From Sulfurospirillum sp. (GTDB lineage Bacteria > Campylobacterota > Campylobacteria > Campylobacterales > Arcobacteraceae): 64,000 bases of DNA. The translations under genes were made by a program, and so were the position numbers. Position 1 is the stretch's first letter, and each line of letters opens with the position of its first letter. This document shows positions 1 through 64,000 of this stretch, piece by piece. The stretch is taken from assembly GCA_030491005.1 (NCBI GenBank), contig JAKZMJ010000015.1, positions 310,001 to 374,000 on the forward strand, written 5' to 3'. The notes below the pieces were generated by a model that worked only from the letters and a program-made list of their open reading frames with translations, did no database searches and was not told the origin of the DNA.

Positions 1-1126
1 AAAGCAGTTAACTGAAGATGCTCAAAATGATGCTATAAAAAAAGTATTAGATGATTCTTTAAAAGAATTAGATGTTAAGGAAGATAGTATTATAGGTGAA
101 CCAGCAGTTTCAAAATTTGATAAAAAAGAAAACGGCGATATTGAAATTGAGATTAAAGTTTCTTGTAAACCAAAGATTGATTTAGGTGATTATAAAACTC
201 TAATACCTGAAGTTACTAAACAAGTTGTAAAAGATGAAGAAGTAAGTGATAAAATAAACGAGCTAGCAAAATCTTCTGCACCTTTAGGTAAAATAAAGAC
301 AAAAAGAACTGCAAAAGACAAAGATTTTGTTGTTATTGATTTTGAAGGTTTTGTTGATGGTGTAGCTTTTGAAGGTGGTAAAGCTGAAAAGTATACTTTA
401 GAGATAGGTTCAAACTCTTTTATTCCTGGTTTTGAAGAACAATTAATTGGTATGAAATATGAAGAACAAAAAGATATTACAATCAACTTTCCAAAAGAAT
501 ATCAATCAAAAGATTTAGCAGGAAAAGAAGCAGTATTTAAAATAACTTTTCATGAAATTCATGAAAAAACATCTGTAAATATTGATGATGAATTTGCAAA
601 AAGTATATTAAAAGAGGATAAAGATGCCACTTTGGATACATTAAAAGATAAATTAAAAGAACAAATTCAAGCAGAAAAAAAACAAACTTATTACAAAGAT
701 GAATTAAAGCCAAAATATTTAGAAATTTTAACATCATCTTTATCTTTTGCACTTCCTAACTCTGTGGTTGACCAAGAAGTTAATCACGTATTAAATGAGC
801 AAGTAAAATCTATGAGTGAAGATGAGATAAAAGTATTACAAGAAGATAGTAAAAAAATTGATGAATTAAGAGATGGTTTAAAAGAAAATGCACATAAATC
901 AGTTAAAACTACTTTTATAGTTGATGCTTTAGCTAAAAGTGAAAATGTTGATATTAGTGATCAAGAAGTTTCTCAAATTATTTATTATGAAGCAATGCAA
1001 ACAGGACAAAATCCTCAAGATGTTTTAAAACAATATCAAGATGCAGGTTATTTACCAGTTATAAAAATGTCTTTAATTGAAGAAAAAGTGATTACAAAAT
1101 TATTTGATGAAAAACTAACAAAATAA
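1..1126 (+). CDS. tig: Trigger factor, 5' end outside window
   Basis: Ribosome-associated peptidyl-prolyl isomerase and chaperone that meets nascent chains at the exit tunnel. The reading frame is open from base 2, so the gene continues upstream of the window and the N-terminal ribosome-binding domain is mostly missing. Visible are the end of that domain, the FKBP-like PPIase domain (residues around KDFVVIDFEGFVDG, then GSNSFIPGFEEQLIGM) and the helical C-terminal chaperone arms. An ATG at 452 lies inside the PPIase domain and is not the real start. clpP follows after 16 bp, the classic tig-clpP arrangement that links folding with proteolysis. Confidence 0.95.
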   Translation, partial: KQLTEDAQNDAIKKVLDDSLKELDVKEDSIIGEPAVSKFDKKENGDIEIEIKVSCKPKIDLGDYKTLIPEVTKQVVKDEEVSDKINELAKSSAPLGKIKTKRTAKDKDFVVIDFEGFVDGVAFEGGKAEKYTLEIGSNSFIPGFEEQLIGMKYEEQKDITINFPKEYQSKDLAGKEAVFKITFHEIHEKTSVNIDDEFAKSILKEDKDATLDTLKDKLKEQIQAEKKQTYYKDELKPKYLEILTSSLSFALPNSVVDQEVNHVLNEQVKSMSEDEIKVLQEDSKKIDELRDGLKENAHKSVKTTFIVDALAKSENVDISDQEVSQIIYYEAMQTGQNPQDVLKQYQDAGYLPVIKMSLIEEKVITKLFDEKLTK

Positions 1127-1142
1127 TATTTTAGGATAAAAA

Positions 1143-1727
1143 ATGAGTTATATACCTTATGTAGTTGAAAATAGTGGAAGAGGGGAGAGATCTTATGATA
1201 TCTTTTCTCGTCTTTTAAAAGATAGAATTATTATGTTAAGTGGTGAGATAAATGATCAAGTAGCATCTACTATTGTAGCTCAGTTATTATTTCTTGAAGC
1301 AGAAGATCCACAAAAAGATATTTTTTTATATATTAACTCTCCAGGGGGAGTTATTACTAGTGGAATGTCTATTTATGACACTATGAATTATATTAAACCT
1401 GATGTTTGTACTATTTGTATCGGTCAGGCTGCTTCTATGGGAGCATTTTTATTATCAGCAGGTGTTAAAGGTAAGAGGTATTCTTTACCAAATTCAAGAA
1501 TTATGATTCATCAACCTTTAGGTGGAGCTCAAGGACAAGCTACTGATATTCAAATTCAAGCTGCTGAGATTCAAAGAATGAAAGATGAACTAAATGCTAT
1601 GATTGCGCAACAAACAGGACAAGATATTAAAACTGTAGAAAAAGATACAGATAGAGATAATTTTATGTCTGCTTTGCAAGCTTGTGAATATGGCTTAATT
1701 GACGAAGTTATAAAAGAGCATAAATAA
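1143..1727 (+). CDS. clpP: ATP-dependent Clp protease proteolytic subunit
   Basis: Serine protease that forms the tetradecameric barrel working with ClpX or ClpA to degrade unfolded and tagged proteins in the cytoplasm. It has 194 residues, the usual family length. The catalytic triad is visible as Ser98 (GQAASMGAF), His123 (MIHQPLGG) and Asp172 (TDRDNF). It sits between tig and def on the same strand with gaps of 16 and 9 bp, so co-transcription is likely. The start ATG has an AGGATAAAA-type ribosome site just upstream. Confidence 0.97.
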
Positions 1728-1736
1728 GTATTTATA

Positions 1737-2270
1737 ATGGTTTGTAAAATATTAACATATCCACATAAGACACTTAGAAAAAAGTCTAAAGATGTTGTGA
1801 AGTTTGATAATGAACTTCATACTCTTTTAGATAATTTGTATGAAACAATGATGTTTTATAGTGGTGTAGGATTAGCTGGTATACAAATAGGAGTTAATCT
1901 TAATGTTTTGATAATAAATATACCAAATGAAGATAATATACAAGAAAAAGAAACATTAATAGAGGCTATTAATCCTGTGATTACACATAAGAATGGTGAA
2001 CAAGTTTTTTCAGAAGGTTGTTTAAGTGTTCCTGATTTTCATGAAGACATCGTTCGAGCGAAGAGTATAATTGTAGAATATTATGATAGAAATGGCAAAA
2101 AACAAAGTATGGAATGTGAAGACTTTTTAGCAGTTGCTTGGCAACATGAGATGGAGCATTTAACTGGACATTTATTTATTGAAAGATTATCTTTTCTAAA
2201 AAGAAAAAAGTTTGAGAAAGAATGGAAAAAAAGACTAAAACTTAAGAGTGATAAGAAGAATACTCTTTAA
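1737..2270 (+). CDS. def: Peptide deformylase
   Basis: Metalloenzyme that removes the formyl group from the initiator methionine of new proteins. Three family motifs are present: GVGLAGIQIG (motif 1), EGCLSVP with the metal-binding Cys (motif 2) and QHEMEHLTG (motif 3, the HExxH metal site). Motif 3 has Glu where most deformylases have Asp (HExDH). The two metal-binding His and the catalytic Glu are kept, so activity is expected. It has 177 residues and begins 9 bp after clpP. The C-terminus is Lys-rich. Confidence 0.95.
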   Translation: MVCKILTYPHKTLRKKSKDVVKFDNELHTLLDNLYETMMFYSGVGLAGIQIGVNLNVLIINIPNEDNIQEKETLIEAINPVITHKNGEQVFSEGCLSVPDFHEDIVRAKSIIVEYYDRNGKKQSMECEDFLAVAWQHEMEHLTGHLFIERLSFLKRKKFEKEWKKRLKLKSDKKNTL

Positions 2271-2306
2271 GTATTAAAATACTTCAAAATTTAAAAGGCT
2301 TTTATT

Positions 2307-2861
2307 TTGAAATTAACTATTGCAATTACAGGTGCAAGTGGAGCTAGGCTTGGATTAAAGTTTATTAAGCACTTACCTAAACATATTGAAGCTTTTGTTG
2401 TTATATCTAAAAGTGCAAAAATATCATTGAAATTAGAACATAATATTAGTATAAAATCTTATTTACAAGATAATACTAATATTATTATATTTAAAGAAAA
2501 TCAAATCCAAGCACCTATTGCTTCAGGTTCTTTTTTATGTGATAAAATGATTATACTTCCATGTTCTATGAATACTTTAGCAAAATGTACTACAGGAATA
2601 AGTGATAATCTAATAACAAGAGCTTTTAGTGTTATGTTAAAAGAAAAAAAAGATATCATACTTGCACCAAGAGAAATGCCTTACTCTTCTATTGCTTTAA
2701 AAAATATGTTAAAATTATCTAAATTAGGAGTTATAATAGCCCCTTTGAGTTTAGCTTATTATTCAAAGCAAACAACACTTGAACAAATGGAAGATTTTTT
2801 AATTGGTAAATGGTTTGATTTACTTAAAATTGAACATAATTTATATGAAAGGTGGAAATAA
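2307..2861 (+). CDS. ubiX: Flavin prenyltransferase UbiX
   Basis: Makes prenylated FMN, the cofactor of UbiD-type decarboxylases in quinone synthesis and aromatic acid metabolism. It starts at TTG (2307), placed so that the Rossmann-like motif TGASGARLG lies directly at the N-terminus as in the family. Further family signatures are LPCSMNTLAKC, GISDNLITRA, APREMPYSSIALKNM and the late SLAYYSK. It has 184 residues. The stop overlaps the region of the coaD ribosome site, so it is part of the housekeeping run. Confidence 0.93.
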   Translation: MKLTIAITGASGARLGLKFIKHLPKHIEAFVVISKSAKISLKLEHNISIKSYLQDNTNIIIFKENQIQAPIASGSFLCDKMIILPCSMNTLAKCTTGISDNLITRAFSVMLKEKKDIILAPREMPYSSIALKNMLKLSKLGVIIAPLSLAYYSKQTTLEQMEDFLIGKWFDLLKIEHNLYERWK

Positions 2862-2863
2862 AG

Positions 2864-3343
2864 ATGTCAAAACAAGCAAAAATAAAAAAAGCAATTTACA
2901 GTGGTACTTTTGATCCAATAACAAATGGTCATATGGATATCATAAGAAGAGCATCAAATATTTTTGATGAAGTTGTAATAGCAATTGCAAAATCAAAAAG
3001 TAAACAACCTATGTTTTCCCATGACAAAAGAGTGGAATTAGTTAAAGTAGCTACAAAAGATATGGAAAATATTAAAGTTATAGGTTTTAATACTTTATTA
3101 GTTGACTTAGCAAGTAAGCTTGAAATTCATACTATTATTAGAGGTTTACGAGCCGTGTCTGATTTTGAATTTGAATTACAAATGGGATATGCAAATGCTT
3201 CTATTAATAAAAATATTGACACAATATATCTTATGCCTACTTTAGAGAATGCTTTTGTTTCTTCAACTATTGTACGAGAGATTATAAGATTTAAAGGAAA
3301 ATATACTCATTTAATACCAAAAGAGGTTAATGAATGTATATAG
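2864..3343 (+). CDS. coaD: Phosphopantetheine adenylyltransferase
   Basis: Transfers AMP from ATP to 4'-phosphopantetheine, the penultimate step of coenzyme A synthesis. Nucleotidyltransferase motifs are present: SGTFDPITNGHMDIIRRA at the N-terminus and the C-terminal VSSTIVRE. I start at ATG 2864 (MSKQAKIKKAIYSG) because AAAGG lies about 11 bases upstream. A GTG at 2852 in the same frame would add four residues and is less likely. The 3' end overlaps tmk by 10 bp. Confidence 0.95.
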   Translation: MSKQAKIKKAIYSGTFDPITNGHMDIIRRASNIFDEVVIAIAKSKSKQPMFSHDKRVELVKVATKDMENIKVIGFNTLLVDLASKLEIHTIIRGLRAVSDFEFELQMGYANASINKNIDTIYLMPTLENAFVSSTIVREIIRFKGKYTHLIPKEVNECI

Positions 3344-3909
3344 TAATAGAAGGGATAGATACAGCTGGGAAGTCAACACAACTAGATATTCTACAAAAGA
3401 CATATAAAGATGCCATTTTTACAAAAGAACCAGGTGGAACTAAAATAGGACTTAAGCTAAGACAAATGGTTTTAAATGGCGAAGCAAAATCAAAAATAGC
3501 AGAAATGTTTTTATTTTTAGCAGATAGAGCTGAGCATATAGAAGAATGTATAAAAAATAATTTGAATAAAACTATTATTAGTGATAGAAGTATGATAAGT
3601 GGTATTTCTTATGCTTCAAGTACTTCAAGTTTGGATCTTAATATTTTAACATCTTTGAATTTAATAGCTACAAATAACATTTTACCAAGTCATATTATAA
3701 TACTTGAACTAAGTAAAGAAGAATTAATCAATCGTTTGAGTCAAAAAAAACACGATGCAATAGAAGCAAGAGGAATTGAGTATTTATTAAATATTCAAAG
3801 TAAGATGAAAGAAATTGTAAATTTGTTGAATTTAAATTATATTAGCATAAATGCAAGTCTAAGCATAGAAGAAATTTCAAAAAAAATTGAGGGTTTTATA
3901 AATGAGTGA
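3334..3909 (+). CDS. tmk: Thymidylate kinase
   Basis: Phosphorylates dTMP to dTDP for DNA synthesis. The P-loop reads EGIDTAGKSTQ, followed by TKEPGGT (DRX-region partner), LFLADRAEH and the SDRSMISGISY motif that binds dTMP. It has 191 residues, slightly shorter than the E. coli enzyme. It overlaps coaD (10 bp) and hisS (8 bp), indicating translational coupling. Confidence 0.95.
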   Translation: MYIVIEGIDTAGKSTQLDILQKTYKDAIFTKEPGGTKIGLKLRQMVLNGEAKSKIAEMFLFLADRAEHIEECIKNNLNKTIISDRSMISGISYASSTSSLDLNILTSLNLIATNNILPSHIIILELSKEELINRLSQKKHDAIEARGIEYLLNIQSKMKEIVNLLNLNYISINASLSIEEISKKIEGFINE

Positions 3910-5125
3910 TAATAAAATACAAAGTTTAAGAGGTATGAAAGATATTATGGATGATGATAGTGTATTGTATTCATATTTTATTAAACATGCTTCTTTAATT
4001 GCAAGAAATTATGGCTTTTTATATATTCAAACTCCTATTTTAGAAGAAACAGCATTATTCAAACGCTCAGTTGGAAATAGTTCTGATATTGTAAATAAAG
4101 AAATGTATCAATTTATTGATAAGGGTACTAATGATGTTTGTTTACGACCTGAAGGAACAGCTGGTGTTGTTAGAGCTTTTATTCAAGACAAAAAAGATAG
4201 AGCAGGGAAAGTTTGTAAATGGTATTATCATGGTTCCATGTTTAGATATGAAAGACCTCAAAAAGGAAGGTTAAGACAATTTCATCAGTTTGGTGCTGAA
4301 GTATTTGGACTTTCTAGTGTATATGAAGATGCAAATATTATCATGATGTTAAAAAATATTTTTGATTTTTTTGGTATAAAATATACTCTTTTATTAAACT
4401 CACTTGGTTGTTCTTCTTGTATGCCAAAATATAAAATAAATTTAGAAAATCATCTTAAAGATTTTAAAGACAAACTTTGTGAAGATTGCCAAGTGCGAAG
4501 TAAAACTAATCTTATTCGAATACTTGATTGTAAAAATGATACTTGTAAAAGTTTATTAAAAGATGCTCCTAAAATCACAAATAACTTATGTTCTTCTTGT
4601 GATGTAGATTTTGAAAAACTAAAAGAGATTTTAGATTTTAATAATATATCATACAAAATAGATTCAAATCTTGTAAGAGGTTTAGACTATTATTCAAAAA
4701 CTACTTTTGAATTTATATCAAATGAAATAGGAGCCCAAAGTGCAATAGCTGGTGGAGGACGATACGATAAATTAGTAGAATTTTTAGGAGGGAGGGAAAC
4801 TCCTGCTATTGGTTTTGCTATTGGTATTGAAAGACTCTTAGAATTAATCAAAATAAAAGAAGAAAAAGAAGACACTATATATATGGGTGTTTTAGATGAA
4901 AATTCTTTAAATACTTTAGTTAAAGTAGCATATAAAAAAAGATTAGATACAAAAGTTATTTTAGAATATACACCACGAACACATAATAAGCATTTTAAAT
5001 TAGCTCAAAAAAATAATGCAAATATCATAGCTTTACTTGGAAATAATGATTTAGAAAAACATACAATTTATATAAAAAATTTATCAACTAACGAAGAAAA
5101 AACTATAAATATCGAAGATTTTTAA
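3902..5125 (+). CDS. hisS: Histidyl-tRNA synthetase
   Basis: Class II aminoacyl-tRNA synthetase that charges tRNA-His. Motif 2 is visible around FRYERPQKGRLRQFHQFG, the histidine-specific motif as LVRGLDYYSKTTFEF and motif 3 as AIGFAIGIERLLEL. The C-terminal anticodon-binding domain follows. It has 407 residues, normal for a bacterial HisRS. A Cys-rich insertion (residues about 168-236, with several Cys-x2-Cys pairs) looks like a small zinc-type loop, seen in some relatives. Confidence 0.96.
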   Translation: MSDNKIQSLRGMKDIMDDDSVLYSYFIKHASLIARNYGFLYIQTPILEETALFKRSVGNSSDIVNKEMYQFIDKGTNDVCLRPEGTAGVVRAFIQDKKDRAGKVCKWYYHGSMFRYERPQKGRLRQFHQFGAEVFGLSSVYEDANIIMMLKNIFDFFGIKYTLLLNSLGCSSCMPKYKINLENHLKDFKDKLCEDCQVRSKTNLIRILDCKNDTCKSLLKDAPKITNNLCSSCDVDFEKLKEILDFNNISYKIDSNLVRGLDYYSKTTFEFISNEIGAQSAIAGGGRYDKLVEFLGGRETPAIGFAIGIERLLELIKIKEEKEDTIYMGVLDENSLNTLVKVAYKKRLDTKVILEYTPRTHNKHFKLAQKNNANIIALLGNNDLEKHTIYIKNLSTNEEKTINIEDF

Positions 5126-5126
5126 T

Positions 5127-6923
5127 TTGGAAGACTATGGCATTGGTATTTGGTCTGATGATAATTTTATAATTGAAGATGGTTTACTAAAGGTTAATTA
5201 TGCAAATAAACCTGCATTAATAGATATGATAAAAGAAATAAGAGAAAAAGACTATAAAGGACCTTTACTTTTTAGATTCCCTCATATTAATCTTAAGCAA
5301 ATAAATAAACTTTATACTACTTTTGAAAATGCAAGTTGCGAGTATGATTATAAAGGAAAATTTAATGCAGTTTTTCCTTTAAAAGTAAATAATTTACCAA
5401 ATTTTTTACATCCTTTAATAAAATCAGGAGAAAAATATTCTTATGGTTTAGAAGTTGGAAGTAAAGCAGAACTTTTTATTGCTATGGTTTATAATAAAAT
5501 AGGATCACCTATTATTGTAAATGGTTTTAAAGATGAAGAAATGATTCATTTAGGTTTTATTGCTAAAAAAATGGGACATAAAATTACTTTAATTATTGAA
5601 GGTATTAATGAACTTAAAAGTATTTTAAAAATTGCCCAAGAAACAAAATTAGAATTTCCAAATATTGGTTTAAGAGTTCGATTATTTAACCAAGGAATTG
5701 GAACATGGGCAAAAAGTGGTGGAATTTATTCTAAATTTGGTTTAAGTTCAACAGAAATTCTTGAAGCATATGATATTTTGGAACAAAATAATATTTGTGA
5801 ATATTTAACTATGATTCATTTTCATATTGGCTCTTCTATGAATACTATTAAACCTTTAAAAAAAGCATTAAAAGAATCTGGAAATATTTATGCTGAATTA
5901 AAAAACTTAGGTGCAAATAATCTAAATAGTATAAACATCGGTGGTGGTTTAGCTGTTGAATACTCACAATATAATAGAACAGTTCAATATGATTTACAAG
6001 AGTTCGCAAGTGATGTTATATTTACACTTCAAAGTATTGCTAAAAATAAAAATGTAGAAGAGCCCAATATTTATATTGAATCAGGAAGATTTATAAGTGC
6101 ATCAAGTAGTGTTTTAATTAGTCCAGTTTTAGAGCTTTTTTCAGGTGAATATGATAAAGAACAACTAAGATTAAAAAAGAAAAATCCACCATTAATTGAT
6201 GAATTAAATGAATTATATTTAGATATGAATATAAAAACGGCCTTAGAATATATGCACGATAGTATAGATCACTTAGAGTCATTGTTAAAACTTTTTGATT
6301 TAGGATATATTGATTTAGAAGATAGAAGTAATGCTGAATTATTAACAAATTTGATTATAAAAAAAGCTATTTATTTACTTGAAATTGATGATTATGAGGA
6401 GCTTAAAAAAATCGACCATAAGATACAAGAAAAATATCTTTTAAATTTTTCAATTTTTCAATCTTTACCAGATGTGTGGGGTATTAATCAAGAATTTCCT
6501 ATCATGCCAATTACACATTTAGACAAACAACCAACAAGATCGGCATCTTTATGGGATATTACTTGTGATAGTGATGGAGAAATACCATTTAATGATAAAA
6601 AACCTTTATATTTGCATAGTGTAAATTTAAAAGAAGAAGATTATTATTTAGCTTTTTTTCAAGTAGGAGCTTATCAAGATGTTTTAGGTATGAGGCATAA
6701 TTTATTTTCTAATCCGACACAAATTAATGTTTTTTTTGAAGAAAATAAAATAAAATTTAAACAAATTATTAAATCACAAAGTATTAGCGACATATTAGAT
6801 GATATAGATTATAATACTTATGAGATAAAAAATATTTTTAAAAATTCTTTAGATGAAGATACATATAATATAGTACAATCTTATATAAATGAAAATTCTT
6901 ATTTAAAAACAACATGGAGTTAG
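5127..6923 (+). CDS. speA: Biosynthetic arginine decarboxylase
   Basis: PLP-dependent fold III enzyme that converts arginine to agmatine, the first step of one polyamine route. It starts at TTG 5127, one base after the hisS stop, giving the usual N-terminus with IWSDDNF. The alanine-racemase-like barrel is seen with FPLKVN (PLP lysine region), GLEVGSKAEL, HFHIGS and NIGGGLAVEY. The active-site Cys of the C-terminal domain lies in the WDITCDSDGEIP motif. It has 598 residues, a little shorter than the E. coli enzyme. Confidence 0.94.
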   Translation: MEDYGIGIWSDDNFIIEDGLLKVNYANKPALIDMIKEIREKDYKGPLLFRFPHINLKQINKLYTTFENASCEYDYKGKFNAVFPLKVNNLPNFLHPLIKSGEKYSYGLEVGSKAELFIAMVYNKIGSPIIVNGFKDEEMIHLGFIAKKMGHKITLIIEGINELKSILKIAQETKLEFPNIGLRVRLFNQGIGTWAKSGGIYSKFGLSSTEILEAYDILEQNNICEYLTMIHFHIGSSMNTIKPLKKALKESGNIYAELKNLGANNLNSINIGGGLAVEYSQYNRTVQYDLQEFASDVIFTLQSIAKNKNVEEPNIYIESGRFISASSSVLISPVLELFSGEYDKEQLRLKKKNPPLIDELNELYLDMNIKTALEYMHDSIDHLESLLKLFDLGYIDLEDRSNAELLTNLIIKKAIYLLEIDDYEELKKIDHKIQEKYLLNFSIFQSLPDVWGINQEFPIMPITHLDKQPTRSASLWDITCDSDGEIPFNDKKPLYLHSVNLKEEDYYLAFFQVGAYQDVLGMRHNLFSNPTQINVFFEENKIKFKQIIKSQSISDILDDIDYNTYEIKNIFKNSLDEDTYNIVQSYINENSYLKTTWS

Positions 6924-6925
6924 AA

Positions 6926-7660
6926 ATGAACGAAGAAAAAGACAAAATTGGTTTATGGGAACAAATAAAAGAAGATTTTTGTGTTCCTAAAGTAAATGAT
7001 CCTGCTTTAAAATCTAATATAGAATTAATATTTAATTACCCAGGTGTTTGGGCAATAGTAAATCATAGAATTGCAAATAAATTCTATAAAAAAGGTTTTA
7101 AATTAATATCTCGTGTTATTATGGGAATAACACAGTTTTTATGTAATATGGATGTTCATCCAGCTGCAAGTATAGGAAGAAGAGTTTTTATAGACCATGG
7201 TATTGGCGTAGTTATTGGTGAAACTGCTATTATTGAAGATGATGTTTTAATTTATCAAGGTGTAACTCTTGGAGGTGTTTCACTTGATAAAGGTAAAAGA
7301 CATCCTACCATTGAAAAAAATACAGTTATTGGAAGTGGTGCAAAAATCTTAGGCAATATCACTGTTGGTGAAAATTCTAAAATTGGAGCAAATTCTGTTG
7401 TAATTTGTGATGTTCCTCCTAATAGTACAGCAGTTGGAGTACCTGCAAAAATAATCAAAAAAGATGATACAAATGGTAAATTAAATCATGCAGATTTACC
7501 AGATATTAATAAAGAGATGTTTGAATATTTATTAAAAAGAGTTGCAATTTTAGAACATCATATAAATAAACACGATGGAATTGATTTAAGTTCTGAAGAT
7601 TATGATTTGGAGTGTGTGTATAAAAAGTTTATTCTTGCAATGAATTCTATTAAAAAATGA
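6926..7660 (+). CDS. cysE: Serine O-acetyltransferase
   Basis: Makes O-acetylserine from serine and acetyl-CoA for cysteine synthesis. An N-terminal helical part is followed by a left-handed beta-helix of hexapeptide repeats (IDHGIGVVIGETAIIEDD, then VTLGGVS and IGSGAKILGNI). I start at ATG 6926 because TGGAG precedes it by about 6 bases; an in-frame ATG at 6914 inside the end of speA would add four residues. Its stop overlaps the start of the TSUP exporter gene (ATGA), which suggests a shared role in sulfur handling. Confidence 0.95.
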   Translation: MNEEKDKIGLWEQIKEDFCVPKVNDPALKSNIELIFNYPGVWAIVNHRIANKFYKKGFKLISRVIMGITQFLCNMDVHPAASIGRRVFIDHGIGVVIGETAIIEDDVLIYQGVTLGGVSLDKGKRHPTIEKNTVIGSGAKILGNITVGENSKIGANSVVICDVPPNSTAVGVPAKIIKKDDTNGKLNHADLPDINKEMFEYLLKRVAILEHHINKHDGIDLSSEDYDLECVYKKFILAMNSIKK

Positions 7661-8391
7661 TTTATGAACTAGTAACATTTGGACTTATTACAGGGCTTGT
7701 TTCTGGCTTTTTTGGAGTTGGAGGAGGAATAGTCTTAATTCCTATGTTACTTTTTGTAGGTTTTTCTATGAAAGAATCTATTTCAATATCAATTATGCAG
7801 ATGGTATTTAGCTCAACATTTGGGACTTTTCTAAATGCAAGAAAACAATTAAATATTGCCGTTGATGGATTAATGCTTGGTTTTGGTGGATTTATTGGTG
7901 GGTTTTTTAGTGCTTTTATTATCTCATTTTTTTCAAGCGAAACTTTACAATATATTTTTATTTTTATTTTATTAGTATCGTTTGTGAAGATATTTCAAAC
8001 ACCAGCTATTCATAATAAAGAAGTAAAATCACATTCAAAATTTTTTTTAATTTTTATTGGTTTAATAATTGCTATGATTGCTATGAGTATAGGAGTTGGA
8101 GGTTCTGTTATGTTAACTCCTATATTAATAGGCTTTATGCACTATAATTTAAAAACAGCTACAAGCCTTAGTTTGTTTTTTATTATGTTTTCTTCAATTG
8201 CAGGTTTTATTTCTATGACTTATAGCGAACAAATGTTATTTAATGAGGGTTTTATTGTAGGAACTGCTTCTTTGCTTGGGGTTTATTTTGGTATAAAACT
8301 TAAAAATATGACAAATATAAAATCTTATAAAAACTATATACTTTTTTTATATACTATTATTATATGTTTTATGCTTATTCAATTAATTTAA
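7657..8391 (+). CDS. TSUP (TauE/SafE) family anion exporter
   Basis: Integral membrane protein of the sulfite exporter TauE/SafE family. There are about seven or eight hydrophobic segments, with the typical Gly-rich N-terminal loop GLVSGFFGVGGGIVLIPML and its repeat IAMSIGVGGSVMLTPILI in the second half. Members move sulfite, sulfonates or other small organic anions. The 4-bp overlap with cysE fits a role in sulfur balance, but the substrate cannot be read from sequence. It is the last gene of the plus-strand housekeeping run. Confidence 0.88.
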   Translation: MIYELVTFGLITGLVSGFFGVGGGIVLIPMLLFVGFSMKESISISIMQMVFSSTFGTFLNARKQLNIAVDGLMLGFGGFIGGFFSAFIISFFSSETLQYIFIFILLVSFVKIFQTPAIHNKEVKSHSKFFLIFIGLIIAMIAMSIGVGGSVMLTPILIGFMHYNLKTATSLSLFFIMFSSIAGFISMTYSEQMLFNEGFIVGTASLLGVYFGIKLKNMTNIKSYKNYILFLYTIIICFMLIQLI

Positions 8392-8517
8392 TTATTGTAT
8401 TATATTTTATCAATGAGTATCATTTTTTAATTTAATTATTACACAATTGTCTTTCACAAGGTGCACCATCATCATTTATATTCATAATAAATAAATTTTT
8501 AATAATCTCCAACCGAA

Positions 8518-8973
8518 TTAATTATAAGCTTCAAATATCTCTTTTAACTTATTTAAAAATAATTTAATATTTATGAAATCATTTCTTAATATTGGAAGAG
8601 TAAGACTACTTACATTATCTCCATGAGCAATTTTATGCCTAGTACTAACAATATTATTTATTGAATTAACTATATTCTCAAAATCATCTAATTCTTTTAA
8701 ACAAGTAACAATATATTCATCAATATTTACAAATATAGGTCTTATTGAACACCATTTTGCATTTTGTATATCTCTCATAGATTTTATATTTTTTTTACAA
8801 TCATGACTATTGCAATGAGTAGAAGTCTTATAACCTGATATTAAATTTTGTATAGTTTTTTCAAGATATCCTGACTGTAATACACAAATATGATTATACA
8901 TATGAGACTCTAACTCTTCATCATCTAAATTAGAAAAATCATATTGCAGTAAATAATTAATTTTATTTTCCAT
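8518..8973 (-). CDS. HEPN-domain protein (MAE_28990/18760-like)
   Basis: Small all-helical protein of 151 residues. The key HEPN motif R-x4-H is present as Arg112 to His117 in STRHKIAHGDN, the catalytic signature of HEPN ribonucleases found in toxin and defence systems. Similar HEPN proteins are often encoded beside DUF262 proteins. Here it is the last gene of a four-gene operon, 3 bp after the DUF262 gene. It probably acts as an RNase effector or as a regulator of its neighbours; the role is inferred from family and position only. A Cys/His cluster (around residues 53-59) may bind metal. Confidence 0.65.
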   Translation of the reverse strand: MENKINYLLQYDFSNLDDEELESHMYNHICVLQSGYLEKTIQNLISGYKTSTHCNSHDCKKNIKSMRDIQNAKWCSIRPIFVNIDEYIVTCLKELDDFENIVNSINNIVSTRHKIAHGDNVSSLTLPILRNDFINIKLFLNKLKEIFEAYN

Positions 8974-8976
8974 AAC

Positions 8977-10338
8977 TTAGTTGCCAAAAAGTCGTATAGT
9001 GATGTTACATCTACCTTTAATATTATCACCTTGAGAGGCTCTTGATTCCCAATAATGACTAAAAGTATAACCTTCATCTGATATGTTATCTTTTAATTCA
9101 CTAATTTTCATTACTAAGAAATTATCAGTTTTTGTTTCCAAATAATCAAGATTATGAGCAATACCTACTAAAATCGAATCTAAAAGCTGGGTATTTACTC
9201 TATTACTACCATTTAAACAAATATGTTCTTTAGTTAATTGATTATGCACAATTGTAAATGTTCTATTGAAAATATCATCTAATATATTTTTAGCTTGTAA
9301 TCTAAAGTTCTTATTTTTATTCATATATACATTTAAAAAATGTTTCATAGGTGATTTATAATTATCAATATCAAAATATAAAGCAAAAAATCTTAATATC
9401 AATTCTTCATGGGTCTTTCTATTGTTTTTTGTATTTATAAATTGTATCCATTTGTTATCATTAGCATAAGTAGATAACAAATTATTAAATTCACCATGAT
9501 AAGAAGCTGATCTTATTTCTTGTGGATATAGTTTGGTACCTTTAGTATTTATTCTTTCAAATATTTTATAAATGCTATCATTATTATCGTCGGGTATTTC
9601 TTGTCTTATCATAATTAATTGTAAAGAATATTCATCAAGTCTATCTCTATGTGTATCTTTTAGTTCATTATATTTCTTATTATTAATAGAAGCAAATGTA
9701 TCTTTTAATGCAAATTCATTATTATAATATCTTTTTATAGAGATTAGTCTTTGTTGACCATCAATTATATAATATTTATCATTATCATCATTTTTAGCTA
9801 GAAATATTGCAGGTATTGGTAATCCCATAATAATCGACTCAATTAATTTTGATGCTTGAGAATCTTTCCATACATAATCTCTTTGAAAATCAGGAACATA
9901 ATATTTCCCTTTCACCAGTCTTTTATAAATTGTTTCAACATCTGCTGATGTTCCAAATTGTGAAATATTATATATTTCTTCTGTATCTTGTAGCTCATCA
10001 TTATTAAATTCATCAAAATCATCTTCTCTATCACCAACACCAACTTCATATCCAAGACTATAAGCACAAATAGCACATTTATGTCTTCCTTGTGTTGGTT
10101 TTTGATTTATTTCAATAGACTCAATACTACTTCTAATTGCTTTTTTATTATGTTTACATATTTCTATTTTATCATCTTCTTCAAAATCTAATAATTTATT
10201 TTCACCATCTTTTATACCATTTGCATAAGCACAAATTACACATTTATGCCGTCCTATTCCACCTTGATTGAAATTTAATGTCTCTATCAACTGTGATGAC
10301 ATTTTATTGTTATGTTTACATGTTTGTAATTCACTCAT
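8977..10338 (-). CDS. DUF262 protein with two N-terminal zinc-knuckle repeats
   Basis: 453 residues. The N-terminus carries two copies of a Cys-x-His ... His-x-Cys-x2-Cys unit (C7, H9, H31, C33, C36 and C61, H63, H86, C88, C91), each ending in CAYxxG; this looks like tandem metal-binding recognition modules. From about residue 125 a DUF262 (GmrS-like, ParB/Srx fold) domain follows, with VPDFQRDYVW and the nucleotide-dependent nuclease signature DGQQRL at 193-198, then FERINTKGTKL. DUF262 domains occur in GmrSD-type restriction enzymes. Its start overlaps the methyltransferase stop by 8 bp, so it is probably the restriction-like partner of that enzyme. No C-terminal HNH (DUF1524) motif was recognised. 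Confidence 0.7.
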   Translation of the reverse strand: MSELQTCKHNNKMSSQLIETLNFNQGGIGRHKCVICAYANGIKDGENKLLDFEEDDKIEICKHNKKAIRSSIESIEINQKPTQGRHKCAICAYSLGYEVGVGDREDDFDEFNNDELQDTEEIYNISQFGTSADVETIYKRLVKGKYYVPDFQRDYVWKDSQASKLIESIIMGLPIPAIFLAKNDDNDKYYIIDGQQRLISIKRYYNNEFALKDTFASINNKKYNELKDTHRDRLDEYSLQLIMIRQEIPDDNNDSIYKIFERINTKGTKLYPQEIRSASYHGEFNNLLSTYANDNKWIQFINTKNNRKTHEELILRFFALYFDIDNYKSPMKHFLNVYMNKNKNFRLQAKNILDDIFNRTFTIVHNQLTKEHICLNGSNRVNTQLLDSILVGIAHNLDYLETKTDNFLVMKISELKDNISDEGYTFSHYWESRASQGDNIKGRCNITIRLFGN

Positions 10339-11209
10339 CTTTAAAACTCCTAATCAGTAATTCTTTTATTTTTTGTCTTTTTGTAATATCACTATTTATA
10401 TTTCTATTTGCCATTAAAATTGCATGTTTTTGGTATTTAATATATAAGCTATGAATAAATTTTGTATCAGAATTACTATGCAAAACAAAACAGCCTTGTT
10501 CATGTAGCTCTTCAAAAATATTAAATAATTCTTCTTGTTTCTTATCTAAAAAATCATTTTCATTATAAGCAGTAAAACTTGATGTTACATTTAATGGATA
10601 ATATGGAGGGTCAAAATATACTAAATCATTACTAGTTGTATTATTAATTACTTCATTAAATGGTTTATCGGAAATAATAGCATTTTCTAATGCTTTACTG
10701 GCACTTAAAATTACATCTTTATCCGCTATATTAGGATTTTTATAACTTCCTATTGGAGTATTAAATTGTCCTTTTTTATTTACTCTATATAATCCATTAA
10801 AACAAGTTTTATTAAGATATATAAATCTTGTTGCTCGTTCTATTTTTGTTAAATTATTGAATTCTTCTTTACGATCAATTTCTCTAGTATTATAATAAAA
10901 CTCTTCACTGTGTTTTTCTTTAAAATTTTCAAGATTATTTATTAATTTATGAGGATATTTCTTAACTACATTATAAGTATTTATTAATTCTGAATTTATA
11001 TCTGAAAGATATATTTTCTTATTTTTTAATAAACCTTTTGAATATAACTCAAAAAATACTGCTCCCCCTCCTAAAAATGGTTCATGGTAATTATTAAATT
11101 TTTTAGGAAATATTTTTAATAATTGTGTTAATAAACCCCTTTTCCCACCTACCCATTTAATGAAAGGTTGATATTTTTTCATTAAAAGTTTATTTTCTCT
11201 AGTATTCAT
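10331..11209 (-). CDS. Dam/D12-class adenine-N6 DNA methyltransferase
   Basis: Alpha-class (D12) N6-adenine methyltransferase. The SAM-binding motif is FIKWVGGKRGLL near the N-terminus, with LGGGAVFFEL after it, and the catalytic motif DPPY is at 200-203. Relatives include Dam and M.DpnII, which methylate GATC; the target here is not deducible. It has 292 residues. MKKYQPF at residue 11 is an alternative start. It overlaps the DUF262 gene by 8 bp and follows the zinc-ribbon gene, so it looks like the modification arm of a small restriction-type system rather than a housekeeping Dam. Confidence 0.85.
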   Translation of the reverse strand: MNTRENKLLMKKYQPFIKWVGGKRGLLTQLLKIFPKKFNNYHEPFLGGGAVFFELYSKGLLKNKKIYLSDINSELINTYNVVKKYPHKLINNLENFKEKHSEEFYYNTREIDRKEEFNNLTKIERATRFIYLNKTCFNGLYRVNKKGQFNTPIGSYKNPNIADKDVILSASKALENAIISDKPFNEVINNTTSNDLVYFDPPYYPLNVTSSFTAYNENDFLDKKQEELFNIFEELHEQGCFVLHSNSDTKFIHSLYIKYQKHAILMANRNINSDITKRQKIKELLIRSFKDE

Positions 11210-11217
11210 TTATTATT

Positions 11218-11394
11218 TTAACATCTGTTATCTGTAGGGCTACATTTTTTACTTCTGCAAACTTTACAATATGATTGCGGTATTTTATTTCCATTTTTCA
11301 TTGTTCTAAATCCAAATAACACTTCAATTTTATTTAAATCATTATTTACATTTTTATCACAACATGGGCATTTAGCATTTAAACTATATGACAT
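11218..11394 (-). CDS. Small zinc-ribbon-like protein
   Basis: 58-residue protein with CPCC near the N-terminus and CKVC plus further Cys near the C-terminus, a likely zinc ribbon. I start at ATG 11394 because AAAGGA lies 7 bases upstream; an ATG at 11421 has no ribosome site. It is the first gene of the methyltransferase-DUF262-HEPN operon, 8 bp upstream of the methyltransferase. It could be a controller or target-recognition accessory, but the function is unknown. Confidence 0.55.
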   Translation of the reverse strand: MSYSLNAKCPCCDKNVNNDLNKIEVLFGFRTMKNGNKIPQSYCKVCRSKKCSPTDNRC

Positions 11395-11428
11395 ATTTAT
11401 TCCTTTAATATATTTTACCATTTTATCT

Positions 11429-11451
11429 AAAAAAATGAGAGATAGATCTCT
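11429..11451 (-). terminator. Intrinsic terminator after cmoB
   Basis: Minus-strand hairpin of AGAGAT paired with ATCTCT directly at the cmoB stop, followed by a run of seven T. It separates cmoB from the downstream restriction-like operon on the same strand, which therefore needs its own promoter in the short gap before 11394. The loop is very tight, so the folded stem may be shorter. Confidence 0.5.
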
Positions 11452-12368
11452 TATTTATATTTTCTAGCTTTTACATATACTCTTTTAGGTGCAGGATAAC
11501 CCTCGATTGTTTTAGAACTATCATTTGGGTCTAAAAAGTCTTCTAAACTTTGATCAAAAGACCAAGAAGTTTTTCTTTGTTCATTTGATTTTGTTAAAAC
11601 GGTATCAAGTATTTGAATATCGCAAAAGCCAGCTCTATTAAGCCAGTTTTTCAAAGCATTGATTGTGGGTATAAAATAGATATTTGGTATTTTTGAATAA
11701 GTTTTATCAGGTGTTAAAGCAACTTCCTCATCTCCTTCTATCATAAAAGTATCAATTAAAATCTCTCCATTTTTATTTAAACCTCGTGCTAGTGATTTTA
11801 ATGTTCCAACAGGATCAGGTCTATGATATAAAACTCCTAACATAAAAATAAAATCAAATTTATGATTATAAATGTCCAAATGCTCAACCCCTAACATTTC
11901 GTAAGTGATGGGTGCTTTTATAAAATGATTTATAAATTCAAATTGAAGCATAGCTAAAGGTGCTGGGTCAAAACCTACTAGTTTTTTTGGTTTATCTTCT
12001 GTCATTCTAAACATATAATAAGCATTATTACAGCCAATATCAGCAACTATTTTATCTTTTAAATCAAAATAAGGACGAATTAAATTGTACTTAAGATTGC
12101 TTTGCCATTCTGAATTTATTTCTAAACCAAATAGATTAAAAGGTCCTTTCCTCCAAGGAATTAATATTTCTGCACATTGTGTCAATAAAACAAATTCTTC
12201 ATTACTTAAATCACATCTTTCTCCAATATTAATGCAATCACCTAAATTAATCTTAATATCTTTTAAAATTATTGTTGCTTTAACTTCTTGTATTTTGTTC
12301 CACCAAGGTTTTACATTTTTCCATTGTAAGCATTTTATTTTTTTATTTTTTAATTCTTCTAAATTCAT
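11451..12368 (-). CDS. cmoB: tRNA U34 carboxymethyltransferase
   Basis: Transfers a carboxymethyl group from carboxy-SAM to 5-hydroxyuridine at the wobble position of tRNA. Family features are WRKGPFNLFGLEINSEW, the SAM site VADIGCNNAYYMFRM and GVLYHRPDPVGTLKSL. It has 305 residues, close to the usual 300-325. Its usual partner cmoA is not in the window. A terminator follows the stop codon. Confidence 0.94.
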   Translation of the reverse strand: MNLEELKNKKIKCLQWKNVKPWWNKIQEVKATIILKDIKINLGDCINIGERCDLSNEEFVLLTQCAEILIPWRKGPFNLFGLEINSEWQSNLKYNLIRPYFDLKDKIVADIGCNNAYYMFRMTEDKPKKLVGFDPAPLAMLQFEFINHFIKAPITYEMLGVEHLDIYNHKFDFIFMLGVLYHRPDPVGTLKSLARGLNKNGEILIDTFMIEGDEEVALTPDKTYSKIPNIYFIPTINALKNWLNRAGFCDIQILDTVLTKSNEQRKTSWSFDQSLEDFLDPNDSSKTIEGYPAPKRVYVKARKYK

Positions 12369-12446
12369 CTTGCAATTATAATAACAATTAGATAAAACTA
12401 AGGTTTATACAATAAAATATCAATGGTATAAAGTAAATCTAATTTT

Positions 12447-13097
12447 TTATTCATGGTTTATATATACTCTTTTTAATATGTTTTTCCATTTGTCTTCTTT
12501 TCCCCAGTTAATTCTAACTTTTTTATTAATTATTTTATTTTTTAATAAATATGCTTCTTTTTCATTAAAAATAAATTTTGGTATGAGTTTTTTTCTTTTA
12601 TTAAAAGGCAAAACTTTTGAACTAAGATTATCTAATACTAAAGGCATAGAGTTTTTATCTTTTATAAAAAGTAAAACCATATGATAGTTTGCTTCATTCT
12701 TAACTTTTACAACAGATAAAAATAAAGTATTTTTTTTAATGCCTAATTCTAGTAAAGTAAAATACTTAGCAAGGGCATAATCTTCACAATCTCCTCTGCC
12801 TTGAATTAAAAATTCTTTTGGTGTTGCCCAGTAATCATCGGCATTATATTTTTCCAAATCATTAACAGGTAAAATCTTATTATAAAATGTATTTATATGA
12901 GATAACTTTCTTATTAAAGTAAAATCTTTGACTTTTTTCTTGATTTTTATGTATTGGGATAATCTTGTGATGATTTTATTTTTATTTTTAGAAGTATTAA
13001 TCTTATGTTTATCATAAACAGTTAATTTTATACTTTTTGAATATAAAAAAGCCGAAAAAAATATAATGGATAACATAAGTAAAGATATTAGTTTCAT
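12447..13097 (-). CDS. Transglutaminase-like cysteine protease (BTLCP/LapG type)
   Basis: Predicted exported protein: an N-terminal hydrophobic segment (LISLLMLSIIFFSAFLY) precedes a bacterial transglutaminase-like cysteine protease domain. The catalytic Cys is in GRGDCEDYA, the His in NYHMVL and the Asp in LDNLSS. LapG relatives release adhesins from the cell surface under c-di-GMP control, but no LapD partner is nearby. I use ATG 13097; an upstream TTG at 13112 is in frame. It has 216 residues. Confidence 0.8.
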   Translation of the reverse strand: MKLISLLMLSIIFFSAFLYSKSIKLTVYDKHKINTSKNKNKIITRLSQYIKIKKKVKDFTLIRKLSHINTFYNKILPVNDLEKYNADDYWATPKEFLIQGRGDCEDYALAKYFTLLELGIKKNTLFLSVVKVKNEANYHMVLLFIKDKNSMPLVLDNLSSKVLPFNKRKKLIPKFIFNEKEAYLLKNKIINKKVRINWGKEDKWKNILKRVYINHE

Positions 13098-13137
13098 AAG
13101 ATATAATATCAAGTAAAATTGAATTTAGGATTAAAAA

Positions 13138-13575
13138 ATGATAAAAGATATTATGAACGATGAAACTTATAAAGATCTTGTTAGCGTTCAAATTAAAGAT
13201 ACAATTCAATATTTATTAGATAAAAACATAGAATTTGCAATAACTGCTAATTTGAAAGTTATAAAGTTTGAACCTGATTTACCAAAAATAATTTATAATA
13301 AACTTTCTGATTTATCTCTATTTATTTTATCGAACTATACATACTCAAGTATCAAAATCAATGATACTCATATATCGTTTGAAGCTGGATTTGGGAAAGA
13401 AAATTTTGGTTCAAGATTACATATTCCTTTTTATGCTATATTTCAAGTTATTGTAGATGAATCAATTTTATTTATTAATTGCATGGCTACAAGTGAGAAA
13501 TTTACTAACAACCAAATAGAAAAATCCAAAAATATATTTATGAAAAATAAACATAATCAAAAATTTAATAAATAA
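13138..13575 (+). CDS. Conserved protein, possibly SspB-like
   Basis: 145-residue soluble protein with no signal peptide. The stretch SFEAGFGKENFGSRLHIPFYAIFQVIVDE resembles, in spacing and character, the ARFGG...VPxxAIxxI core of the ClpXP adaptor SspB. This is a by-eye resemblance, not a proven match. It is divergently placed from the protease gene at 12447-13097 and stands 15 bp before azlC. If it is SspB, it would deliver ssrA-tagged substrates to ClpXP. Confidence 0.45.
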   Translation: MIKDIMNDETYKDLVSVQIKDTIQYLLDKNIEFAITANLKVIKFEPDLPKIIYNKLSDLSLFILSNYTYSSIKINDTHISFEAGFGKENFGSRLHIPFYAIFQVIVDESILFINCMATSEKFTNNQIEKSKNIFMKNKHNQKFNK

Positions 13576-13590
13576 CAAAAAGTTTTAATA

Positions 13591-14277
13591 TTGAAATATA
13601 AGAAAGAATTACAAAGAGCATTTTCTGTATCTTTGCCTGTAATGATGGGATATCTAGTTCTAGGCTTTGCTTTTGGTTTATTATTAGTATCTTTTAATTA
13701 TAAATGGTATTTAGCACCTTTGATGTCTATTTTTATTTATGCAGGGGCTTTACAATTTATGGCTATTAGTTTCTTTAATGTAAAAGCTGGTCTTGTAGAT
13801 ATTGCTATTGCATCATTTTTTATAAATATTAGGCAGAGTTTTTATGGCTTATCTTTACTTAAAAGATTTAAAAAAACTAATAAATTTAAACACTATCTTA
13901 TTTTTGGTTTAACTGATGAAACTTATGCACTTTTAACTAGTGTAAAAGATGATGAACATTTAAAGAAAAAATATTATTATGTTTTTTTAACTGCTTTAAA
14001 TCAATCTTATTGGTTTATTGGTTCAAGTGCTGGTGCTATTATTGGCTCAAATATAAACTTTAATACAAAAGGCTTAGAATTTTCATTAACTGCTTTATTT
14101 GTAGTCTTATGTATAGAACAATATAAAAAGTTAAATAATATATTTCCTTTTTTATTGGCATTATTTGCATCTTTACTTGCACTTTTATTTATTCCAAGTG
14201 ATAAGATGTTGGTTTTTTCTATTGTCCTTGCATTAATTTTAATGTTTAGTTTTAAAAAAAGAATACAAAATGAGTAA
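13591..14277 (+). CDS. azlC: AzlC-type branched-chain amino acid permease
   Basis: Large subunit of a two-component exporter of branched-chain amino acids. The start is TTG 13591. Family signatures are LPVMMGYLVLGFAFGLLL, then YAGALQFMAISFF and the INIRQSFYGLSL segment. It has several membrane helices and 228 residues. It overlaps azlD by 8 bp. Confidence 0.9.
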   Translation: MKYKKELQRAFSVSLPVMMGYLVLGFAFGLLLVSFNYKWYLAPLMSIFIYAGALQFMAISFFNVKAGLVDIAIASFFINIRQSFYGLSLLKRFKKTNKFKHYLIFGLTDETYALLTSVKDDEHLKKKYYYVFLTALNQSYWFIGSSAGAIIGSNINFNTKGLEFSLTALFVVLCIEQYKKLNNIFPFLLALFASLLALLFIPSDKMLVFSIVLALILMFSFKKRIQNE

Positions 14278-14587
14278 TTTAGAAATATATCTAGCTATTG
14301 CAGTTATGGCTGTGGTTAATTATTTTACAAGAGTATTGCCATTTTTATTTTTTAAAAATAAAGACTTACCTTCTTATTTAGTTTTTGTTGGAGAAAAATT
14401 TCCTGCAATCATCATGACAATATTAGTTGTATATTCTATAAAAGATATAGATTTTGCTAATGAATTATATGGATTAAAAGAAATACTCTCAATTGTATTT
14501 ACAGCCTTACTTCATATATATCTTAAAAATTATTTAGTATCTATTTTCCTAGGAACTATTTTTTATATGTTTTTAGTTCAACTTTAA
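14270..14587 (+). CDS. azlD: AzlD-type branched-chain amino acid permease subunit
   Basis: Small subunit partner of AzlC, 105 residues with about four membrane helices (LAIAVMAVVNYFTRVLPFLFF near the start is the family signature). It overlaps the azlC stop by 8 bp, so the two are translated together. Probable role: export of branched-chain amino acids. Confidence 0.85.
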   Translation: MSNLEIYLAIAVMAVVNYFTRVLPFLFFKNKDLPSYLVFVGEKFPAIIMTILVVYSIKDIDFANELYGLKEILSIVFTALLHIYLKNYLVSIFLGTIFYMFLVQL

Positions 14588-14646
14588 AAAACAAACTTAA
14601 GCTCACAAAACAAAAATATTCTATTATTTCATTTAAAAGAGATTTA

Positions 14647-15662
14647 TTATTCTTTTATACTCCATAATAAAGTCTCGTTTGCATACATAGGAACTACATT
14701 TTCATTTTTATATTCATAAATATTTGGAACTTTAAAGTCTTTTTTTATTAATTTTATATATTTATTATTTATTTTTATATTATAAATTTTTTGTGCATTT
14801 AAGGAAACAAAAGTATTTAAATTATCTAAGCACTTGTGTTTTTCAAAAAGTTGTGTTAAAACTTGCAGGGCAATGGGAGAAGTAAATACTCCAGCTGCAC
14901 AGCCACAAGATTCTTTTTTATGTTTTGGGTGTGGTGCTGAATCTGAACCAAACATTAATTTAGGATGAGCTTTAAGAGCTGCTTTTAATAAGGCTTTTTT
15001 ATCTCTTGGTCTTTTTGCAATAGGTTTACAAAATAAGTGAGGCTTTAGTGAATCTCCTGCTAAATCATCTAATGTTATTAAAAGATGATGTAAGGTTACA
15101 CTTGCATATAAGTTATCGTACTTATCAAGCAATAACACAGCTTCTTTAGTTGTGATATGTTCCATTATAATTTTTAATTTAGGAAAAGATTTTGCAAGGG
15201 CTTCATAAGTTGGCATAAATTCTTTTTCTCTATCCATAACAAAACCATTTGTTTCACCATGTACACACAAAGGAATATTTAAATCACTCATAATTTGTAA
15301 ATTAGGTCTTAAAAATTCAATATCCATAGATGAAACACCATCTTCGCTATTTGTTGTTATCCCTGCTGGGTATAATTTAATTCCTATAATATCATCTTTA
15401 ATATCTTTTAAAAAATCAAAAGTATAATCACTTTTAAAAAATAAAGTCATAAATGTTTCAAAATTATTATCATTAGAAGCTTCTTTGATTCTTTGTTTAT
15501 AAGATAATAATGCTTCTTTACTTGTAATAGGAGGTACTAAATTTGGCATTATTAAGGCACCTGCAAAAGTTTTTGCACTTAAGGGAGCTACTAATTTTAA
15601 CATATCGTTATCACGTAAATGAAGGTGCATATCCAAAGGATTATTTATAATAAATTCTTTCA

Positions 15663-15663
<1 letters not shown>
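14647..15663 (-). CDS. pyrC: Dihydroorotase
   Basis: Zinc enzyme of pyrimidine synthesis that cyclises carbamoyl aspartate to dihydroorotate. The metal-binding HxH motif is in DMHLHLRD, with the later His in CVHGET, IMEHITT and the catalytic Asp in FGSDSAPH. It has 338 residues, the type II (PyrC) length. Its ATG overlaps the PII stop by one base, so it is co-transcribed with the nitrogen regulator. Confidence 0.94.
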
Positions 15664-16013
<350 letters not shown>

Positions 16014-16244
16014 TTAGTCTTCTTATTTTAACTAAATTTATTTAAAATGCTCGTTTAAATTATGGATATGTTTATAATCTACACTTGGAGTGCTAACTTA
16101 AATTCATACTATTTTTAAAATTATCTAAGCCACCAGTTTTTTTGTAAGATTAAGTCTAATTCTTAAAATCTAGTTTAATAAAAAATTAGATTAAGCTAAA
16201 CAAGTTCGATAAGTGTTATAAGTGGAAATAGTTTTCATAAAATC

Positions 16245-17597
16245 TTATTTCATAATTGGATCTATTCCAAAGAACTCAGGATAGAAAGCTAGAATACATA
16301 ATACTACTATTTGAATAGCAATGAAAGGCAGTACCCCTTTATATATCTGAATAGTTCTAACAGATGAGGGTGCAACTCCTTTTAAGTAAAATAAGGAGAA
16401 ACCAAAAGGTGGGGTTAAAAAAGAAGTTTGTAAATTCATGGCAATTAAAATTGCAAACCAAACTGGACTTATACCTAAAGCTTCAGAAATTGGCACTAAA
16501 ATAGGAACAATAATATATGAGATTTCAACAAAATCAATAAAAAAGCCAAGTACCAAAATAGCTAACATAGTAAAAATAATAAAACTCAATCTATCATCAC
16601 CTGGTAAGTTTGTCATAAAATGTTCAACAATCTCTTCTCCACCTGTATATGAGAATACCATAGAAAAAGCAGTCGCACCTATTAAAATAGCAAATACCAT
16701 TGATGTTATTTTCACAGATTCCAAGGCAGCTTCTTTTACCATTTTAATAGTAAATGTTCTATAAAGTAAAGCAAGAAAAATGGCTCCAATACAACCAACA
16801 GCTGAAGATTCAGTTGGAGTTGCAATGCCTGCGAAAATAGAACCAAGTACCATAATAATTAAAGATAATGAAGGAATAATATCAATCAATGCTCTTATGA
16901 TTTGTTGTTTTTTATTTCCTCTAGTTGGATCAGTTGGAATTGCTGGTGCCATATCAGGATTAAAATAAGCAATAAGTAAAATAAAAATTATATAAGCAGC
17001 AACTAAAGTAAGCCCAGGTCCAACAGCAGCTGTAAAAAGATCACCTACGGGAACTTGAAATACATCTCCTAAAATAATTAATACTATTGAAGGTGGTATT
17101 ATTTGCCCCAAGGTTCCAGAAGCACAAATAGTTCCTGTTGCTAGTTGTGTATTGTATTTATACTTTAACATTACAGGAAGTGAGATAACTCCCATAGCAA
17201 CCACACTAGCACCAACCACACCAGTTGATGCTGCTAGAAGTGAACCTACAAGTACCGTTGAAATGGCAACTCCACCTCTAATTTCACCAAATAAAAATCC
17301 CATTGATTCTAATAGTTTTTCAGCAAGTCCTGTTTTTTGTAAAACAATACCCATAAAAATGAACATAGGAATTGCCATTAAAATAGTATTTTGCATAATT
17401 GAATATATTCTATAAGGCATATAATCAAACATGGCAATGCCTTCAATTACACCATTTATAAGCCCACCATCTAAACCAACTTCAACAATTCCTGCAATTA
17501 TTCCAAATAAAACAGAAACAGCTGCAAAAGTAAATGCCACAGGAAAGCCAACTAAGAGCATAAATAATGCTGCAAAAAACATAATTATACCAATCAT
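16245..17597 (-). CDS. dctM: TRAP transporter large permease (DctM)
   Basis: Membrane-embedded subunit that drives solute uptake with an ion gradient. It has 450 residues with about a dozen hydrophobic segments; the family signatures GIVLQKTGLAEKLL and ASGTLGQIIPPSIVLIILG are present. It overlaps dctQ by 4 bp and forms one transport operon with dctQ and dctP. The TakP-like binding protein suggests a 2-oxo acid or similar organic acid substrate. Confidence 0.94.
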   Translation of the reverse strand: MIGIIMFFAALFMLLVGFPVAFTFAAVSVLFGIIAGIVEVGLDGGLINGVIEGIAMFDYMPYRIYSIMQNTILMAIPMFIFMGIVLQKTGLAEKLLESMGFLFGEIRGGVAISTVLVGSLLAASTGVVGASVVAMGVISLPVMLKYKYNTQLATGTICASGTLGQIIPPSIVLIILGDVFQVPVGDLFTAAVGPGLTLVAAYIIFILLIAYFNPDMAPAIPTDPTRGNKKQQIIRALIDIIPSLSLIIMVLGSIFAGIATPTESSAVGCIGAIFLALLYRTFTIKMVKEAALESVKITSMVFAILIGATAFSMVFSYTGGEEIVEHFMTNLPGDDRLSFIIFTMLAILVLGFFIDFVEISYIIVPILVPISEALGISPVWFAILIAMNLQTSFLTPPFGFSLFYLKGVAPSSVRTIQIYKGVLPFIAIQIVVLCILAFYPEFFGIDPIMK

Positions 17598-18154
17598 TTT
17601 AATTCTCTTTTTTCATCTTTAAGTTCATTTTGTAAGTTCTTCTCTTCTAAGTTATGAAGTCCTTTATAAACTGCTAAGTTTTTAATAAAATAACCACATG
17701 AAGTAATTATTAGCATAAAAAAAGACAAAGGTATTAAGGCTTTTATAATCCATCTATAAAGCAAGCCACCTGGATCCCCACTTTGCTCCATAGATACATA
17801 GGCTTCAAGTGCATTATCTATTGAACTTGTTGCAATTAATAGTGAAATTGGTAAAATAAATAAAATAACACCTATCATATTTATCATAGCTTGTTTTTTT
17901 TTAGATAATTTATCATAAATCAAATCAACTCTAACATGTCCGTCTTCTTTTAATGTATAAGAAATTCCTAATAAAATTACAACAGAAAATAAATGCCATT
18001 CCATTTCTTGCATGGCAATTGAACCAGATCTAAAAAAGTATCTCATAACTACATCGTATGAAACATTAAATATCATTAATACTATTGCAATAGCTGTAAT
18101 AATTCCAATAATATCTGCAAATTTATTAAAACCATTTTCAAGTTTTAAAAGCAT
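17594..18154 (-). CDS. dctQ: TRAP transporter small permease (DctQ)
   Basis: Four-helix membrane subunit of the TRAP transporter, 186 residues. The pattern VMRYFFRSGSIAMQEMEWHLF and LGISYTLKEDGHVRVDLIYD is typical of DctQ. The gene lies 108 bp after dctP, separated by a strong hairpin, and overlaps dctM by 4 bp. Confidence 0.93.
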   Translation of the reverse strand: MLLKLENGFNKFADIIGIITAIAIVLMIFNVSYDVVMRYFFRSGSIAMQEMEWHLFSVVILLGISYTLKEDGHVRVDLIYDKLSKKKQAMINMIGVILFILPISLLIATSSIDNALEAYVSMEQSGDPGGLLYRWIIKALIPLSFFMLIITSCGYFIKNLAVYKGLHNLEEKNLQNELKDEKRELK

Positions 18155-18227
18155 AAAAATCCTTTTGATTATTTAAATAACTAAGATAAAAATAAGAAGC
18201 TTATATTTAGCTAAACTATTGATGAGT

Positions 18228-18252
18228 AAATCCCCCAAAGAAGGGGAGATTT
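18228..18252 (-). terminator. Hairpin between dctP and dctQ
   Basis: On the minus strand, AAATCTCCCC pairs with GGGGATTT around a TTCTTT loop (about nine paired bases), beginning 10 bp after the dctP stop. No T-run follows, so it is more likely an attenuator or mRNA-stabilising structure. Such a structure would give more binding protein than permease, as is common in transport operons. Confidence 0.55.
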
Positions 18253-18262
18253 AATTAGAATA

Positions 18263-19336
18263 TTATAAATTATCTTTTAAGTAAAGATAATCAGACATTT
18301 TCGTCCACTCTCTTGCTTTTTTCTGAAAAGCTGCTTGTGAATCTAAAATCTCTTTTAATAAAGGTTTACCTTGAGTTTTCTCAACTAATAAGTCTTTATT
18401 TGCTTTTTTCATAGCAGTCATTACAGATTTAGGAAAAGTTTTGATTTTGATATTAGGATATTCTTTTACCATTTTTGACCATGCCTTAGCAGACATTTGG
18501 TAGTTTTGAATATACATATCATAAGCAGAAACTCTTATCGCTGTTTTTAAAATTTGTTGTAAATCAGCTGGTAATTTGTTGAATTTCTTTTTATTAACTA
18601 AGAACTGTAATTCACTTGCTGGTTCATGCCAACCTGTGTAATAATAAGGTGCAACTTTATGAAATCCCATTTTGATATCCATACCAGGGCCAACCCACTC
18701 AAGTGCATCAATAGTACCTCTTTCAAGAGAAGTATAAAGTTCACCAGGAGCGATGTTTGTAACTGTAAGTCCTAATTTAGCCATAATTTCACCAGCAAAA
18801 CCTGGAATTCTCATTTTAAGACCTTTTAAATCATCTACAGATGTAATCTCTTTTCTAAACCAACCACCCATTTGATTACCAGTATTTCCACCAGGAAAAG
18901 ATAAGACTTTATGCTTAGAGTATGCTTTTTGCATAAGATCCATTCCTTCACCATAATAAAACCAAGCATATTGTTCAGGTGCAGTCATACCAAAGGGCAT
19001 ACTTGTAAAAGGCAATAAATTTATATCTTTACCTTTCCAATAATAAGAGGCACTATGTCCCATATCATATTGACCACCTTTAACCATATCCAAGATACCA
19101 AAAGCTGCCTTATGTTTATTTGAGGCGTCTACTCTAATAATAAGTCTTCCATTTGACATTTCTTTTACAAGTCTTGCCATATTTTTTGGTGCATCTATAA
19201 ATGGTGACAAAGTTGGTCCCCAAGTTGTTGCTAGTTTCCACTTATATACTTTATCTTTTGCTAAAGATGCAGTACTAAGACCTGCTAACATTGCTGTTGC
19301 TACTAAAAGTTTAGTTGTTTTACCAAACATTTTCAT
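18263..19336 (-). CDS. dctP: TRAP transporter substrate-binding protein (TakP-like)
   Basis: Periplasmic solute-binding protein with a cleavable signal peptide (LLVATAMLAGLSTASLAK). It belongs to the alpha-keto acid/TakP-like group: TTWGPTLSP, MGHSASYYWKGKD, GNTGNQMGGWFRKEI, MRIPGFAGEIM, DALEWVGPGMD and YYTGWHEP are all present. Substrate is probably a small 2-oxo acid or related organic acid. AAGGAG precedes ATG 19336. It is a close paralogue of the gene at 22353, with an identical 83-bp stretch at the 3' end. Confidence 0.9.
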   Translation of the reverse strand: MKMFGKTTKLLVATAMLAGLSTASLAKDKVYKWKLATTWGPTLSPFIDAPKNMARLVKEMSNGRLIIRVDASNKHKAAFGILDMVKGGQYDMGHSASYYWKGKDINLLPFTSMPFGMTAPEQYAWFYYGEGMDLMQKAYSKHKVLSFPGGNTGNQMGGWFRKEITSVDDLKGLKMRIPGFAGEIMAKLGLTVTNIAPGELYTSLERGTIDALEWVGPGMDIKMGFHKVAPYYYTGWHEPASELQFLVNKKKFNKLPADLQQILKTAIRVSAYDMYIQNYQMSAKAWSKMVKEYPNIKIKTFPKSVMTAMKKANKDLLVEKTQGKPLLKEILDSQAAFQKKAREWTKMSDYLYLKDNL

Positions 19337-19380
19337 GAAATCTCCTTTTTATTGTTTCAAACAAATATTAACATACACAA

Positions 19381-19408
19381 ATGATAATGATATGATATTT
19401 TTATCATT
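19381..19408. promoter_or_regulatory. TATCAT-rich box upstream of dctP
   Basis: AT-rich stretch with repeated ATGATA/TATCAT elements, including TATGATATTTTT. The same core occurs at 23508-23519 upstream of the second dctP. It lies between the response regulator gene and dctP, at a distance suitable for an operator or promoter. That the adjacent response regulator binds here is inference. Confidence 0.35.
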
Positions 19409-19425
19409 TCTATAAATTAAGATAA

Positions 19426-20076
19426 CTATTTTTCTAAGTATTTAAAAACATATCCAGTATCAATAATAGTTTTTATATAATCATTAGCAATTATTTTTCT
19501 TAAACGTCTAATTAAAGATCTAATTGATTCTAAAGAAGCAAAAGAGTTTTCCCAAACATAATTTTCGATTTCTTCGTATGAAATAACTTGATTTTTTTTA
19601 CTTAAAAATAAATTCAATAAAAGCTTTTCTTTTTTTGTAAGTCTAAACTCTTTATTATTCATTGTAATTACAGAAGATTTAAAATCAAAAAAGCAGTTTT
19701 TATCAAAAAATATTGTTTCTTTTTTAATATTACATAGTTTTTCTATTTTTATTTCTAGTTCATCTATAAAAAATGGTTTCTTTAAAAAATCATTACAACC
19801 AAAATCATAAGCTTGTTTTATAATTTCTAATTCAACTGTTCCTGAAATTATAATTATAGGAACTTCTTTATAAAACTCTCTTATTTTTTTTAAGATTTTA
19901 ATACCATCAATGTTAGGAACATTAATATCTAAAATAAAACAAGAATAACCTTCTGTGATATTTTTATAAGCATCTTTCCCATTCATAAAAGTATCTATAT
20001 TATAATTTTTAAGTTCTAGTCTTTTTTTAATAGTTTTATTTAATTTCTCATTATCTTCTAATAATAAAATTTTCAT
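19426..20076 (-). CDS. OmpR-type response regulator
   Basis: Two-domain DNA-binding regulator of 216 residues. The receiver has the acidic pair LEDNE, the phospho-acceptor Asp50 (CFILDINVP) and the conserved Lys in FLKKPF. The C-terminal winged helix ends with RSLIRRLRKII and DTGYVFKY. It overlaps the sensor kinase gene by 4 bp and precedes dctP, so it most likely controls this TRAP locus. Confidence 0.9.
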   Translation of the reverse strand: MKILLLEDNEKLNKTIKKRLELKNYNIDTFMNGKDAYKNITEGYSCFILDINVPNIDGIKILKKIREFYKEVPIIIISGTVELEIIKQAYDFGCNDFLKKPFFIDELEIKIEKLCNIKKETIFFDKNCFFDFKSSVITMNNKEFRLTKKEKLLLNLFLSKKNQVISYEEIENYVWENSFASLESIRSLIRRLRKIIANDYIKTIIDTGYVFKYLEK

Positions 20077-22277
20077 AATCTTTCTTTAAGTTTTATTTTT
20101 TTATTAGGTAGTTTAATAGTAAAAACTACTTTTTGATTATTATTAACAACTGTGATAAATCCTGTCATTTTATCTTCAATAATAACCTTAGCCATATATA
20201 AACCTATTCCTGTTCCATCTTCTTTTGTCGTAAAATAAGGATCAAAAATACGATCAATTATATCTTCTTTAATCGCTCCTGCATTATCACTTATTTGTAT
20301 TATATTATAATTTTGCTCTGTAGAAACGTTAATACTAATTTCTCCTTTGAATTCTTCATCTTCTTTATTTTTTACTATAATTTTATTTTTTGCATTATTT
20401 ATTATATTTAATAAAACTTGTTTGAACTCATTTTCATAACCAAAGATCATTAATTCTTCTTTGTTATCTTTGTAATTATGCTTAAGTTTGATATTTGAAT
20501 AAAAAATTTGCTTAGAAATAATTTCAAAAATTTCTTCAAATGATTTAGGAAGAGAAAACATATCTTTTTTAGTTGAGGGTTTTAAAAAGTTTCTAAAATC
20601 ACTTAAAGTTTTAGACATATATTGTATTTGAACCATAGAATCATTTACAAACTCTTCAATATTTATATTTTCTAACTCATCTAACATATATGAAGTTTGT
20701 ATATCTTGAACTTGGGCTGATAGTTCAACTAAGGGTTCATTCCATTGATGGGCAATGGCTGCCACCATATCGCCCATTTCTGCAAGTTTGCTTTGTTGGA
20801 TTAAAAATTGTTTTTGTTGCATTCTTTCTGTAATATCATCCATCACACACACAATACCTCCAATACTTCCATCTATATTTTTATAAACTGCCTTATTTAA
20901 GATAAAAAATTTCATTTGTTTATTTGGAAAATGAATAGCAATTTCAGAAGTATTTGCCACTTGTGCTTTTAAAATCTCTATATCAATAAGAGTGTTTCTT
21001 TTAGCAATATCTTTTGGGTAAAAATCATAAGCTGTTTTTCCAATGACTTCAGATTTTTTTAAATTAAAAAGTTGGCAAAAACTTTGATTGCATGCTATTA
21101 TTTCTCCCTCTTTATTTTTATAATAAATTGCATTTGGTAGAGTTTCTAATAATACTTTTTCAAATTTTAATTGATTAGAGAGTTCATTTTCAACTTTTTT
21201 TCTTCTTTTTATATTTGCTTTCATTGATAAAACAATTACACTTAGAATAAAAATAAGCAGTAAAGATAAGATTACAAATTTTGTATGTTCTTTATAAATA
21301 GAACTAGGCTCATTTATTATCTCATACTCATTTAAAAAAGGTTTTACATTTATATCAAACCTATCTAGCTCTTTATAATCAAAAATATATTTATTTGGTG
21401 ATTTCTTTAAAATTGGAATATCTTTAATTCTTACTCCATTTAAAACTTTCAATGCCATATCTGAGACTGCTTCGCCTTGTGCTTTAGCTGACGTTAATAA
21501 ACCTCCTAACATTCCATAATCTAAATAAAAATCCCAAAGCCCGTAAATAGGGACAGAGCTAACATCTTTAATAGCTTTAAAACTTTGCTTGTAAGTGAAA
21601 AATTTACCCTTAGTATCTTTAAAAAGTAAAACAAAAAGAATAACACTGTTTTCATCTAGGTTTTTTACTTTTTGCTTTATTTTTTCGATATCCATATTAT
21701 CTATATATTCAATATTAATTCTTTTTTCATACTTTTTTATAATGGGTCTTAAATCTCTTTTAACCGCATATCCTGTTTTAGATTTATCATTTAAAATTAG
21801 TAAGTTTTTTAGTTTTGGGTGTATTTTTAATATTAAATCAAAGTTTTTTTCTAAATCAACTTGTTCAACTACTCCACTCATATATTTAGTCATATAGTTT
21901 TCATCTAACAAGGCTTCGTCAAAGTTATTAATACCTGTAAATAAAACAGGTAAACCTTTGAACAAATATTCATGATATCTTATAATAAATTCAAAAGCAT
22001 TATTATCACTAGTAATAACTAAATCAAAGTCTCTTTTTTTTAATTGTGTTTTATATAAATTTGCCAACTTATCTAAATACAAGGGTCCAGCAACTCTTTT
22101 AGTATCCATATAAATTGTTGTTAGTTCAATATTGTCATAATGTTTGAATTTTTCTTCAATTGCTTTTGAAATATCATCACTCCACTTATAACCTTTATGG
22201 TAAGAGTGAAGTAATAAAACTTCTTTAGAAAAACAAAAAGAGTAGATTAGAAATAGAAGAAGAAATATTTTTTTCAT
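20073..22277 (-). CDS. Sensor histidine kinase with ABC-type substrate-binding sensor domain
   Basis: 734-residue membrane kinase. A signal peptide is followed by a periplasmic domain like uncharacterised ABC substrate-binding proteins (LLLHSYHKGYKWSDDI onward). Then come a membrane helix (residues about 332-350), a PAS domain (YYKNKEGEIIACNQSF), the H box with His510 in AHQWNEPL, the N box INNAKNKI and the G box GTGIGLYMAK. The AHQW form is frequent in Campylobacterota. It is paired with the response regulator and flanked by both dctP genes, so it probably senses the transported acid, directly or through the lipoprotein DctP. Confidence 0.88.
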   Translation of the reverse strand: MKKIFLLLFLIYSFCFSKEVLLLHSYHKGYKWSDDISKAIEEKFKHYDNIELTTIYMDTKRVAGPLYLDKLANLYKTQLKKRDFDLVITSDNNAFEFIIRYHEYLFKGLPVLFTGINNFDEALLDENYMTKYMSGVVEQVDLEKNFDLILKIHPKLKNLLILNDKSKTGYAVKRDLRPIIKKYEKRINIEYIDNMDIEKIKQKVKNLDENSVILFVLLFKDTKGKFFTYKQSFKAIKDVSSVPIYGLWDFYLDYGMLGGLLTSAKAQGEAVSDMALKVLNGVRIKDIPILKKSPNKYIFDYKELDRFDINVKPFLNEYEIINEPSSIYKEHTKFVILSLLLIFILSVIVLSMKANIKRRKKVENELSNQLKFEKVLLETLPNAIYYKNKEGEIIACNQSFCQLFNLKKSEVIGKTAYDFYPKDIAKRNTLIDIEILKAQVANTSEIAIHFPNKQMKFFILNKAVYKNIDGSIGGIVCVMDDITERMQQKQFLIQQSKLAEMGDMVAAIAHQWNEPLVELSAQVQDIQTSYMLDELENINIEEFVNDSMVQIQYMSKTLSDFRNFLKPSTKKDMFSLPKSFEEIFEIISKQIFYSNIKLKHNYKDNKEELMIFGYENEFKQVLLNIINNAKNKIIVKNKEDEEFKGEISINVSTEQNYNIIQISDNAGAIKEDIIDRIFDPYFTTKEDGTGIGLYMAKVIIEDKMTGFITVVNNNQKVVFTIKLPNKKIKLKERL

Positions 22278-22319
22278 AAAATTATTAATATCATTTTCAT
22301 ATAAAAATTAAACCTTTAT

Positions 22320-22340
22320 ATTTCCCCAAAGAAGGGAAAT
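22320..22340 (-). terminator. Hairpin after second dctP
   Basis: Minus-strand stem ATTTCCC/GGGAAAT with a seven-base loop, 13 bp after the second dctP stop and followed by a moderately T-rich stretch. It is the counterpart of the hairpin after the first dctP and lies next to the duplicated 83 bp. It probably limits read-through into the sensor kinase gene. Confidence 0.5.
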
Positions 22341-22352
22341 TTAATTAGAATA

Positions 22353-23450
22353 TTATAAATTATCTTTTAAGTAAAGATAATCAGACATTTTCGTCCACTC
22401 TCTTGCTTTTTTCTGAAAAGCATTTTGAGATTCTATGATTTCAGCAAATAAAGCATTTGTTTTTGATTTTTCAATCAATAATTTTTTATTAGCTTCTTTC
22501 ATAGCATTCATAACTTCTTGTGGTAAAGTTTTTACTTGAATATTAGGGTATTCTTTAGCCATTTTTGACCAAGCTTGTGCATTCATAGAATAACTTTTAA
22601 CATAAGTATCATAAGCTGTAAGTTTAATAGCAGATTTTAAGATACGTTTTAAATGTGTTGGTAGTCTATTAAATGCTTTTTCATTAACTAAATATTGTAA
22701 ATCAGTACCTGGTTCGTGCCATCCTGTATAATAATAAGGTGCAACTTTATGAAACCCCATTTTAATATCCATACCAGGGCCAACCCACTCTAAAGCATCA
22801 ATAGTCCCTCTTTGCAGTGCAGTATAAAGCTCACCTGGGGCAATGTTTGTTACAGTTACACCAAGAGAAGCCATAATTTCACCTGCAAATCCTGGGATTC
22901 TCATTTTAAGACCTTTTAAATCATCAACAGATTTAATTTCCTTTCTAAACCAGCCACCCATTTGATTTCCAGTATTTCCACCAGGAAATGACAAAACATT
23001 ATGTTTTGCATACACTTTATTAGTTAATTCTTTTCCACCACCATAAGAATACCAAGCAAAAAATTCAGGTGTAGTCATACCAAATGGCATAGTTGATATT
23101 GGCAAAGTACTTAAATCTTTACCTTTCCAATAATAAGATGCACTATGCCCCATCTCATATTGTCCACCTTTAACCATATCTAAGATACCAAAAGGACTTT
23201 TATGTTTATTTGAAGCATCAATTCTAATTATAAATTGACCACCAGACATTTCTTTTACCATTTGTGCTAATTCTTGTGATGTATCACTTAAAGGAGATAA
23301 TGTAGGACCCCATGTAGTTGCTAACTTCCATTTAAAAATTATTTTCTCTTCTTTTTGTACTTTTACTTCTTGTTTCTTTTCCGTACAAGCTGTAAATAAT
23401 AAAGCCGAAGCTAAAACCAAACTAGAAATTAGTCTTGTAGATATTCGCAT
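22353..23450 (-). CDS. TRAP-type substrate-binding lipoprotein, DctP paralogue
   Basis: 365-residue paralogue of the dctP at 18263. The N-terminus differs: ALLFTACTEKK looks like a lipobox with Cys22, so this copy is probably membrane-anchored. The binding-fold motifs (WGPTLSP, SASYYWKGKD, GNTGNQMGGWFRKEI, DALEWVGPGMD) are kept. No permease genes follow it; the next gene downstream is the sensor kinase. It could be a second receptor for DctQM or a sensory partner of the kinase. AAGGAG precedes ATG 23450. Confidence 0.87.
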   Translation of the reverse strand: MRISTRLISSLVLASALLFTACTEKKQEVKVQKEEKIIFKWKLATTWGPTLSPLSDTSQELAQMVKEMSGGQFIIRIDASNKHKSPFGILDMVKGGQYEMGHSASYYWKGKDLSTLPISTMPFGMTTPEFFAWYSYGGGKELTNKVYAKHNVLSFPGGNTGNQMGGWFRKEIKSVDDLKGLKMRIPGFAGEIMASLGVTVTNIAPGELYTALQRGTIDALEWVGPGMDIKMGFHKVAPYYYTGWHEPGTDLQYLVNEKAFNRLPTHLKRILKSAIKLTAYDTYVKSYSMNAQAWSKMAKEYPNIQVKTLPQEVMNAMKEANKKLLIEKSKTNALFAEIIESQNAFQKKAREWTKMSDYLYLKDNL

Positions 23451-23497
23451 ATTCTCTCCTTAAGATATTTTATATCTAAAATTATAACAAATATAAT

Positions 23498-23521
23498 TGA
23501 TGATAGTATGATATTTTTGAT
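23498..23521. promoter_or_regulatory. TATCAT-rich box upstream of dctP paralogue
   Basis: Contains TATGATATTTTT (23508-23519), the same core as the box at 19381-19408, with further ATGATA-like elements. On the minus strand a good -10 (TATAAT) follows downstream around 23480-23486. This supports joint control of both dctP genes; the binding factor is inferred. Confidence 0.35.
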
Positions 23522-24510
23522 TATTTATCAAATTTTCAGCTTTTAAGATTGATATAATCTATTATCAGATTTGTTTTATTTTGTGGCAAAAGGTCAAAAC
23601 CTATAGAGTTCAAAAATTTTAACATAATCTTTTTTTGTTCATCTATTTCTTGTGCTTCTTTTGTATTTTGTGCTATGAGTTCTTTTATGATATTTTTTGT
23701 ATTTTTAATAATATCTTTTTTTTGTTTTTCAAATTTTGATTTTTTATTATTTATTCAAAATATTAGAGTATCAAAAGAATTTATTGTTTCTAGTCCAAGT
23801 TTATTATATAAACTTGGATTTTGATTTTTAATTTGTTTTTTGATTTCTGCAAAATCTTTTCAAGAATTTTGTGCATCTTTAAAAAAAGTTAAAACTTTAG
23901 TTAATAGATTTAAATCTTCATTTATTGGATTTAATTTTTTATTTGCTTCTTTATTTATTTCTTGAATTTTATTTTTACTATTTATTTTACTTTCTAGTTT
24001 ATAATCACTTCAATTAAGACTTAAATTTCTCTTATTTTCTGTAGCTTCAATAGTAAATTTTCACTCTTTTTTTATAAGAATATTATTTTTTAAATTTACT
24101 CAATCCAAATTATTAGTTCCAAGTGTGAGCATAGCTATATTATCGACCATATTCAACTCTACTTTATCAAATTCTCTTCTTAAATTTGAGTCGAAACCTA
24201 TCGCACTATTTTTAAAATTTCAATAAGTATTAGTATTATTTTTTTGGTCATATTTTATTAAATCTTTTGCGATTGAAGTTAGTTTTAGGGGATTACTCAA
24301 TATTGCTAATATTGCATTATTAGCTTTTTCAAAATCTCCACCATTTTTAATAATAGACATTTGTTTCAGTATTTCTTTGGCTTCATCATTATTTGATATA
24401 AATTTTAAAGATGATTTTATTTCAGCTAATGCTACAAGTTTTTCACTTCCTATAACTCATTTTTTATCTTCTTTAATTCCATTATTTTTTTCTATATTTA
24501 CTTTTCTCAT
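23521..24510 (-). CDS. Open frame with eight in-frame TGA codons (UGA-reassigned code)
   Basis: Minus-strand frame from ATG 24510 to TAA 23521: 329 codons with eight TGA and no TAA or TAG. The TGA codons lie at plus positions 24457, 24220, 24100, 24061, 24010, 23860, 23755 and 23536 (first base of tca). AAGGGA precedes the ATG by about 6 bases. The frame contains no TGG and eight ordinary Gly codons. Read with TGA as Gly, Gly would be about 5 percent of residues and contexts such as D-G-V, E-G-K, N-G-S and S-G-K result. Read as Trp, Trp would be 2.4 percent. The product would be Lys/Asn-rich and mainly helical with a coiled-coil-like C-terminal half; no family was recognised. In the standard code only an 17-residue peptide is made, so it is probably silent here unless UGA is suppressed. 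Confidence 0.75.
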
Positions 24511-24519
24511 TTATATCCC

Positions 24520-24588
24520 TTATCCATTTATTTTAACTCAGAATTGTTTAATTTCTGTGTCTGAATTTACATTAGCATTCCACTTTTC
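24520..24588 (-). other. Short open stretch with one TGA upstream of the recoded frame
   Basis: A run of 22 sense codons plus TAA, read as EKWNANVNSDTEIKQF-(TGA)-VKING. It may be the tail of another gene written in the same reassigned code. One normal TGG is present, which mildly favours TGA being Gly. It is too short to be sure, and an upstream TAA closes it at 24589-24591. Confidence 0.25.
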
Positions 24589-24610
24589 TTATTTGGGTTA
24601 AATCTTTGTT

Positions 24611-25300
24611 TTACAGTTTATCTTTTTTTAATAATGGATTTTCTCTATTATTTCGAGTAAGATATTCTAATGTAGCATTTTTTTCATCAATTTGTTTTTT
24701 ATAGTTTTTATCTAATATTTTTAAATCATCAATACTTTGCTGAGTATCTTCCTTATTTAGTCCATTTGATAATAATACTTCATATGTATTTATCATAAAT
24801 TTAATAAACTCTGAGATATTAATATTTGATATCTCATCTTTTGACATTTTTTTATATGTAAACCCATAATTGGTAAGTCCTTGCACTTCTCCTATATATA
24901 TAGTTGGGTATGGGAATTTTCTTCGTCCTTGACTATACTCCAAATTATGATTTATTTCATTTAAATAATTCATAGGATGTTCTTTTGTTTTCATTGTTTC
25001 AAACAATGCTTTGTTAAATTCATCATCATTTGTATATGTTGTTGCTTGAAATAAAGATGCTCCAATATTTGCAATATCTTCATCTCCTTTATTAAAATAG
25101 CCATCTTTTTCTAATTTTAATTGTAAAGCTTTTGCTTCTTCAAAACTCAAATTTTTAAATTTTCTTTCTTCAAAATCTCCAGTAATAAATCCATTTTCTT
25201 CCAATAGGCTATTAAACAATTTATCTACATCAATTGTTTGATTGTTAGTTACTTGTGTGTTAATATTTTGTGAAACTTGTATTGATGATTGAATTTCCAT
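24611..25300 (-). CDS. Hypothetical protein
   Basis: 229-residue soluble protein that I do not recognise. It starts with a Gln/Asn/Thr-rich stretch, has no signal peptide or membrane segment, and ends in a charged helical region. It uses the standard code (no internal TGA), in contrast to the frame just downstream. Codon usage and composition look like the chromosome. Neighbours on the same strand are the TGA-rich frame (3' side) and, across a 187-bp structured gap, a toxin-antitoxin pair. Confidence 0.6.
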   Translation of the reverse strand: MEIQSSIQVSQNINTQVTNNQTIDVDKLFNSLLEENGFITGDFEERKFKNLSFEEAKALQLKLEKDGYFNKGDEDIANIGASLFQATTYTNDDEFNKALFETMKTKEHPMNYLNEINHNLEYSQGRRKFPYPTIYIGEVQGLTNYGFTYKKMSKDEISNINISEFIKFMINTYEVLLSNGLNKEDTQQSIDDLKILDKNYKKQIDEKNATLEYLTRNNRENPLLKKDKL

Positions 25301-25330
25301 CTAATTTATTCCTGATGTAAATTTTTTTAT

Positions 25331-25487
25331 ATCTTACTTTTTAAGATAACGGTTGACTTGAAGGACAAGTAGGCGAAACGGCTTGAAACTTCGGTCTTTA
25401 GGTTTTATCTATTCGACACTTAAAAGCTCAAAATTTTCGCTCATTACACTTGTTATTCTTCCTGTATTTTGTTATATCCACACCTAC
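25331..25487. other. Non-coding gap with local inverted repeats
   Basis: Between the hypothetical gene and the toxin gene there is a less AT-rich stretch with several short inverted repeats: ATCTTA/TAAGAT at 25331-25347, ACTTG/CAAGT at 25356-25370, and GAAG...CAAG complementary to CTTG...CTTC within 25357-25399. On the minus strand it ends in AACCGTTATCTT, faintly like an attC right end, but the opposite end lacks the AAC core. It could be a degenerate recombination site or a structured RNA. Nothing firmer can be said. Confidence 0.25.
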
Positions 25488-25781
25488 TTACAAGTATCTT
25501 TCAATATCTAAAGCTCCGTGAAATACACCTAATATATCTATTGTATTTTCATCTTTAATTAAATATGCAATTCTATAATGACCATAAAGTAATATTCTTA
25601 TTTCTTTATGCTCATTATTATCATAAGAGTAACCAATTCTTGGAAATAATTGTAGTATTTGAACTTTTTGATATATTTCTGTTACAACTTTTTTTGCAAT
25701 TATTTTTTTATCTAAAGCTATATAATCATATATATCTTTAAGCCAAAGGTCTGCTTCATCTGTCCAGTTGATATCTACCAT
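25488..25781 (-). CDS. ParE/RelE-family toxin
   Basis: 97-residue toxin of the RelE/ParE superfamily: NWTDEADLWLKDIYDYI at the start and RILLYGHYRIAYLIKDENTIDILGVFHGALD near the end are typical. ParE members act on gyrase, RelE members on mRNA; the C-terminal pattern is closer to ParE. It overlaps its antitoxin by 7 bp. The pair stands alone among remnants of mobile DNA. Confidence 0.85.
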   Translation of the reverse strand: MVDINWTDEADLWLKDIYDYIALDKKIIAKKVVTEIYQKVQILQLFPRIGYSYDNNEHKEIRILLYGHYRIAYLIKDENTIDILGVFHGALDIERYL

Positions 25782-25951
25782 TGTTTAATTCTATTTTTCA
25801 TCTCTTGATTTGAAATAGTTTTATTATCTTCTGAATCTTTTAATCCTCTTTGAATCATTCTATCAAAAGCTAACTCTTTTAATATTTCATCATAAGATGT
25901 ATCTTCGGGTAATGAATCAATAATTTTTCTTGCTTGTTGCGGTGCTGTCAT
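25775..25951 (-). CDS. Antitoxin of ParE-type module
   Basis: 58-residue partner upstream of and overlapping the toxin. I start at ATG 25951 because TTGGAG sits 8 bases upstream; a TTG at 25963 is actually part of that ribosome site. The protein (MTAPQQARKIIDSLPEDTSYDEIL...) is of the short addiction-module type that pairs with ParE-like toxins. No clear ribbon-helix-helix motif was seen. Confidence 0.75.
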   Translation of the reverse strand: MTAPQQARKIIDSLPEDTSYDEILKELAFDRMIQRGLKDSEDNKTISNQEMKNRIKQW

Positions 25952-26026
25952 AATAAACTCCAATATTTAGAATATACATCATTTTAACAAAATGAGGCTT
26001 AATGAAAAATTCAGGGGTCTGATTTA

Positions 26027-26635
26027 TCACTTTTTCTTATAACTAACAAGATAATCATCAAGCATTTTTAACTTCAAACTTTTAGTAACACCATTATGTA
26101 TTTTTATAAGTTTTTTCATAGGTGAAAACACTCCACCATCTATAGAATTTGTAGTATTATGTATAGTAATATTTCTATGATTTTTATAAGTAAAAAGGTA
26201 AGGTAGATTAGTTATTAAACTTCTGTATGCAGACCTAACTCTTGGATGAGTAAAATTCAATTTACCTGTAGTTGGAGATATTGACTTTTCATCTAAAAAA
26301 CCTTTATATATTTTGTACCATTCATCTAACTTTTTGCTAAAATTCTTTTGATTTGTACTTGTTAAGTTATACATTATTTTTTGTAAATCTTTACTAGCTT
26401 GTAGTCTAGGTTTTCTAGTTAAATATTTATTGATTGTTTTTCTTTGATGAAAGTGGCACATCTGAGTTGGATAGTCTTTAAAAGCTTTATATAAGCCTCT
26501 CTTACCATCAATTATAATTGCTTGCCTTTGTATCCTAATTCTACTAGCAAGTCTAAATGCTGCTTGTAATCAAATACTAATTCGCTATCAATATGTTTCC
26601 AAGTTAGTATCTCTTTTGATATAGGGCACCTCTAA
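26027..26635 (-). pseudogene. DDE (MULE-like) transposase remnant
   Basis: Only the C-terminal part is left. In one frame, IIIDGKRGLYKAF...PTQMCHFHQRKTI carries a catalytic Asp region and the CHFHQ motif. Upstream at about 26510-26600, TWKHIDSEL...HLDLLVELGYKG lies in another frame, so at least one frameshift is present. The whole N-terminus is missing. The C-terminal piece (26027-26461) is still open. It resembles MULE-type IS256/IS1249-like transposases. The 185 bp beyond (26636-26820) holds only AT-rich sequence and a possible element end. Confidence 0.7.
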
Positions 26636-26820
26636 AAATAGACAAAAAATCACATAATTTTCAAATACTTAGAAAATCATAAAATAAGTCTTTTATTTAA
26701 TCCAAATAAATTTACAAATAATATACTGTCCCTCTTTGTCAATACCAATCCTAAATATACAGCAATTCTAACCCAACACCAAAAATCACCACTCAATCAT
26801 TTTTACAACATTAAAAAACT

Positions 26821-27016
26821 ACACCCCTGTGATTGAATATCCACTCTTAATAATCTTACTAATCATTGAGGTTGATAATTTCAGATGTGTTGCTATCTTG
26901 ACTTGTGTATATCCATCTTTATAAGCACTAAGTATAGCTAAATCTCTTTTTATCTTAGTATCAGTTTCATAAAGTCGAAGTATATCATAAAGGTGGATAT
27001 TCAATCACAGAGGTGT
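26821..27016 (-). mobile_element. Non-autonomous RAYT derivative, copy 1
   Basis: 196-bp unit with 24-bp terminal inverted repeats (left ACACCCCTGTGATTGAATAT..., right the complement with one mismatch). It matches both ends of the full-length element at 37107-38091 and lacks its middle. Unlike copies 2 and 3 it keeps a 61-codon frame (26819-27004, minus) that encodes the C-terminal helix-turn-helix of the transposase. It sits 36 bp beyond the 3' end of the type IIG gene. Confidence 0.85.
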
Positions 27017-27051
27017 TTCTTAATTATTCAATATAATTAGTTTTATACTTA

Positions 27052-29526
27052 TTAATCATTTAAAAATTCATTAGAATCAATTATTAAATTCATTTTATTT
27101 TCTAATGTTATTACTTTTTTTTCATTTATATTATGATGTGCTTTTTTTGATAGTTTAAATAATTCCACATGAAGTTTATTTGTTTTATTAAATTCTCTAA
27201 TTGGTACATTATTAATCATTTCAATAGAAAGCCCCCATTTGCTTTTACTTGATCTAAGCGAAAATAATGCTTTAATTTTATTTGAATTCAATATAGAACA
27301 GATGTAATATGCTTCATTTTCATTATCTACAGAAATATATCCAATCGTATTATCTGGTATAAATGTTTTTGTACCTATAAATTCATCTTCTATATCTGAT
27401 ACAACAGAGAAGTTTGGTAGATAACTCATGCAACACCATACAATTTTGTATTTTTGAAATGTGTATGTTCCTATTCCAAATAGTGAATAAAATGGTTTAT
27501 CTCCACCGTAAAACCATTTTGATTTTCTTGTGCCAAATTCACTTTCAAATGATTTTAAAAAACTATAACTTTGTGGTAGTTCTGTTCTTAATTCACTTTC
27601 ATTATTGTCACCAGCTTTTATTTGAGGAACAATCATATATTGATAAGTAGTTATTCCCCATTTTTTAGTATCTCTTGGCTTAATGAGTGGATAAATTAAA
27701 TCTGTTTCAATATTTTTTGTTATTGTTTTAGTTTTCTTTTTACCTTTATCACCTAAGTTTTTAATTCTTATTCCATCTTGTGTTTTACTTATGATATCTA
27801 ATAAAAATACACTATTTAAATCATTTACAACTCCATGTCTTGCTTTGTAAAATGACTTATTTTTTGATATATGTGGTAATGCTTGACCAGTTGGTATAAT
27901 TATCCATGGTGCTGTATGACTACCTGTCATAGGATCAGGATAGGCATCTAAGTTTGTTATTGAACAATTTTCTTTTACATATTTGCTTATGTCTGAATGT
28001 TTAAATTTGCTTCGTATATTTTTATTCCATTGATAATAAGGCACAGGATATGTATTTGTATTATTCTTTTCTAATGTTACAATAGATGTTTCTTGTCCTT
28101 GTCCAAATGGATTTAGTTTTAATAAGTCATGGACACCTAAACATTTTATTGGAGTTGAACTATTTGTTTTTTCAATTATAAATGTTCTAAATTGTTCACC
28201 TGCAATAGATTTATATAATGTTTGTTTTAATACAAAAGTAAGTTTTCCATTATCTCTTAGATACTTATCCATAGCAATATATGTAAATAAGATTGAAATA
28301 TCATCATGTGCATAACCAAGACTTGCTTTCATACCCTTATGTGAAAATAGTTTATAAATATCTAAATATAAAACACTTAATTTATTTCTATATTCTTTAG
28401 ATAAAAAATCCCATTTAATCCAAGGGGGATTACCAATTACATGTGAAAAATTATTAAATAAAAGTGGTGCAAAAGAATTTAAAATTATTTTTGCCCATAT
28501 TTGATTTTTATTTACTTTATGAAGTTCTGTTATTTTAGTATAAAATATATCAATTTCTTCTTGTTCAAAATTATCTAAAATAATACCTTCATTTTTAATT
28601 CGTTTATTAAAATCAAATAAAGGATATGATTCATAAATTGTCTGCTCAACTGTTCTTAAAATATTTCCAAGTAAATTTTTATCTAATAATGATTTAGGAA
28701 TTGAAAATTCACCTTCAACTGTAGATATTTTATATGAATTATTTTCTATTTTTCCTTTACTTTCAGTTGTTGGAGTAATTATAGAATCTGTTAGATAAAT
28801 AGGTATTGTTATAGCTTGATTAGAGCCAAAATCTATGTAAGGACTAATCGCAATTAAATAGTTTGTTCTTGTAGTTAGAATAGCAACTGGATTAACATCA
28901 AATCCAATAACTCGTGAACATATATAATCAATCATTTGGTAATTAGTTAAATTTAATTTATTATATGTATAGGATTTTATTCTATTAATAAATTCAACTA
29001 TAAATGCTCCTGAGCCACATGCTGGGTCTAAAACTTTAGAATCTTCATCTCCTATAAAACCACCATCATCTACAGCTAGTTGGGCTAACCAATCAGGAGT
29101 ATAGTATTCTCCTAAATCATGTCTTATCTTCAGTGGTACAATATCTTCATATAAACTTTTTAATAAGTCCCTTGATGTTTGTTCTTCAACAAAAAAACTA
29201 TTTGGTTCATATTCATTTACAATTGATAAAATTTCATTAATACTATTTTCAAGGTCTTTATCTAATACTTCAAGATACCATGAAAAAAATCCACCTTCAA
29301 TATAATTGTCAATATTAGTAATATCTCTAAAAAAATTACCATCTTCTATATATCTTAATGATTCTTGTAAATTGTTAGATTTTAGTATTAATTTAATTGG
29401 TGTTTCTGGAGCAATTTTAATATTAACACATGCTATTTCACTTGCAAATAATTTTACAATAAAAGAATAATATGTATACACAATAAATAATAGCTTATCA
29501 ATTTTAATATCTTTGTTATCTAACAT
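27052..29526 (-). pseudogene. Type IIG restriction-modification protein, methyltransferase part (frame-broken)
   Basis: N6-adenine DNA methyltransferase and specificity region. The SAM motif is LDPACGSGAFIVEFI and the catalytic motif is IGNPPWIKWDF. The C-terminal half contains the typical target-recognition region, with WIIIPTG and IKPRDTKKWG. The coding frame is open upstream of ATG 29526 to about 29616 (NEWDKTFRYIYGG...) and there abuts the end of the nuclease frame. The two together look like one protein of roughly 1030 residues split by a single-base frameshift. The fragment itself lacks a proper start. Confidence 0.85.
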
Positions 29527-29617
29527 ATCATTATTAAATAAATCTGAAAATATATCTTTTATATGAAGTTCATCTAAAACACCTCCATAAATATATCTAA
29601 AAGTTTTATCCCATTCA

Positions 29618-30244
29618 TTAATATAACATATTTACTCTCTCATCTTTTGAACTTGTTAATTTGTTATACAATTGATTAATAAATTTAGTAACATAGTCTT
29701 GATTTAAAGAAAAATCATTTTTTAACAATTGTGGTGCAACTTGTTTTTTTGATGAACCTGTTATATATAAAACCCACTCATAAAGATTATCTTGATTAAA
29801 TATTTCTTGTCTTTCTTCCCAGTCAGAAGTATTTTTATTAAATTTAATAAAAATAATATTAATCCCATCAAATAGTATACCTATAAATTTGGGTTTAACT
29901 TTTTCTTGTAATTTATTGAGATATTGTTCTCTTAATTGTTTTATGCCCTTATTTAAATTTGATTTCTTATTTAATATACCATATTTTTTATATTCAATAA
30001 CTACATTGCCGTATAGAGCATCAATTCTTCCTGTTATTTTTACTGTGCCTCCTATATTACTAGCTTCATATTGAACTTTAGAAGTTAAATCTATACCATG
30101 TTTATTTAAAAAACTTAATATTCGTTTTTCTGTTTCTATTTTTAATTTTTCTTCATTAAAATTAATTGATGATTTGATTCCATTTTGCACATCTATAAAA
30201 AATGATTTAAAATCATTTTTTATATCTTTTATATTTACTATCAT
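29618..30244 (-). pseudogene. Type IIG restriction-modification protein, N-terminal nuclease part
   Basis: Encodes a PD-(D/E)xK nuclease domain: GRIDALYGNVVIEYKKYG gives the D...ExK active site. It starts at ATG 30244 with GAGGG 6 bases upstream; TTG 30256 is part of that site. The frame ends in ERVNMLY-stop, while the next frame continues NEWDKTF, so removing one base would join them. Alone it might still be a stable nuclease without methyltransferase, or simply be dead. Confidence 0.75.
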
Positions 30245-30343
30245 TTTTGCCCTCAATTAGACTTATATACTTCTAATTTACTTTATTTATAATTTGATTT
30301 TCTATTTTAGCGAAAGATTGATTTAATGTTGATTTTGTTCATA

Positions 30344-30550
30344 CAACTATTTATTATCAAACATTATAGCCTAATTAGTATAATATAATATACGAACTCA
30401 ACAAAATTGAATGTTAATATCTAGAAATAATTTATAAGTTCTAAAATGTTATAATAGCTTCTAAATTATTGTTTAAAACAACATTTATGATGATAAATAT
30501 TATATTTTAAATTCTGTGTCAATTTCTTTAGCTTTTGTAAGACCTTTAAA
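30344..30550. repeat. Left copy of a ~200-bp direct repeat bracketing the inner island
   Basis: Roughly 85-90 percent identical by eye to 41069-41275 in the same orientation. It includes the last codons of the gene at 41223-41447 (in the left copy cut off by RAYT derivative copy 2 at 30554). This shows that a piece of the chromosome beside that gene was duplicated when the island formed. Homologous recombination between the copies would delete about 10.7 kb. Confidence 0.8.
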
Positions 30551-30553
30551 ACT

Positions 30554-30748
30554 ACACCCCTGTGATTGAATATCCACTCTTGATAATCTTACTAATCATT
30601 GAGGTTGATAATTTCAGATGTGTTGCTATCTTGACTTGTGTATATCCATCTTTATAAGCACTAAGTATAGCTAAATCTCTTTTATCTTAGTATCGGTTTC
30701 ATAAAGTCGAAGTATATCATAAAGGTGGATATTCAATCACAGGGGTGT
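30554..30748 (-). mobile_element. Non-autonomous RAYT derivative, copy 2
   Basis: 195-bp unit with perfect 24-bp terminal inverted repeats. It is nearly identical to copy 3 and shares with it a one-T deletion that breaks the residual helix-turn-helix frame. It sits exactly at the junction between the left direct repeat and a 5'-truncated transposase gene. Confidence 0.88.
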
Positions 30749-31234
30749 TATTCCGTAGTTGAACATAAAAAAGCTGGTAAAATAAAAATAGTATTTTTAA
30801 AGACATTAGATAAATTAATACCAATAGTATCAACAGATTTAGATATCTCAGACGAAACAATTATTGAGACTTATAGAAGAAGATGGGATATAGAACAAGG
30901 TTATAAAGAGCTTCGTGAACACTTTGGATTTGGTACAGAAGAAAATAGAATATATGAAGCTCTTATTGCTAGAATTACACTATCATTTTTTACATATAAT
31001 ATAGTTAGTTATATCAATCTTATTAGTCATGAACCTAAAACCATAGGTGGATTGTTTAAAGATTTAGAATGTGAACTACATACTTTAGCAATTGCTATGC
31101 AAACCTTTATATTAATACTTGATGAAATAGCACAAATAGAAGAGATTGTAAATAGAAATGATGATTTCTCTACTATTATTGATATATTAAAGGATGTGAC
31201 ACAGAAGTTACTTGGTTTTAGGTGCGAAAGTTAA
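30749..31234 (+). pseudogene. IS4-like DDE transposase, 3' fragment
   Basis: The C-terminal part of a DDE transposase: YRRRWDIEQGYKELREHFGFG carries the Y-x2-RW-x-IE-x-K type glutamate region of IS4-like enzymes. The 5' part was replaced by RAYT derivative copy 2, whose right end provides the first codons of a fused open frame (start near 30725). Catalytic aspartates are missing, so it is inactive. Confidence 0.75.
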
Positions 31235-31236
31235 GT

Positions 31237-31292
31237 TATTAGTACATTTAAGTGTTTAATGACTATAATGTATGTTTAATAAATAGTTAGGT
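31237..31292 (+). other. attI-like site A
   Basis: This 56-bp stretch is about 85 percent identical to 34135-34190, which lies in front of the intI remnant. Both end in AAATAGTTAGG, and here GTTAGGT matches the GTTRRRY core of integron sites. A cassette with its own attC follows directly. It is best explained as a second copy of the integron attachment site. Confidence 0.55.
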
Positions 31293-31347
31293 GTCCATCT
31301 CTCACACTTTCCTATTTTCTTTTAGAGAGTGTTTGGAGAAGTAAAAA

Positions 31348-32229
31348 ATGAAAATCATAATTTTAATATCTGTACTTTTGTTGTCGTCATGTTCATCTAT
31401 GGTTAAAAATGCAAATACTTTTACTGCATCTGGATTGGTTAGCGGCTCAATCATGGAAAAACAATCATGCAATCAATATGAAAAGGATAACACTGCTGTC
31501 TGGGTAGTTGTCGATAAAAAAGGAGAATGTGTCAGATATTTTTCTAGTGACTTAAATAATAAGCAAAACAAACAAGTAGTCTTATTCTTTCATGGAGACA
31601 GGATTAAAGTTAGTAAAGGCATTTCAAGACCAGGAAGTAAAAACAGAAAAAGTCCAGAAATAATAAGTCAAGATGTCGAATATCACAGCACTAAAAGCAT
31701 TCCAATGATATATGTAAGTAGACCAGGAGTTTACGGGTCATCTGGAGATCATAAACAAAGAAGAAGGCCAAGAGAAGTCAAAATTATGAGAGCCGCAGTT
31801 AATAAAATTATTGATAAATATTATATTAAAAATGTAATTTTAACTGGTCAATCTGGCGGAGGTCATATTGTTGCATCACTACTGCCAGTAATAAACAACG
31901 CATCTTGTGCTGTTATTACTTCAGGGGTTACTGCAGTTAGGCAACGAGTAAGTTTAAGGGGTTGGGATGTAGACATCACTGGATATAATGATTATTACGA
32001 CCCTATAAAGCATGTTTCAGAAATTAATAATAAAAATTTAACTGTTTATATTGTTGGTGATTTACTTGATTCAAATGTTCCTTTTGCGACCCAAAAATCA
32101 TTTTATAATGAATTAGTTAAGCATGGGATTAAGGCAAAATTAATTCAAGAATATGGAAAAGGTAGGCAGAATCATGGGCTTAAGCATATTGCAAAAGATC
32201 CATTTTTATATTGCAGTAAATCCACCTAA
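31348..32229 (+). CDS. Alpha/beta-hydrolase-like lipoprotein in an integron cassette
   Basis: 293-residue predicted lipoprotein (lipobox LLLSSC, Cys about 15). The nucleophile elbow GQSGGGH lies mid-protein and a late His (GLKHIAKD) could complete the triad, so it is an alpha/beta hydrolase-fold enzyme of unknown substrate. Base composition is less AT-rich than the neighbours, consistent with transfer. The gene is placed between an attI-like site and an attC whose left end overlaps the stop codon, the normal layout of a gene cassette. Confidence 0.8.
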   Translation: MKIIILISVLLLSSCSSMVKNANTFTASGLVSGSIMEKQSCNQYEKDNTAVWVVVDKKGECVRYFSSDLNNKQNKQVVLFFHGDRIKVSKGISRPGSKNRKSPEIISQDVEYHSTKSIPMIYVSRPGVYGSSGDHKQRRRPREVKIMRAAVNKIIDKYYIKNVILTGQSGGGHIVASLLPVINNASCAVITSGVTAVRQRVSLRGWDVDITGYNDYYDPIKHVSEINNKNLTVYIVGDLLDSNVPFATQKSFYNELVKHGIKAKLIQEYGKGRQNHGLKHIAKDPFLYCSKST

Positions 32230-32279
32230 CAAATCATTCCACCTGACCGCTAACGCGTCAGATGAATTCAAACGTTATA
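32224..32279 (+). other. Integron attC site A
   Basis: Begins with CCTAAC (RYYYAAC-type core) and ends with AACGTTAT (GTTRRRY-type core). Between them CCTGAC and GCGTCAG form an imperfect stem, with the unpaired bases typical of attC. About 56 bp, the short attC class. A further GCCTAACGGC right after it may be the start of a following, lost cassette. Confidence 0.8.
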
Positions 32280-32366
32280 TGAAGCCTAACGGCAAGAAAT
32301 CCATCCATTTCATGACAATTTGACATACTTTTAAGCTTAAAGAATAATACCTGCTATAACTCTTAC

Positions 32367-33401
32367 ATGTGTAAGATTCAAACTTTATCAGATGATACTA
32401 AATCCTATAAACCCAAATACGAGATGCAAGATATATTCAGACTCTATGGAGATGATTATATCGCTAGACATAAACTAAACTCTATGCAACTTAAAGCCAT
32501 TAGAGATATATCGGTGTGTAGAACTTCTGCTATGGGTTACAACGCCAAAGAGTGCAATGATTGTAAGAACCTAGAGTTTGCATACAACTCATGTAGAAAT
32601 AGAAACTGTCCTAAGTGTCAAGGTGACAAACGATATGACTGGATAGAAAAGCGACTTAAAACTACTCTTGATGTACCCTACTATCATACAGTCTTTACAG
32701 TTCCTAATCAACTCTTTGAAATAGCTATTTATAACCAGAAGATATTTTATGAGATACTTTTTCAATCATCATCAGACACTTTAAAACTCTTTGCTTCTAA
32801 CCTAAAATGGTGGGATGTGGATGAGACTACTATTAAGAATACAAACCCTAAGATAGACCTAGCATTCTTTGGCATACTTCATAGTTGGGGTCAAACACTA
32901 GTGTATCATCCTCATATTCATTTCGTTGTAGCTGGTGGTGGGATTATGGGAGAAACACTTCTTCAACCTAAGTATAAATCTAAGTTTTTGTTTCCTGTTA
33001 AAGCTATAAGTAGAGTCTTTAGAGGTATCTTCATAAAGAGAGTTAAGAAGGCTTATTATGATGGTAACTTAAAGGTTCATGATGAACTAAAAAATCCAAA
33101 CTACTTTGAGAACTACATAGATAATCTAGTCTCTCGTAAATGGGTAATCTATATGAAGTCACAGTTTAGGTCTTGTTCTAAAATAGTGGAATATATGGCA
33201 AGATATACTCATAAATCAGCTATTGCTAACTCTAGGATTATATCTATAGACAATAACATCATAAGATTCAAATACAAAGATTATAAAGATGATTCAAAAA
33301 ATAAAATAATGAAACTAAGTAGCGATGAATTTATCAAAAGGTTTCTTTACCATATACCCCCTAAAAGGTTTTTTCGTATAATAAACTACACCCCTGAAAC
33401 T
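32367..33401 (+). pseudogene. IS91-family HUH transposase, 3' end lost
   Basis: Y2-type rolling-circle transposase. The N-terminal zinc site is NSCRNRNCPKCQ, the HUH motif is HPHIHFVVAGGG and the tandem-Tyr region is EYMARYTHKSAIANSR. The protein breaks off at FFRIINY, where the family continues, because RAYT derivative copy 3 lies there; the open frame runs on to 33413 into that element. A few C-terminal residues and the element's terminus are missing. Activity is doubtful. Confidence 0.85.
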
Positions 33402-33596
33402 ACACCCCTGTGATTGAATATCCACTCTTGATAATCTTACTAATCATTGAGGTTGATAATTTCAGATGTGTTGCTATCTTGACTTGTGTATATCCATCTT
33501 TATAAGCACTAAGTATAGCTAAATCTCTTTTATCTTAGTATCGGTTTCATAAAGTCGAAGTATATCATAAAAGTGGATATTCAATCACAGGGGTGT
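33402..33596 (-). mobile_element. Non-autonomous RAYT derivative, copy 3
   Basis: 195-bp unit with perfect 24-bp terminal inverted repeats, nearly identical to copy 2. It joins the truncated IS91 transposase to the truncated integron integrase. Just left of it, AAACTACACCCCTG is repeated in tandem (33384-33411 region), as if a partial second element end were left behind. Confidence 0.88.
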
Positions 33597-33928
33597 TATT
33601 CCATAGATAAAATAACAGGAATATGCTTTTTTTGCTTTGCTCGTAAAGCCTGAATATTCTCATTTTTAAGGGAGATACTTAATACTTGTTCATATAAAAA
33701 TAATATAGCATTAAAAGCTTGATTCTAAGTAGCAGGACTTACCTGATTATAAATAGCCAAATTTGTCAAATATTCTTCTATCTCTATCTTGCCCATATTT
33801 TTAGGATGCTTTTTATTATGAAACAAAATATATTTCTTAACCCAATATAAATAAACTCTTTCTGTTTTGATACTATAATGCTTAAATCTAATTTTATCCC
33901 TCATCACTTCCAATAATTTTTTAGCCAT
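33597..33928 (-). pseudogene. intI: Integron integrase remnant
   Basis: N-terminal part of an integron tyrosine recombinase: RIRFKHYSIKTE-like start, YWVKKYILFHNKKHPKNMG, then VSPAT and, after an in-frame TAG, NQAFNAILFLYEQVL and HIPVILSM. Both the amber codon (replacing a Gln by one base) and truncation by RAYT derivative copy 3 make it non-functional. The catalytic domain (Arg, His, Tyr) is absent. It is transcribed away from the attI-like site, as in real integrons. Confidence 0.85.
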
Positions 33929-34134
33929 TTGTTACTCCTCTCAAACTTAATAAATGCAGTTTTATCACGATTTATACCTATTTAACATACATAATGTACT
34001 ATTTACACCGAAATACAGACATAAAACATACATTAAAAGCTTATCTAAAAAAAGTAATATACATAAAAAAGATGTCATTTTGTAATGTTTTCTGATTTTA
34101 TGTAGAGTTTATCAGGATTGTGTGAATATTTACT

Positions 34135-34190
34135 TATTAGTGTATTTAAGTGATTAATGAATATAATGATTTTTAATAAATAGTTAGGAG
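34135..34190 (+). other. attI-like site B, in front of intI remnant
   Basis: Lies between the intI remnant (-) and the first cassette (+). Ends in AAATAGTTAGGAG; the core reads GTTAGGA. It is similar over about 55 bp to the copy at 31237-31292. By position this is the primary recombination site of the platform. The 380-bp gap 33929-34308 holds no other gene. Confidence 0.6.
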
Positions 34191-34308
34191 GCAACTGTCT
34201 CTTAAAATCAAAACTATCTATAATAAAAGTTTTACAAATATACAAAATGTCATTAGATTTGTTACGATGTAATAGTATAATAAGTAAAATAAAAAAAAGG
34301 ACAAAAGA

Positions 34309-35788
34309 ATGACAAGTTTCAAAAGAATAAGTTTAAGCCTAGCAGTAGCGAGTGCTTTAAGTTTTAGTGGATGTGGAAGTAGTTCATCATCAGATACACC
34401 CCCCCCCAGCAGATAATAGAGTAAAAATATCAGGAAGTATACCAACAGATAATTTGGCATATATTCCAAATACCATGGATAAAATGTTAGCTTATATAGG
34501 AATTCAACCATTATATGCAGATTATGTTGGTACTGCAAATAAAATAATTGTAATCACACCAGATTATAAAATAGTAAAAAAAGATTTAAATGCAGATGGA
34601 ACATTTTCAATAGATTTAGATACTTCAACATCAAGTGCAATATTTTTAGTAAATGATACTACAAAAGAAGTTGTAGGAAGTGTATCAATACCAGTTTCTA
34701 GTGGTTCAGATGTTACTTTAGATATGATGCCAAAAGGCAAAATCACTAAAGATTTAGAATTGGGAAAATTAACTTACAATATAAAAAAGGGAATAGCAAC
34801 TACAAAGTCTGTCAATATAGAAAAAGATTTAGGCAATGATAATACGACTAAAGAATTGGCTGCTATTGATGATTTGTCAAAATTGTATGGTAATGTATAT
34901 AGAAATACAGATATACGATTAGCACCAAACACAAGATTTTACTTAACTAAAGAAAATGGAAATAATCTTACTCCTTCAGATATAATAGATACACCTTTCA
35001 ATCCAAATAATGATAAAATCATATTTTCAGGAACTAGATTAGATTTAACTACTGCTTCAGGATTTACAGGATATTCTGCTACTGATATAAAAATTTATTT
35101 TCCAACAAATGGCTCAAAAATTAGTTATCAAAAATTTAGTGCTGAAGCAATGTTTACGGGGAAAGACTCAGGAGCTAATGGTTATTTAGGATTAAATTCA
35201 GAAACTGATTGGACTGTAAGTTATGAAGTAAAAGGAAAGGATCAATTTATAAAAACTGATGATTCAATTTATGGAAGTCAAAAAATAACTACAAAATTAG
35301 CAAGTGGACAATATACAGTTAAAGTTGATGGTACAACAAAAGGTATGTTTGATTTAGTACAAATCAATGCATTTACTAATGACGCTACTTCTCCACTTAC
35401 AGATGGAGTAACAAATGCAAGTTCAGTTTCTCCCATAATGACAAAAATGCCTATTTTAATTCCTACATTAATAACAGATTCTAGTGATAGTACAAAGTAC
35501 AATAAAATACAAATAAAATTCCAGATTTCAGACAATGGAACATATTCAGATTTAAGTAATGAAGCAGTTGAGTTGTTATTTGCTAGTTCAAATTACAATA
35601 ATTTCTTTTGTGAATATGGAGATAGTACAAATGAAATGCCATCAGTGAGTAAAATGGCTAAAGATATTACTACAAATAATATGGAAATTACATTAGATAA
35701 TAGTTTGTCAAAATCTGAATTAAATAAAATACAATGTGGATATTTTATTTATGGAAATTGGTATGAAGTATTTATAAAACTAAATTAA
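34309..35788 (+). CDS. Cassette-encoded lipoprotein, phase-variable, currently out of frame
   Basis: Starts at ATG 34309 with AAGGA 7 bases upstream. The first 32 codons give a lipoprotein signal with LSFSGC (Cys22) and a Ser-rich linker. Then a run of nine C (34399-34407) shifts the frame, leading to TAA a few codons later. With eight or eleven C the reading continues into a frame open to 35788, giving about 490 residues. The mature part is Thr/Ser/Asn-rich and looks beta-rich and extracellular; no family was recognised. It is the first cassette after attI and carries its own attC downstream. Confidence 0.75.
34399..34407. repeat. C9 homopolymer, phase-variation tract
   Basis: Nine consecutive C inside the 5' coding region of the cassette lipoprotein, in a genome of very low GC. 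Such tracts are the standard on/off switches of surface genes in Campylobacterota. With nine C the gene is off, with eight it is on. A homopolymer miscount by the sequencer would give the same picture. Confidence 0.7.
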
Positions 35789-35813
35789 AATTCAACAGAT
35801 AGAAAATTAAAGC

Positions 35814-35946
35814 TCCTAACAAATCAGAGGAGGAGAAACAAGGCTACCACGGCGATAATTCGAGCTTTTATGTGTCGTATAAAGATACTTAAAATAGCAA
35901 ATTATCAAGCCGTTAAATCGCCGTGTTCCTCACTTTAGGCGTTATA
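35814..35946 (+). other. Integron attC site B
   Basis: Begins with GCTCCTAAC and ends with AGGCGTTAT. Inner arms CACGGCGAT (35848-35856) and ATCGCCGTG (35917-35925) are perfectly complementary, and GAGGAGG/CCTC near the ends also pair. At about 133 bp it is a long attC. It closes the lipoprotein cassette. Confidence 0.82.
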
Positions 35947-36086
35947 TGAAAGTTTTAAAATGATAACAGCTGATAAATTGACAAGATAACCTTATTTAAA
36001 GGATTTATTTTAAAATTAGCTATCATTAAATATTTTATTTTTATGTGATTTGCTCAAAACTTTTTAAAAAAGTTTAATCAAAAACT

Positions 36087-36220
36087 ACGCCCCTGTGATT
36101 GAATATCCACCCTTGATAATCTTACTAATCATTGAGGTTGATAATTTCAGATGTGTTGCTATCTTGACTTGAGTATATCCATCTGTATAAGCACTAAGTA
36201 TAGCTAAATCTCTTTTTATC
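36087..36220 (-). mobile_element. Truncated RAYT derivative, copy 4
   Basis: Carries the left end (one base different from the others, ACGCCCCTG) and about 134 bp of the transposase 3' region, but no right inverted repeat. Directly after it a scrap matching the transposase remnant at 26540 (LDLLV) is seen. The 486-bp gap 35947-36432 otherwise holds only AT-rich sequence and the promoter of the next gene pair. Confidence 0.75.
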
Positions 36221-36374
36221 TACTAGTAAGTCTAAAAGTTTTTTATCATTATTCAAAATATTTTCCTTCTTATACTATACTATCAAAGTTTATCAATATA
36301 CTTAAAAAGATTGCATATTGTCATCTTTTATTGAAACAATTAATAAAATATCGTTTTTTAGATCTATCTCACTA

Positions 36375-36403
36375 TTGACAAATAAGCCTTTATGTACTAT
36401 GAT
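36375..36403 (+). promoter_or_regulatory. Sigma-70-type promoter of toxin-antitoxin pair
   Basis: TTGACA at 36375-36380, a 17-base spacer and TATGAT at 36398-36403. This is an almost perfect vegetative promoter placed 30 bp before the antitoxin ATG. The antitoxin probably represses it, as usual for such modules. Confidence 0.7.
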
Positions 36404-36432
36404 GTATCTACACTAAAACATAAGGCAACACA

Positions 36433-36660
36433 ATGAAAAAAGCAATAAATATTAGATTAGACGAATCATTATTATCGGATTTAGATGCTTATGCACAAGA
36501 ATTAGATAGAACAAGAACATATATTATTGAAAAAGCAGTTGGTACATATTTTGATACATTAGATGAAATGATTTCAGATAAAAGAATTGATGAAGTTAAA
36601 AAAGGAAATGTAGAGGTTTTTACACTTGAACAAGTTGCACAACAGCTTGGATTAAATTAA
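36433..36660 (+). CDS. Ribbon-helix-helix antitoxin
   Basis: 75-residue CopG/RHH-type DNA-binding protein: KAINIRLDESLLSDLDAYAQEL is the ribbon plus first helix, and the C-terminal tail (EVFTLEQVAQQLGLN) should wrap the toxin. It shares one base with the toxin start. It probably neutralises the toxin and represses its own promoter. Confidence 0.88.
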   Translation: MKKAINIRLDESLLSDLDAYAQELDRTRTYIIEKAVGTYFDTLDEMISDKRIDEVKKGNVEVFTLEQVAQQLGLN

Positions 36661-36911
36661 TGTTTAAAGTGATTGTTCCCAAAGATGCTTTAAGAGAATT
36701 ATTAAAAATAGATAAAGAAAATCAACAATTAATATTTAATAAAATTAAGAATTTAGAAAATGGTATTTTTAAAAATGACAAATCCTTAAAAGGTAGTCAT
36801 AAAGGTAAATTCAGAAAAAGAGCTGGAAATTATAGAATTATATATTTAAAAGAAAATGATATTTTACTTATAACTCTAATTAGAATAGCACATAGGAAAG
36901 AAATATATTAA
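36660..36911 (+). CDS. RelE-family toxin
   Basis: 83-residue RelE/StbE-like mRNA interferase: VPKDALRELLKIDKENQQLI, LKGSHKGKFRKRAGNYRIIYL and the terminal ITLIRIAHRKEIY carry the basic and aromatic residues expected. It is coupled to the antitoxin through TAATG. No attC follows, so whether it was once an integron cassette is open. The 195-bp gap after it contains an inverted copy of part of the island repeat. Confidence 0.88.
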   Translation: MFKVIVPKDALRELLKIDKENQQLIFNKIKNLENGIFKNDKSLKGSHKGKFRKRAGNYRIIYLKENDILLITLIRIAHRKEIY

Positions 36912-37004
36912 ATAAAACTTAAATCGACAAAAAAATATTTTCTACATCCATACCTAGCAAAAACAACATTTTGATAGTATGTATATGCTTTTAATGTATT
37001 ATCA

Positions 37005-37068
37005 TTCAATTTTGTTGAGTTCATATAGTATATTATACTAATTAGCTTATAATGTTTGATAATAAATA
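37005..37068. repeat. Inverted partial copy of the island repeat
   Basis: The reverse complement matches about 65 bp of the direct repeat at 30344-30415 and 41069-41135, including the element around ACTAATTAGCTTATAATG. Recombination between inverted copies could flip the segment between them. Confidence 0.7.
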
Positions 37069-37104
37069 GTTATATCTAAGTTTTAAAGATATGATGGCAA
37101 CAAA

Positions 37105-37887
37105 TTACACCCCTGTGATTGAATATCCACTCTTGATAATCTTACTAATCATTGAGGTTGATAATTTCAGATGTGTTGCTATCTTGACTTGTGTATATCC
37201 ATCTTTATAAGCACTAAGTATAGCTAAATCTCTTTTTATCTTAGTATCGGTTTCATAAAAATATTCTAAAAATTCTTTTGATTGATTAATCTCTATTTTA
37301 TTATCTTTTTTGTATATTTTTTGTTTTTCTTTAGCTTTTAAATACTCTAATTCATCTTCGCTTATTGGTTCTCCTAAAAACTCATTTAATGTTTTTATAT
37401 CAAACTCTTTTATGAGTATAGAGTCATTACAGCATGGATAGTATGTTTTAGCATTAAACAATACATAGGAAAGTGTATATGGGTATTCACATACTTTAGT
37501 AGCCATAGATGCTTCAAGTGGGTTGTTTTCTATGTATCGTAAAAGAGTGTAGAGATAATTATCTGATATGATATATTTTGATTTATATCTATCTTGCCAG
37601 AGATGCCCACTTCTTTTGTATTTTTTATTAAAATATTTTGCATAGTTAGCGTTTATCACTCTCATTAACAAAGATAGATTATCTTTGCTAGTCTCTAAAA
37701 GTATATGATAATGATTATCCATCAAGCAGTAATCATGAACAATAGCTTTATAGATAGTAGCACTCTTGTTTAAAATTTGTAAAAACATCTCTTTGTCATC
37801 AGTACTATTGAAAATATCGCAACGGTTTACCCCTCGATTTATTATGTGATGATATCCTGCTAAGTCCACTCTTAATCTTGTTGGCAT
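37105..37887 (-). CDS. RAYT-type tyrosine (Y1 HUH) transposase
   Basis: 260-residue REP-associated tyrosine transposase. The start GYHHIINRGVNRCDIF is typical of RAYTs, the HUH motif is His59-Tyr60-His61 in MDNHYHILL, and the nucleophile Tyr is in INANYAKYF (82 or 85). Unusually for a short Y1 enzyme, it has a C-terminal helix-turn-helix (DGYTQVKIATHLKLSTSMIS). Its last codons lie inside the left inverted repeat. It is intact and is the probable driver of the four shorter copies in the window. Confidence 0.88.
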   Translation of the reverse strand: MPTRLRVDLAGYHHIINRGVNRCDIFNSTDDKEMFLQILNKSATIYKAIVHDYCLMDNHYHILLETSKDNLSLLMRVINANYAKYFNKKYKRSGHLWQDRYKSKYIISDNYLYTLLRYIENNPLEASMATKVCEYPYTLSYVLFNAKTYYPCCNDSILIKEFDIKTLNEFLGEPISEDELEYLKAKEKQKIYKKDNKIEINQSKEFLEYFYETDTKIKRDLAILSAYKDGYTQVKIATHLKLSTSMISKIIKSGYSITGV

Positions 37888-38091
37888 CTAGATAGTAGCA
37901 CTCTTGTTTAAAATTTGTAAAAACATCTCTTTGTCATCAGTACTATTGAAAATATCGCAACGGTTTACCCCTCGATTTATTATGTGATGATATCCTGCTA
38001 AGTCCACTCTTAATCTTGTTGGCATCTAATATCCTTACTTGTATTAATTTAGAAGTATATCATAAAGGTGGATATTCAATCACAGGGGTGT
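37107..38091 (-). mobile_element. Full-length RAYT element with 24-bp terminal inverted repeats
   Basis: 985-bp unit bounded by perfect 24-bp inverted repeats (ACACCCCTGTGATTGAATAT... and its complement). Each arm can itself fold imperfectly (GTGGAT/ATCAC), like a REP palindrome. It contains one intact transposase gene. It is inserted in the 3' end of the SEFIR-NACHT gene, whose last four codons and stop come from the element. Confidence 0.88.
37751..38026. repeat. 138-bp tandem duplication in the RAYT gene 5' region
   Basis: 37751-37888 is repeated exactly as 37889-38026. The duplicated part covers the first 45 codons. The upstream copy has its own ATG (38025) but meets TAG just before the real start, so only a 45-residue peptide would come from it. 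The duplication separates the transposase start from its original upstream region. Confidence 0.88.
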
Positions 38092-40958
38092 ATATTCATT
38101 ATTTTAATAAAAACTTTTTGTAATGATGGACTTGTATGATTACTAGCTATAAAATTTTTAATACAACGATGATAAGATTTATCTATTTCATAATAATTTT
38201 TTAAAAGTTTAGGATCTTTTTTTAAAAAGTTAATCGAAATTAAAAAGTCTATAAAATTCTTTTTCATACTTTTTAATTTTATTGGAATTGTTAAATTTTC
38301 ATCTAGTTTTGCTTGAAAATTAATTCCATTAAAAAAGTTCCTACTAAATAATAAAAAATCTTCTTCTATTGTTTCTAACTTTTTATTTTTATTATCTTCA
38401 GATGTATCTAAATAATTTTGTAAACTACCAATTGTACATGTATTCATTTCAAAATTATCTTTTGTAATTGTACATTTTTTATTAACTGTAATATTGGAAA
38501 ATAAAGAATGATAAAATTTGGTGTTATCAAATTTTGATTTACAAAACAAATGATATTCATGAAATTCAGAAAACCAAATATTTAAATTAGAAAAATCGAG
38601 TTGATAGAAATTACCCCATATATATAAATATTTAATTTCACTATCATTATATAGTTCTTTAATAATATTTATTCTTTTATCTTTTGAAAGATTTTGTCCA
38701 TGTATACCTTGTGTTAAATAAAGTAATGAACTAATTGTATTTTTAAATTGAGTATAATTTTGTTCATCTTTCTTTATTTCGTCAGAAATTAATTTTATTA
38801 TTTGTTTTGATGAAGTCATACAATTTGAAATGTTATTTGTAAAGTATTTTATTATCTCTGTTAAAATAACACTATTACCATCATATAGTTTAGATAAGTG
38901 TTTTATTGCCAATTGATCTAACCTTTTAATTTTGTCGTGTTGTAAATATTCTAAAAGATATAAGACATTAAAATAATTTCCTAAAAAATCGTATTTAAAA
39001 CTGGCAATTTTAGAGTTTTTATCAATATTTAATAATGGATTTAAAAGTATTTTTTGATATATATCATTAGTATCATTTGAATCAAAGTAATATCTAATAA
39101 AATATTCTAATTCTTCAAAAGAAAATTTATCCCCATAAGTTGCAGATAATTCTTTAAAAAAATTGACAAATTTTGTAATATTTACATTAAACTGTTGTCT
39201 TTTTATCTCTCTTTTTAAAATAGCGTGGATCAAATAATCTATATTTTCATTATTAGAGCAATAATCATTACCAACTGAATTTATAATAAAATTATTAGTA
39301 TCATCATTAATTTCTTCTTCAACAATTTCTGATATTAAATCTAGAAAAAATGGTAAAATAATTTTTTCTTTTTCGTTAGAGTTAGTTAATAATGAAGATA
39401 GATATTTTTCTATTTTTTTTATATATTGATTCATATTTTGAAAGCTTGAAAATCTTTTTTTAATATAGTTTTTCCAAATATCCTCTTCAAATCCTTTTAA
39501 ATAAATAATATCAATATCAATATTATTTTTTAAATATCCATTATTTTGAAGTATATTAATTCTAGAGGTAATGATTATTTTAGTTTTACCAAGCTGTAAA
39601 TTAAGTTCTGTTAAAGAATTTATAAATTCTCTTAATTTAAAATTTGCATGAAATAATGATACAATTTCATCTAAGCCATCAATAATTACAACTATCTTAC
39701 CTGTAAGTATTCCTAATTCAAATTGTTTTTGAGTAAGTAAAGATTTATTATTAGATATCATCTTTGAATAGATATCATATAATTGATATAAGTTTTTTAT
39801 TTCAAAATTCTTAATAGCATCTTTTTTTATGTTATTACGAATGGTTTCAGGCTGAATTAGTAATGTTTTTTTATCTTTACTCTCATTGATTTTATTTGTT
39901 AGTACTTGAGATAATGTACTTTTCCCCATACCTCCAGAAGCAAATAACATTAATATTGATTTTTCATAACTATTTAATAAAAAAGTATTTTTTATATAAT
40001 CTAATGATAAATTAATAGTATGCTGTTTATTTTCTATAATTTTATAAACTCTTTGATCAATAAAAAATTCTTCCTCTATTACTTTATTTTCATTTTTCCA
40101 TTCTTGGTCTAAGCATTCATCCCAGACAAATTGTTCAAGTGTATATTCTTGAACATCTATATTGATTTGTTTATTTAAAAAAACTTTCTTTATATAATCT
40201 TTTTCTCCTTGATTCGCTCTAAGAATAATTAAATGAGGTGGTAAGTTTGTGTTGTCATTTATAAATCTTTCAATTGTATCTTTAATATTTATATTATTAA
40301 AAAGTACAAGAATATATGAATGTTTATCAAAGTTTGTTATTTTCCAAAATTCATATTTAATTTTATTTTTACCACTAAAATCAGTTTGTATTTTTATCTG
40401 CTTTCTTTTTTTATAATTAATTGCTAAGATATCATCTACTCTGTCAAATTGAAAATAATTTATTGATTTGTTTTTTATTGATTTACTTTTTATTGGTCGA
40501 GTTGAAGTTTTATTAGTTATTCTTTTAATTTCTTGTATAAGATTATTTAAATTAATATTATAATTATTATCATTTTTAAATGATATGTCAAATTTACCTT
40601 TTAAATAATTAGGAATCGAAACTTCTCGTTCATCTTTTAAGATTGCAATGATATTACTTTTCCCCATTGTAAGAATTTCATCCCAATGCTTACTTGTGCT
40701 TAAATAAGTTTCAATACCAACTCCCCCTAATCTAGAATTTGCTTTTAATGCATAATTTTTTGTACAAATAATAAGTATTATATTACTTTCAAAAACTGCT
40801 TTTTCCATAAATAAATTTTTATCTACGGTATTATCTAAATCATATTGGTCTAGAATTATATGAAATTCTTTATATCCTTCTAAATCATCAGCAAATTTCT
40901 TTACCCATTCTTCATGAATAGTATTATCCCAACTATAACTAATAAATATTTTTATCAT
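38076..40958 (-). CDS. SEFIR-NACHT STAND-type defence protein
   Basis: About 960 residues. N-terminal SEFIR/TIR-like domain: IFISYSWDNTIHEEWVKKFADDL and LDQYDL. A middle region is followed by a NACHT ATPase with Walker A GGMGKST (352-358 counted from the ATG at 40988), Walker B VVIIDGLDE and sensor TKIIITSR. The C-terminal half is Leu/Asn-rich and helical, with a short pentapeptide-like stretch (LDFSNLNIW...CKSKFDNTKF). Such NLR-like proteins sense phage products and trigger cell death. I start at ATG 40958 after AAAGG. The C-terminus (HPCD) is written by the RAYT end, so original residues may be lost. Confidence 0.8.
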   Translation of the reverse strand: MIKIFISYSWDNTIHEEWVKKFADDLEGYKEFHIILDQYDLDNTVDKNLFMEKAVFESNIILIICTKNYALKANSRLGGVGIETYLSTSKHWDEILTMGKSNIIAILKDEREVSIPNYLKGKFDISFKNDNNYNINLNNLIQEIKRITNKTSTRPIKSKSIKNKSINYFQFDRVDDILAINYKKRKQIKIQTDFSGKNKIKYEFWKITNFDKHSYILVLFNNINIKDTIERFINDNTNLPPHLIILRANQGEKDYIKKVFLNKQINIDVQEYTLEQFVWDECLDQEWKNENKVIEEEFFIDQRVYKIIENKQHTINLSLDYIKNTFLLNSYEKSILMLFASGGMGKSTLSQVLTNKINESKDKKTLLIQPETIRNNIKKDAIKNFEIKNLYQLYDIYSKMISNNKSLLTQKQFELGILTGKIVVIIDGLDEIVSLFHANFKLREFINSLTELNLQLGKTKIIITSRINILQNNGYLKNNIDIDIIYLKGFEEDIWKNYIKKRFSSFQNMNQYIKKIEKYLSSLLTNSNEKEKIILPFFLDLISEIVEEEINDDTNNFIINSVGNDYCSNNENIDYLIHAILKREIKRQQFNVNITKFVNFFKELSATYGDKFSFEELEYFIRYYFDSNDTNDIYQKILLNPLLNIDKNSKIASFKYDFLGNYFNVLYLLEYLQHDKIKRLDQLAIKHLSKLYDGNSVILTEIIKYFTNNISNCMTSSKQIIKLISDEIKKDEQNYTQFKNTISSLLYLTQGIHGQNLSKDKRINIIKELYNDSEIKYLYIWGNFYQLDFSNLNIWFSEFHEYHLFCKSKFDNTKFYHSLFSNITVNKKCTITKDNFEMNTCTIGSLQNYLDTSEDNKNKKLETIEEDFLLFSRNFFNGINFQAKLDENLTIPIKLKSMKKNFIDFLISINFLKKDPKLLKNYYEIDKSYHRCIKNFIASNHTSPSLQKVFIKIMNIHPCD

Positions 40959-41068
40959 TTCTAAGCCTTTATTGTAAATTTTTTTCATTATTATATCAAT
41001 ATATTGTCACAGTTTGTGTCACAAAAAGTTTAATATTTATTTAAGTATTCAATAAATAGATATAGACT

Positions 41069-41275
41069 AACTATTTTTCATCAAACATTATAAGCTAATT
41101 AGTATAATATACTATACGAACTCAACAAAATCGAATTTTAATATCAAAATTACTTTCATAAGTTCTAAAATGTTATAATTACTACTAAATTATTGTTAAA
41201 ACAACATTTATAATGATAAATATTATATTTTAAATTCTGTGTCAATTTCTTTAGCTTTTGTAAGACCTTTAAATG
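41069..41275. repeat. Right copy of the ~200-bp direct repeat
   Basis: Matches 30344-30550. It contains the 3' end of the gene at 41223-41447 and its downstream region, so this is probably the original locus and the left copy the duplicate. It marks the right edge of the inner island. Confidence 0.8.
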
Positions 41276-41447
41276 ATAAGAGATTATTTACTAAAAAAGC
41301 ATCATTTTTTAACTCTTTTATGTAAGTTTTACCTTTTTTAAAAGTAAATACTTTTGCTTCTTCTAGTGATATTAAAATATCATTTATACTTTCTTTATCA
41401 TTTTTTTTAAAAATAGCCAAAAGTAAAACTTTTTTTTCTATATCCAT
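41223..41447 (-). CDS. Small conserved hypothetical protein
   Basis: 74-residue protein without signal peptide, rich in Lys and with a predicted helix plus strand (KKVLLLAIFKKNDKESINDIL...). I do not recognise a family. It overlaps the MFS gene by 10 bp and is probably co-transcribed with it. A copy of its 3' end stands at 30508-30550, which shows it was at the edge of a duplication. Confidence 0.6.
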   Translation of the reverse strand: MDIEKKVLLLAIFKKNDKESINDILISLEEAKVFTFKKGKTYIKELKNDAFLVNNLLSFKGLTKAKEIDTEFKI

Positions 41448-42619
41448 TTTTTAATCCTTGAGTAATAAAATACTACTATAAAAAACATCATTCCAATACT
41501 TATTGTAATAGTTTGTAAGGACACATATGAAGCCATAATACCTATAAAGAGTGTTGTAAGAACATTGCTTAACATAAAAATCATATCATTATAAGAAATA
41601 ACTCTACCTAAATATTTCTTTTCAACTCTATCTTGTAATAAAGCATAGGTATATGACCAAAGTGTAGTCGTAGTAAGTCCTGTTAAAAAAACTGCTATTA
41701 AAGAATAATAAAAATCAAACTGTAAAAAACTCCATAAAATGATTGAAAAAGCTTGAAAAATAAATATATATATTAAAGTGTCTTTATTTATTTTATTGCT
41801 TATAAAAAAGGGTCCAATCATTAAAGCAAAAGCTCTTGAGGCATTTGTAAGACCGATGGCTAAGGGAACTGATATTATATATTTATATTCATTTTTAGCT
41901 AGAAGTGTAATTAAGGTATCAAAAGCAGTTAATCCTACACTTGAATGTAGTAAAATCAGATGTAGAATGATTTTGTGATTTTTTATATAAATAAAACCAT
42001 CTTTTATCATAGAGTATAATTTTTCTTTTGTATGTATAATTTCTATTTTAAAATCAATATTATAGAAATAGATTAAAGCAATAAATAAAATTATACTATC
42101 AAGTATAATAGCTATTTTAATCCCATAAGCATTTACTATAATGCCACCAATAGCCATACCAAAAGCATAAGAAAAAGACCAAATAATAGAATGAATTTCA
42201 TTTGCTTTTTGTAAAGCTTTACCTTTTATAATCTTTGGTAATAAAGACATCTCACTTGAGAAAAAGATTGAAGCACAAGCCATTCTTATAAAAATAAATA
42301 TCATTAAAAGCCATATTTGTGAAGCATTATTGATATTTAACAAAAGTACGGTCATTAGCAATTCAACACTTAATAAAAGCATCATAAGATTTTTGATTTT
42401 AAATTTATCAATAATAGCACCTGAAAGGGGAGCTATAATAATAGCAGGAATTAAGTGCATAGCTGTAACCACCGAAATAACAAAAGCACTACTATCAAAT
42501 CTTACAAGCATAGTATAAATTGCGACATTTGAAAACCATGCTCCAAAATATGCAATAAACTGCAATATGGCTAGTTTCCTAACTAAGGAATAGTTTTTAA
42601 GAACTTGATAATAATTCAA
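41438..42619 (-). CDS. MFS transporter (MFS_3-like exporter)
   Basis: 393 residues with about twelve membrane helices. FAYFGAWFSNVAIYTMLVRF near the N-terminus and LSGAIIDKFKIKNLMML (the loop 2-3 motif) are typical of the exporter group that includes EntS. Substrate unknown. It overlaps the molybdopterin oxidoreductase gene by 23 bp. Confidence 0.87.
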   Translation of the reverse strand: MNYYQVLKNYSLVRKLAILQFIAYFGAWFSNVAIYTMLVRFDSSAFVISVVTAMHLIPAIIIAPLSGAIIDKFKIKNLMMLLLSVELLMTVLLLNINNASQIWLLMIFIFIRMACASIFFSSEMSLLPKIIKGKALQKANEIHSIIWSFSYAFGMAIGGIIVNAYGIKIAIILDSIILFIALIYFYNIDFKIEIIHTKEKLYSMIKDGFIYIKNHKIILHLILLHSSVGLTAFDTLITLLAKNEYKYIISVPLAIGLTNASRAFALMIGPFFISNKINKDTLIYIFIFQAFSIILWSFLQFDFYYSLIAVFLTGLTTTTLWSYTYALLQDRVEKKYLGRVISYNDMIFMLSNVLTTLFIGIMASYVSLQTITISIGMMFFIVVFYYSRIKKWI

Positions 42620-44309
42620 TGCTAACTAATGTATCTTGGAAAATTGCAGAATTTGCAAACTCATCACTTGTAGGGGGTGTTAGATAATTTGCATTTTTTG
42701 CACCTGCATAAACTACAATACAATTTTCTTTGATATTTGTATCGCATTTTATTATAAATGTAGCACTTCCATATTTTGATTTTACTAAAACTTTTTCATT
42801 GTCTTTAAAAGAATTTATAGGATTTATATATAAACAATCATCAACTTTAAATTGGGAATTTAGTGTGTGTTTTTGTTTAGATGTAAGAAAATAGTAATTA
42901 TTTTTTGTTTTTTTGTAATAAAGTTCTTCTATATCTAATTCTTCTATAAAGTCAAAAGTTTTTATTTTTGGTAATTTTACTCTTGTATTTTGATAATATG
43001 AAATAATATCATCTTCTTTTTTTAAAGGTGATAAATTAAATTCTTTAAGTAAATATTGGCTTAATTCATATTCACTTATAGTATTTTTATGTGGACTTTG
43101 TACTATATTTGATATAGCTTTTAAATCATGTCCATAAGATAATCTAATATCTTTTTTTGCTAAAAAATTACTTGAAGGAATAATCAAGTTTGCCAATTCA
43201 CAAGTATCATTGTATGTAGTTCCAAAATAAACTACAAAAGTATTTTTTAAAGCATTGATTAGTCTTTGTGTATTTGGAGCACTTACAACAGGATTTGCAC
43301 CTTGAATAAACACTACATTATAAGAATCCAAATCTACTTCTACCATATCTACTTCTTTTTTAATTCTTGTTTCAAATTGATTATCATAAGCATAAGAAGC
43401 ATTTGCTAAGTACCAAACACCACCTGCTTTTTTATTATGAAGTCCAATATAAGCTGCAAAAGAATCAATAGTTCGTGTAATTTGTACACCTTCATAGTAT
43501 TTTTGAAAGCCAAGACCCATTAATATGGCTACTTTTTTATCTTTCATTAAATCTACTGCTTTTTGTACATCTTGTAAATTAACACCTGTAGTTTTTTCAT
43601 AAGACATTAAAGGTTTACTTTGTGCTAAATCAAGAAAATCTTTAGCCCCTTGGTTCCAAGAATTTGAATTTTCTTCATCTTCCATATCATTCATATGAGC
43701 AAACCTTGTCATAAGTAAGGCTAAATCATGATCCGTTTTTGGATTGATTTGTAAGTGTATTTTTGATTTTTTAGCAATTTGGGTTTTACTTGGATCAATT
43801 GTGATAAAGGTTTTATCTTTGATTAGTTTATACATATGAGGTGAAGTTATGCTTAAGTTTCTTCCCCATACTAAGATAATATCAGAGTCTAAAAGATTTT
43901 GTAAAGGTGGATTTGTATTAAATCCTCTTCCTTCCTCAATTCCTCTCACGCCTGCACCATCACATAAAGAACCTTTAGTAAATGTAGCACCATATTGTCC
44001 AAAAAATACCTTTGGTGCATTTTGCATCACACCTAAATTACCACTTCCTTTATAATATAAAACAGAAGATGATTTTGTATTTTTTAATTTTGTTGTTAGT
44101 ATATTTAAAGACTTTTCTAAGCTTATTTCTTCATTTTCAAAAAAAGCTTGTTCTAGTTTTTCTTCTTTTAATAAATATGCAAAATTTACACATAATTTAC
44201 CATTTGTAACTTTATGCTCTTTTGAGCCTTTAACTTTAGCATTTATTAGCGTAGCTTGACAGGTGTCAAAACAGTCCATTGGACAGGCTATATTATTATT
44301 TGAATTCAA
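42597..44309 (-). CDS. Molybdopterin-dependent oxidoreductase
   Basis: 570-residue member of the DMSO reductase/formate dehydrogenase superfamily. N-terminal cysteines (CPMDCFDTCQ and a later Cys in GKLCVNF) form a 4Fe-4S site. The cofactor-binding region includes GSGNLGVMQNAP, CDGAGVRG and VWGRNL. No twin-arginine signal is visible, so it is cytoplasmic. It is shorter than classic members and the substrate is unknown. It overlaps the HlyD-like gene by 14 bp. Confidence 0.85.
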   Translation of the reverse strand: MNSNNNIACPMDCFDTCQATLINAKVKGSKEHKVTNGKLCVNFAYLLKEEKLEQAFFENEEISLEKSLNILTTKLKNTKSSSVLYYKGSGNLGVMQNAPKVFFGQYGATFTKGSLCDGAGVRGIEEGRGFNTNPPLQNLLDSDIILVWGRNLSITSPHMYKLIKDKTFITIDPSKTQIAKKSKIHLQINPKTDHDLALLMTRFAHMNDMEDEENSNSWNQGAKDFLDLAQSKPLMSYEKTTGVNLQDVQKAVDLMKDKKVAILMGLGFQKYYEGVQITRTIDSFAAYIGLHNKKAGGVWYLANASYAYDNQFETRIKKEVDMVEVDLDSYNVVFIQGANPVVSAPNTQRLINALKNTFVVYFGTTYNDTCELANLIIPSSNFLAKKDIRLSYGHDLKAISNIVQSPHKNTISEYELSQYLLKEFNLSPLKKEDDIISYYQNTRVKLPKIKTFDFIEELDIEELYYKKTKNNYYFLTSKQKHTLNSQFKVDDCLYINPINSFKDNEKVLVKSKYGSATFIIKCDTNIKENCIVVYAGAKNANYLTPPTSDEFANSAIFQDTLVSIELLSSS

Positions 44310-45003
44310 TTTTTACCAAGCTTGAGAAAGCTTTTATAGTAGGAATTAGTATTTCAACTTTATATGAAGATATATGTTTTTCATCTGCTACTTTATATAT
44401 TTTATATATTTTTAAATTTGTTTTTTTATTATCAATGTATATGGCTTTAGTTTTTATATGCTCTATTTCTAAAATAGGAATAAAAATCTCAACTTTTGCC
44501 TTACTTAAATCTTTTGATTGATATAACAAGCTTCCAGCATTTACATAATCTCCTGCTTTAACATTTATCTTATAAATATAATTTTCTTTTTCAAATAATG
44601 TTTTATTTTTTATATTATTTTTAAGTTTAGCAATTTTCACTAATATATCAGATTTAGTAATTTTAAGATTAATAACTTTTAATTTTTGTCTATCTTTATC
44701 AAATTTAGATTTTGAGCTTAATTTTAATAATCTCTTATAATTATCATTTTCAATACCTACCATCTCATTTATTGCTTTTAATTTAAGTAAAGATTGTTCT
44801 AAATCTATCTTATCTGTATATGAATCAATTTGAATAATAATAGAATTATTTGCTTTTTGCCCTTCAAGTTCATTATTTGCATAAATAACTTTACCACTTA
44901 CTGCTGATTTTATAAAATAAGTATTAAAAGCTTCTAACTTTGCATAATGGTATTTTGCAAATAGTGCATTTGTAAAAATCAATATTAATAAAATCTTATT
45001 CAT
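44296..45003 (-). CDS. HlyD-like periplasmic adaptor protein
   Basis: 235 residues with a signal peptide (ILLILIFTNALFA). It has the plan of an HlyD/RND-type adaptor: a first lipoyl half-motif (SAVSGKVIYANNELEGQ), a central coiled coil, and the second half-motif (YKINVKAGDYVNAGSLLYQ). No pump gene is adjacent. It is the last gene of the flagellar operon before the oxidoreductase, and the link to flagella is by position only. Confidence 0.65.
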   Translation of the reverse strand: MNKILLILIFTNALFAKYHYAKLEAFNTYFIKSAVSGKVIYANNELEGQKANNSIIIQIDSYTDKIDLEQSLLKLKAINEMVGIENDNYKRLLKLSSKSKFDKDRQKLKVINLKITKSDILVKIAKLKNNIKNKTLFEKENYIYKINVKAGDYVNAGSLLYQSKDLSKAKVEIFIPILEIEHIKTKAIYIDNKKTNLKIYKIYKVADEKHISSYKVEILIPTIKAFSSLVKIEFK

Positions 45004-45012
45004 ATACTTCCT

Positions 45013-46488
45013 TTAAAATTCTAATTCTTTAGCTAAGTTGATTAGTTCTTTTTTAATAATTTTTATATCTTCGTTTATTTTTAATACTTCTAATTTAAAA
45101 ATCAAGTTATCTAATCTAGCATCTTTTTTTATATAAGGAAGAAGTATCTGAATTAATTCATTTTTAGATTTTGATTTTTTTAATAAAATTACTAATGTTA
45201 AAGTTTCTTGTTTTTTTGTTTTTTGTATATGTTTTACATAAAAATATAAAACAGTCATTATTAAAGAAAATATTGTACCACAAATAAAATATAAAAACTT
45301 ATCCATCAAGCTTGCTTCTTGTATTTGTATAATTTCTTTAATTTTTACTATATTTTTTTCTTTCTTTTTTTCTAATTTAACTTTTTGTATTTTTTTATTT
45401 ATTACATTAATTTTAAATTCTTTTGTACTTATACTAATAACTTTTTTTGTTTTCTTATCAAAATACTTTAATGTAATTTTAGGAATTATAAGTGAAGAAC
45501 TTGGAACAATAGAAAAATTTTTTACATATTCTCCTTGGTGTAAACCATTTTTATATGAAGTAGTTATCTTAGCTTTATTATCATATATATTTGCATTTTT
45601 TATATCTAGTTTGATGTCTTTGATATCTTCAAAATTTCCTTGACCTTTAATTAGAAGTTTATAAGAAATTGCTTCACCTTGATTGATTTTACTTTTATCT
45701 ATACTTGCACTTATGCTAAATTTACCAATTAGATTAATATTTTTAGGTAATTTTTTTACATTAAATTTTAATTTATTTGAATATATATATTTATTTTTTG
45801 TTGATTGAAATAAAGATGAATATGTATTAGTACTTCTATCTATCATTTGAACAGCTATTTTTAAAGGATTAATACTTAAAGTTCCAACTTTTTGAGGGAA
45901 TAGTAAGAATTCTAATTCTTGTATTATATACTCTTCTTCTTCAAATCTAGTAGATTTTTTGTTTGTTTTTCTATTCCAAAAATCTGTAAAATCAGGTCGT
46001 ATAAATGAAAGATCTGTGATTTGTAAATTTTTTCTATATTTAAAAATTAATTTAATATTTGTACCTTCTCCTACATAAATATTTTTATCTCTAGCTACTA
46101 GACTTAAGGCAAAGTCTTTTGAAATTGTTTTACTTTGTTTTTTCAATTTAATTAATTTTTCTTTTGTATAAAAAGTTTTTCCATCAATTATGAATTTAAA
46201 TTTAGGAATTATTACATCTGAATTCGCAATTATTTTAAAAGTACTTTTTATACTAGAAGTATAATTTCCATTAATAATATTTGTATCCTGAGTGCCTCCT
46301 ATACTTTGTACAAGATAATCTTGTATTTGTATAATGTCTGGAAACTGTATATCTTTTCCACTTGCACTTAAAGAAAAGATTATACCTTCATCGCTTGTAA
46401 AACTATTTGGTGCGCTTAATTTAACACTTGCAAAAATATTTAAATTAAAACAAAATGATATTATTAAAAGCATAAGTAATCTAATCAA
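45013..46488 (-). CDS. BatD-like membrane protein
   Basis: 491 residues: signal peptide, periplasmic Ig-like repeats and a C-terminal membrane helix (FLYFICGTIFSLIMTVLYFYV) followed by a cytoplasmic tail. The order and motifs (APNSFTSDEGIIFSLSASGKD, VYVGEG-like stretch) resemble BatD of the aerotolerance operon. No batA/B/C genes are seen nearby. It overlaps flhA by 4 bp and is translated with it. Confidence 0.7.
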   Translation of the reverse strand: MIRLLMLLIISFCFNLNIFASVKLSAPNSFTSDEGIIFSLSASGKDIQFPDIIQIQDYLVQSIGGTQDTNIINGNYTSSIKSTFKIIANSDVIIPKFKFIIDGKTFYTKEKLIKLKKQSKTISKDFALSLVARDKNIYVGEGTNIKLIFKYRKNLQITDLSFIRPDFTDFWNRKTNKKSTRFEEEEYIIQELEFLLFPQKVGTLSINPLKIAVQMIDRSTNTYSSLFQSTKNKYIYSNKLKFNVKKLPKNINLIGKFSISASIDKSKINQGEAISYKLLIKGQGNFEDIKDIKLDIKNANIYDNKAKITTSYKNGLHQGEYVKNFSIVPSSSLIIPKITLKYFDKKTKKVISISTKEFKINVINKKIQKVKLEKKKEKNIVKIKEIIQIQEASLMDKFLYFICGTIFSLIMTVLYFYVKHIQKTKKQETLTLVILLKKSKSKNELIQILLPYIKKDARLDNLIFKLEVLKINEDIKIIKKELINLAKELEF

Positions 46489-48596
46489 AATTCTAAAGTC
46501 CCTTCAATGGCAAAATTTGCTTTTGAATCAAGTTCGGCATGAGATAAAACCGATATCTCTAAGCCAAATTTTTCATAAATTTCTGAAATTCTTTTTCTCA
46601 GTATTGGATCTACTACCATAGCTATTTTAGAAAAACCTTTTAATTTAACTTCTTCTAATAAAGCTTTTGTTTTTGTAACCAAATTATTAATCTCAGCTAT
46701 TGATATCATTAATTGTGAAACTCCATGTTGCTCTTGAATTTTTCCAATAAATTGTTGTTCTAAATCAGGTTTTATTGTAATGATGTGCAAGATATCATCT
46801 TTGTCTTTAAATTTACTTGTAATTAATCTAAATAACTTACTTCTTACATGTTCTAATAAAACATCAGGTGCCTTTGTAAACTCTGCAATATCAGCTATGG
46901 CTTCAATAATACTCAACATATCAATAATAGGAATTTTTTCATGAAGTAAATCTTTACAAACTTTTAATAAAATACCATAAGAAGTTACCTTCATAGCTTC
47001 TTCTACAACTATTGGAAAATCACTTTTAAGTCCATCAATGATTGAAACGATATCTTGTCTAGTTATTATGTCTTCTGAGTATTGTTTTATAATCTGAGCT
47101 ATGTGAGTTGATATGATACTTGGTGCATCAACAACAGTAAAACCTTTCATTAAAGCTTCTTCTTTTAAACTCTCATCAATCCATACGGCATCAAGATTAA
47201 AAACAGGTTCTTTTACTTTTAATCCCTTAAGTTTTGCATTTGAAATTCCTCCCATAGCAAGAAGTTTATTGATTTCAATTTTACCTTTTACTAATGGAAT
47301 TCTTTTTAAATACAATTCATATTCATTTACATTTAATGAAGTATCATCTGATATTCTAATTTGAGGTATTACAAAACCTAATTCGCTTGCAATTGTCTTT
47401 CTAATAGCTTTTATTTTAGAAAGTAGTTGTGCATCTCCTTGTACTAATTGTAAAGCTTTTAATCCAAGTTTAAGTTCTAAAACTTCAAGCTTCATAATAG
47501 TTTCAATGGATGTTTTTTCATCAGGAACAGAACCTTCCATTTTTTTAGTTTTTAATGTATCTATATCATCATCAATTTGTACTTTGGCTAAACTTGGTTT
47601 AAAAAATCTAGTTACTGCATTATCATGCTTTTCGTTTATCATAAAAATTACATAACCTACAAAAATAAATAATAAACCCATAGAAATTAAAATACCACTA
47701 GGAAAACCAGGAATAAGTGAAAATAATAGCATTCCAATTCCTACAAGAATTAAAGCTTTTGAATCATTTACTAATTGAGATATGGATTGACTTGCAAAAT
47801 TTTCTTCATCCATACTTGAGCGTGTAATAATAATAGCAGTGGCAGTTGATAAAATAAGAGCTGGTATTTGTGCAACTAGACCATCTCCTATTGTTAAAAT
47901 AGTGTAAATCTCAGCACTTTCGGCCATACTCATATCGTGTTGAAATAGACCTATTAACAAACCACCTATCAAGTTTACTAAGGTAATAATAATCCCCGCA
48001 ACGGCATCACCTTTAACAAACTTTGATGACCCATCCATTGCACCATAAAATCCAGATTCGCTAATTAGTTCTTTTCTTCTAACTTGGGCTTGTTTATCAT
48101 CTATAAATCCAGCATTTAAATCAGCATCAATAGCCATTTGTTTACCAGGCATAGAATCAAGTGTAAATCTAGCAGTTACCTCAGCTACTCTTGTAGCACC
48201 TTTTGTAACAACCATAAAATTAATAAGTACTAAGATTATAAATATAATAATACCAATAACCATATTACCACCAACAACGAATTCTCCAAAAGCTGATATT
48301 ATAGAAGAAACTGCTTGTGTCCCATTATGACCTTCACTTAAAATTGATCTAGTTGTAGCAATATTTAAAGACAATCTAAATAAGGCAAATACTAAGATTA
48401 AAGTAGGAAATGTTGTTAAATCTGATGGTTTTTGTATATATAAAGAAATTAATAAAATTAATAATGAGACAGATAAAGAAATAATTAAAAAAAAGTCTAA
48501 GATACCTTTTGATAAGGGAACGATAATTATAGTTAATATTGCTACAAAAAATGCAACAACAATTAAATCTTTTGTAAATATTCGTTTTAAAAGCAT
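46485..48596 (-). CDS. flhA: Flagellar export gate protein FlhA
   Basis: 703 residues. The N-terminal half has about eight membrane helices with the conserved FHIPEP-region elements (GDAVAGIIITLVNLIGG, IGDGLVAQIPALILS). The C-terminal cytosolic domain docks export chaperones. It forms the gate of the flagellar type III secretion system with FlhB. FlgL follows upstream on the same strand with 16 bp between. Confidence 0.96.
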   Translation of the reverse strand: MLLKRIFTKDLIVVAFFVAILTIIIVPLSKGILDFFLIISLSVSLLILLISLYIQKPSDLTTFPTLILVFALFRLSLNIATTRSILSEGHNGTQAVSSIISAFGEFVVGGNMVIGIIIFIILVLINFMVVTKGATRVAEVTARFTLDSMPGKQMAIDADLNAGFIDDKQAQVRRKELISESGFYGAMDGSSKFVKGDAVAGIIITLVNLIGGLLIGLFQHDMSMAESAEIYTILTIGDGLVAQIPALILSTATAIIITRSSMDEENFASQSISQLVNDSKALILVGIGMLLFSLIPGFPSGILISMGLLFIFVGYVIFMINEKHDNAVTRFFKPSLAKVQIDDDIDTLKTKKMEGSVPDEKTSIETIMKLEVLELKLGLKALQLVQGDAQLLSKIKAIRKTIASELGFVIPQIRISDDTSLNVNEYELYLKRIPLVKGKIEINKLLAMGGISNAKLKGLKVKEPVFNLDAVWIDESLKEEALMKGFTVVDAPSIISTHIAQIIKQYSEDIITRQDIVSIIDGLKSDFPIVVEEAMKVTSYGILLKVCKDLLHEKIPIIDMLSIIEAIADIAEFTKAPDVLLEHVRSKLFRLITSKFKDKDDILHIITIKPDLEQQFIGKIQEQHGVSQLMISIAEINNLVTKTKALLEEVKLKGFSKIAMVVDPILRKRISEIYEKFGLEISVLSHAELDSKANFAIEGTLEF

Positions 48597-48612
48597 ATAA
48601 AGTTAAAAAAAA

Positions 48613-49737
48613 TTATTTTAAAAAGTTAACTAAAGACATTTGATTCATTTTACTAATTGTTGAGTAAAGTGCTGCATAAGTCAATTCTAATGCTTTTGAT
48701 TCAACTGCGACTTTTGATATATTAGCCTGTCCAATTCTTTGAGAAAAAATATGAAATTGTGTCAATTTTATAGATACTCTTTCTAAAGACATTTCAAAAA
48801 CCTTATTTCTTCCACCTAGTTTTGCATGTGCAATATTTGCACTAGAATACGCATCTGATATTTCTGCTAAACCTTCTGTTAAATCCTTACCACTTGTACT
48901 TGGATTTTTAAGAGCATTTATAATCTTATCCATTAAATCAAAAGTACTATGCTTTGCTTCAAATTTATTTCCATCAATATTTGGTATTACTACATCATAT
49001 GTAAGAGGAGTATTTCCATTACTACTTGCACTTAATGTTTCGCTTGTAATTCCATCTTTATCATATTTTGTTATTATTCCATCATTAGCATTTGGAAGAT
49101 TTGTAGTTGAAAATTTCCATTCGTTACCATCTTGATCAAAAATTTTATTTTTTGCATCAAAGGTTAGTGTTTCATTTTTTAAAGCACTAGAAGAATTATA
49201 CATAAAAATATCAACACCTGTGACACCTTTTTCCCTATATGAATTATAATCAACTGCTGTTTCTCTTAGATATTGATCACCCGTATAAGATATCTTGCCA
49301 TTTGAGTCTTGTTTAAATGCTTTAATCATACTATTTGAACCTGCATATAAGTACTCACCTTCAACTTCTTCGTTTGACATAGAAAATAGATTTTTTTTAA
49401 TCCCTTCTAAATTAACAGCTATGGAAGTTTTTGCTTCATTGCTTGTTGTTCCGTTTAAAGCTTTTATAACTTCTTTTTTAACATAAGCTAAGAGATTTTT
49501 AATTTCTTTTAATGTTGAGTCTGAAACATTATTTTGAGCGCTTGTTTTTTCAATTTGAATTTTTAAACCCTCATAAACTCTTATTTTATCATCAACATAA
49601 ATAAGTCTAGTGTGTAAATTAGCATCATCACTTCCATTATTTAGTTTTTTTCCACTAGATAGTTGATAAGCTAATTTTGTATTATATGTGTTTAATTGGT
49701 CTAATTTATAAAAAACTTGACTCGAAAAATCAATCAT
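48613..49737 (-). CDS. flgL: Hook-filament junction protein FlgL
   Basis: 374-residue flagellin-like protein. The N-terminus (YNTKLAYQLSSGKKLNNGSDDA) and the C-terminus (helical, ending SKMNQMSLVNFLK) carry the D0/D1 coiled-coil regions of hook-associated protein 3. The middle is variable. It overlaps fliI by 4 bp. It is secreted through the flagellar export apparatus. Confidence 0.85.
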   Translation of the reverse strand: MIDFSSQVFYKLDQLNTYNTKLAYQLSSGKKLNNGSDDANLHTRLIYVDDKIRVYEGLKIQIEKTSAQNNVSDSTLKEIKNLLAYVKKEVIKALNGTTSNEAKTSIAVNLEGIKKNLFSMSNEEVEGEYLYAGSNSMIKAFKQDSNGKISYTGDQYLRETAVDYNSYREKGVTGVDIFMYNSSSALKNETLTFDAKNKIFDQDGNEWKFSTTNLPNANDGIITKYDKDGITSETLSASSNGNTPLTYDVVIPNIDGNKFEAKHSTFDLMDKIINALKNPSTSGKDLTEGLAEISDAYSSANIAHAKLGGRNKVFEMSLERVSIKLTQFHIFSQRIGQANISKVAVESKALELTYAALYSTISKMNQMSLVNFLK

Positions 49738-51041
49738 GACAGAATCTCCTTAAATTTGAATATGACATCTTCAAAAGTATAATGTTCATTAGCACCTTGT
49801 GTTAAAAATTCTCTAATTTTTTCTTTTTTTTCTAAGGCAAAGTCTAATTGTGCATCCATTCCTACCTTATAAGCACCAACACGAACTAAAACTTCATTCT
49901 CTTTTATTAAAGATAATACTCTTTTTAACTTTAAAAAAACATTATAATGTTCATCATTAACAACTTTATCCATAACTCTTGATGCTGATTGTAATATATC
50001 TATTGGAGGATAAAAACCTTGTTCAGTTAATTCTCGTGTTAGAACAATATGCCCATCTAAAATTGATCTGCTTTGATCTGATATTGGATCATTCATATCA
50101 TCACCATCAATTAATACTGTAAAAAAAGCAGTAATAGAGCCTTTAGCATTATTTCCAGCTCTCTCCATTAATTGAGGTAACAGCGCAAAAACAGAAGGTG
50201 GATAACCTCTTGAAACAGGAGGCTCACCTGTACTTAGTCCTATTTCCCTTTGAGCCATTGCAAATCTTGTAACTGAGTCCATCATAAGTAAAACATCATG
50301 ACCTTCATCTCTAAAAAATTCAGCAATAGCCATAGCACTAAAGGCTCCAAATTTTCGCATAAGTGCTGATTCATCTGATGTGGCTGCTATTATTATTGTG
50401 TTTTCTAAGTCATTGTCTAAGTTATAATGAATAAATTCAGGTATTTCTCTTCCTCTCTCACCAATTAATGCAATTACTTTTATCTTAGCTTCACTTCCTT
50501 TTACTATCATACCCATTAAAGTAGATTTTCCTACACCACTTCCTGCAAAAATTCCAATTTTTTGACCCTTCCCAACTGTTAACATAGAATCAATGGCTTT
50601 AACTCCTGTTGATAAGCGTTCATTAATAATACCTCTTTCTAAAGCAGGTATTGCTAATTTAATGATATTTGAATTTTCTTTTATATCTTTTATTTTGCCT
50701 TTTTTATCTATGGGTTCACCTAAGGCATTAACAACACGACCTAATAAACCATAACCTGTTTTAATAGATAAACCTTCTTTTTGTAAATAAACTTTATCAT
50801 GAATTCTAAAACCTTCAATAAAAGAAAAAGGTACAATCATAAAGCTTCCACTTGAAATGGAAGCTACCATACCTAAGACTGTATATAAATGCTGTTGTGA
50901 TTCTATTTTAACTATATCTCCAACAGCCACTTCTATGCCTTTAGCTTCTATAGTCGTTGTAGAAATATTTTTAATTCTACCAAAAGCAATAGATAAATCA
51001 GAACCATTAATACTATTTAATATTTCATCTATATTAATCAT
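49734..51041 (-). CDS. fliI: Flagellar export ATPase FliI
   Basis: 435 residues. The F1-like ATPase motifs are GIFAGSGVGKSTLMG (Walker A) and LLMMDSVTRFAMAQREIGLSTGEPP (Walker B and family signature). It supplies energy and unfolds export substrates at the flagellar base. It overlaps flgL by 4 bp and follows the TPR gene by 6 bp. Confidence 0.96.
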   Translation of the reverse strand: MINIDEILNSINGSDLSIAFGRIKNISTTTIEAKGIEVAVGDIVKIESQQHLYTVLGMVASISSGSFMIVPFSFIEGFRIHDKVYLQKEGLSIKTGYGLLGRVVNALGEPIDKKGKIKDIKENSNIIKLAIPALERGIINERLSTGVKAIDSMLTVGKGQKIGIFAGSGVGKSTLMGMIVKGSEAKIKVIALIGERGREIPEFIHYNLDNDLENTIIIAATSDESALMRKFGAFSAMAIAEFFRDEGHDVLLMMDSVTRFAMAQREIGLSTGEPPVSRGYPPSVFALLPQLMERAGNNAKGSITAFFTVLIDGDDMNDPISDQSRSILDGHIVLTRELTEQGFYPPIDILQSASRVMDKVVNDEHYNVFLKLKRVLSLIKENEVLVRVGAYKVGMDAQLDFALEKKEKIREFLTQGANEHYTFEDVIFKFKEILS

Positions 51042-51047
51042 AATTGT

Positions 51048-53048
51048 TTACAACTCATCACACATCTTTTTATAAAGGCTTTTTTTTGTGTTTTTTAATT
51101 CTTTACATTTATTAAGAAATTCATCACTTTTTATTTTATTATTAGATATCTCATATAGCTTTATTAATTTATAATATATCTTTGCAAGATCATTGCTTTT
51201 CATTTTTCTTGTATATTTTACAAGATCAATTAATATATTTATTGCTTTTTTATTGTTTACTAAATCTTTAGATTTAAGATTATTTATTAATTCTAATTCT
51301 ACAAAAGGAGAATATATATATGCTTTACTTTCTTTTTGTTTAGTAAATAATTTATACAAAATATCATTTGCATCTTGGCTAAAATTCTTTTTAATTAAAT
51401 ATAAATAATAAAAATAATAAAAATCTATAATAATAGGGTTTTTACTATTGTTTATAATATAATCATTATTATTTCGTGCATATTTAAAAAATCTATCCAA
51501 GATGATAAGATTGTTTTTTTCATTTAATATTAAAAATCTATATAAAAATTCTTTACTTAATATATCTCTATTATTTGTCATTTCAATTTTAGAAGAGAAT
51601 TCTAAAGCTTCATCATATAAATGTAATTTATATGCTATTTGTTCTAAATATAAGTAAATATTAGAATCTCTACTTAAGCTAAATGTTTCTTTTGCAAAAG
51701 AGTATGTATTTATATTTGGTACTTCTACTAAACATTGAAAAAATTTATATTTTATATCATCATTTTTAATTAATTTTTTTAAGGTCTTTTTTCTGGCATC
51801 TTTTAATGCCTTGTCTAATAAAATACATTGATTATTATTAAGGTGACTTTTTATGATATCAATATATATATCATCATAAATAGCATTAATTGATTTATAT
51901 CCAAAGCGTTTTGTAATAATATTTGAAATTCCTAAATATACTTTTTTTGCTTTAAAAATAAAATCGTAATTTTTATTCTTTTTATTATTTAATAATTCTT
52001 GTAGCAATACTTTTTGTTGTATTGATTCTGAATCTTTGTATTTTTTAAGTAAGGTCGATGGTTTTAATTTGTGTTGTCTCATTAGGATTTCATCTAAAAA
52101 CATTTTTGATTTTTTTGCATGTTTTGCTTTTGGATAATCGTTAATAATATCTTTGTATAGCTCTTTTGCTTTTAATAAGTTTATATTCTTCTTATCATAC
52201 ATTAACATATATATATTGGCTAATTTAAATTTAAAATCTTCAATAATACTATCTTCATTTGTTTGTTTTAATAAGGCTTCTAGTATTTCAACACTAAACT
52301 CTAGCATATCAGATTTAATTAAACGATTAATTTTTTTCAAAGCTAGATAGGAATCTTTTGCATAATATTTAATATTCGTTTTTAAAACTTTTTTCATTAA
52401 ATCATAAGCTTTTTGTTTTTCATTATTTAAAATATATAAATCAAATAATTCATCAGCAACAATTGTAGCAATTGTAATATCTCTAGTTTTGGTCAATATT
52501 TTATACAACATTCTTATAGATTTTTTATAATTATTTTGATGTTTATAAGTTTTTGCAAGATAAATCTTACCGTATGTTTGTATTAGTTTATTGTCAAAAT
52601 TATTTATAATTATATTTGCAAAATATTTGGCTTCTTTTACTTTATTTACTTTTAATTTTAAATCTATTAGTAACATATAAGCTTTTGATAAATCATTTTC
52701 ATAAATCTCAGAGCTATTTATCGCTTTTTCTAGTATAAACTCAGCTTCAAATATAATTTGTTTTGAGTTTTTTTTAAAGGCTAGTTGGGAGTATAAAAGA
52801 ATGATATCGGAGTTTAAAACTTTTATTTTATTTTTTTCTTTTAAAATAACTATTTGGCTATATGCTTCATAAATTTTATCCAATGTGGCAAGTTTTTTTA
52901 TATAGTCTAGCATTTCAAAACCATCATTTATTTCTTGTATTTTATCTTGAGATATTTGTTTTCCCTTTTCATTAATAAAATTATAATAAAAATCTTTTTT
53001 AGCATATAAAATACAAAGTGATAGCAATATCATTAGTATAATTTTCAT
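51048..53048 (-). CDS. Exported TPR-repeat protein in flagellar operon
   Basis: 666 residues with a signal peptide (MKIILMILLSLCILYA). Almost the whole protein is helical and shows repeated A/Y-rich helix pairs typical of tetratricopeptide repeats (for example KAKHAKKSKMFLDEIL and YLYLEQIAYKLHLYDEALEFSSKI). Placed 3 bp before flhB's end and 6 bp before fliI, so it is part of the flagellar operon. It may be a periplasmic scaffold for motor or disk assembly; that is inference. Confidence 0.65.
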   Translation of the reverse strand: MKIILMILLSLCILYAKKDFYYNFINEKGKQISQDKIQEINDGFEMLDYIKKLATLDKIYEAYSQIVILKEKNKIKVLNSDIILLYSQLAFKKNSKQIIFEAEFILEKAINSSEIYENDLSKAYMLLIDLKLKVNKVKEAKYFANIIINNFDNKLIQTYGKIYLAKTYKHQNNYKKSIRMLYKILTKTRDITIATIVADELFDLYILNNEKQKAYDLMKKVLKTNIKYYAKDSYLALKKINRLIKSDMLEFSVEILEALLKQTNEDSIIEDFKFKLANIYMLMYDKKNINLLKAKELYKDIINDYPKAKHAKKSKMFLDEILMRQHKLKPSTLLKKYKDSESIQQKVLLQELLNNKKNKNYDFIFKAKKVYLGISNIITKRFGYKSINAIYDDIYIDIIKSHLNNNQCILLDKALKDARKKTLKKLIKNDDIKYKFFQCLVEVPNINTYSFAKETFSLSRDSNIYLYLEQIAYKLHLYDEALEFSSKIEMTNNRDILSKEFLYRFLILNEKNNLIILDRFFKYARNNNDYIINNSKNPIIIDFYYFYYLYLIKKNFSQDANDILYKLFTKQKESKAYIYSPFVELELINNLKSKDLVNNKKAINILIDLVKYTRKMKSNDLAKIYYKLIKLYEISNNKIKSDEFLNKCKELKNTKKSLYKKMCDEL

Positions 53049-53051
53049 TTA

Positions 53052-54107
53052 TTACCTTTTATTCTTTTTTAATTTAAATACATAAGAAAAAATTTCAGCA
53101 ACAGTTTTATAAAATTCATCTGGTATTTCCATATCTATTTCTAATTGTGCATGTAAAGCTCTTGCTAATGCTGGATTTTCTATTATTGGAATATCATTTT
53201 CTTTAGCAATTTCTTTAATCTTTAATGCAAGAAAATCAATACCCTTTGCAATAACTTTTGGTGCAGAACTTGTAGTATTATCATACTTTAATGCAACTGC
53301 ATAATGCGTTGGATTGGTGATTACTACATCAGCTTCTGGGACATTGGACATCATTCTTTTTTGCGCCATTTCCATTTGTATTTTACGAATACGACTTTTA
53401 ACTATTGGATCTCCATCTATATTTTTATACTCATCTTTAATCTCTTGTTTACTCATTTTTAAAGATTTAAAATAAAAATGCCTAGTGAAATAAAAATCTA
53501 TTATAGCAAAAATACCTATAATTAATAATATTGTAGCTAAAAAATATCCTATTAAATTCATCATAGAAAATAAAGAAGCATTCATTTCTTGATCCATCAT
53601 TGCCAAAAAAGATTTATAAGTGAAAATAAAAAGTACAACCATAACGATAATAATAATACTTAATTTAATAGTTAATTTAAATGCTTCTATAAATTTTTTA
53701 AATGCAAATAAACTTCCTAAACCTTTTATTGGGTCTAGTTTTTGTAAGTCTATCTTTAAAGGATTTAATATAAAACCAAATTGAGAAAAATTGCTTAACA
53801 ATGCAAATAAGATAACTAAAATAAAAATTGGAGCTAATACTTCAACTAAAGTAGTTACTAAAGTATAAGTAATGGAGTATAAAACGGCTTGGTTTATTTC
53901 TTGACCAATAAAGCCATAAGTGTATAATAAAATCTTTTTAATTAAAAGTAAAGAATGTGATGAAAAAAACAAAAGATATAAAGAACCTACAAAAAGTATA
54001 ACAGCACCTGTAACTTCCATAGATTTAGGAACATTCCCTTCTTTTTTTGTATCTTCTATTTTTTTAGGGGTTGCATCTTCTGTTTTTTCTTCATCATTAT
54101 TTGCCAT
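53052..54107 (-). CDS. flhB: Flagellar export switch protein FlhB
   Basis: 351 residues with four membrane helices and the cytoplasmic autocleavage motif NPTH in VVITNPTHYAVALKY. Cleavage there switches export from rod/hook to filament substrates, together with FliK. The N-terminus DEEKTEDATPKK is typical. Confidence 0.96.
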   Translation of the reverse strand: MANNDEEKTEDATPKKIEDTKKEGNVPKSMEVTGAVILFVGSLYLLFFSSHSLLLIKKILLYTYGFIGQEINQAVLYSITYTLVTTLVEVLAPIFILVILFALLSNFSQFGFILNPLKIDLQKLDPIKGLGSLFAFKKFIEAFKLTIKLSIIIIVMVVLFIFTYKSFLAMMDQEMNASLFSMMNLIGYFLATILLIIGIFAIIDFYFTRHFYFKSLKMSKQEIKDEYKNIDGDPIVKSRIRKIQMEMAQKRMMSNVPEADVVITNPTHYAVALKYDNTTSSAPKVIAKGIDFLALKIKEIAKENDIPIIENPALARALHAQLEIDMEIPDEFYKTVAEIFSYVFKLKKNKR

Positions 54108-54116
54108 ATATAAAAC

Positions 54117-54866
54117 CTAGCTAAATTTTGAGAGAAAATAATTTGTAAAACTTTGTGTAAAAATTTCCATACCCAAAATTAAAAATAAAAAAATTAAAGC
54201 AAACTTTAACTGAAATGTAATTACGAAAGGAGAAAATGAAGGCATAGATTTTGTACCATATCCATAATATAAATCCATAATAAAACCTATGAAAAAAAGA
54301 GGTAAAGCAAAAGCAAATGCAAAAGCGAACATTCTTTTAATCTCATCAATTATAAGCAATATTCCATCATAAGAAAATACATTAAATGTACCTAAGTGAA
54401 TGGAGCTAAAACTGTGTACAAGCATAACTATAGTCATCTCATACATACTTGTTTGGAAGAATAATACAAGGGCTATTATAAATAATAATTTACTAACTAA
54501 TCCTTCATTAGTTCCTGTTGAAGGATCAAATATATTTGCCATTGATAATACCGTAGCATAACCAATAAAATCACCAATAATTCTAACGGCTGAAAACATA
54601 ACACTTACACTAAAAGCGGCAACTAAACCTAAAGTGGCTTCTGCAATTAAAGCTAATAAAAAATCACTTTGAGTAAATGTTGTTGTAAAAGTGATAAAAG
54701 GAAATAAAAATATTGTCATATAAAAAGCTAAGGCTATTCTAATAGTTGGACTTACAGAGGTATGTCCAAATACTGGCATAAATGCCAGAAATGACACAAG
54801 TCTAGCAAATAAAAGTAAAAACTCATATACTGTATCTTCATTTAATAAAGATAAAAGTTCCTGCAT
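54117..54866 (-). CDS. fliR: Flagellar export protein FliR
   Basis: 249-residue membrane protein with about six helices (FLLLFARLVSFLAFMPVFG at the start; LRIIGDFIGYATVLSMANIFDP-like middle). Part of the FliPQR export pore. It shares one base with fliK's stop and is 9 bp from flhB. Confidence 0.93.
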   Translation of the reverse strand: MQELLSLLNEDTVYEFLLLFARLVSFLAFMPVFGHTSVSPTIRIALAFYMTIFLFPFITFTTTFTQSDFLLALIAEATLGLVAAFSVSVMFSAVRIIGDFIGYATVLSMANIFDPSTGTNEGLVSKLLFIIALVLFFQTSMYEMTIVMLVHSFSSIHLGTFNVFSYDGILLIIDEIKRMFAFAFAFALPLFFIGFIMDLYYGYGTKSMPSFSPFVITFQLKFALIFLFLILGMEIFTQSFTNYFLSKFS

Positions 54867-57313
54867 TACATATAATTTAAATTATCAAGTTTATCATCAA
54901 TAATATTCTCACTATTTAATACTTCATTAGATAAAGTTTTTTCCTCTTTTTTATTTTTATTATCACTTGTATTTGATGAATTTTCTTTATTCATATTAAA
55001 ATCTAAACTAAATGAAGTATTATTATTAAATGTTTTATTTAAAGAATCTTTTAGACTTTGTTGATTTTCTATAAGGGCATCTAATGTATTTGTATTTGAC
55101 ATATTCATACTAATACTAATGCCATTTTCTTTATCATTTTTCATAATAATAGCAATGCTTCCCATTTGTGATGGAAAAATATTAATTCTAAATGACGTAA
55201 GAGGTGCTTTATAATTTACATACATTTTTTTAGCAAGTTCGGACATCATAGAAGACACACCTTGCTTGGCACCAATAATTTTACTTTGTATGCTAAGAGC
55301 TAAAGAAGGAGATATATTTAGATTAATTACTTTTTCACTATCTGTCGAATTATTTTTATTATTTGTGATTTTAATGTTTTCATTTGTACTATTTATGTTT
55401 TCTTGTGTTTGTTTTTTTAAAATAGTTTGATTTAGTACTATTTTATTTAATAAATTTTTTTGTAAGTTCTGTTTATGTTCATATGTTTTAATATCAACTT
55501 TCATATCTTGCATATTTAAATTCATAATTTTTGCACTTTCTTTTATATCGCTTTTTGAAGTGATATTTTTAACAAGTTTATCTTTAATATTTTTATTTTG
55601 TAATACCTGATTATTGATAAAGTTATTTTGTGTACCTAGATATATTTTGCCTAAAACATCTTTTTTATTAATATTTATTTTATTTATACCTATATCTTCT
55701 TTTTCTATTTCATTAAGTAAACTAATTACTTTTTTTGTAATTTTAGTATCTTTATGTTCTTGCTTTATATTATCATCTACAATTTGTTTTGTTTGGTATT
55801 TTTCTTCTTGATGATTTTTTGTAGTATTTTGATTTAATACTTCAGTTACAGAATTATTTGTTTCTTTTTTGCCCAACTTTGTATTGACTTTTATCATTTG
55901 TATATTTTCTAGTTTGTTAGTACTTATGGTATCATTTTTATTTATTATAGTTTTACTTGTATTTTCTTCACTTATGATATCACTTTTTATTATTATATTT
56001 TTACTTGTATTTTCTTCATTTGTTTGCTCTGCTTTTATGTCTTTATTGATAATAGGCATTTGTTTATTAGCTTTGTTTAGCAATGTTGCATCTATTGCTT
56101 TTTTAACAAGTATTGGATTGTCTTTATTTAGAACATTGTTTTTTTGCTTAATATTTTCTGGTTTAATTTCAATATTTGTTTTTTTAATAAGACCAATTTC
56201 TTTTTTTATGTCTACGGGTTTATCTTTTTTTCCACTAATAGCTAGATTTTTTATTGCTACTTTGCTTAGTTCTTTTGTATTTTTATCATTGTTTTTTATA
56301 TTTACTATGTCTTGATTTACCTTTTCAAGTTTGTTTGTTTGTTTTGGAACTATTTTATTCGTACTAGAAGAAGTATCCTTTTTAATCACTTCTACGCTTA
56401 AGCCTGTTTGTTTTGTAGTTAATTTCTTATTAGAAATATTTTCTAAAGCAAGTTCTTGTTTAGTAGTTATTGTCTTTGTGTCAATAGTAGAAGTAGCTTT
56501 TTTTACCTCTTCTTGTTTGTTAAGTTTTGGTGTATCTTTATTTGAAACATTCGTTTCTAAAATGTTACTCTTAGGTAAAATTGTATTTTTTATTTTTCCT
56601 ATACTAGCTTTTTTATTTTTAGAAATATTTTCTAAAGAAAGTTCTTCTTTATTATTTATTATTTTTGTTTCAATTGAAGAAGTAGCTTTTCGTACGTCTT
56701 CTTGTTTTTTGGATTTTGGTGTGGTATTGTTTGTCATATTATTTAGGGTATTTGTTTTTATAATCTTATTATCCAATAAATCTACATTTTTTATTATTTT
56801 AATTTTTTGTAAATCATTTGTACTTGTATTTTGTGTATTTAAATTTTTTGAATTTTCTATTTTGGATTGTATTATTAGCTTATCTAAAGAGTAGTTTGCT
56901 TTTTGCTTAGGCATTTTAGTCTTGTTATCAAGTTTTGTAAGGTTTTTTACATCTTCTGATTTAGGGTTTTTTATAAGTTTTTCTTTCTTTTCATTTGTTT
57001 TACTTAGGACTTCATTATTATCTAATTTTTTTTCTAATTGTGGCATATCATTTTTACTTATCATTTTTAATATATTTATTTGTTTATTTTTTAAGGATAC
57101 ATTAGCATCAGCATTTGTGTTCGTGTTTCCATTATTTTTAATAATTTTTACATTTACAATATCTTTTTTTGTATTTGCTATTACACCTATATCTTTTTTT
57201 GCCTCTTTTAATAATTGATCAAAAAGTGAAAGACTTTTATTTTCAGTTTTACTTACAATATTCTTTGTATTGCTTGAAGGAGTAAATAATTCAGTAGTAA
57301 TTTTTTTTGTCAT
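54866..57313 (-). CDS. fliK: Flagellar hook-length control protein FliK
   Basis: 815 residues. The long N-terminal part is Lys/Asn/Thr-rich and disordered, with internal repeats such as KQEDVRKATSS...ELSLENIS / KQEEVKKATST...ELALENIS and EENTSKNII / EENTSKTII. The C-terminal domain (APLTSFRINIFPSQMGSIAIIM ... NQQSLKDSL) matches the FliK core that contacts FlhB. The long ruler region fits a molecular-tape role. Confidence 0.82.
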   Translation of the reverse strand: MTKKITTELFTPSSNTKNIVSKTENKSLSLFDQLLKEAKKDIGVIANTKKDIVNVKIIKNNGNTNTNADANVSLKNKQINILKMISKNDMPQLEKKLDNNEVLSKTNEKKEKLIKNPKSEDVKNLTKLDNKTKMPKQKANYSLDKLIIQSKIENSKNLNTQNTSTNDLQKIKIIKNVDLLDNKIIKTNTLNNMTNNTTPKSKKQEDVRKATSSIETKIINNKEELSLENISKNKKASIGKIKNTILPKSNILETNVSNKDTPKLNKQEEVKKATSTIDTKTITTKQELALENISNKKLTTKQTGLSVEVIKKDTSSSTNKIVPKQTNKLEKVNQDIVNIKNNDKNTKELSKVAIKNLAISGKKDKPVDIKKEIGLIKKTNIEIKPENIKQKNNVLNKDNPILVKKAIDATLLNKANKQMPIINKDIKAEQTNEENTSKNIIIKSDIISEENTSKTIINKNDTISTNKLENIQMIKVNTKLGKKETNNSVTEVLNQNTTKNHQEEKYQTKQIVDDNIKQEHKDTKITKKVISLLNEIEKEDIGINKININKKDVLGKIYLGTQNNFINNQVLQNKNIKDKLVKNITSKSDIKESAKIMNLNMQDMKVDIKTYEHKQNLQKNLLNKIVLNQTILKKQTQENINSTNENIKITNNKNNSTDSEKVINLNISPSLALSIQSKIIGAKQGVSSMMSELAKKMYVNYKAPLTSFRINIFPSQMGSIAIIMKNDKENGISISMNMSNTNTLDALIENQQSLKDSLNKTFNNNTSFSLDFNMNKENSSNTSDNKNKKEEKTLSNEVLNSENIIDDKLDNLNYM

Positions 57314-57317
57314 ATTT

Positions 57318-57785
57318 TTATGCTTTTAATATGTCCAGAGTTTTTGAATCAATATTTTTATGAGTATTAAATGTAGCCACATTAGCTTCATATGACCTCA
57401 TAGCTTCTATTAAATCAACCATTTCTATTACAGGGTTTATATTTGGATATGCTACATAACCATCTTTATTGGCATCAGGATGTGATGGCTCAAATTTCAT
57501 TATAGATTTTGCATTATCTTCTACTATGGACTTAACACCAACTCCTCTTAAATTAGAATTAGAATGAGTATTACTGTACACATTTAAAGTATCGTTATTA
57601 GTTTTAGTAGGCTTCATAGTATTCAATAATAGTTCCTGAAATACTACACTTTGTTTTTTATAAGGACCACCATCTTTTGTGTGAGTTGTTTGTGCATTTG
57701 CGATATTTGCACTAACTATATTTATTCTAGTTCTTTGGGCACTCATACCAGAAGTTGCTATATCATAACCATCAAAAAATCCCAT
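57318..57785 (-). CDS. flgC: Flagellar basal-body rod protein FlgC
   Basis: 155 residues. The N-terminal rod signature is SGMSAQRTRINIVSANIANAQTT and the C-terminal one MVDLIEAMRSYEANVATFN. It forms the proximal rod. fliE lies 25 bp upstream on the same strand. flgB, its usual neighbour, is not adjacent. Confidence 0.94.
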   Translation of the reverse strand: MGFFDGYDIATSGMSAQRTRINIVSANIANAQTTHTKDGGPYKKQSVVFQELLLNTMKPTKTNNDTLNVYSNTHSNSNLRGVGVKSIVEDNAKSIMKFEPSHPDANKDGYVAYPNINPVIEMVDLIEAMRSYEANVATFNTHKNIDSKTLDILKA

Positions 57786-57810
57786 AATTAAAGCCTTTCT
57801 TATTTATTTT

Positions 57811-58104
57811 TTAAACTGACATTCTCATAACTTCTTTATAAGCATTAATTGCTTTATTTTTAACTTCTAAGGCTAATTGTAAAGACAATTGTGCTTCTTC
57901 AATCTTTTGCACAGCTTCTTGTAGATTTCCAACTTTACCTGTTGATATATCTGCCATTGCATTATATCCTTGAACTTGTGAATGATTTAGTTCACCAATT
58001 GCATTGTTTAAGATATTTTCAAATGTATTTGATTTTTCTTTGATTTGGTTTTCTTGCTGATTGTTACTTTTAGCAATTGAATTTGTAATAGAAGATATAT
58101 TCAT
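57811..58104 (-). CDS. fliE: Flagellar hook-basal body complex protein FliE
   Basis: 97-residue rod-MS ring adaptor. The C-terminal half, with ISTGKVGNLQEAVQKIEEAQLSLQLALEVKNKAINAYKEVMRM, is the FliE signature. It is the first part exported by the flagellar secretion system. Confidence 0.92.
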   Translation of the reverse strand: MNISSITNSIAKSNNQQENQIKEKSNTFENILNNAIGELNHSQVQGYNAMADISTGKVGNLQEAVQKIEEAQLSLQLALEVKNKAINAYKEVMRMSV

Positions 58105-58113
58105 TTTAATTCC

Positions 58114-58437
58114 TTATTTACTTTCATTTGTTAGTTTAATATTTTCTTGCATAACTAACTCATTTAACATAGTATTAATTTTTTCCTCATTGTATTTAAA
58201 GTCAAATTCACTTTTTTTATTATCAAAACTAAATAACATAATTAGAAGAGATAACATCATATTAGCTATGCCTTTAAGTACAACAGTAACAACGATAATC
58301 CAAAACACCATCTCTAATGGTGTAAATAAAGTAGCATTAATTACAAAAAAAATTAATGTTGCAAAAAAACCAGTTCCTATTAAAAGTCTAAAAACTCCAC
58401 TATTAATTACACTTTGTGAAAAATTCTCAACAATCAT
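58114..58437 (-). CDS. Small two-helix membrane protein in flagellar operon
   Basis: 107 residues with two hydrophobic segments (LLIGTGFFATLIFFVINATLF and MVFWIIVVTVVLKGIANMMLSLL) and a charged C-terminal tail. Family not recognised. It sits 9 bp before fliE and 61 bp after flhG, so it is likely co-expressed with the rod genes. Confidence 0.55.
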   Translation of the reverse strand: MIVENFSQSVINSGVFRLLIGTGFFATLIFFVINATLFTPLEMVFWIIVVTVVLKGIANMMLSLLIMLFSFDNKKSEFDFKYNEEKINTMLNELVMQENIKLTNESK

Positions 58438-58498
58438 TAAGACCCAATTTAAAAAATATAAATAATATAGTAAATTTTAATACATGCACTATCAAACC

Positions 58499-59314
58499 TT
58501 ATTTAATATTTTTTAACAACGAATTAATAACTTCGTGTAATTGTTTTGTTATAACTTCACTTGCAAACTCATGTACAAATAACTTTCTAAGTCTTGATGT
58601 TGTAGAAATATTTGCAGAAGTAGAAACATTACCTATATATTCTATCATAAAATTAGATTTTAACATATTATTTTTTGCTAATTTAATTAAAGAGTTACTA
58701 ATAGATTCACCAATTTGATAACTTTGGGTATGATTAAAGCATATCATTAACTTTTCTTTTTGATGTGATATCATTTTAATTAGTGCATAGACATCAGTTA
58801 ATGCACTAGGGTCTGTTGTTGTAATTGCTAGAATATTATGGGAAATTGATAAAAATTCTTGTACATATTCGTTAAGTCCAGCACCTGTATCTACAAGTAT
58901 TATATCATATTTATTGAGATTCATAATATCATTTATAATTCTTGAAAAAACTAAAGAATTTTTTATCTTTGCATGTTTATAAGAACTTTTACCAGCTATT
59001 AATGCTAAATTTTTATATGCAGTTTGTGTAATAATCTCATCAAGTGTTTTATGTGATTCAATATAATCAAACAAGGTGTATTTAGGCTTTACATTAAATA
59101 ATACTTGCATATTAGCAAGTCCTATGTCTGCATCTAAAACTAGAACATTTAAGTTCTTTTTTGTTAACAAATAAGCAATATTAGCAGTAAATGTTGATTT
59201 GCCAACTCCACCTTTTCCTGAAGTAATTGTAATTAGTTTTGTTTTTGTTTTTGTTTTATTTATTTTTGTTAAATTAATAAGCTTATGTGCTTGTGAAGAA
59301 ATAGAATTAAACAC
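58499..59314 (-). CDS. flhG: Flagellar number regulator FlhG (MinD-like ATPase)
   Basis: 271-residue ParA/MinD-type ATPase. The deviant Walker A is SGKGGVGKSTFTANIA and Walker B-type residues follow in DADIGLANMQVLF and DTGAGLNE. It controls flagellar number and placement by acting on FlhF. It lies 3 bp downstream of flhF. Confidence 0.93.
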   Translation of the reverse strand: MFNSISSQAHKLINLTKINKTKTKTKLITITSGKGGVGKSTFTANIAYLLTKKNLNVLVLDADIGLANMQVLFNVKPKYTLFDYIESHKTLDEIITQTAYKNLALIAGKSSYKHAKIKNSLVFSRIINDIMNLNKYDIILVDTGAGLNEYVQEFLSISHNILAITTTDPSALTDVYALIKMISHQKEKLMICFNHTQSYQIGESISNSLIKLAKNNMLKSNFMIEYIGNVSTSANISTTSRLRKLFVHEFASEVITKQLHEVINSLLKNIK

Positions 59315-59317
59315 AAA

Positions 59318-60457
59318 TTATCTTTTAATAAGAAATTTATTCATAAAACAGTCAATTAAAAAAGTAGAATCTGCAACTATTAAATCATCAGGTACATTTT
59401 GACCTATTGAAAAAAACGTAATTGATTTCTTTGTTTTATGAGCAAAAGATATAAGATTACCAAAACTTTTTGTTTCATCAAGTTTTGTAAATATCAAATA
59501 ATCTACACCAAGGCGTGAGTAATTATGAAAAATTTCTAGTAAATCAGTATGTTTAACATTTGCAGGAAGAACCAAAAATTTTTCTATGGGAACATCTTGC
59601 ACTTTTTCTTGATATTGATGAATTAATTCAATTTTATCAATATCGTATTGGCTAGAACCAGCTGTATCTATAAAAATATAATTACAATCTTTTAATCTTA
59701 TAATTGCTTGTGCTAAATCTTCTGGATTTTTTACAACTTCAAGAGCTAGCCTCATAATAGTAGTATATGCCTGAAGTTGTTCAATTGCACCAACTCTAAA
59801 TGAATCTAATGTTATAATACCTACTTTATAGTTGTGTTCTAATTTATGTGCATATCTTGCTGCTAATTTTGCTATTGTTGTTGTCTTGCCTACACCTGTA
59901 GGTCCTATCATCATTATAATTTTTCTTTGATGTTTTCTTAATGGAATTTCTTTTTTAATAGGTATAATCCGTCTTAGAATTAATTTAAAAAAATCATTTA
60001 CTTTTTTTGAACTAACTTTTAATGAAAGAGGTAACTGGTGTATTGTTTTTTTCATTATAGTATAAGTCATTTCTTGTTCAAATTCATTTTCTTCAAATAA
60101 ATTATAAATATCTATAAACTCAGGAGGAATAGTTAAATCATAAAGTTGACTTTTTGGATCCCATAAAGTTTTTTGAACTTGTGCAATAGCTTCTTGCATT
60201 TTAAGTATTTCAGTTTTAAAATCATAAAATGATGCTTCAATTTTAGGTTTATATGTAGATGGACTTGTAATTTTTTTTGTGTATTGTATTAGATTATTAT
60301 CTTCAAGAGCAACGGTGACTTCATACATTTCTTCTTGATTGTGAGATAAACTTGCAATCTTTTTTGTTGAAATTACTATTGCATCTTCTCCACATTCATC
60401 TTGAGCATGTTGTAAAGCAATAGAAGGTGTTTTACCTAAAAATGAAAATTTATTCAT
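59318..60457 (-). CDS. flhF: Flagellar placement GTPase FlhF
   Basis: SRP-type GTPase. GTP motifs are IGPTGVGKTTTIAKLAARYA (G1), DSFRVGAIEQLQAY, DTAGSSQ (G3) and TKLDETKSFG (G4). I start at ATG 60457 (MNKFSFLGKTPSIAL) because this fits the family N-terminus; an ATG at 60496 would add 13 residues. It overlaps the FlgA-like gene by 8 bp. It sets the polar site of flagellar assembly. Confidence 0.93.
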   Translation of the reverse strand: MNKFSFLGKTPSIALQHAQDECGEDAIVISTKKIASLSHNQEEMYEVTVALEDNNLIQYTKKITSPSTYKPKIEASFYDFKTEILKMQEAIAQVQKTLWDPKSQLYDLTIPPEFIDIYNLFEENEFEQEMTYTIMKKTIHQLPLSLKVSSKKVNDFFKLILRRIIPIKKEIPLRKHQRKIIMMIGPTGVGKTTTIAKLAARYAHKLEHNYKVGIITLDSFRVGAIEQLQAYTTIMRLALEVVKNPEDLAQAIIRLKDCNYIFIDTAGSSQYDIDKIELIHQYQEKVQDVPIEKFLVLPANVKHTDLLEIFHNYSRLGVDYLIFTKLDETKSFGNLISFAHKTKKSITFFSIGQNVPDDLIVADSTFLIDCFMNKFLIKR

Positions 60458-60854
60458 TAAGTCTTCCATCTTTATATATTTTTTCAATTTTCCCATTGTT
60501 TCTTTTAATTTTAACTAGTTTGTTATTTTCATAAATTATTTTTCCATTTTTTTGGATTTCTATTTGTCCAAAATCAAATAATATAGTATTGTTTTTATAT
60601 AATTTAATATCTTTTGTACAAATAATCATATTTTTTCTAATAAAATGTTTTGTTTCAAAACTTTTAGTATTAATATCTTTTAATACCAAAGGAGTACAGT
60701 TTTTTTTGATGGATTTAAAATCTTTTAACATTACATTTTTATAGGTAATTTTTTGCTTATATTGTAAATCATATTTGGCTATTATTACATCTAGGGCATT
60801 TAAGTTTAATCCCATTATTAAAATAAAGAATAAGTATTTAAGCTTTAATATCAA
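60450..60854 (-). CDS. FlgA-like exported protein
   Basis: 134 residues with a signal peptide (LKYLFFILIMGLNLNAL). The middle (YKQKITYKNVMLKDFKS, then ETKHFIRKNMIICTKDI) resembles the SAF/FlgA fold of the P-ring chaperone, although the protein is short. The C-terminal end has a Gly/Lys repeat (KNGKIIYENNK, NNGKIEKIYKDGR). Position between FlhF and the FlgN-like gene supports a flagellar role. Confidence 0.5.
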   Translation of the reverse strand: MILKLKYLFFILIMGLNLNALDVIIAKYDLQYKQKITYKNVMLKDFKSIKKNCTPLVLKDINTKSFETKHFIRKNMIICTKDIKLYKNNTILFDFGQIEIQKNGKIIYENNKLVKIKRNNGKIEKIYKDGRLNE

Positions 60855-61218
60855 TTAAAGACCCTCCATTATTTTGAGTAATCTCTTCAACAATTTCTTG
60901 ATACATTTGCTTAAGTGGTAATACAATTGAGGCTAAGGAGTGATTTAATTCATATAAGGCTTTAAGCTTTTTTTCTAAATCATCTATATTATTTTTAAAT
61001 ATGTTTATATCAACACCTTCTTGCATTTGTTTAGCTATTTCTTCATTTAATTGTTGTTTTAATGAAGTTATGTTGTTTATCATAACTTGTTTCAAATCAT
61101 TTCTATTTAATAATTCTTCATTTTGTGCATTTTTAATATCTTCAATATCTTCTTTAATGGCAGTACTTAGTTTTGATATTAAAGTCGTCATTTCATTAAT
61201 TATGTTTTTTATCATCAC
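60838..61218 (-). CDS. FlgN-like flagellar chaperone
   Basis: 126-residue helical protein with long coiled coils and a terminal SLIDIKA typical of FlgN-type export chaperones for FlgK and FlgL. It overlaps the FlgA-like gene by 17 bp and is 9 bp from the FlgJ-like gene. Identification rests on length, helix pattern and the end motif. Confidence 0.6.
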   Translation of the reverse strand: MMIKNIINEMTTLISKLSTAIKEDIEDIKNAQNEELLNRNDLKQVMINNITSLKQQLNEEIAKQMQEGVDINIFKNNIDDLEKKLKALYELNHSLASIVLPLKQMYQEIVEEITQNNGGSLIDIKA

Positions 61219-61227
61219 ATTACTTTC

Positions 61228-61530
61228 TTATTTATTATTTTGTGTCAAAAACTCATATAGCATAGTACTTATGCCTACAGCCCCTTTGGATTGTTGTGCT
61301 ATTGAATTTGTATACATACCTTTTATTATATCAGAACCAGTTCCCTCACCTGAAACTTTTGTATTTTTTAATGAAATATCTAATAATTGTTGCATAAAAA
61401 ATGATTCAAAATCATTGCATACTTTTTTTAATTCTTTATTTTCTAATTTAGAAAAATCATTATTTTTATACTTTAGGCTTTCATCTGCTTTAATAGTATT
61501 TATGTCAACAAAATTTGTATTTAAATTCAT
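61228..61530 (-). CDS. FlgJ-like rod-binding protein
   Basis: 100 residues corresponding to the N-terminal rod-binding domain of FlgJ: KKVCNDFESFFMQQLLDISLK and MYTNSIAQQSKGAVGISTML. The muramidase domain found in gammaproteobacterial FlgJ is absent, as is usual in Campylobacterota. It is 3 bp downstream of motB. Confidence 0.8.
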   Translation of the reverse strand: MNLNTNFVDINTIKADESLKYKNNDFSKLENKELKKVCNDFESFFMQQLLDISLKNTKVSGEGTGSDIIKGMYTNSIAQQSKGAVGISTMLYEFLTQNNK

Positions 61531-61533
61531 AAC

Positions 61534-62304
61534 TTACTCCAATCTATCAAAAAAATTTTCTTCTTCTAAAATATCTTCTTGCGAATCTTGTGCAAAGAAT
61601 CGAATTTCAACTCTTCTGTTTTCAGATTCTATCTCACTTTTAGGACGAAAAGATGAAAATGCAGATATTTTTAGTAAACTAGGATTAATTTTATTTTTAA
61701 TTAATTCTTGAACTACTGATATTGCTCTTAAAGCTGAGAGATCCCAATTGTTTCTTGGTAAACTATTTGATTTAAAATCATTATTTTGTGTATGACCACT
61801 TACTTCAATATGAAGTGTTTGTGGTATTGTTCTAATGATTCTTGATATTTTAGTAATAAACTTTTTTGTTGCTTTATTTTTTACTTTATATTCATTTTCA
61901 TCAAATAAAATTGTAGATGGAATATCAAGAATAAATTCATTTTTACTTTTTTCAATTGACATATTTTCATCATTATCAGAAGTAGAGTCATTCATTTCTT
62001 CCATTATTTCTGTTATTTCTTCAAGAGCAGTTTCTAAGCCTTCTTCTTTCGTATCTTCTGCATCTGAGCTTGTGTTATCTTGAGTTGAATGAGCTTCACT
62101 TTGTGTTTCAACAGAAGTTGTTGAATCTAAAAAACCCATAGCTTTTTTCATAATCTCAAAATATTCTTCAACTTTTGTTTTATCCATTACAGCCATAGAT
62201 AATAATAAAATAAAAAATGTAAGTAATAAGGACATCAAGTCCCCAAATTGAACTAACCATCCTGGTAAACATCTAGGGCATTCAGGACATTTATTTTTTG
62301 CCAT
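61534..62304 (-). CDS. motB: Flagellar stator protein MotB/PomB
   Basis: 256 residues. One membrane helix carries the ion-binding Asp22 (QFGDLMSLLLTFFILLLSM), and the C-terminal OmpA-like peptidoglycan-binding domain has EVSGHTQNND and RRVEIRF. The Cys-rich N-terminus (CPECPRC) and the FGDLMSLL context are closer to PomB than to E. coli MotB, so sodium may be the coupling ion. It is 3 bp after motA. Confidence 0.92.
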   Translation of the reverse strand: MAKNKCPECPRCLPGWLVQFGDLMSLLLTFFILLLSMAVMDKTKVEEYFEIMKKAMGFLDSTTSVETQSEAHSTQDNTSSDAEDTKEEGLETALEEITEIMEEMNDSTSDNDENMSIEKSKNEFILDIPSTILFDENEYKVKNKATKKFITKISRIIRTIPQTLHIEVSGHTQNNDFKSNSLPRNNWDLSALRAISVVQELIKNKINPSLLKISAFSSFRPKSEIESENRRVEIRFFAQDSQEDILEEENFFDRLE

Positions 62305-62307
62305 TAT

Positions 62308-63063
62308 TTACTCATTGTTTCCGACTAAAATAGCATTTAATTGCATTTTAATATTACCTATTGATTCCTCAGCTGCAATCATAGATGAACCGTGTATTAT
62401 AACTTCATATGCTGTTACTTCCACGTTATGCTTTTGTGTTAATTTACTTTCAATAATTCCTGCAAATAATGTTCCAATTAAAGCTCCATACATCGTAGTT
62501 AATAAAGCAACTGCCATAGCTGGTCCAACAGCAGCTGGATCAGATAGATTAGCAAGCATGGCTACTAAACCAACCAAGGTACCAATCATTCCCATAGCAC
62601 CTGCTGTTCCCCCAATACTAGCAAAAATAGCAATCATCGCACCATGTCTTTTCCCAATATGCTCTAGTTTTAATTCTAATAAAGGTTGCAGGGTTTCTGC
62701 TCTAGTACCATCAACTAATAACTGAAAGGCTTCTTGGAAAAAAGGGTCTGGTTCTTCTAATATCTTTTGTTCAATATGCATAACACCGTGTTTTTTAATT
62801 TCTGTTGCATAAAAAATAATCTTTTCAACTAATTCAGGTAAGGGTTCAACATTTACTACATTCATTGACGCCTTAATAGCAGCACCAATTCTTTTTAAAT
62901 CGGCTATTTCAAATTGACCAGCTGTAACAGCAGATGTCCCACCAATTACAATAATAACAGAAGGAACATCAAGATAAGGACCAAAACCAACACCACCTAA
63001 TACAATTGCAAGACCAACTAAAGCCCACCCAATTCCTAATCCACCTGCTGTACTTTTATCCAT
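62308..63063 (-). CDS. motA: Flagellar stator protein MotA/PomA
   Basis: 251 residues with four membrane helices. The region VPSVIIVIGGTSAV and the late AIFASIGGTAGAMGMIGTLVGLVAML ... AVALLTTMYGALIGT are typical of PomA-like subunits. The cytoplasmic loop interacts with FliG. It forms the stator with the adjacent motB product. Confidence 0.93.
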   Translation of the reverse strand: MDKSTAGGLGIGWALVGLAIVLGGVGFGPYLDVPSVIIVIGGTSAVTAGQFEIADLKRIGAAIKASMNVVNVEPLPELVEKIIFYATEIKKHGVMHIEQKILEEPDPFFQEAFQLLVDGTRAETLQPLLELKLEHIGKRHGAMIAIFASIGGTAGAMGMIGTLVGLVAMLANLSDPAAVGPAMAVALLTTMYGALIGTLFAGIIESKLTQKHNVEVTAYEVIIHGSSMIAAEESIGNIKMQLNAILVGNNE

Positions 63064-63065
63064 TT

Positions 63066-63956
63066 TTATAATCCTAAATTATTTAAAGTTGCTACATTAG
63101 TTTTGATATTTTTAATTTTTAAGCCAAATTTTCCTTCAACGATTACAGCTTCACCTTCACCAATTTGTACTCCATTTATTAAAATTTCTAAAGGTTCATT
63201 AACCATTTGTTCTAATTCAATAATTTTACCAATATCCCATTGTAATACATCTTTTAATAAAAATAATTTTGTTCCAAGCCTAACACTTAATTTCAATTTA
63301 ATATTCATTAATAATTGTAAATTTTTTGTAGCTTCTTGTGATAATGAAGAATTGGCATCTATTTCATTTGTATTATCTGTAGGGCTTGTAATATCATTGC
63401 TTATATGATTTTGTTCTATACTTGTACCTATGCTTGTATTTGAACCTAATTGAGATAAATAAGATAAAATAATGTTATCAAAAGAAATTATCATTGAAAA
63501 TTTTTCATCTTCTAAGCTCATATGAAATTCATATTTATTTTGAAGATCACTTATGATTGATGTTTCATTAATGGACACATCTAATATTGTACTTTTTATT
63601 GATGAAACATCAGCAAAGTTTTGAGCATTTATAGAAGTACAAAAACTTCCACAAACATTAGATATAAGTTCACTAGTAGCATCAAGAATTTCATCATCTA
63701 AATGGTCTTTTAAATCACCCATTCCTCCTAGCATAAAGTATTCCAGCTTAGTAGCAAAAGCTGTTGGAATAATAAACGACCAAGTGGAAACTATATTTTG
63801 AAATTCAAATTTTACTAATATTTTTATACATTGTGATTCTTTAAATGAATCATCTGGTGCATCATTAATTAAATCTATTATACATTTTTTTGATAATAAT
63901 TGTTCTAATGTACTAGATAGTTCATCTTTTAAAAAACTTGATAAATCTGATGCCAA
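63066..63956 (-). CDS. fliY: FliY-type flagellar switch protein (CheC-like plus FliN)
   Basis: 296 residues. The N-terminal part resembles a CheC/CheX-type domain (DHLDDEILDATSELISNVCGSF) and the C-terminal 80 residues are a FliN/SpoA domain (LKLSVRLGTKLFLLKDVLQWDIGKIIEL ... GEAVIVEGKFGLKI). It starts at TTG 63956, with AAAGG about 8 bases upstream. It should sit in the C-ring and may also act on CheY-P. Confidence 0.82.
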   Translation of the reverse strand: MASDLSSFLKDELSSTLEQLLSKKCIIDLINDAPDDSFKESQCIKILVKFEFQNIVSTWSFIIPTAFATKLEYFMLGGMGDLKDHLDDEILDATSELISNVCGSFCTSINAQNFADVSSIKSTILDVSINETSIISDLQNKYEFHMSLEDEKFSMIISFDNIILSYLSQLGSNTSIGTSIEQNHISNDITSPTDNTNEIDANSSLSQEATKNLQLLMNIKLKLSVRLGTKLFLLKDVLQWDIGKIIELEQMVNEPLEILINGVQIGEGEAVIVEGKFGLKIKNIKTNVATLNNLGL

Positions 63957-63970
63957 GTATTAACCTTTGA

Positions 63971-64000
63971 TTATAATTTATTATTTTCTTTTAGCTCATT
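63971..64000 (-). CDS. C-terminal end of an upstream gene
   Basis: Minus-strand frame that enters from beyond the window and ends NELKENNKL-stop, 14 bp before the FliY start. Too short to identify; by position it is likely another flagellar gene. Confidence 0.35.
   Translation of the reverse strand, partial: NELKENNKL

Follow-up and report, generated by a model that had tools for sequence, protein, structure and literature searches.

The window frame and its surroundings

The window, by which we mean the whole stretch of 64,000 nucleotides analysed (G000:C15:310001-374000), comes from a 33-contig draft genome of 2.69 Mb with 3.4% contamination, whose gene content points to an Arcobacteraceae-like host within the Campylobacterota. 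On its minus strand, 333-335 kb into a 496-kb contig, lies a frame of 329 codons that starts with ATG, ends with TAA and contains eight in-frame TGA. The flanking genes use the standard code; thus the frame does lie within a standard-code chromosome, as a sequence-only reading of the window had stated. The features of the locus are as follows.

22353-23450, minus strand: native standard-code gene for a DctP-type solute-binding protein, conserved in a sister genome and adjoining the junction
23521-23545, no strand: insertion junction of the relic, placed by sister-genome versus family homology
23521-24510, minus strand: truncated code-25 (TGA = Gly) frame of 329 codons, from a Gracilibacteria protein family
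23536-23538, minus strand: in-frame TGA, residue 325, near the insertion junction
23755-23757, minus strand: in-frame TGA, residue 252
23860-23862, minus strand: in-frame TGA, residue 217
24010-24012, minus strand: in-frame TGA, residue 167; homologs have GGN Gly in 7 cases and TGA in 6
24061-24063, minus strand: in-frame TGA, residue 150; 12 homologs likewise have TGA
24100-24102, minus strand: in-frame TGA, residue 137; GGN Gly in 10 aligned homologs
24220-24222, minus strand: in-frame TGA, residue 97
24457-24459, minus strand: in-frame TGA, residue 18
24611-25300, minus strand: standard-code ORF of 229 aa upstream of the relic, without in-frame TGA and without a family match

No TAA or TAG precedes the terminal TAA, and TGG is absent from the frame. 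For this stretch a first-order Markov model (400 simulations) predicted 20.8 TAA, 4.3 TAG and 8.6 TGA per 329 codons, that is, about 25 TAA and TAG where none is observed, and not one of the 400 simulations was free of both. The codon counts of the sequence-only reading were thereby confirmed. Nevertheless, openness alone cannot settle whether the frame is recoded, because two long frames of the same window that run antisense to standard genes (61001-62812 and 55266-56894, both on the plus strand) are equally open, with 6-7 TGA and no TAA or TAG. Frames that are open in code 25 can come from antisense composition, and it is the homologs that decide.

Comparison with homologs of 488-703 aa indicates that the window copy is truncated at both ends, with about 143 N-terminal and about 80 C-terminal residues gone; it aligns with residues 144-463 of the 545-residue protein of the relative G057. 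Window and sister genome G001 are 88-89% identical over the DctP gene and on into the intergenic region, up to about position 23526 and with gaps out to 23545, and family homology begins at 23527. Since the two homologies meet at about 23526/23527, the TAA of the frame (23521-23523) is native host intergenic DNA. The ATG, a ribosome site and this TAA had been taken as marks of a real gene, an argument that fails with the loss of both ends, and the statement that a decayed gene would not look like this was too strong: truncation has produced a decayed gene whose frame remained open. Relatives of the relaxase and of the 131-aa family described below were not found in the window genome, which lacks the combination of relaxase, integrase and att sites of an integrative mobilisable element. 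On these comparisons the window copy is a lone truncated relic, not an intact gene.

Homologs in two phyla and the reading of UGA

Six other Campylobacterota genomes carry homologs of the window frame, with 9-22 in-frame TGA. A search of 150 relatives found a homolog in the complete chromosome of G057 that is 49% identical and has 545 codons with 11 TGA and, in G082, a distant homolog with 530 codons and 22 TGA. An order-wide search added, from other families, G217 (13 TGA), G421 (18) and G166 (9), and a Sulfurimonas MAG, NORP87, has a homolog with 18. Weak matches in G029, G143, G036 and G749, all free of in-frame TGA, were put down to chance. Genome contigs searched with the single window sequence gave no match; with the family alignment as query, matches were obtained in MAGs of Sulfuricurvum, Sulfurimonas (NORP87) and Sulfurovum (FS08-3) and in Candidatus Gracilibacteria PBR18_bin29. 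The class of the latter, made up of tiny and probably host-dependent bacteria, has the family in 27 of 353 genomes, and almost all of these matches contain in-frame TGA. The Gracilibacteria copies have native code-25 surroundings and in some genomes stand several side by side. At two such loci (G547:C52 and G561:C52) the neighbours of the family are large proteins whose N-terminus is similarly short, and one of these genomes has the family in repeated copies; such proteins might form a Gracilibacteria-specific class concerned with secretion or the cell surface.

In a tree of the family the copies from Campylobacterota are nested among those from Gracilibacteria, in at least three groups: G082, G217, G421 and NORP87 (100/100), the window and G057 (100/100), and G166 alone, on a long branch. 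Branches starred in this tree force two changes. With at least three nested groups, either there would have been several entries from the Gracilibacteria side, or the elements that carry these genes may have had their own history there. The proposal that the frame is of Gracilibacteria type, for which a homolog search including CPR genomes had been recommended, was thus borne out by that search.

The family has no match in Pfam, PHROGs or NCBIfam, and no homolog in phage and plasmid collections or viral contigs; with neither a PHROGs match nor a phage record, the window frame does not present itself as a gene of an alternatively coded phage. The AlphaFold model is helical (pLDDT 73, pTM 0.45), and a fold search of the PDB with it returned nothing below E 0.3.

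Of the residues that face TGA in the family alignment, Gly shows the strongest enrichment (5.8-fold). Pairs of the recoded serine recombinases described below give the same picture, with TGA facing either TGA or, among non-TGA codons, mostly GGN; for G082 against G564 there are 17 TGA-TGA, 6 TGA-GGN and 3 other pairs. The recoded genes use TGA at 3.8%, GGN at 1.3-1.5% and TGG at 0.6-0.8%, while the standard genes of the same elements have no TGA in 12,167 codons, GGN at 3.9-4.3% and TGG at 0.6%. We reject a mollicute-type code with UGA as Trp, which had been offered as the alternative and which the lack of TGG in the window frame would suit: only one of the 2026 aligned cells has Trp facing TGA, and with this assignment it would reach about 4.4% in recoded genes in which TGG is already at a normal rate. 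UGA in the recoded genes is Gly, as had been preferred from the letters alone, and not Trp. With TGA at Gly positions, beside GGN, and with the closest homologs and recombinases native to Gracilibacteria, these genes resemble those of code-25 Gracilibacteria and Absconditabacteria; unlike them, they are integrated in standard-code Campylobacterota chromosomes.

Elements with genes in two codes

Integrated elements that include the window family were found at about 565-596 kb of the G057 chromosome and at 376226-404074 of a 1.05-Mb contig of G082. The G082 element is bounded by a 42-bp exact direct repeat of a tRNA-Arg 3' end (376226/404033), the distal copy of which adjoins a standard-code tyrosine integrase gene (402769-403902). 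For the G057 element there is a 21-bp candidate repeat (564986/596300). The standard-code set of both elements comprises a relaxase (PF03432), a MobC-like protein (PF05713, with a match just under the cut-off), a VirD4-like coupling protein (PF02534), a DnaJ-like protein, an HTH protein and a tyrosine integrase (PF00589). The code-25 set comprises a large serine recombinase (23 and 20 TGA), two small proteins of 131/125 aa and 135/144 aa, and the window family. TGA is absent throughout from the genes for relaxase, MobC, coupling protein and tyrosine integrase. The same partition of genes between codes was seen in G421 (contig C14), G137, G217 and NORP87, within reach of their contigs: all recoded homologs have in-frame TGA and the standard homologs have none, with the lone exception, among the matches listed, of one TGA in a gapped alignment. 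In G276 two recoded genes lie at a contig edge.

With relaxase, MobC, coupling protein, integrase and att repeats, the elements of G057 and G082 are integrative mobilisable elements, classed as mobilisable only. They share with known elements of this kind the MOB relaxase, MobC, the VirD4-like coupling protein and a tyrosine integrase at a tRNA, all in the standard code, and the tRNA-Arg repeats; unlike these, they hold a second, recoded gene set that includes a second integrase of the serine type. Taken singly, relaxase, coupling protein and integrases belong to known kinds. It is the split between two codes for which we know of no precedent, and a limited search of the open-access literature found no earlier description of a mixed-code element. 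A transfer or a selfish element had been among the explanations first put forward; the involvement of an element holds, although the mixing of both codes within it was not foreseen.

It is scarcely conceivable that these loci are assembly chimeras or contaminating Gracilibacteria contigs. Several of the source genomes are MAGs, and the window genome is itself a contaminated draft; nevertheless, recoded genes are present in the complete 3.27-Mb chromosome of G057, on the 1.05-Mb contig with its exact att repeats, and on contigs of 428 and 496 kb, and they are interleaved with standard genes. These independent occurrences exclude the chimeric assembly that had been considered for the window.

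Between G057 and G082 the standard genes are 71% (coupling protein), 58% (relaxase), 72% (MobC-like), 90% (DnaJ-like) and 43% (integrase) identical, and the small recoded genes 71% (131/125 aa) and 48% (135/144 aa). The window-family genes are 29% identical and the recombinases 25%; these two have differing histories. dN/dS was 0.30 for the recoded 131/125-aa pair (pS 0.42), which is short and offers little sequence for judging co-divergence, and 0.26 for the coupling protein (pS 0.49), values that indicate purifying selection of similar strength. The simplest reading is that the recoded and standard sets were inherited jointly and that function was kept in both.

The recoded recombinases have the Resolvase catalytic and Recombinase domains (PF00239 and PF07508) of large serine recombinases and are 58-71% identical to Gracilibacteria ones: that of G082 is 70.6% identical to the recombinase of G564, and that of G057 60.9% to that of G553. 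In the relatives of the G057 recombinase in G553, G561, G528 and G536 the 3' end of the gene is continuous with that of a tRNA gene, mostly tRNA-Glu(CTC); tRNA genes were likewise called beside the recombinases of G543 and G551. The fusion reads TTTTGGTACTCC..., the reverse complement of ...GGAGTACCA, and such fusions have the look of junctions formed by integration. In G057, homology extends to the same core, TTTTGGTACT, and then passes into non-tRNA DNA; its candidate attP region is TTTTGGTACTTCTGAGAGC, and the junction there is unrecombined. A Gracilibacteria copy, G545:C20, likewise has no tRNA at that point, and none of the host tRNAs of G057 ends in AGTACC. In a second recombinase subfamily there is a less clear break, at a comparable core, TGGTGG. 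The domains and the fusion of gene and tRNA 3' end in Gracilibacteria are as in tRNA-integrating large serine recombinases; unlike those, the Campylobacterota copy is unreadable in its host and its att junction is unrecombined. Such is the appearance to be expected of an element that used one integrase to enter Campylobacterota and the other to enter Gracilibacteria.

Proposed origin of the relic and decoding of the recoded genes

An altered genetic code is widely thought to bar gene exchange for a lineage. We suggest, with a probability of roughly 0.6, that the window frame is a relic of a code-25 gene from Gracilibacteria and that it arrived most likely by way of a bilingual integrative mobilisable element. 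The genes for transfer and chromosomal integration (MobA/P-type relaxase, MobC, VirD4-like coupling protein, and tyrosine integrase acting at a tRNA), being in the standard code, would work in Campylobacterota; the serine recombinase, the two small proteins and the helical 530-545-aa family would be full-length only where UGA is Gly. Excision from the Campylobacterota chromosome would be the work of the tyrosine integrase. Relaxase and coupling protein would then nick the excised element and hand it over, through a secretion channel provided in trans, to an adjacent Gracilibacteria cell, where the recoded recombinase would be translated and would insert the element at the 3' end of a tRNA; a return to Campylobacterota would close the cycle. 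Transfer, expression in Gracilibacteria and direction of movement are inferred. Campylobacterota and Gracilibacteria have been found in the same sulfide-spring biofilms, as co-occurrence only (PMC10811913).

Passive capture, in which lysed or attached Gracilibacteria cells are a repeated source of DNA for Campylobacterota mobile elements and the recoded genes are dead cargo bound to decay, is a less probable but still plausible minority reading. It would account for the truncated window copy, the frame-broken copy of G137, the copies of G166 and the window that stand alone, and the three or more independent entries on the tree. It also fits the fact that an intact bilingual element was not seen in Gracilibacteria, where the standard-code relaxase was found in 0 of 59 genomes. 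Dead cargo does not explain, however, why, in several genera, elements have the same small recoded genes close to the same standard ones, why recoded genes diverge in step with the backbone at a dN/dS near 0.3, or why recoded genes of up to 545 codons are free of TAA, TAG and frameshifts.

The bilingual element as we propose it might also hold a code-locked payload, mute in Campylobacterota and active in attached Gracilibacteria, the lock serving either a two-host cycle or defence against epibionts; this extension is doubtful.

Long-term constraint could be explained without a second host if Campylobacterota themselves read UGA as Gly in these genes, with the help of a cryptic suppressor tRNA or in special circumstances; this would be a translational switch of the kind proposed for recoded phages. 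Recoded phages are known from standard-code hosts (PMC10746230). We regard such decoding as very unlikely. TGA is absent from the standard genes of these elements, and neither ARAGORN nor Rfam found a tRNA gene in the elements. The look-up of UCA-anticodon tRNAs that had been recommended gave only tRNA-Sec in the complete G057 chromosome, which has tRNA-Gly(TCC), likewise only tRNA-Sec in the window genome, and none in G082. No UCA tRNA-Gly was thus seen in host or element, but these results have no positive control, as the same tools also showed no UCA tRNA in the Gracilibacteria draft G553 or in 0.73 Mb of Gracilibacteria loci.

The nearest parallel to the bilingual element is provided by alternatively coded phages and CPR-targeted phages compatible with code 11, in which the codes of entity and host differ and a cross-code host range has been proposed (PMC10746230). 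Certain phages are targeted by CPR and non-CPR spacers alike, code-11-compatible phages of Gracilibacteria exist, and the Gracilibacteria prophages found in that study were all code 25 (PMC10746230). Those phages are single-code or code-neutral, whereas the elements described here are non-phage, split gene by gene, and gave no match for a suppressor tRNA. If the proposal is true, an element with two mutually unreadable gene sets would be a natural route across the code barrier, Campylobacterota would be indicated as partners of uncultured Gracilibacteria, and serine integrases with att sites readable from sequence would be at hand. At the Gracilibacteria loci L107, L111, L115, L118, L147, L155 and L247, tRNA-Glu(CTC) lies at the 3' end of large serine recombinases, whose genes read into it, and the 3' end of this tRNA looks like a common integration site in Gracilibacteria.

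Some minor observations concern the window and its relatives. Near the relic, at 25488-25963, a ParE-type toxin gene (PF05016) and a small upstream partner are likely a type II toxin-antitoxin pair. Positions 25989-26400 are repeated at about 100% identity in at least three more places in the genome (C15:492938, C2:164767 and C1:97545) and elsewhere at 75-89%; this repeat, which overlaps an ORF at 26027-26461, is probably a transposase remnant. The window genome has two tRNA-Sec genes (C23:143-233 and C7:12-103), one of them on a 5-kb contig, and tRNA-Leu/Ser pairs duplicated on C15 and C23, which may reflect a strain mixture or real duplication. In G057 (C1:891250-891550) ARAGORN called a 93-nt tRNA with a CUA anticodon, labelled Pyl, which is probably a mis-called serine tRNA.
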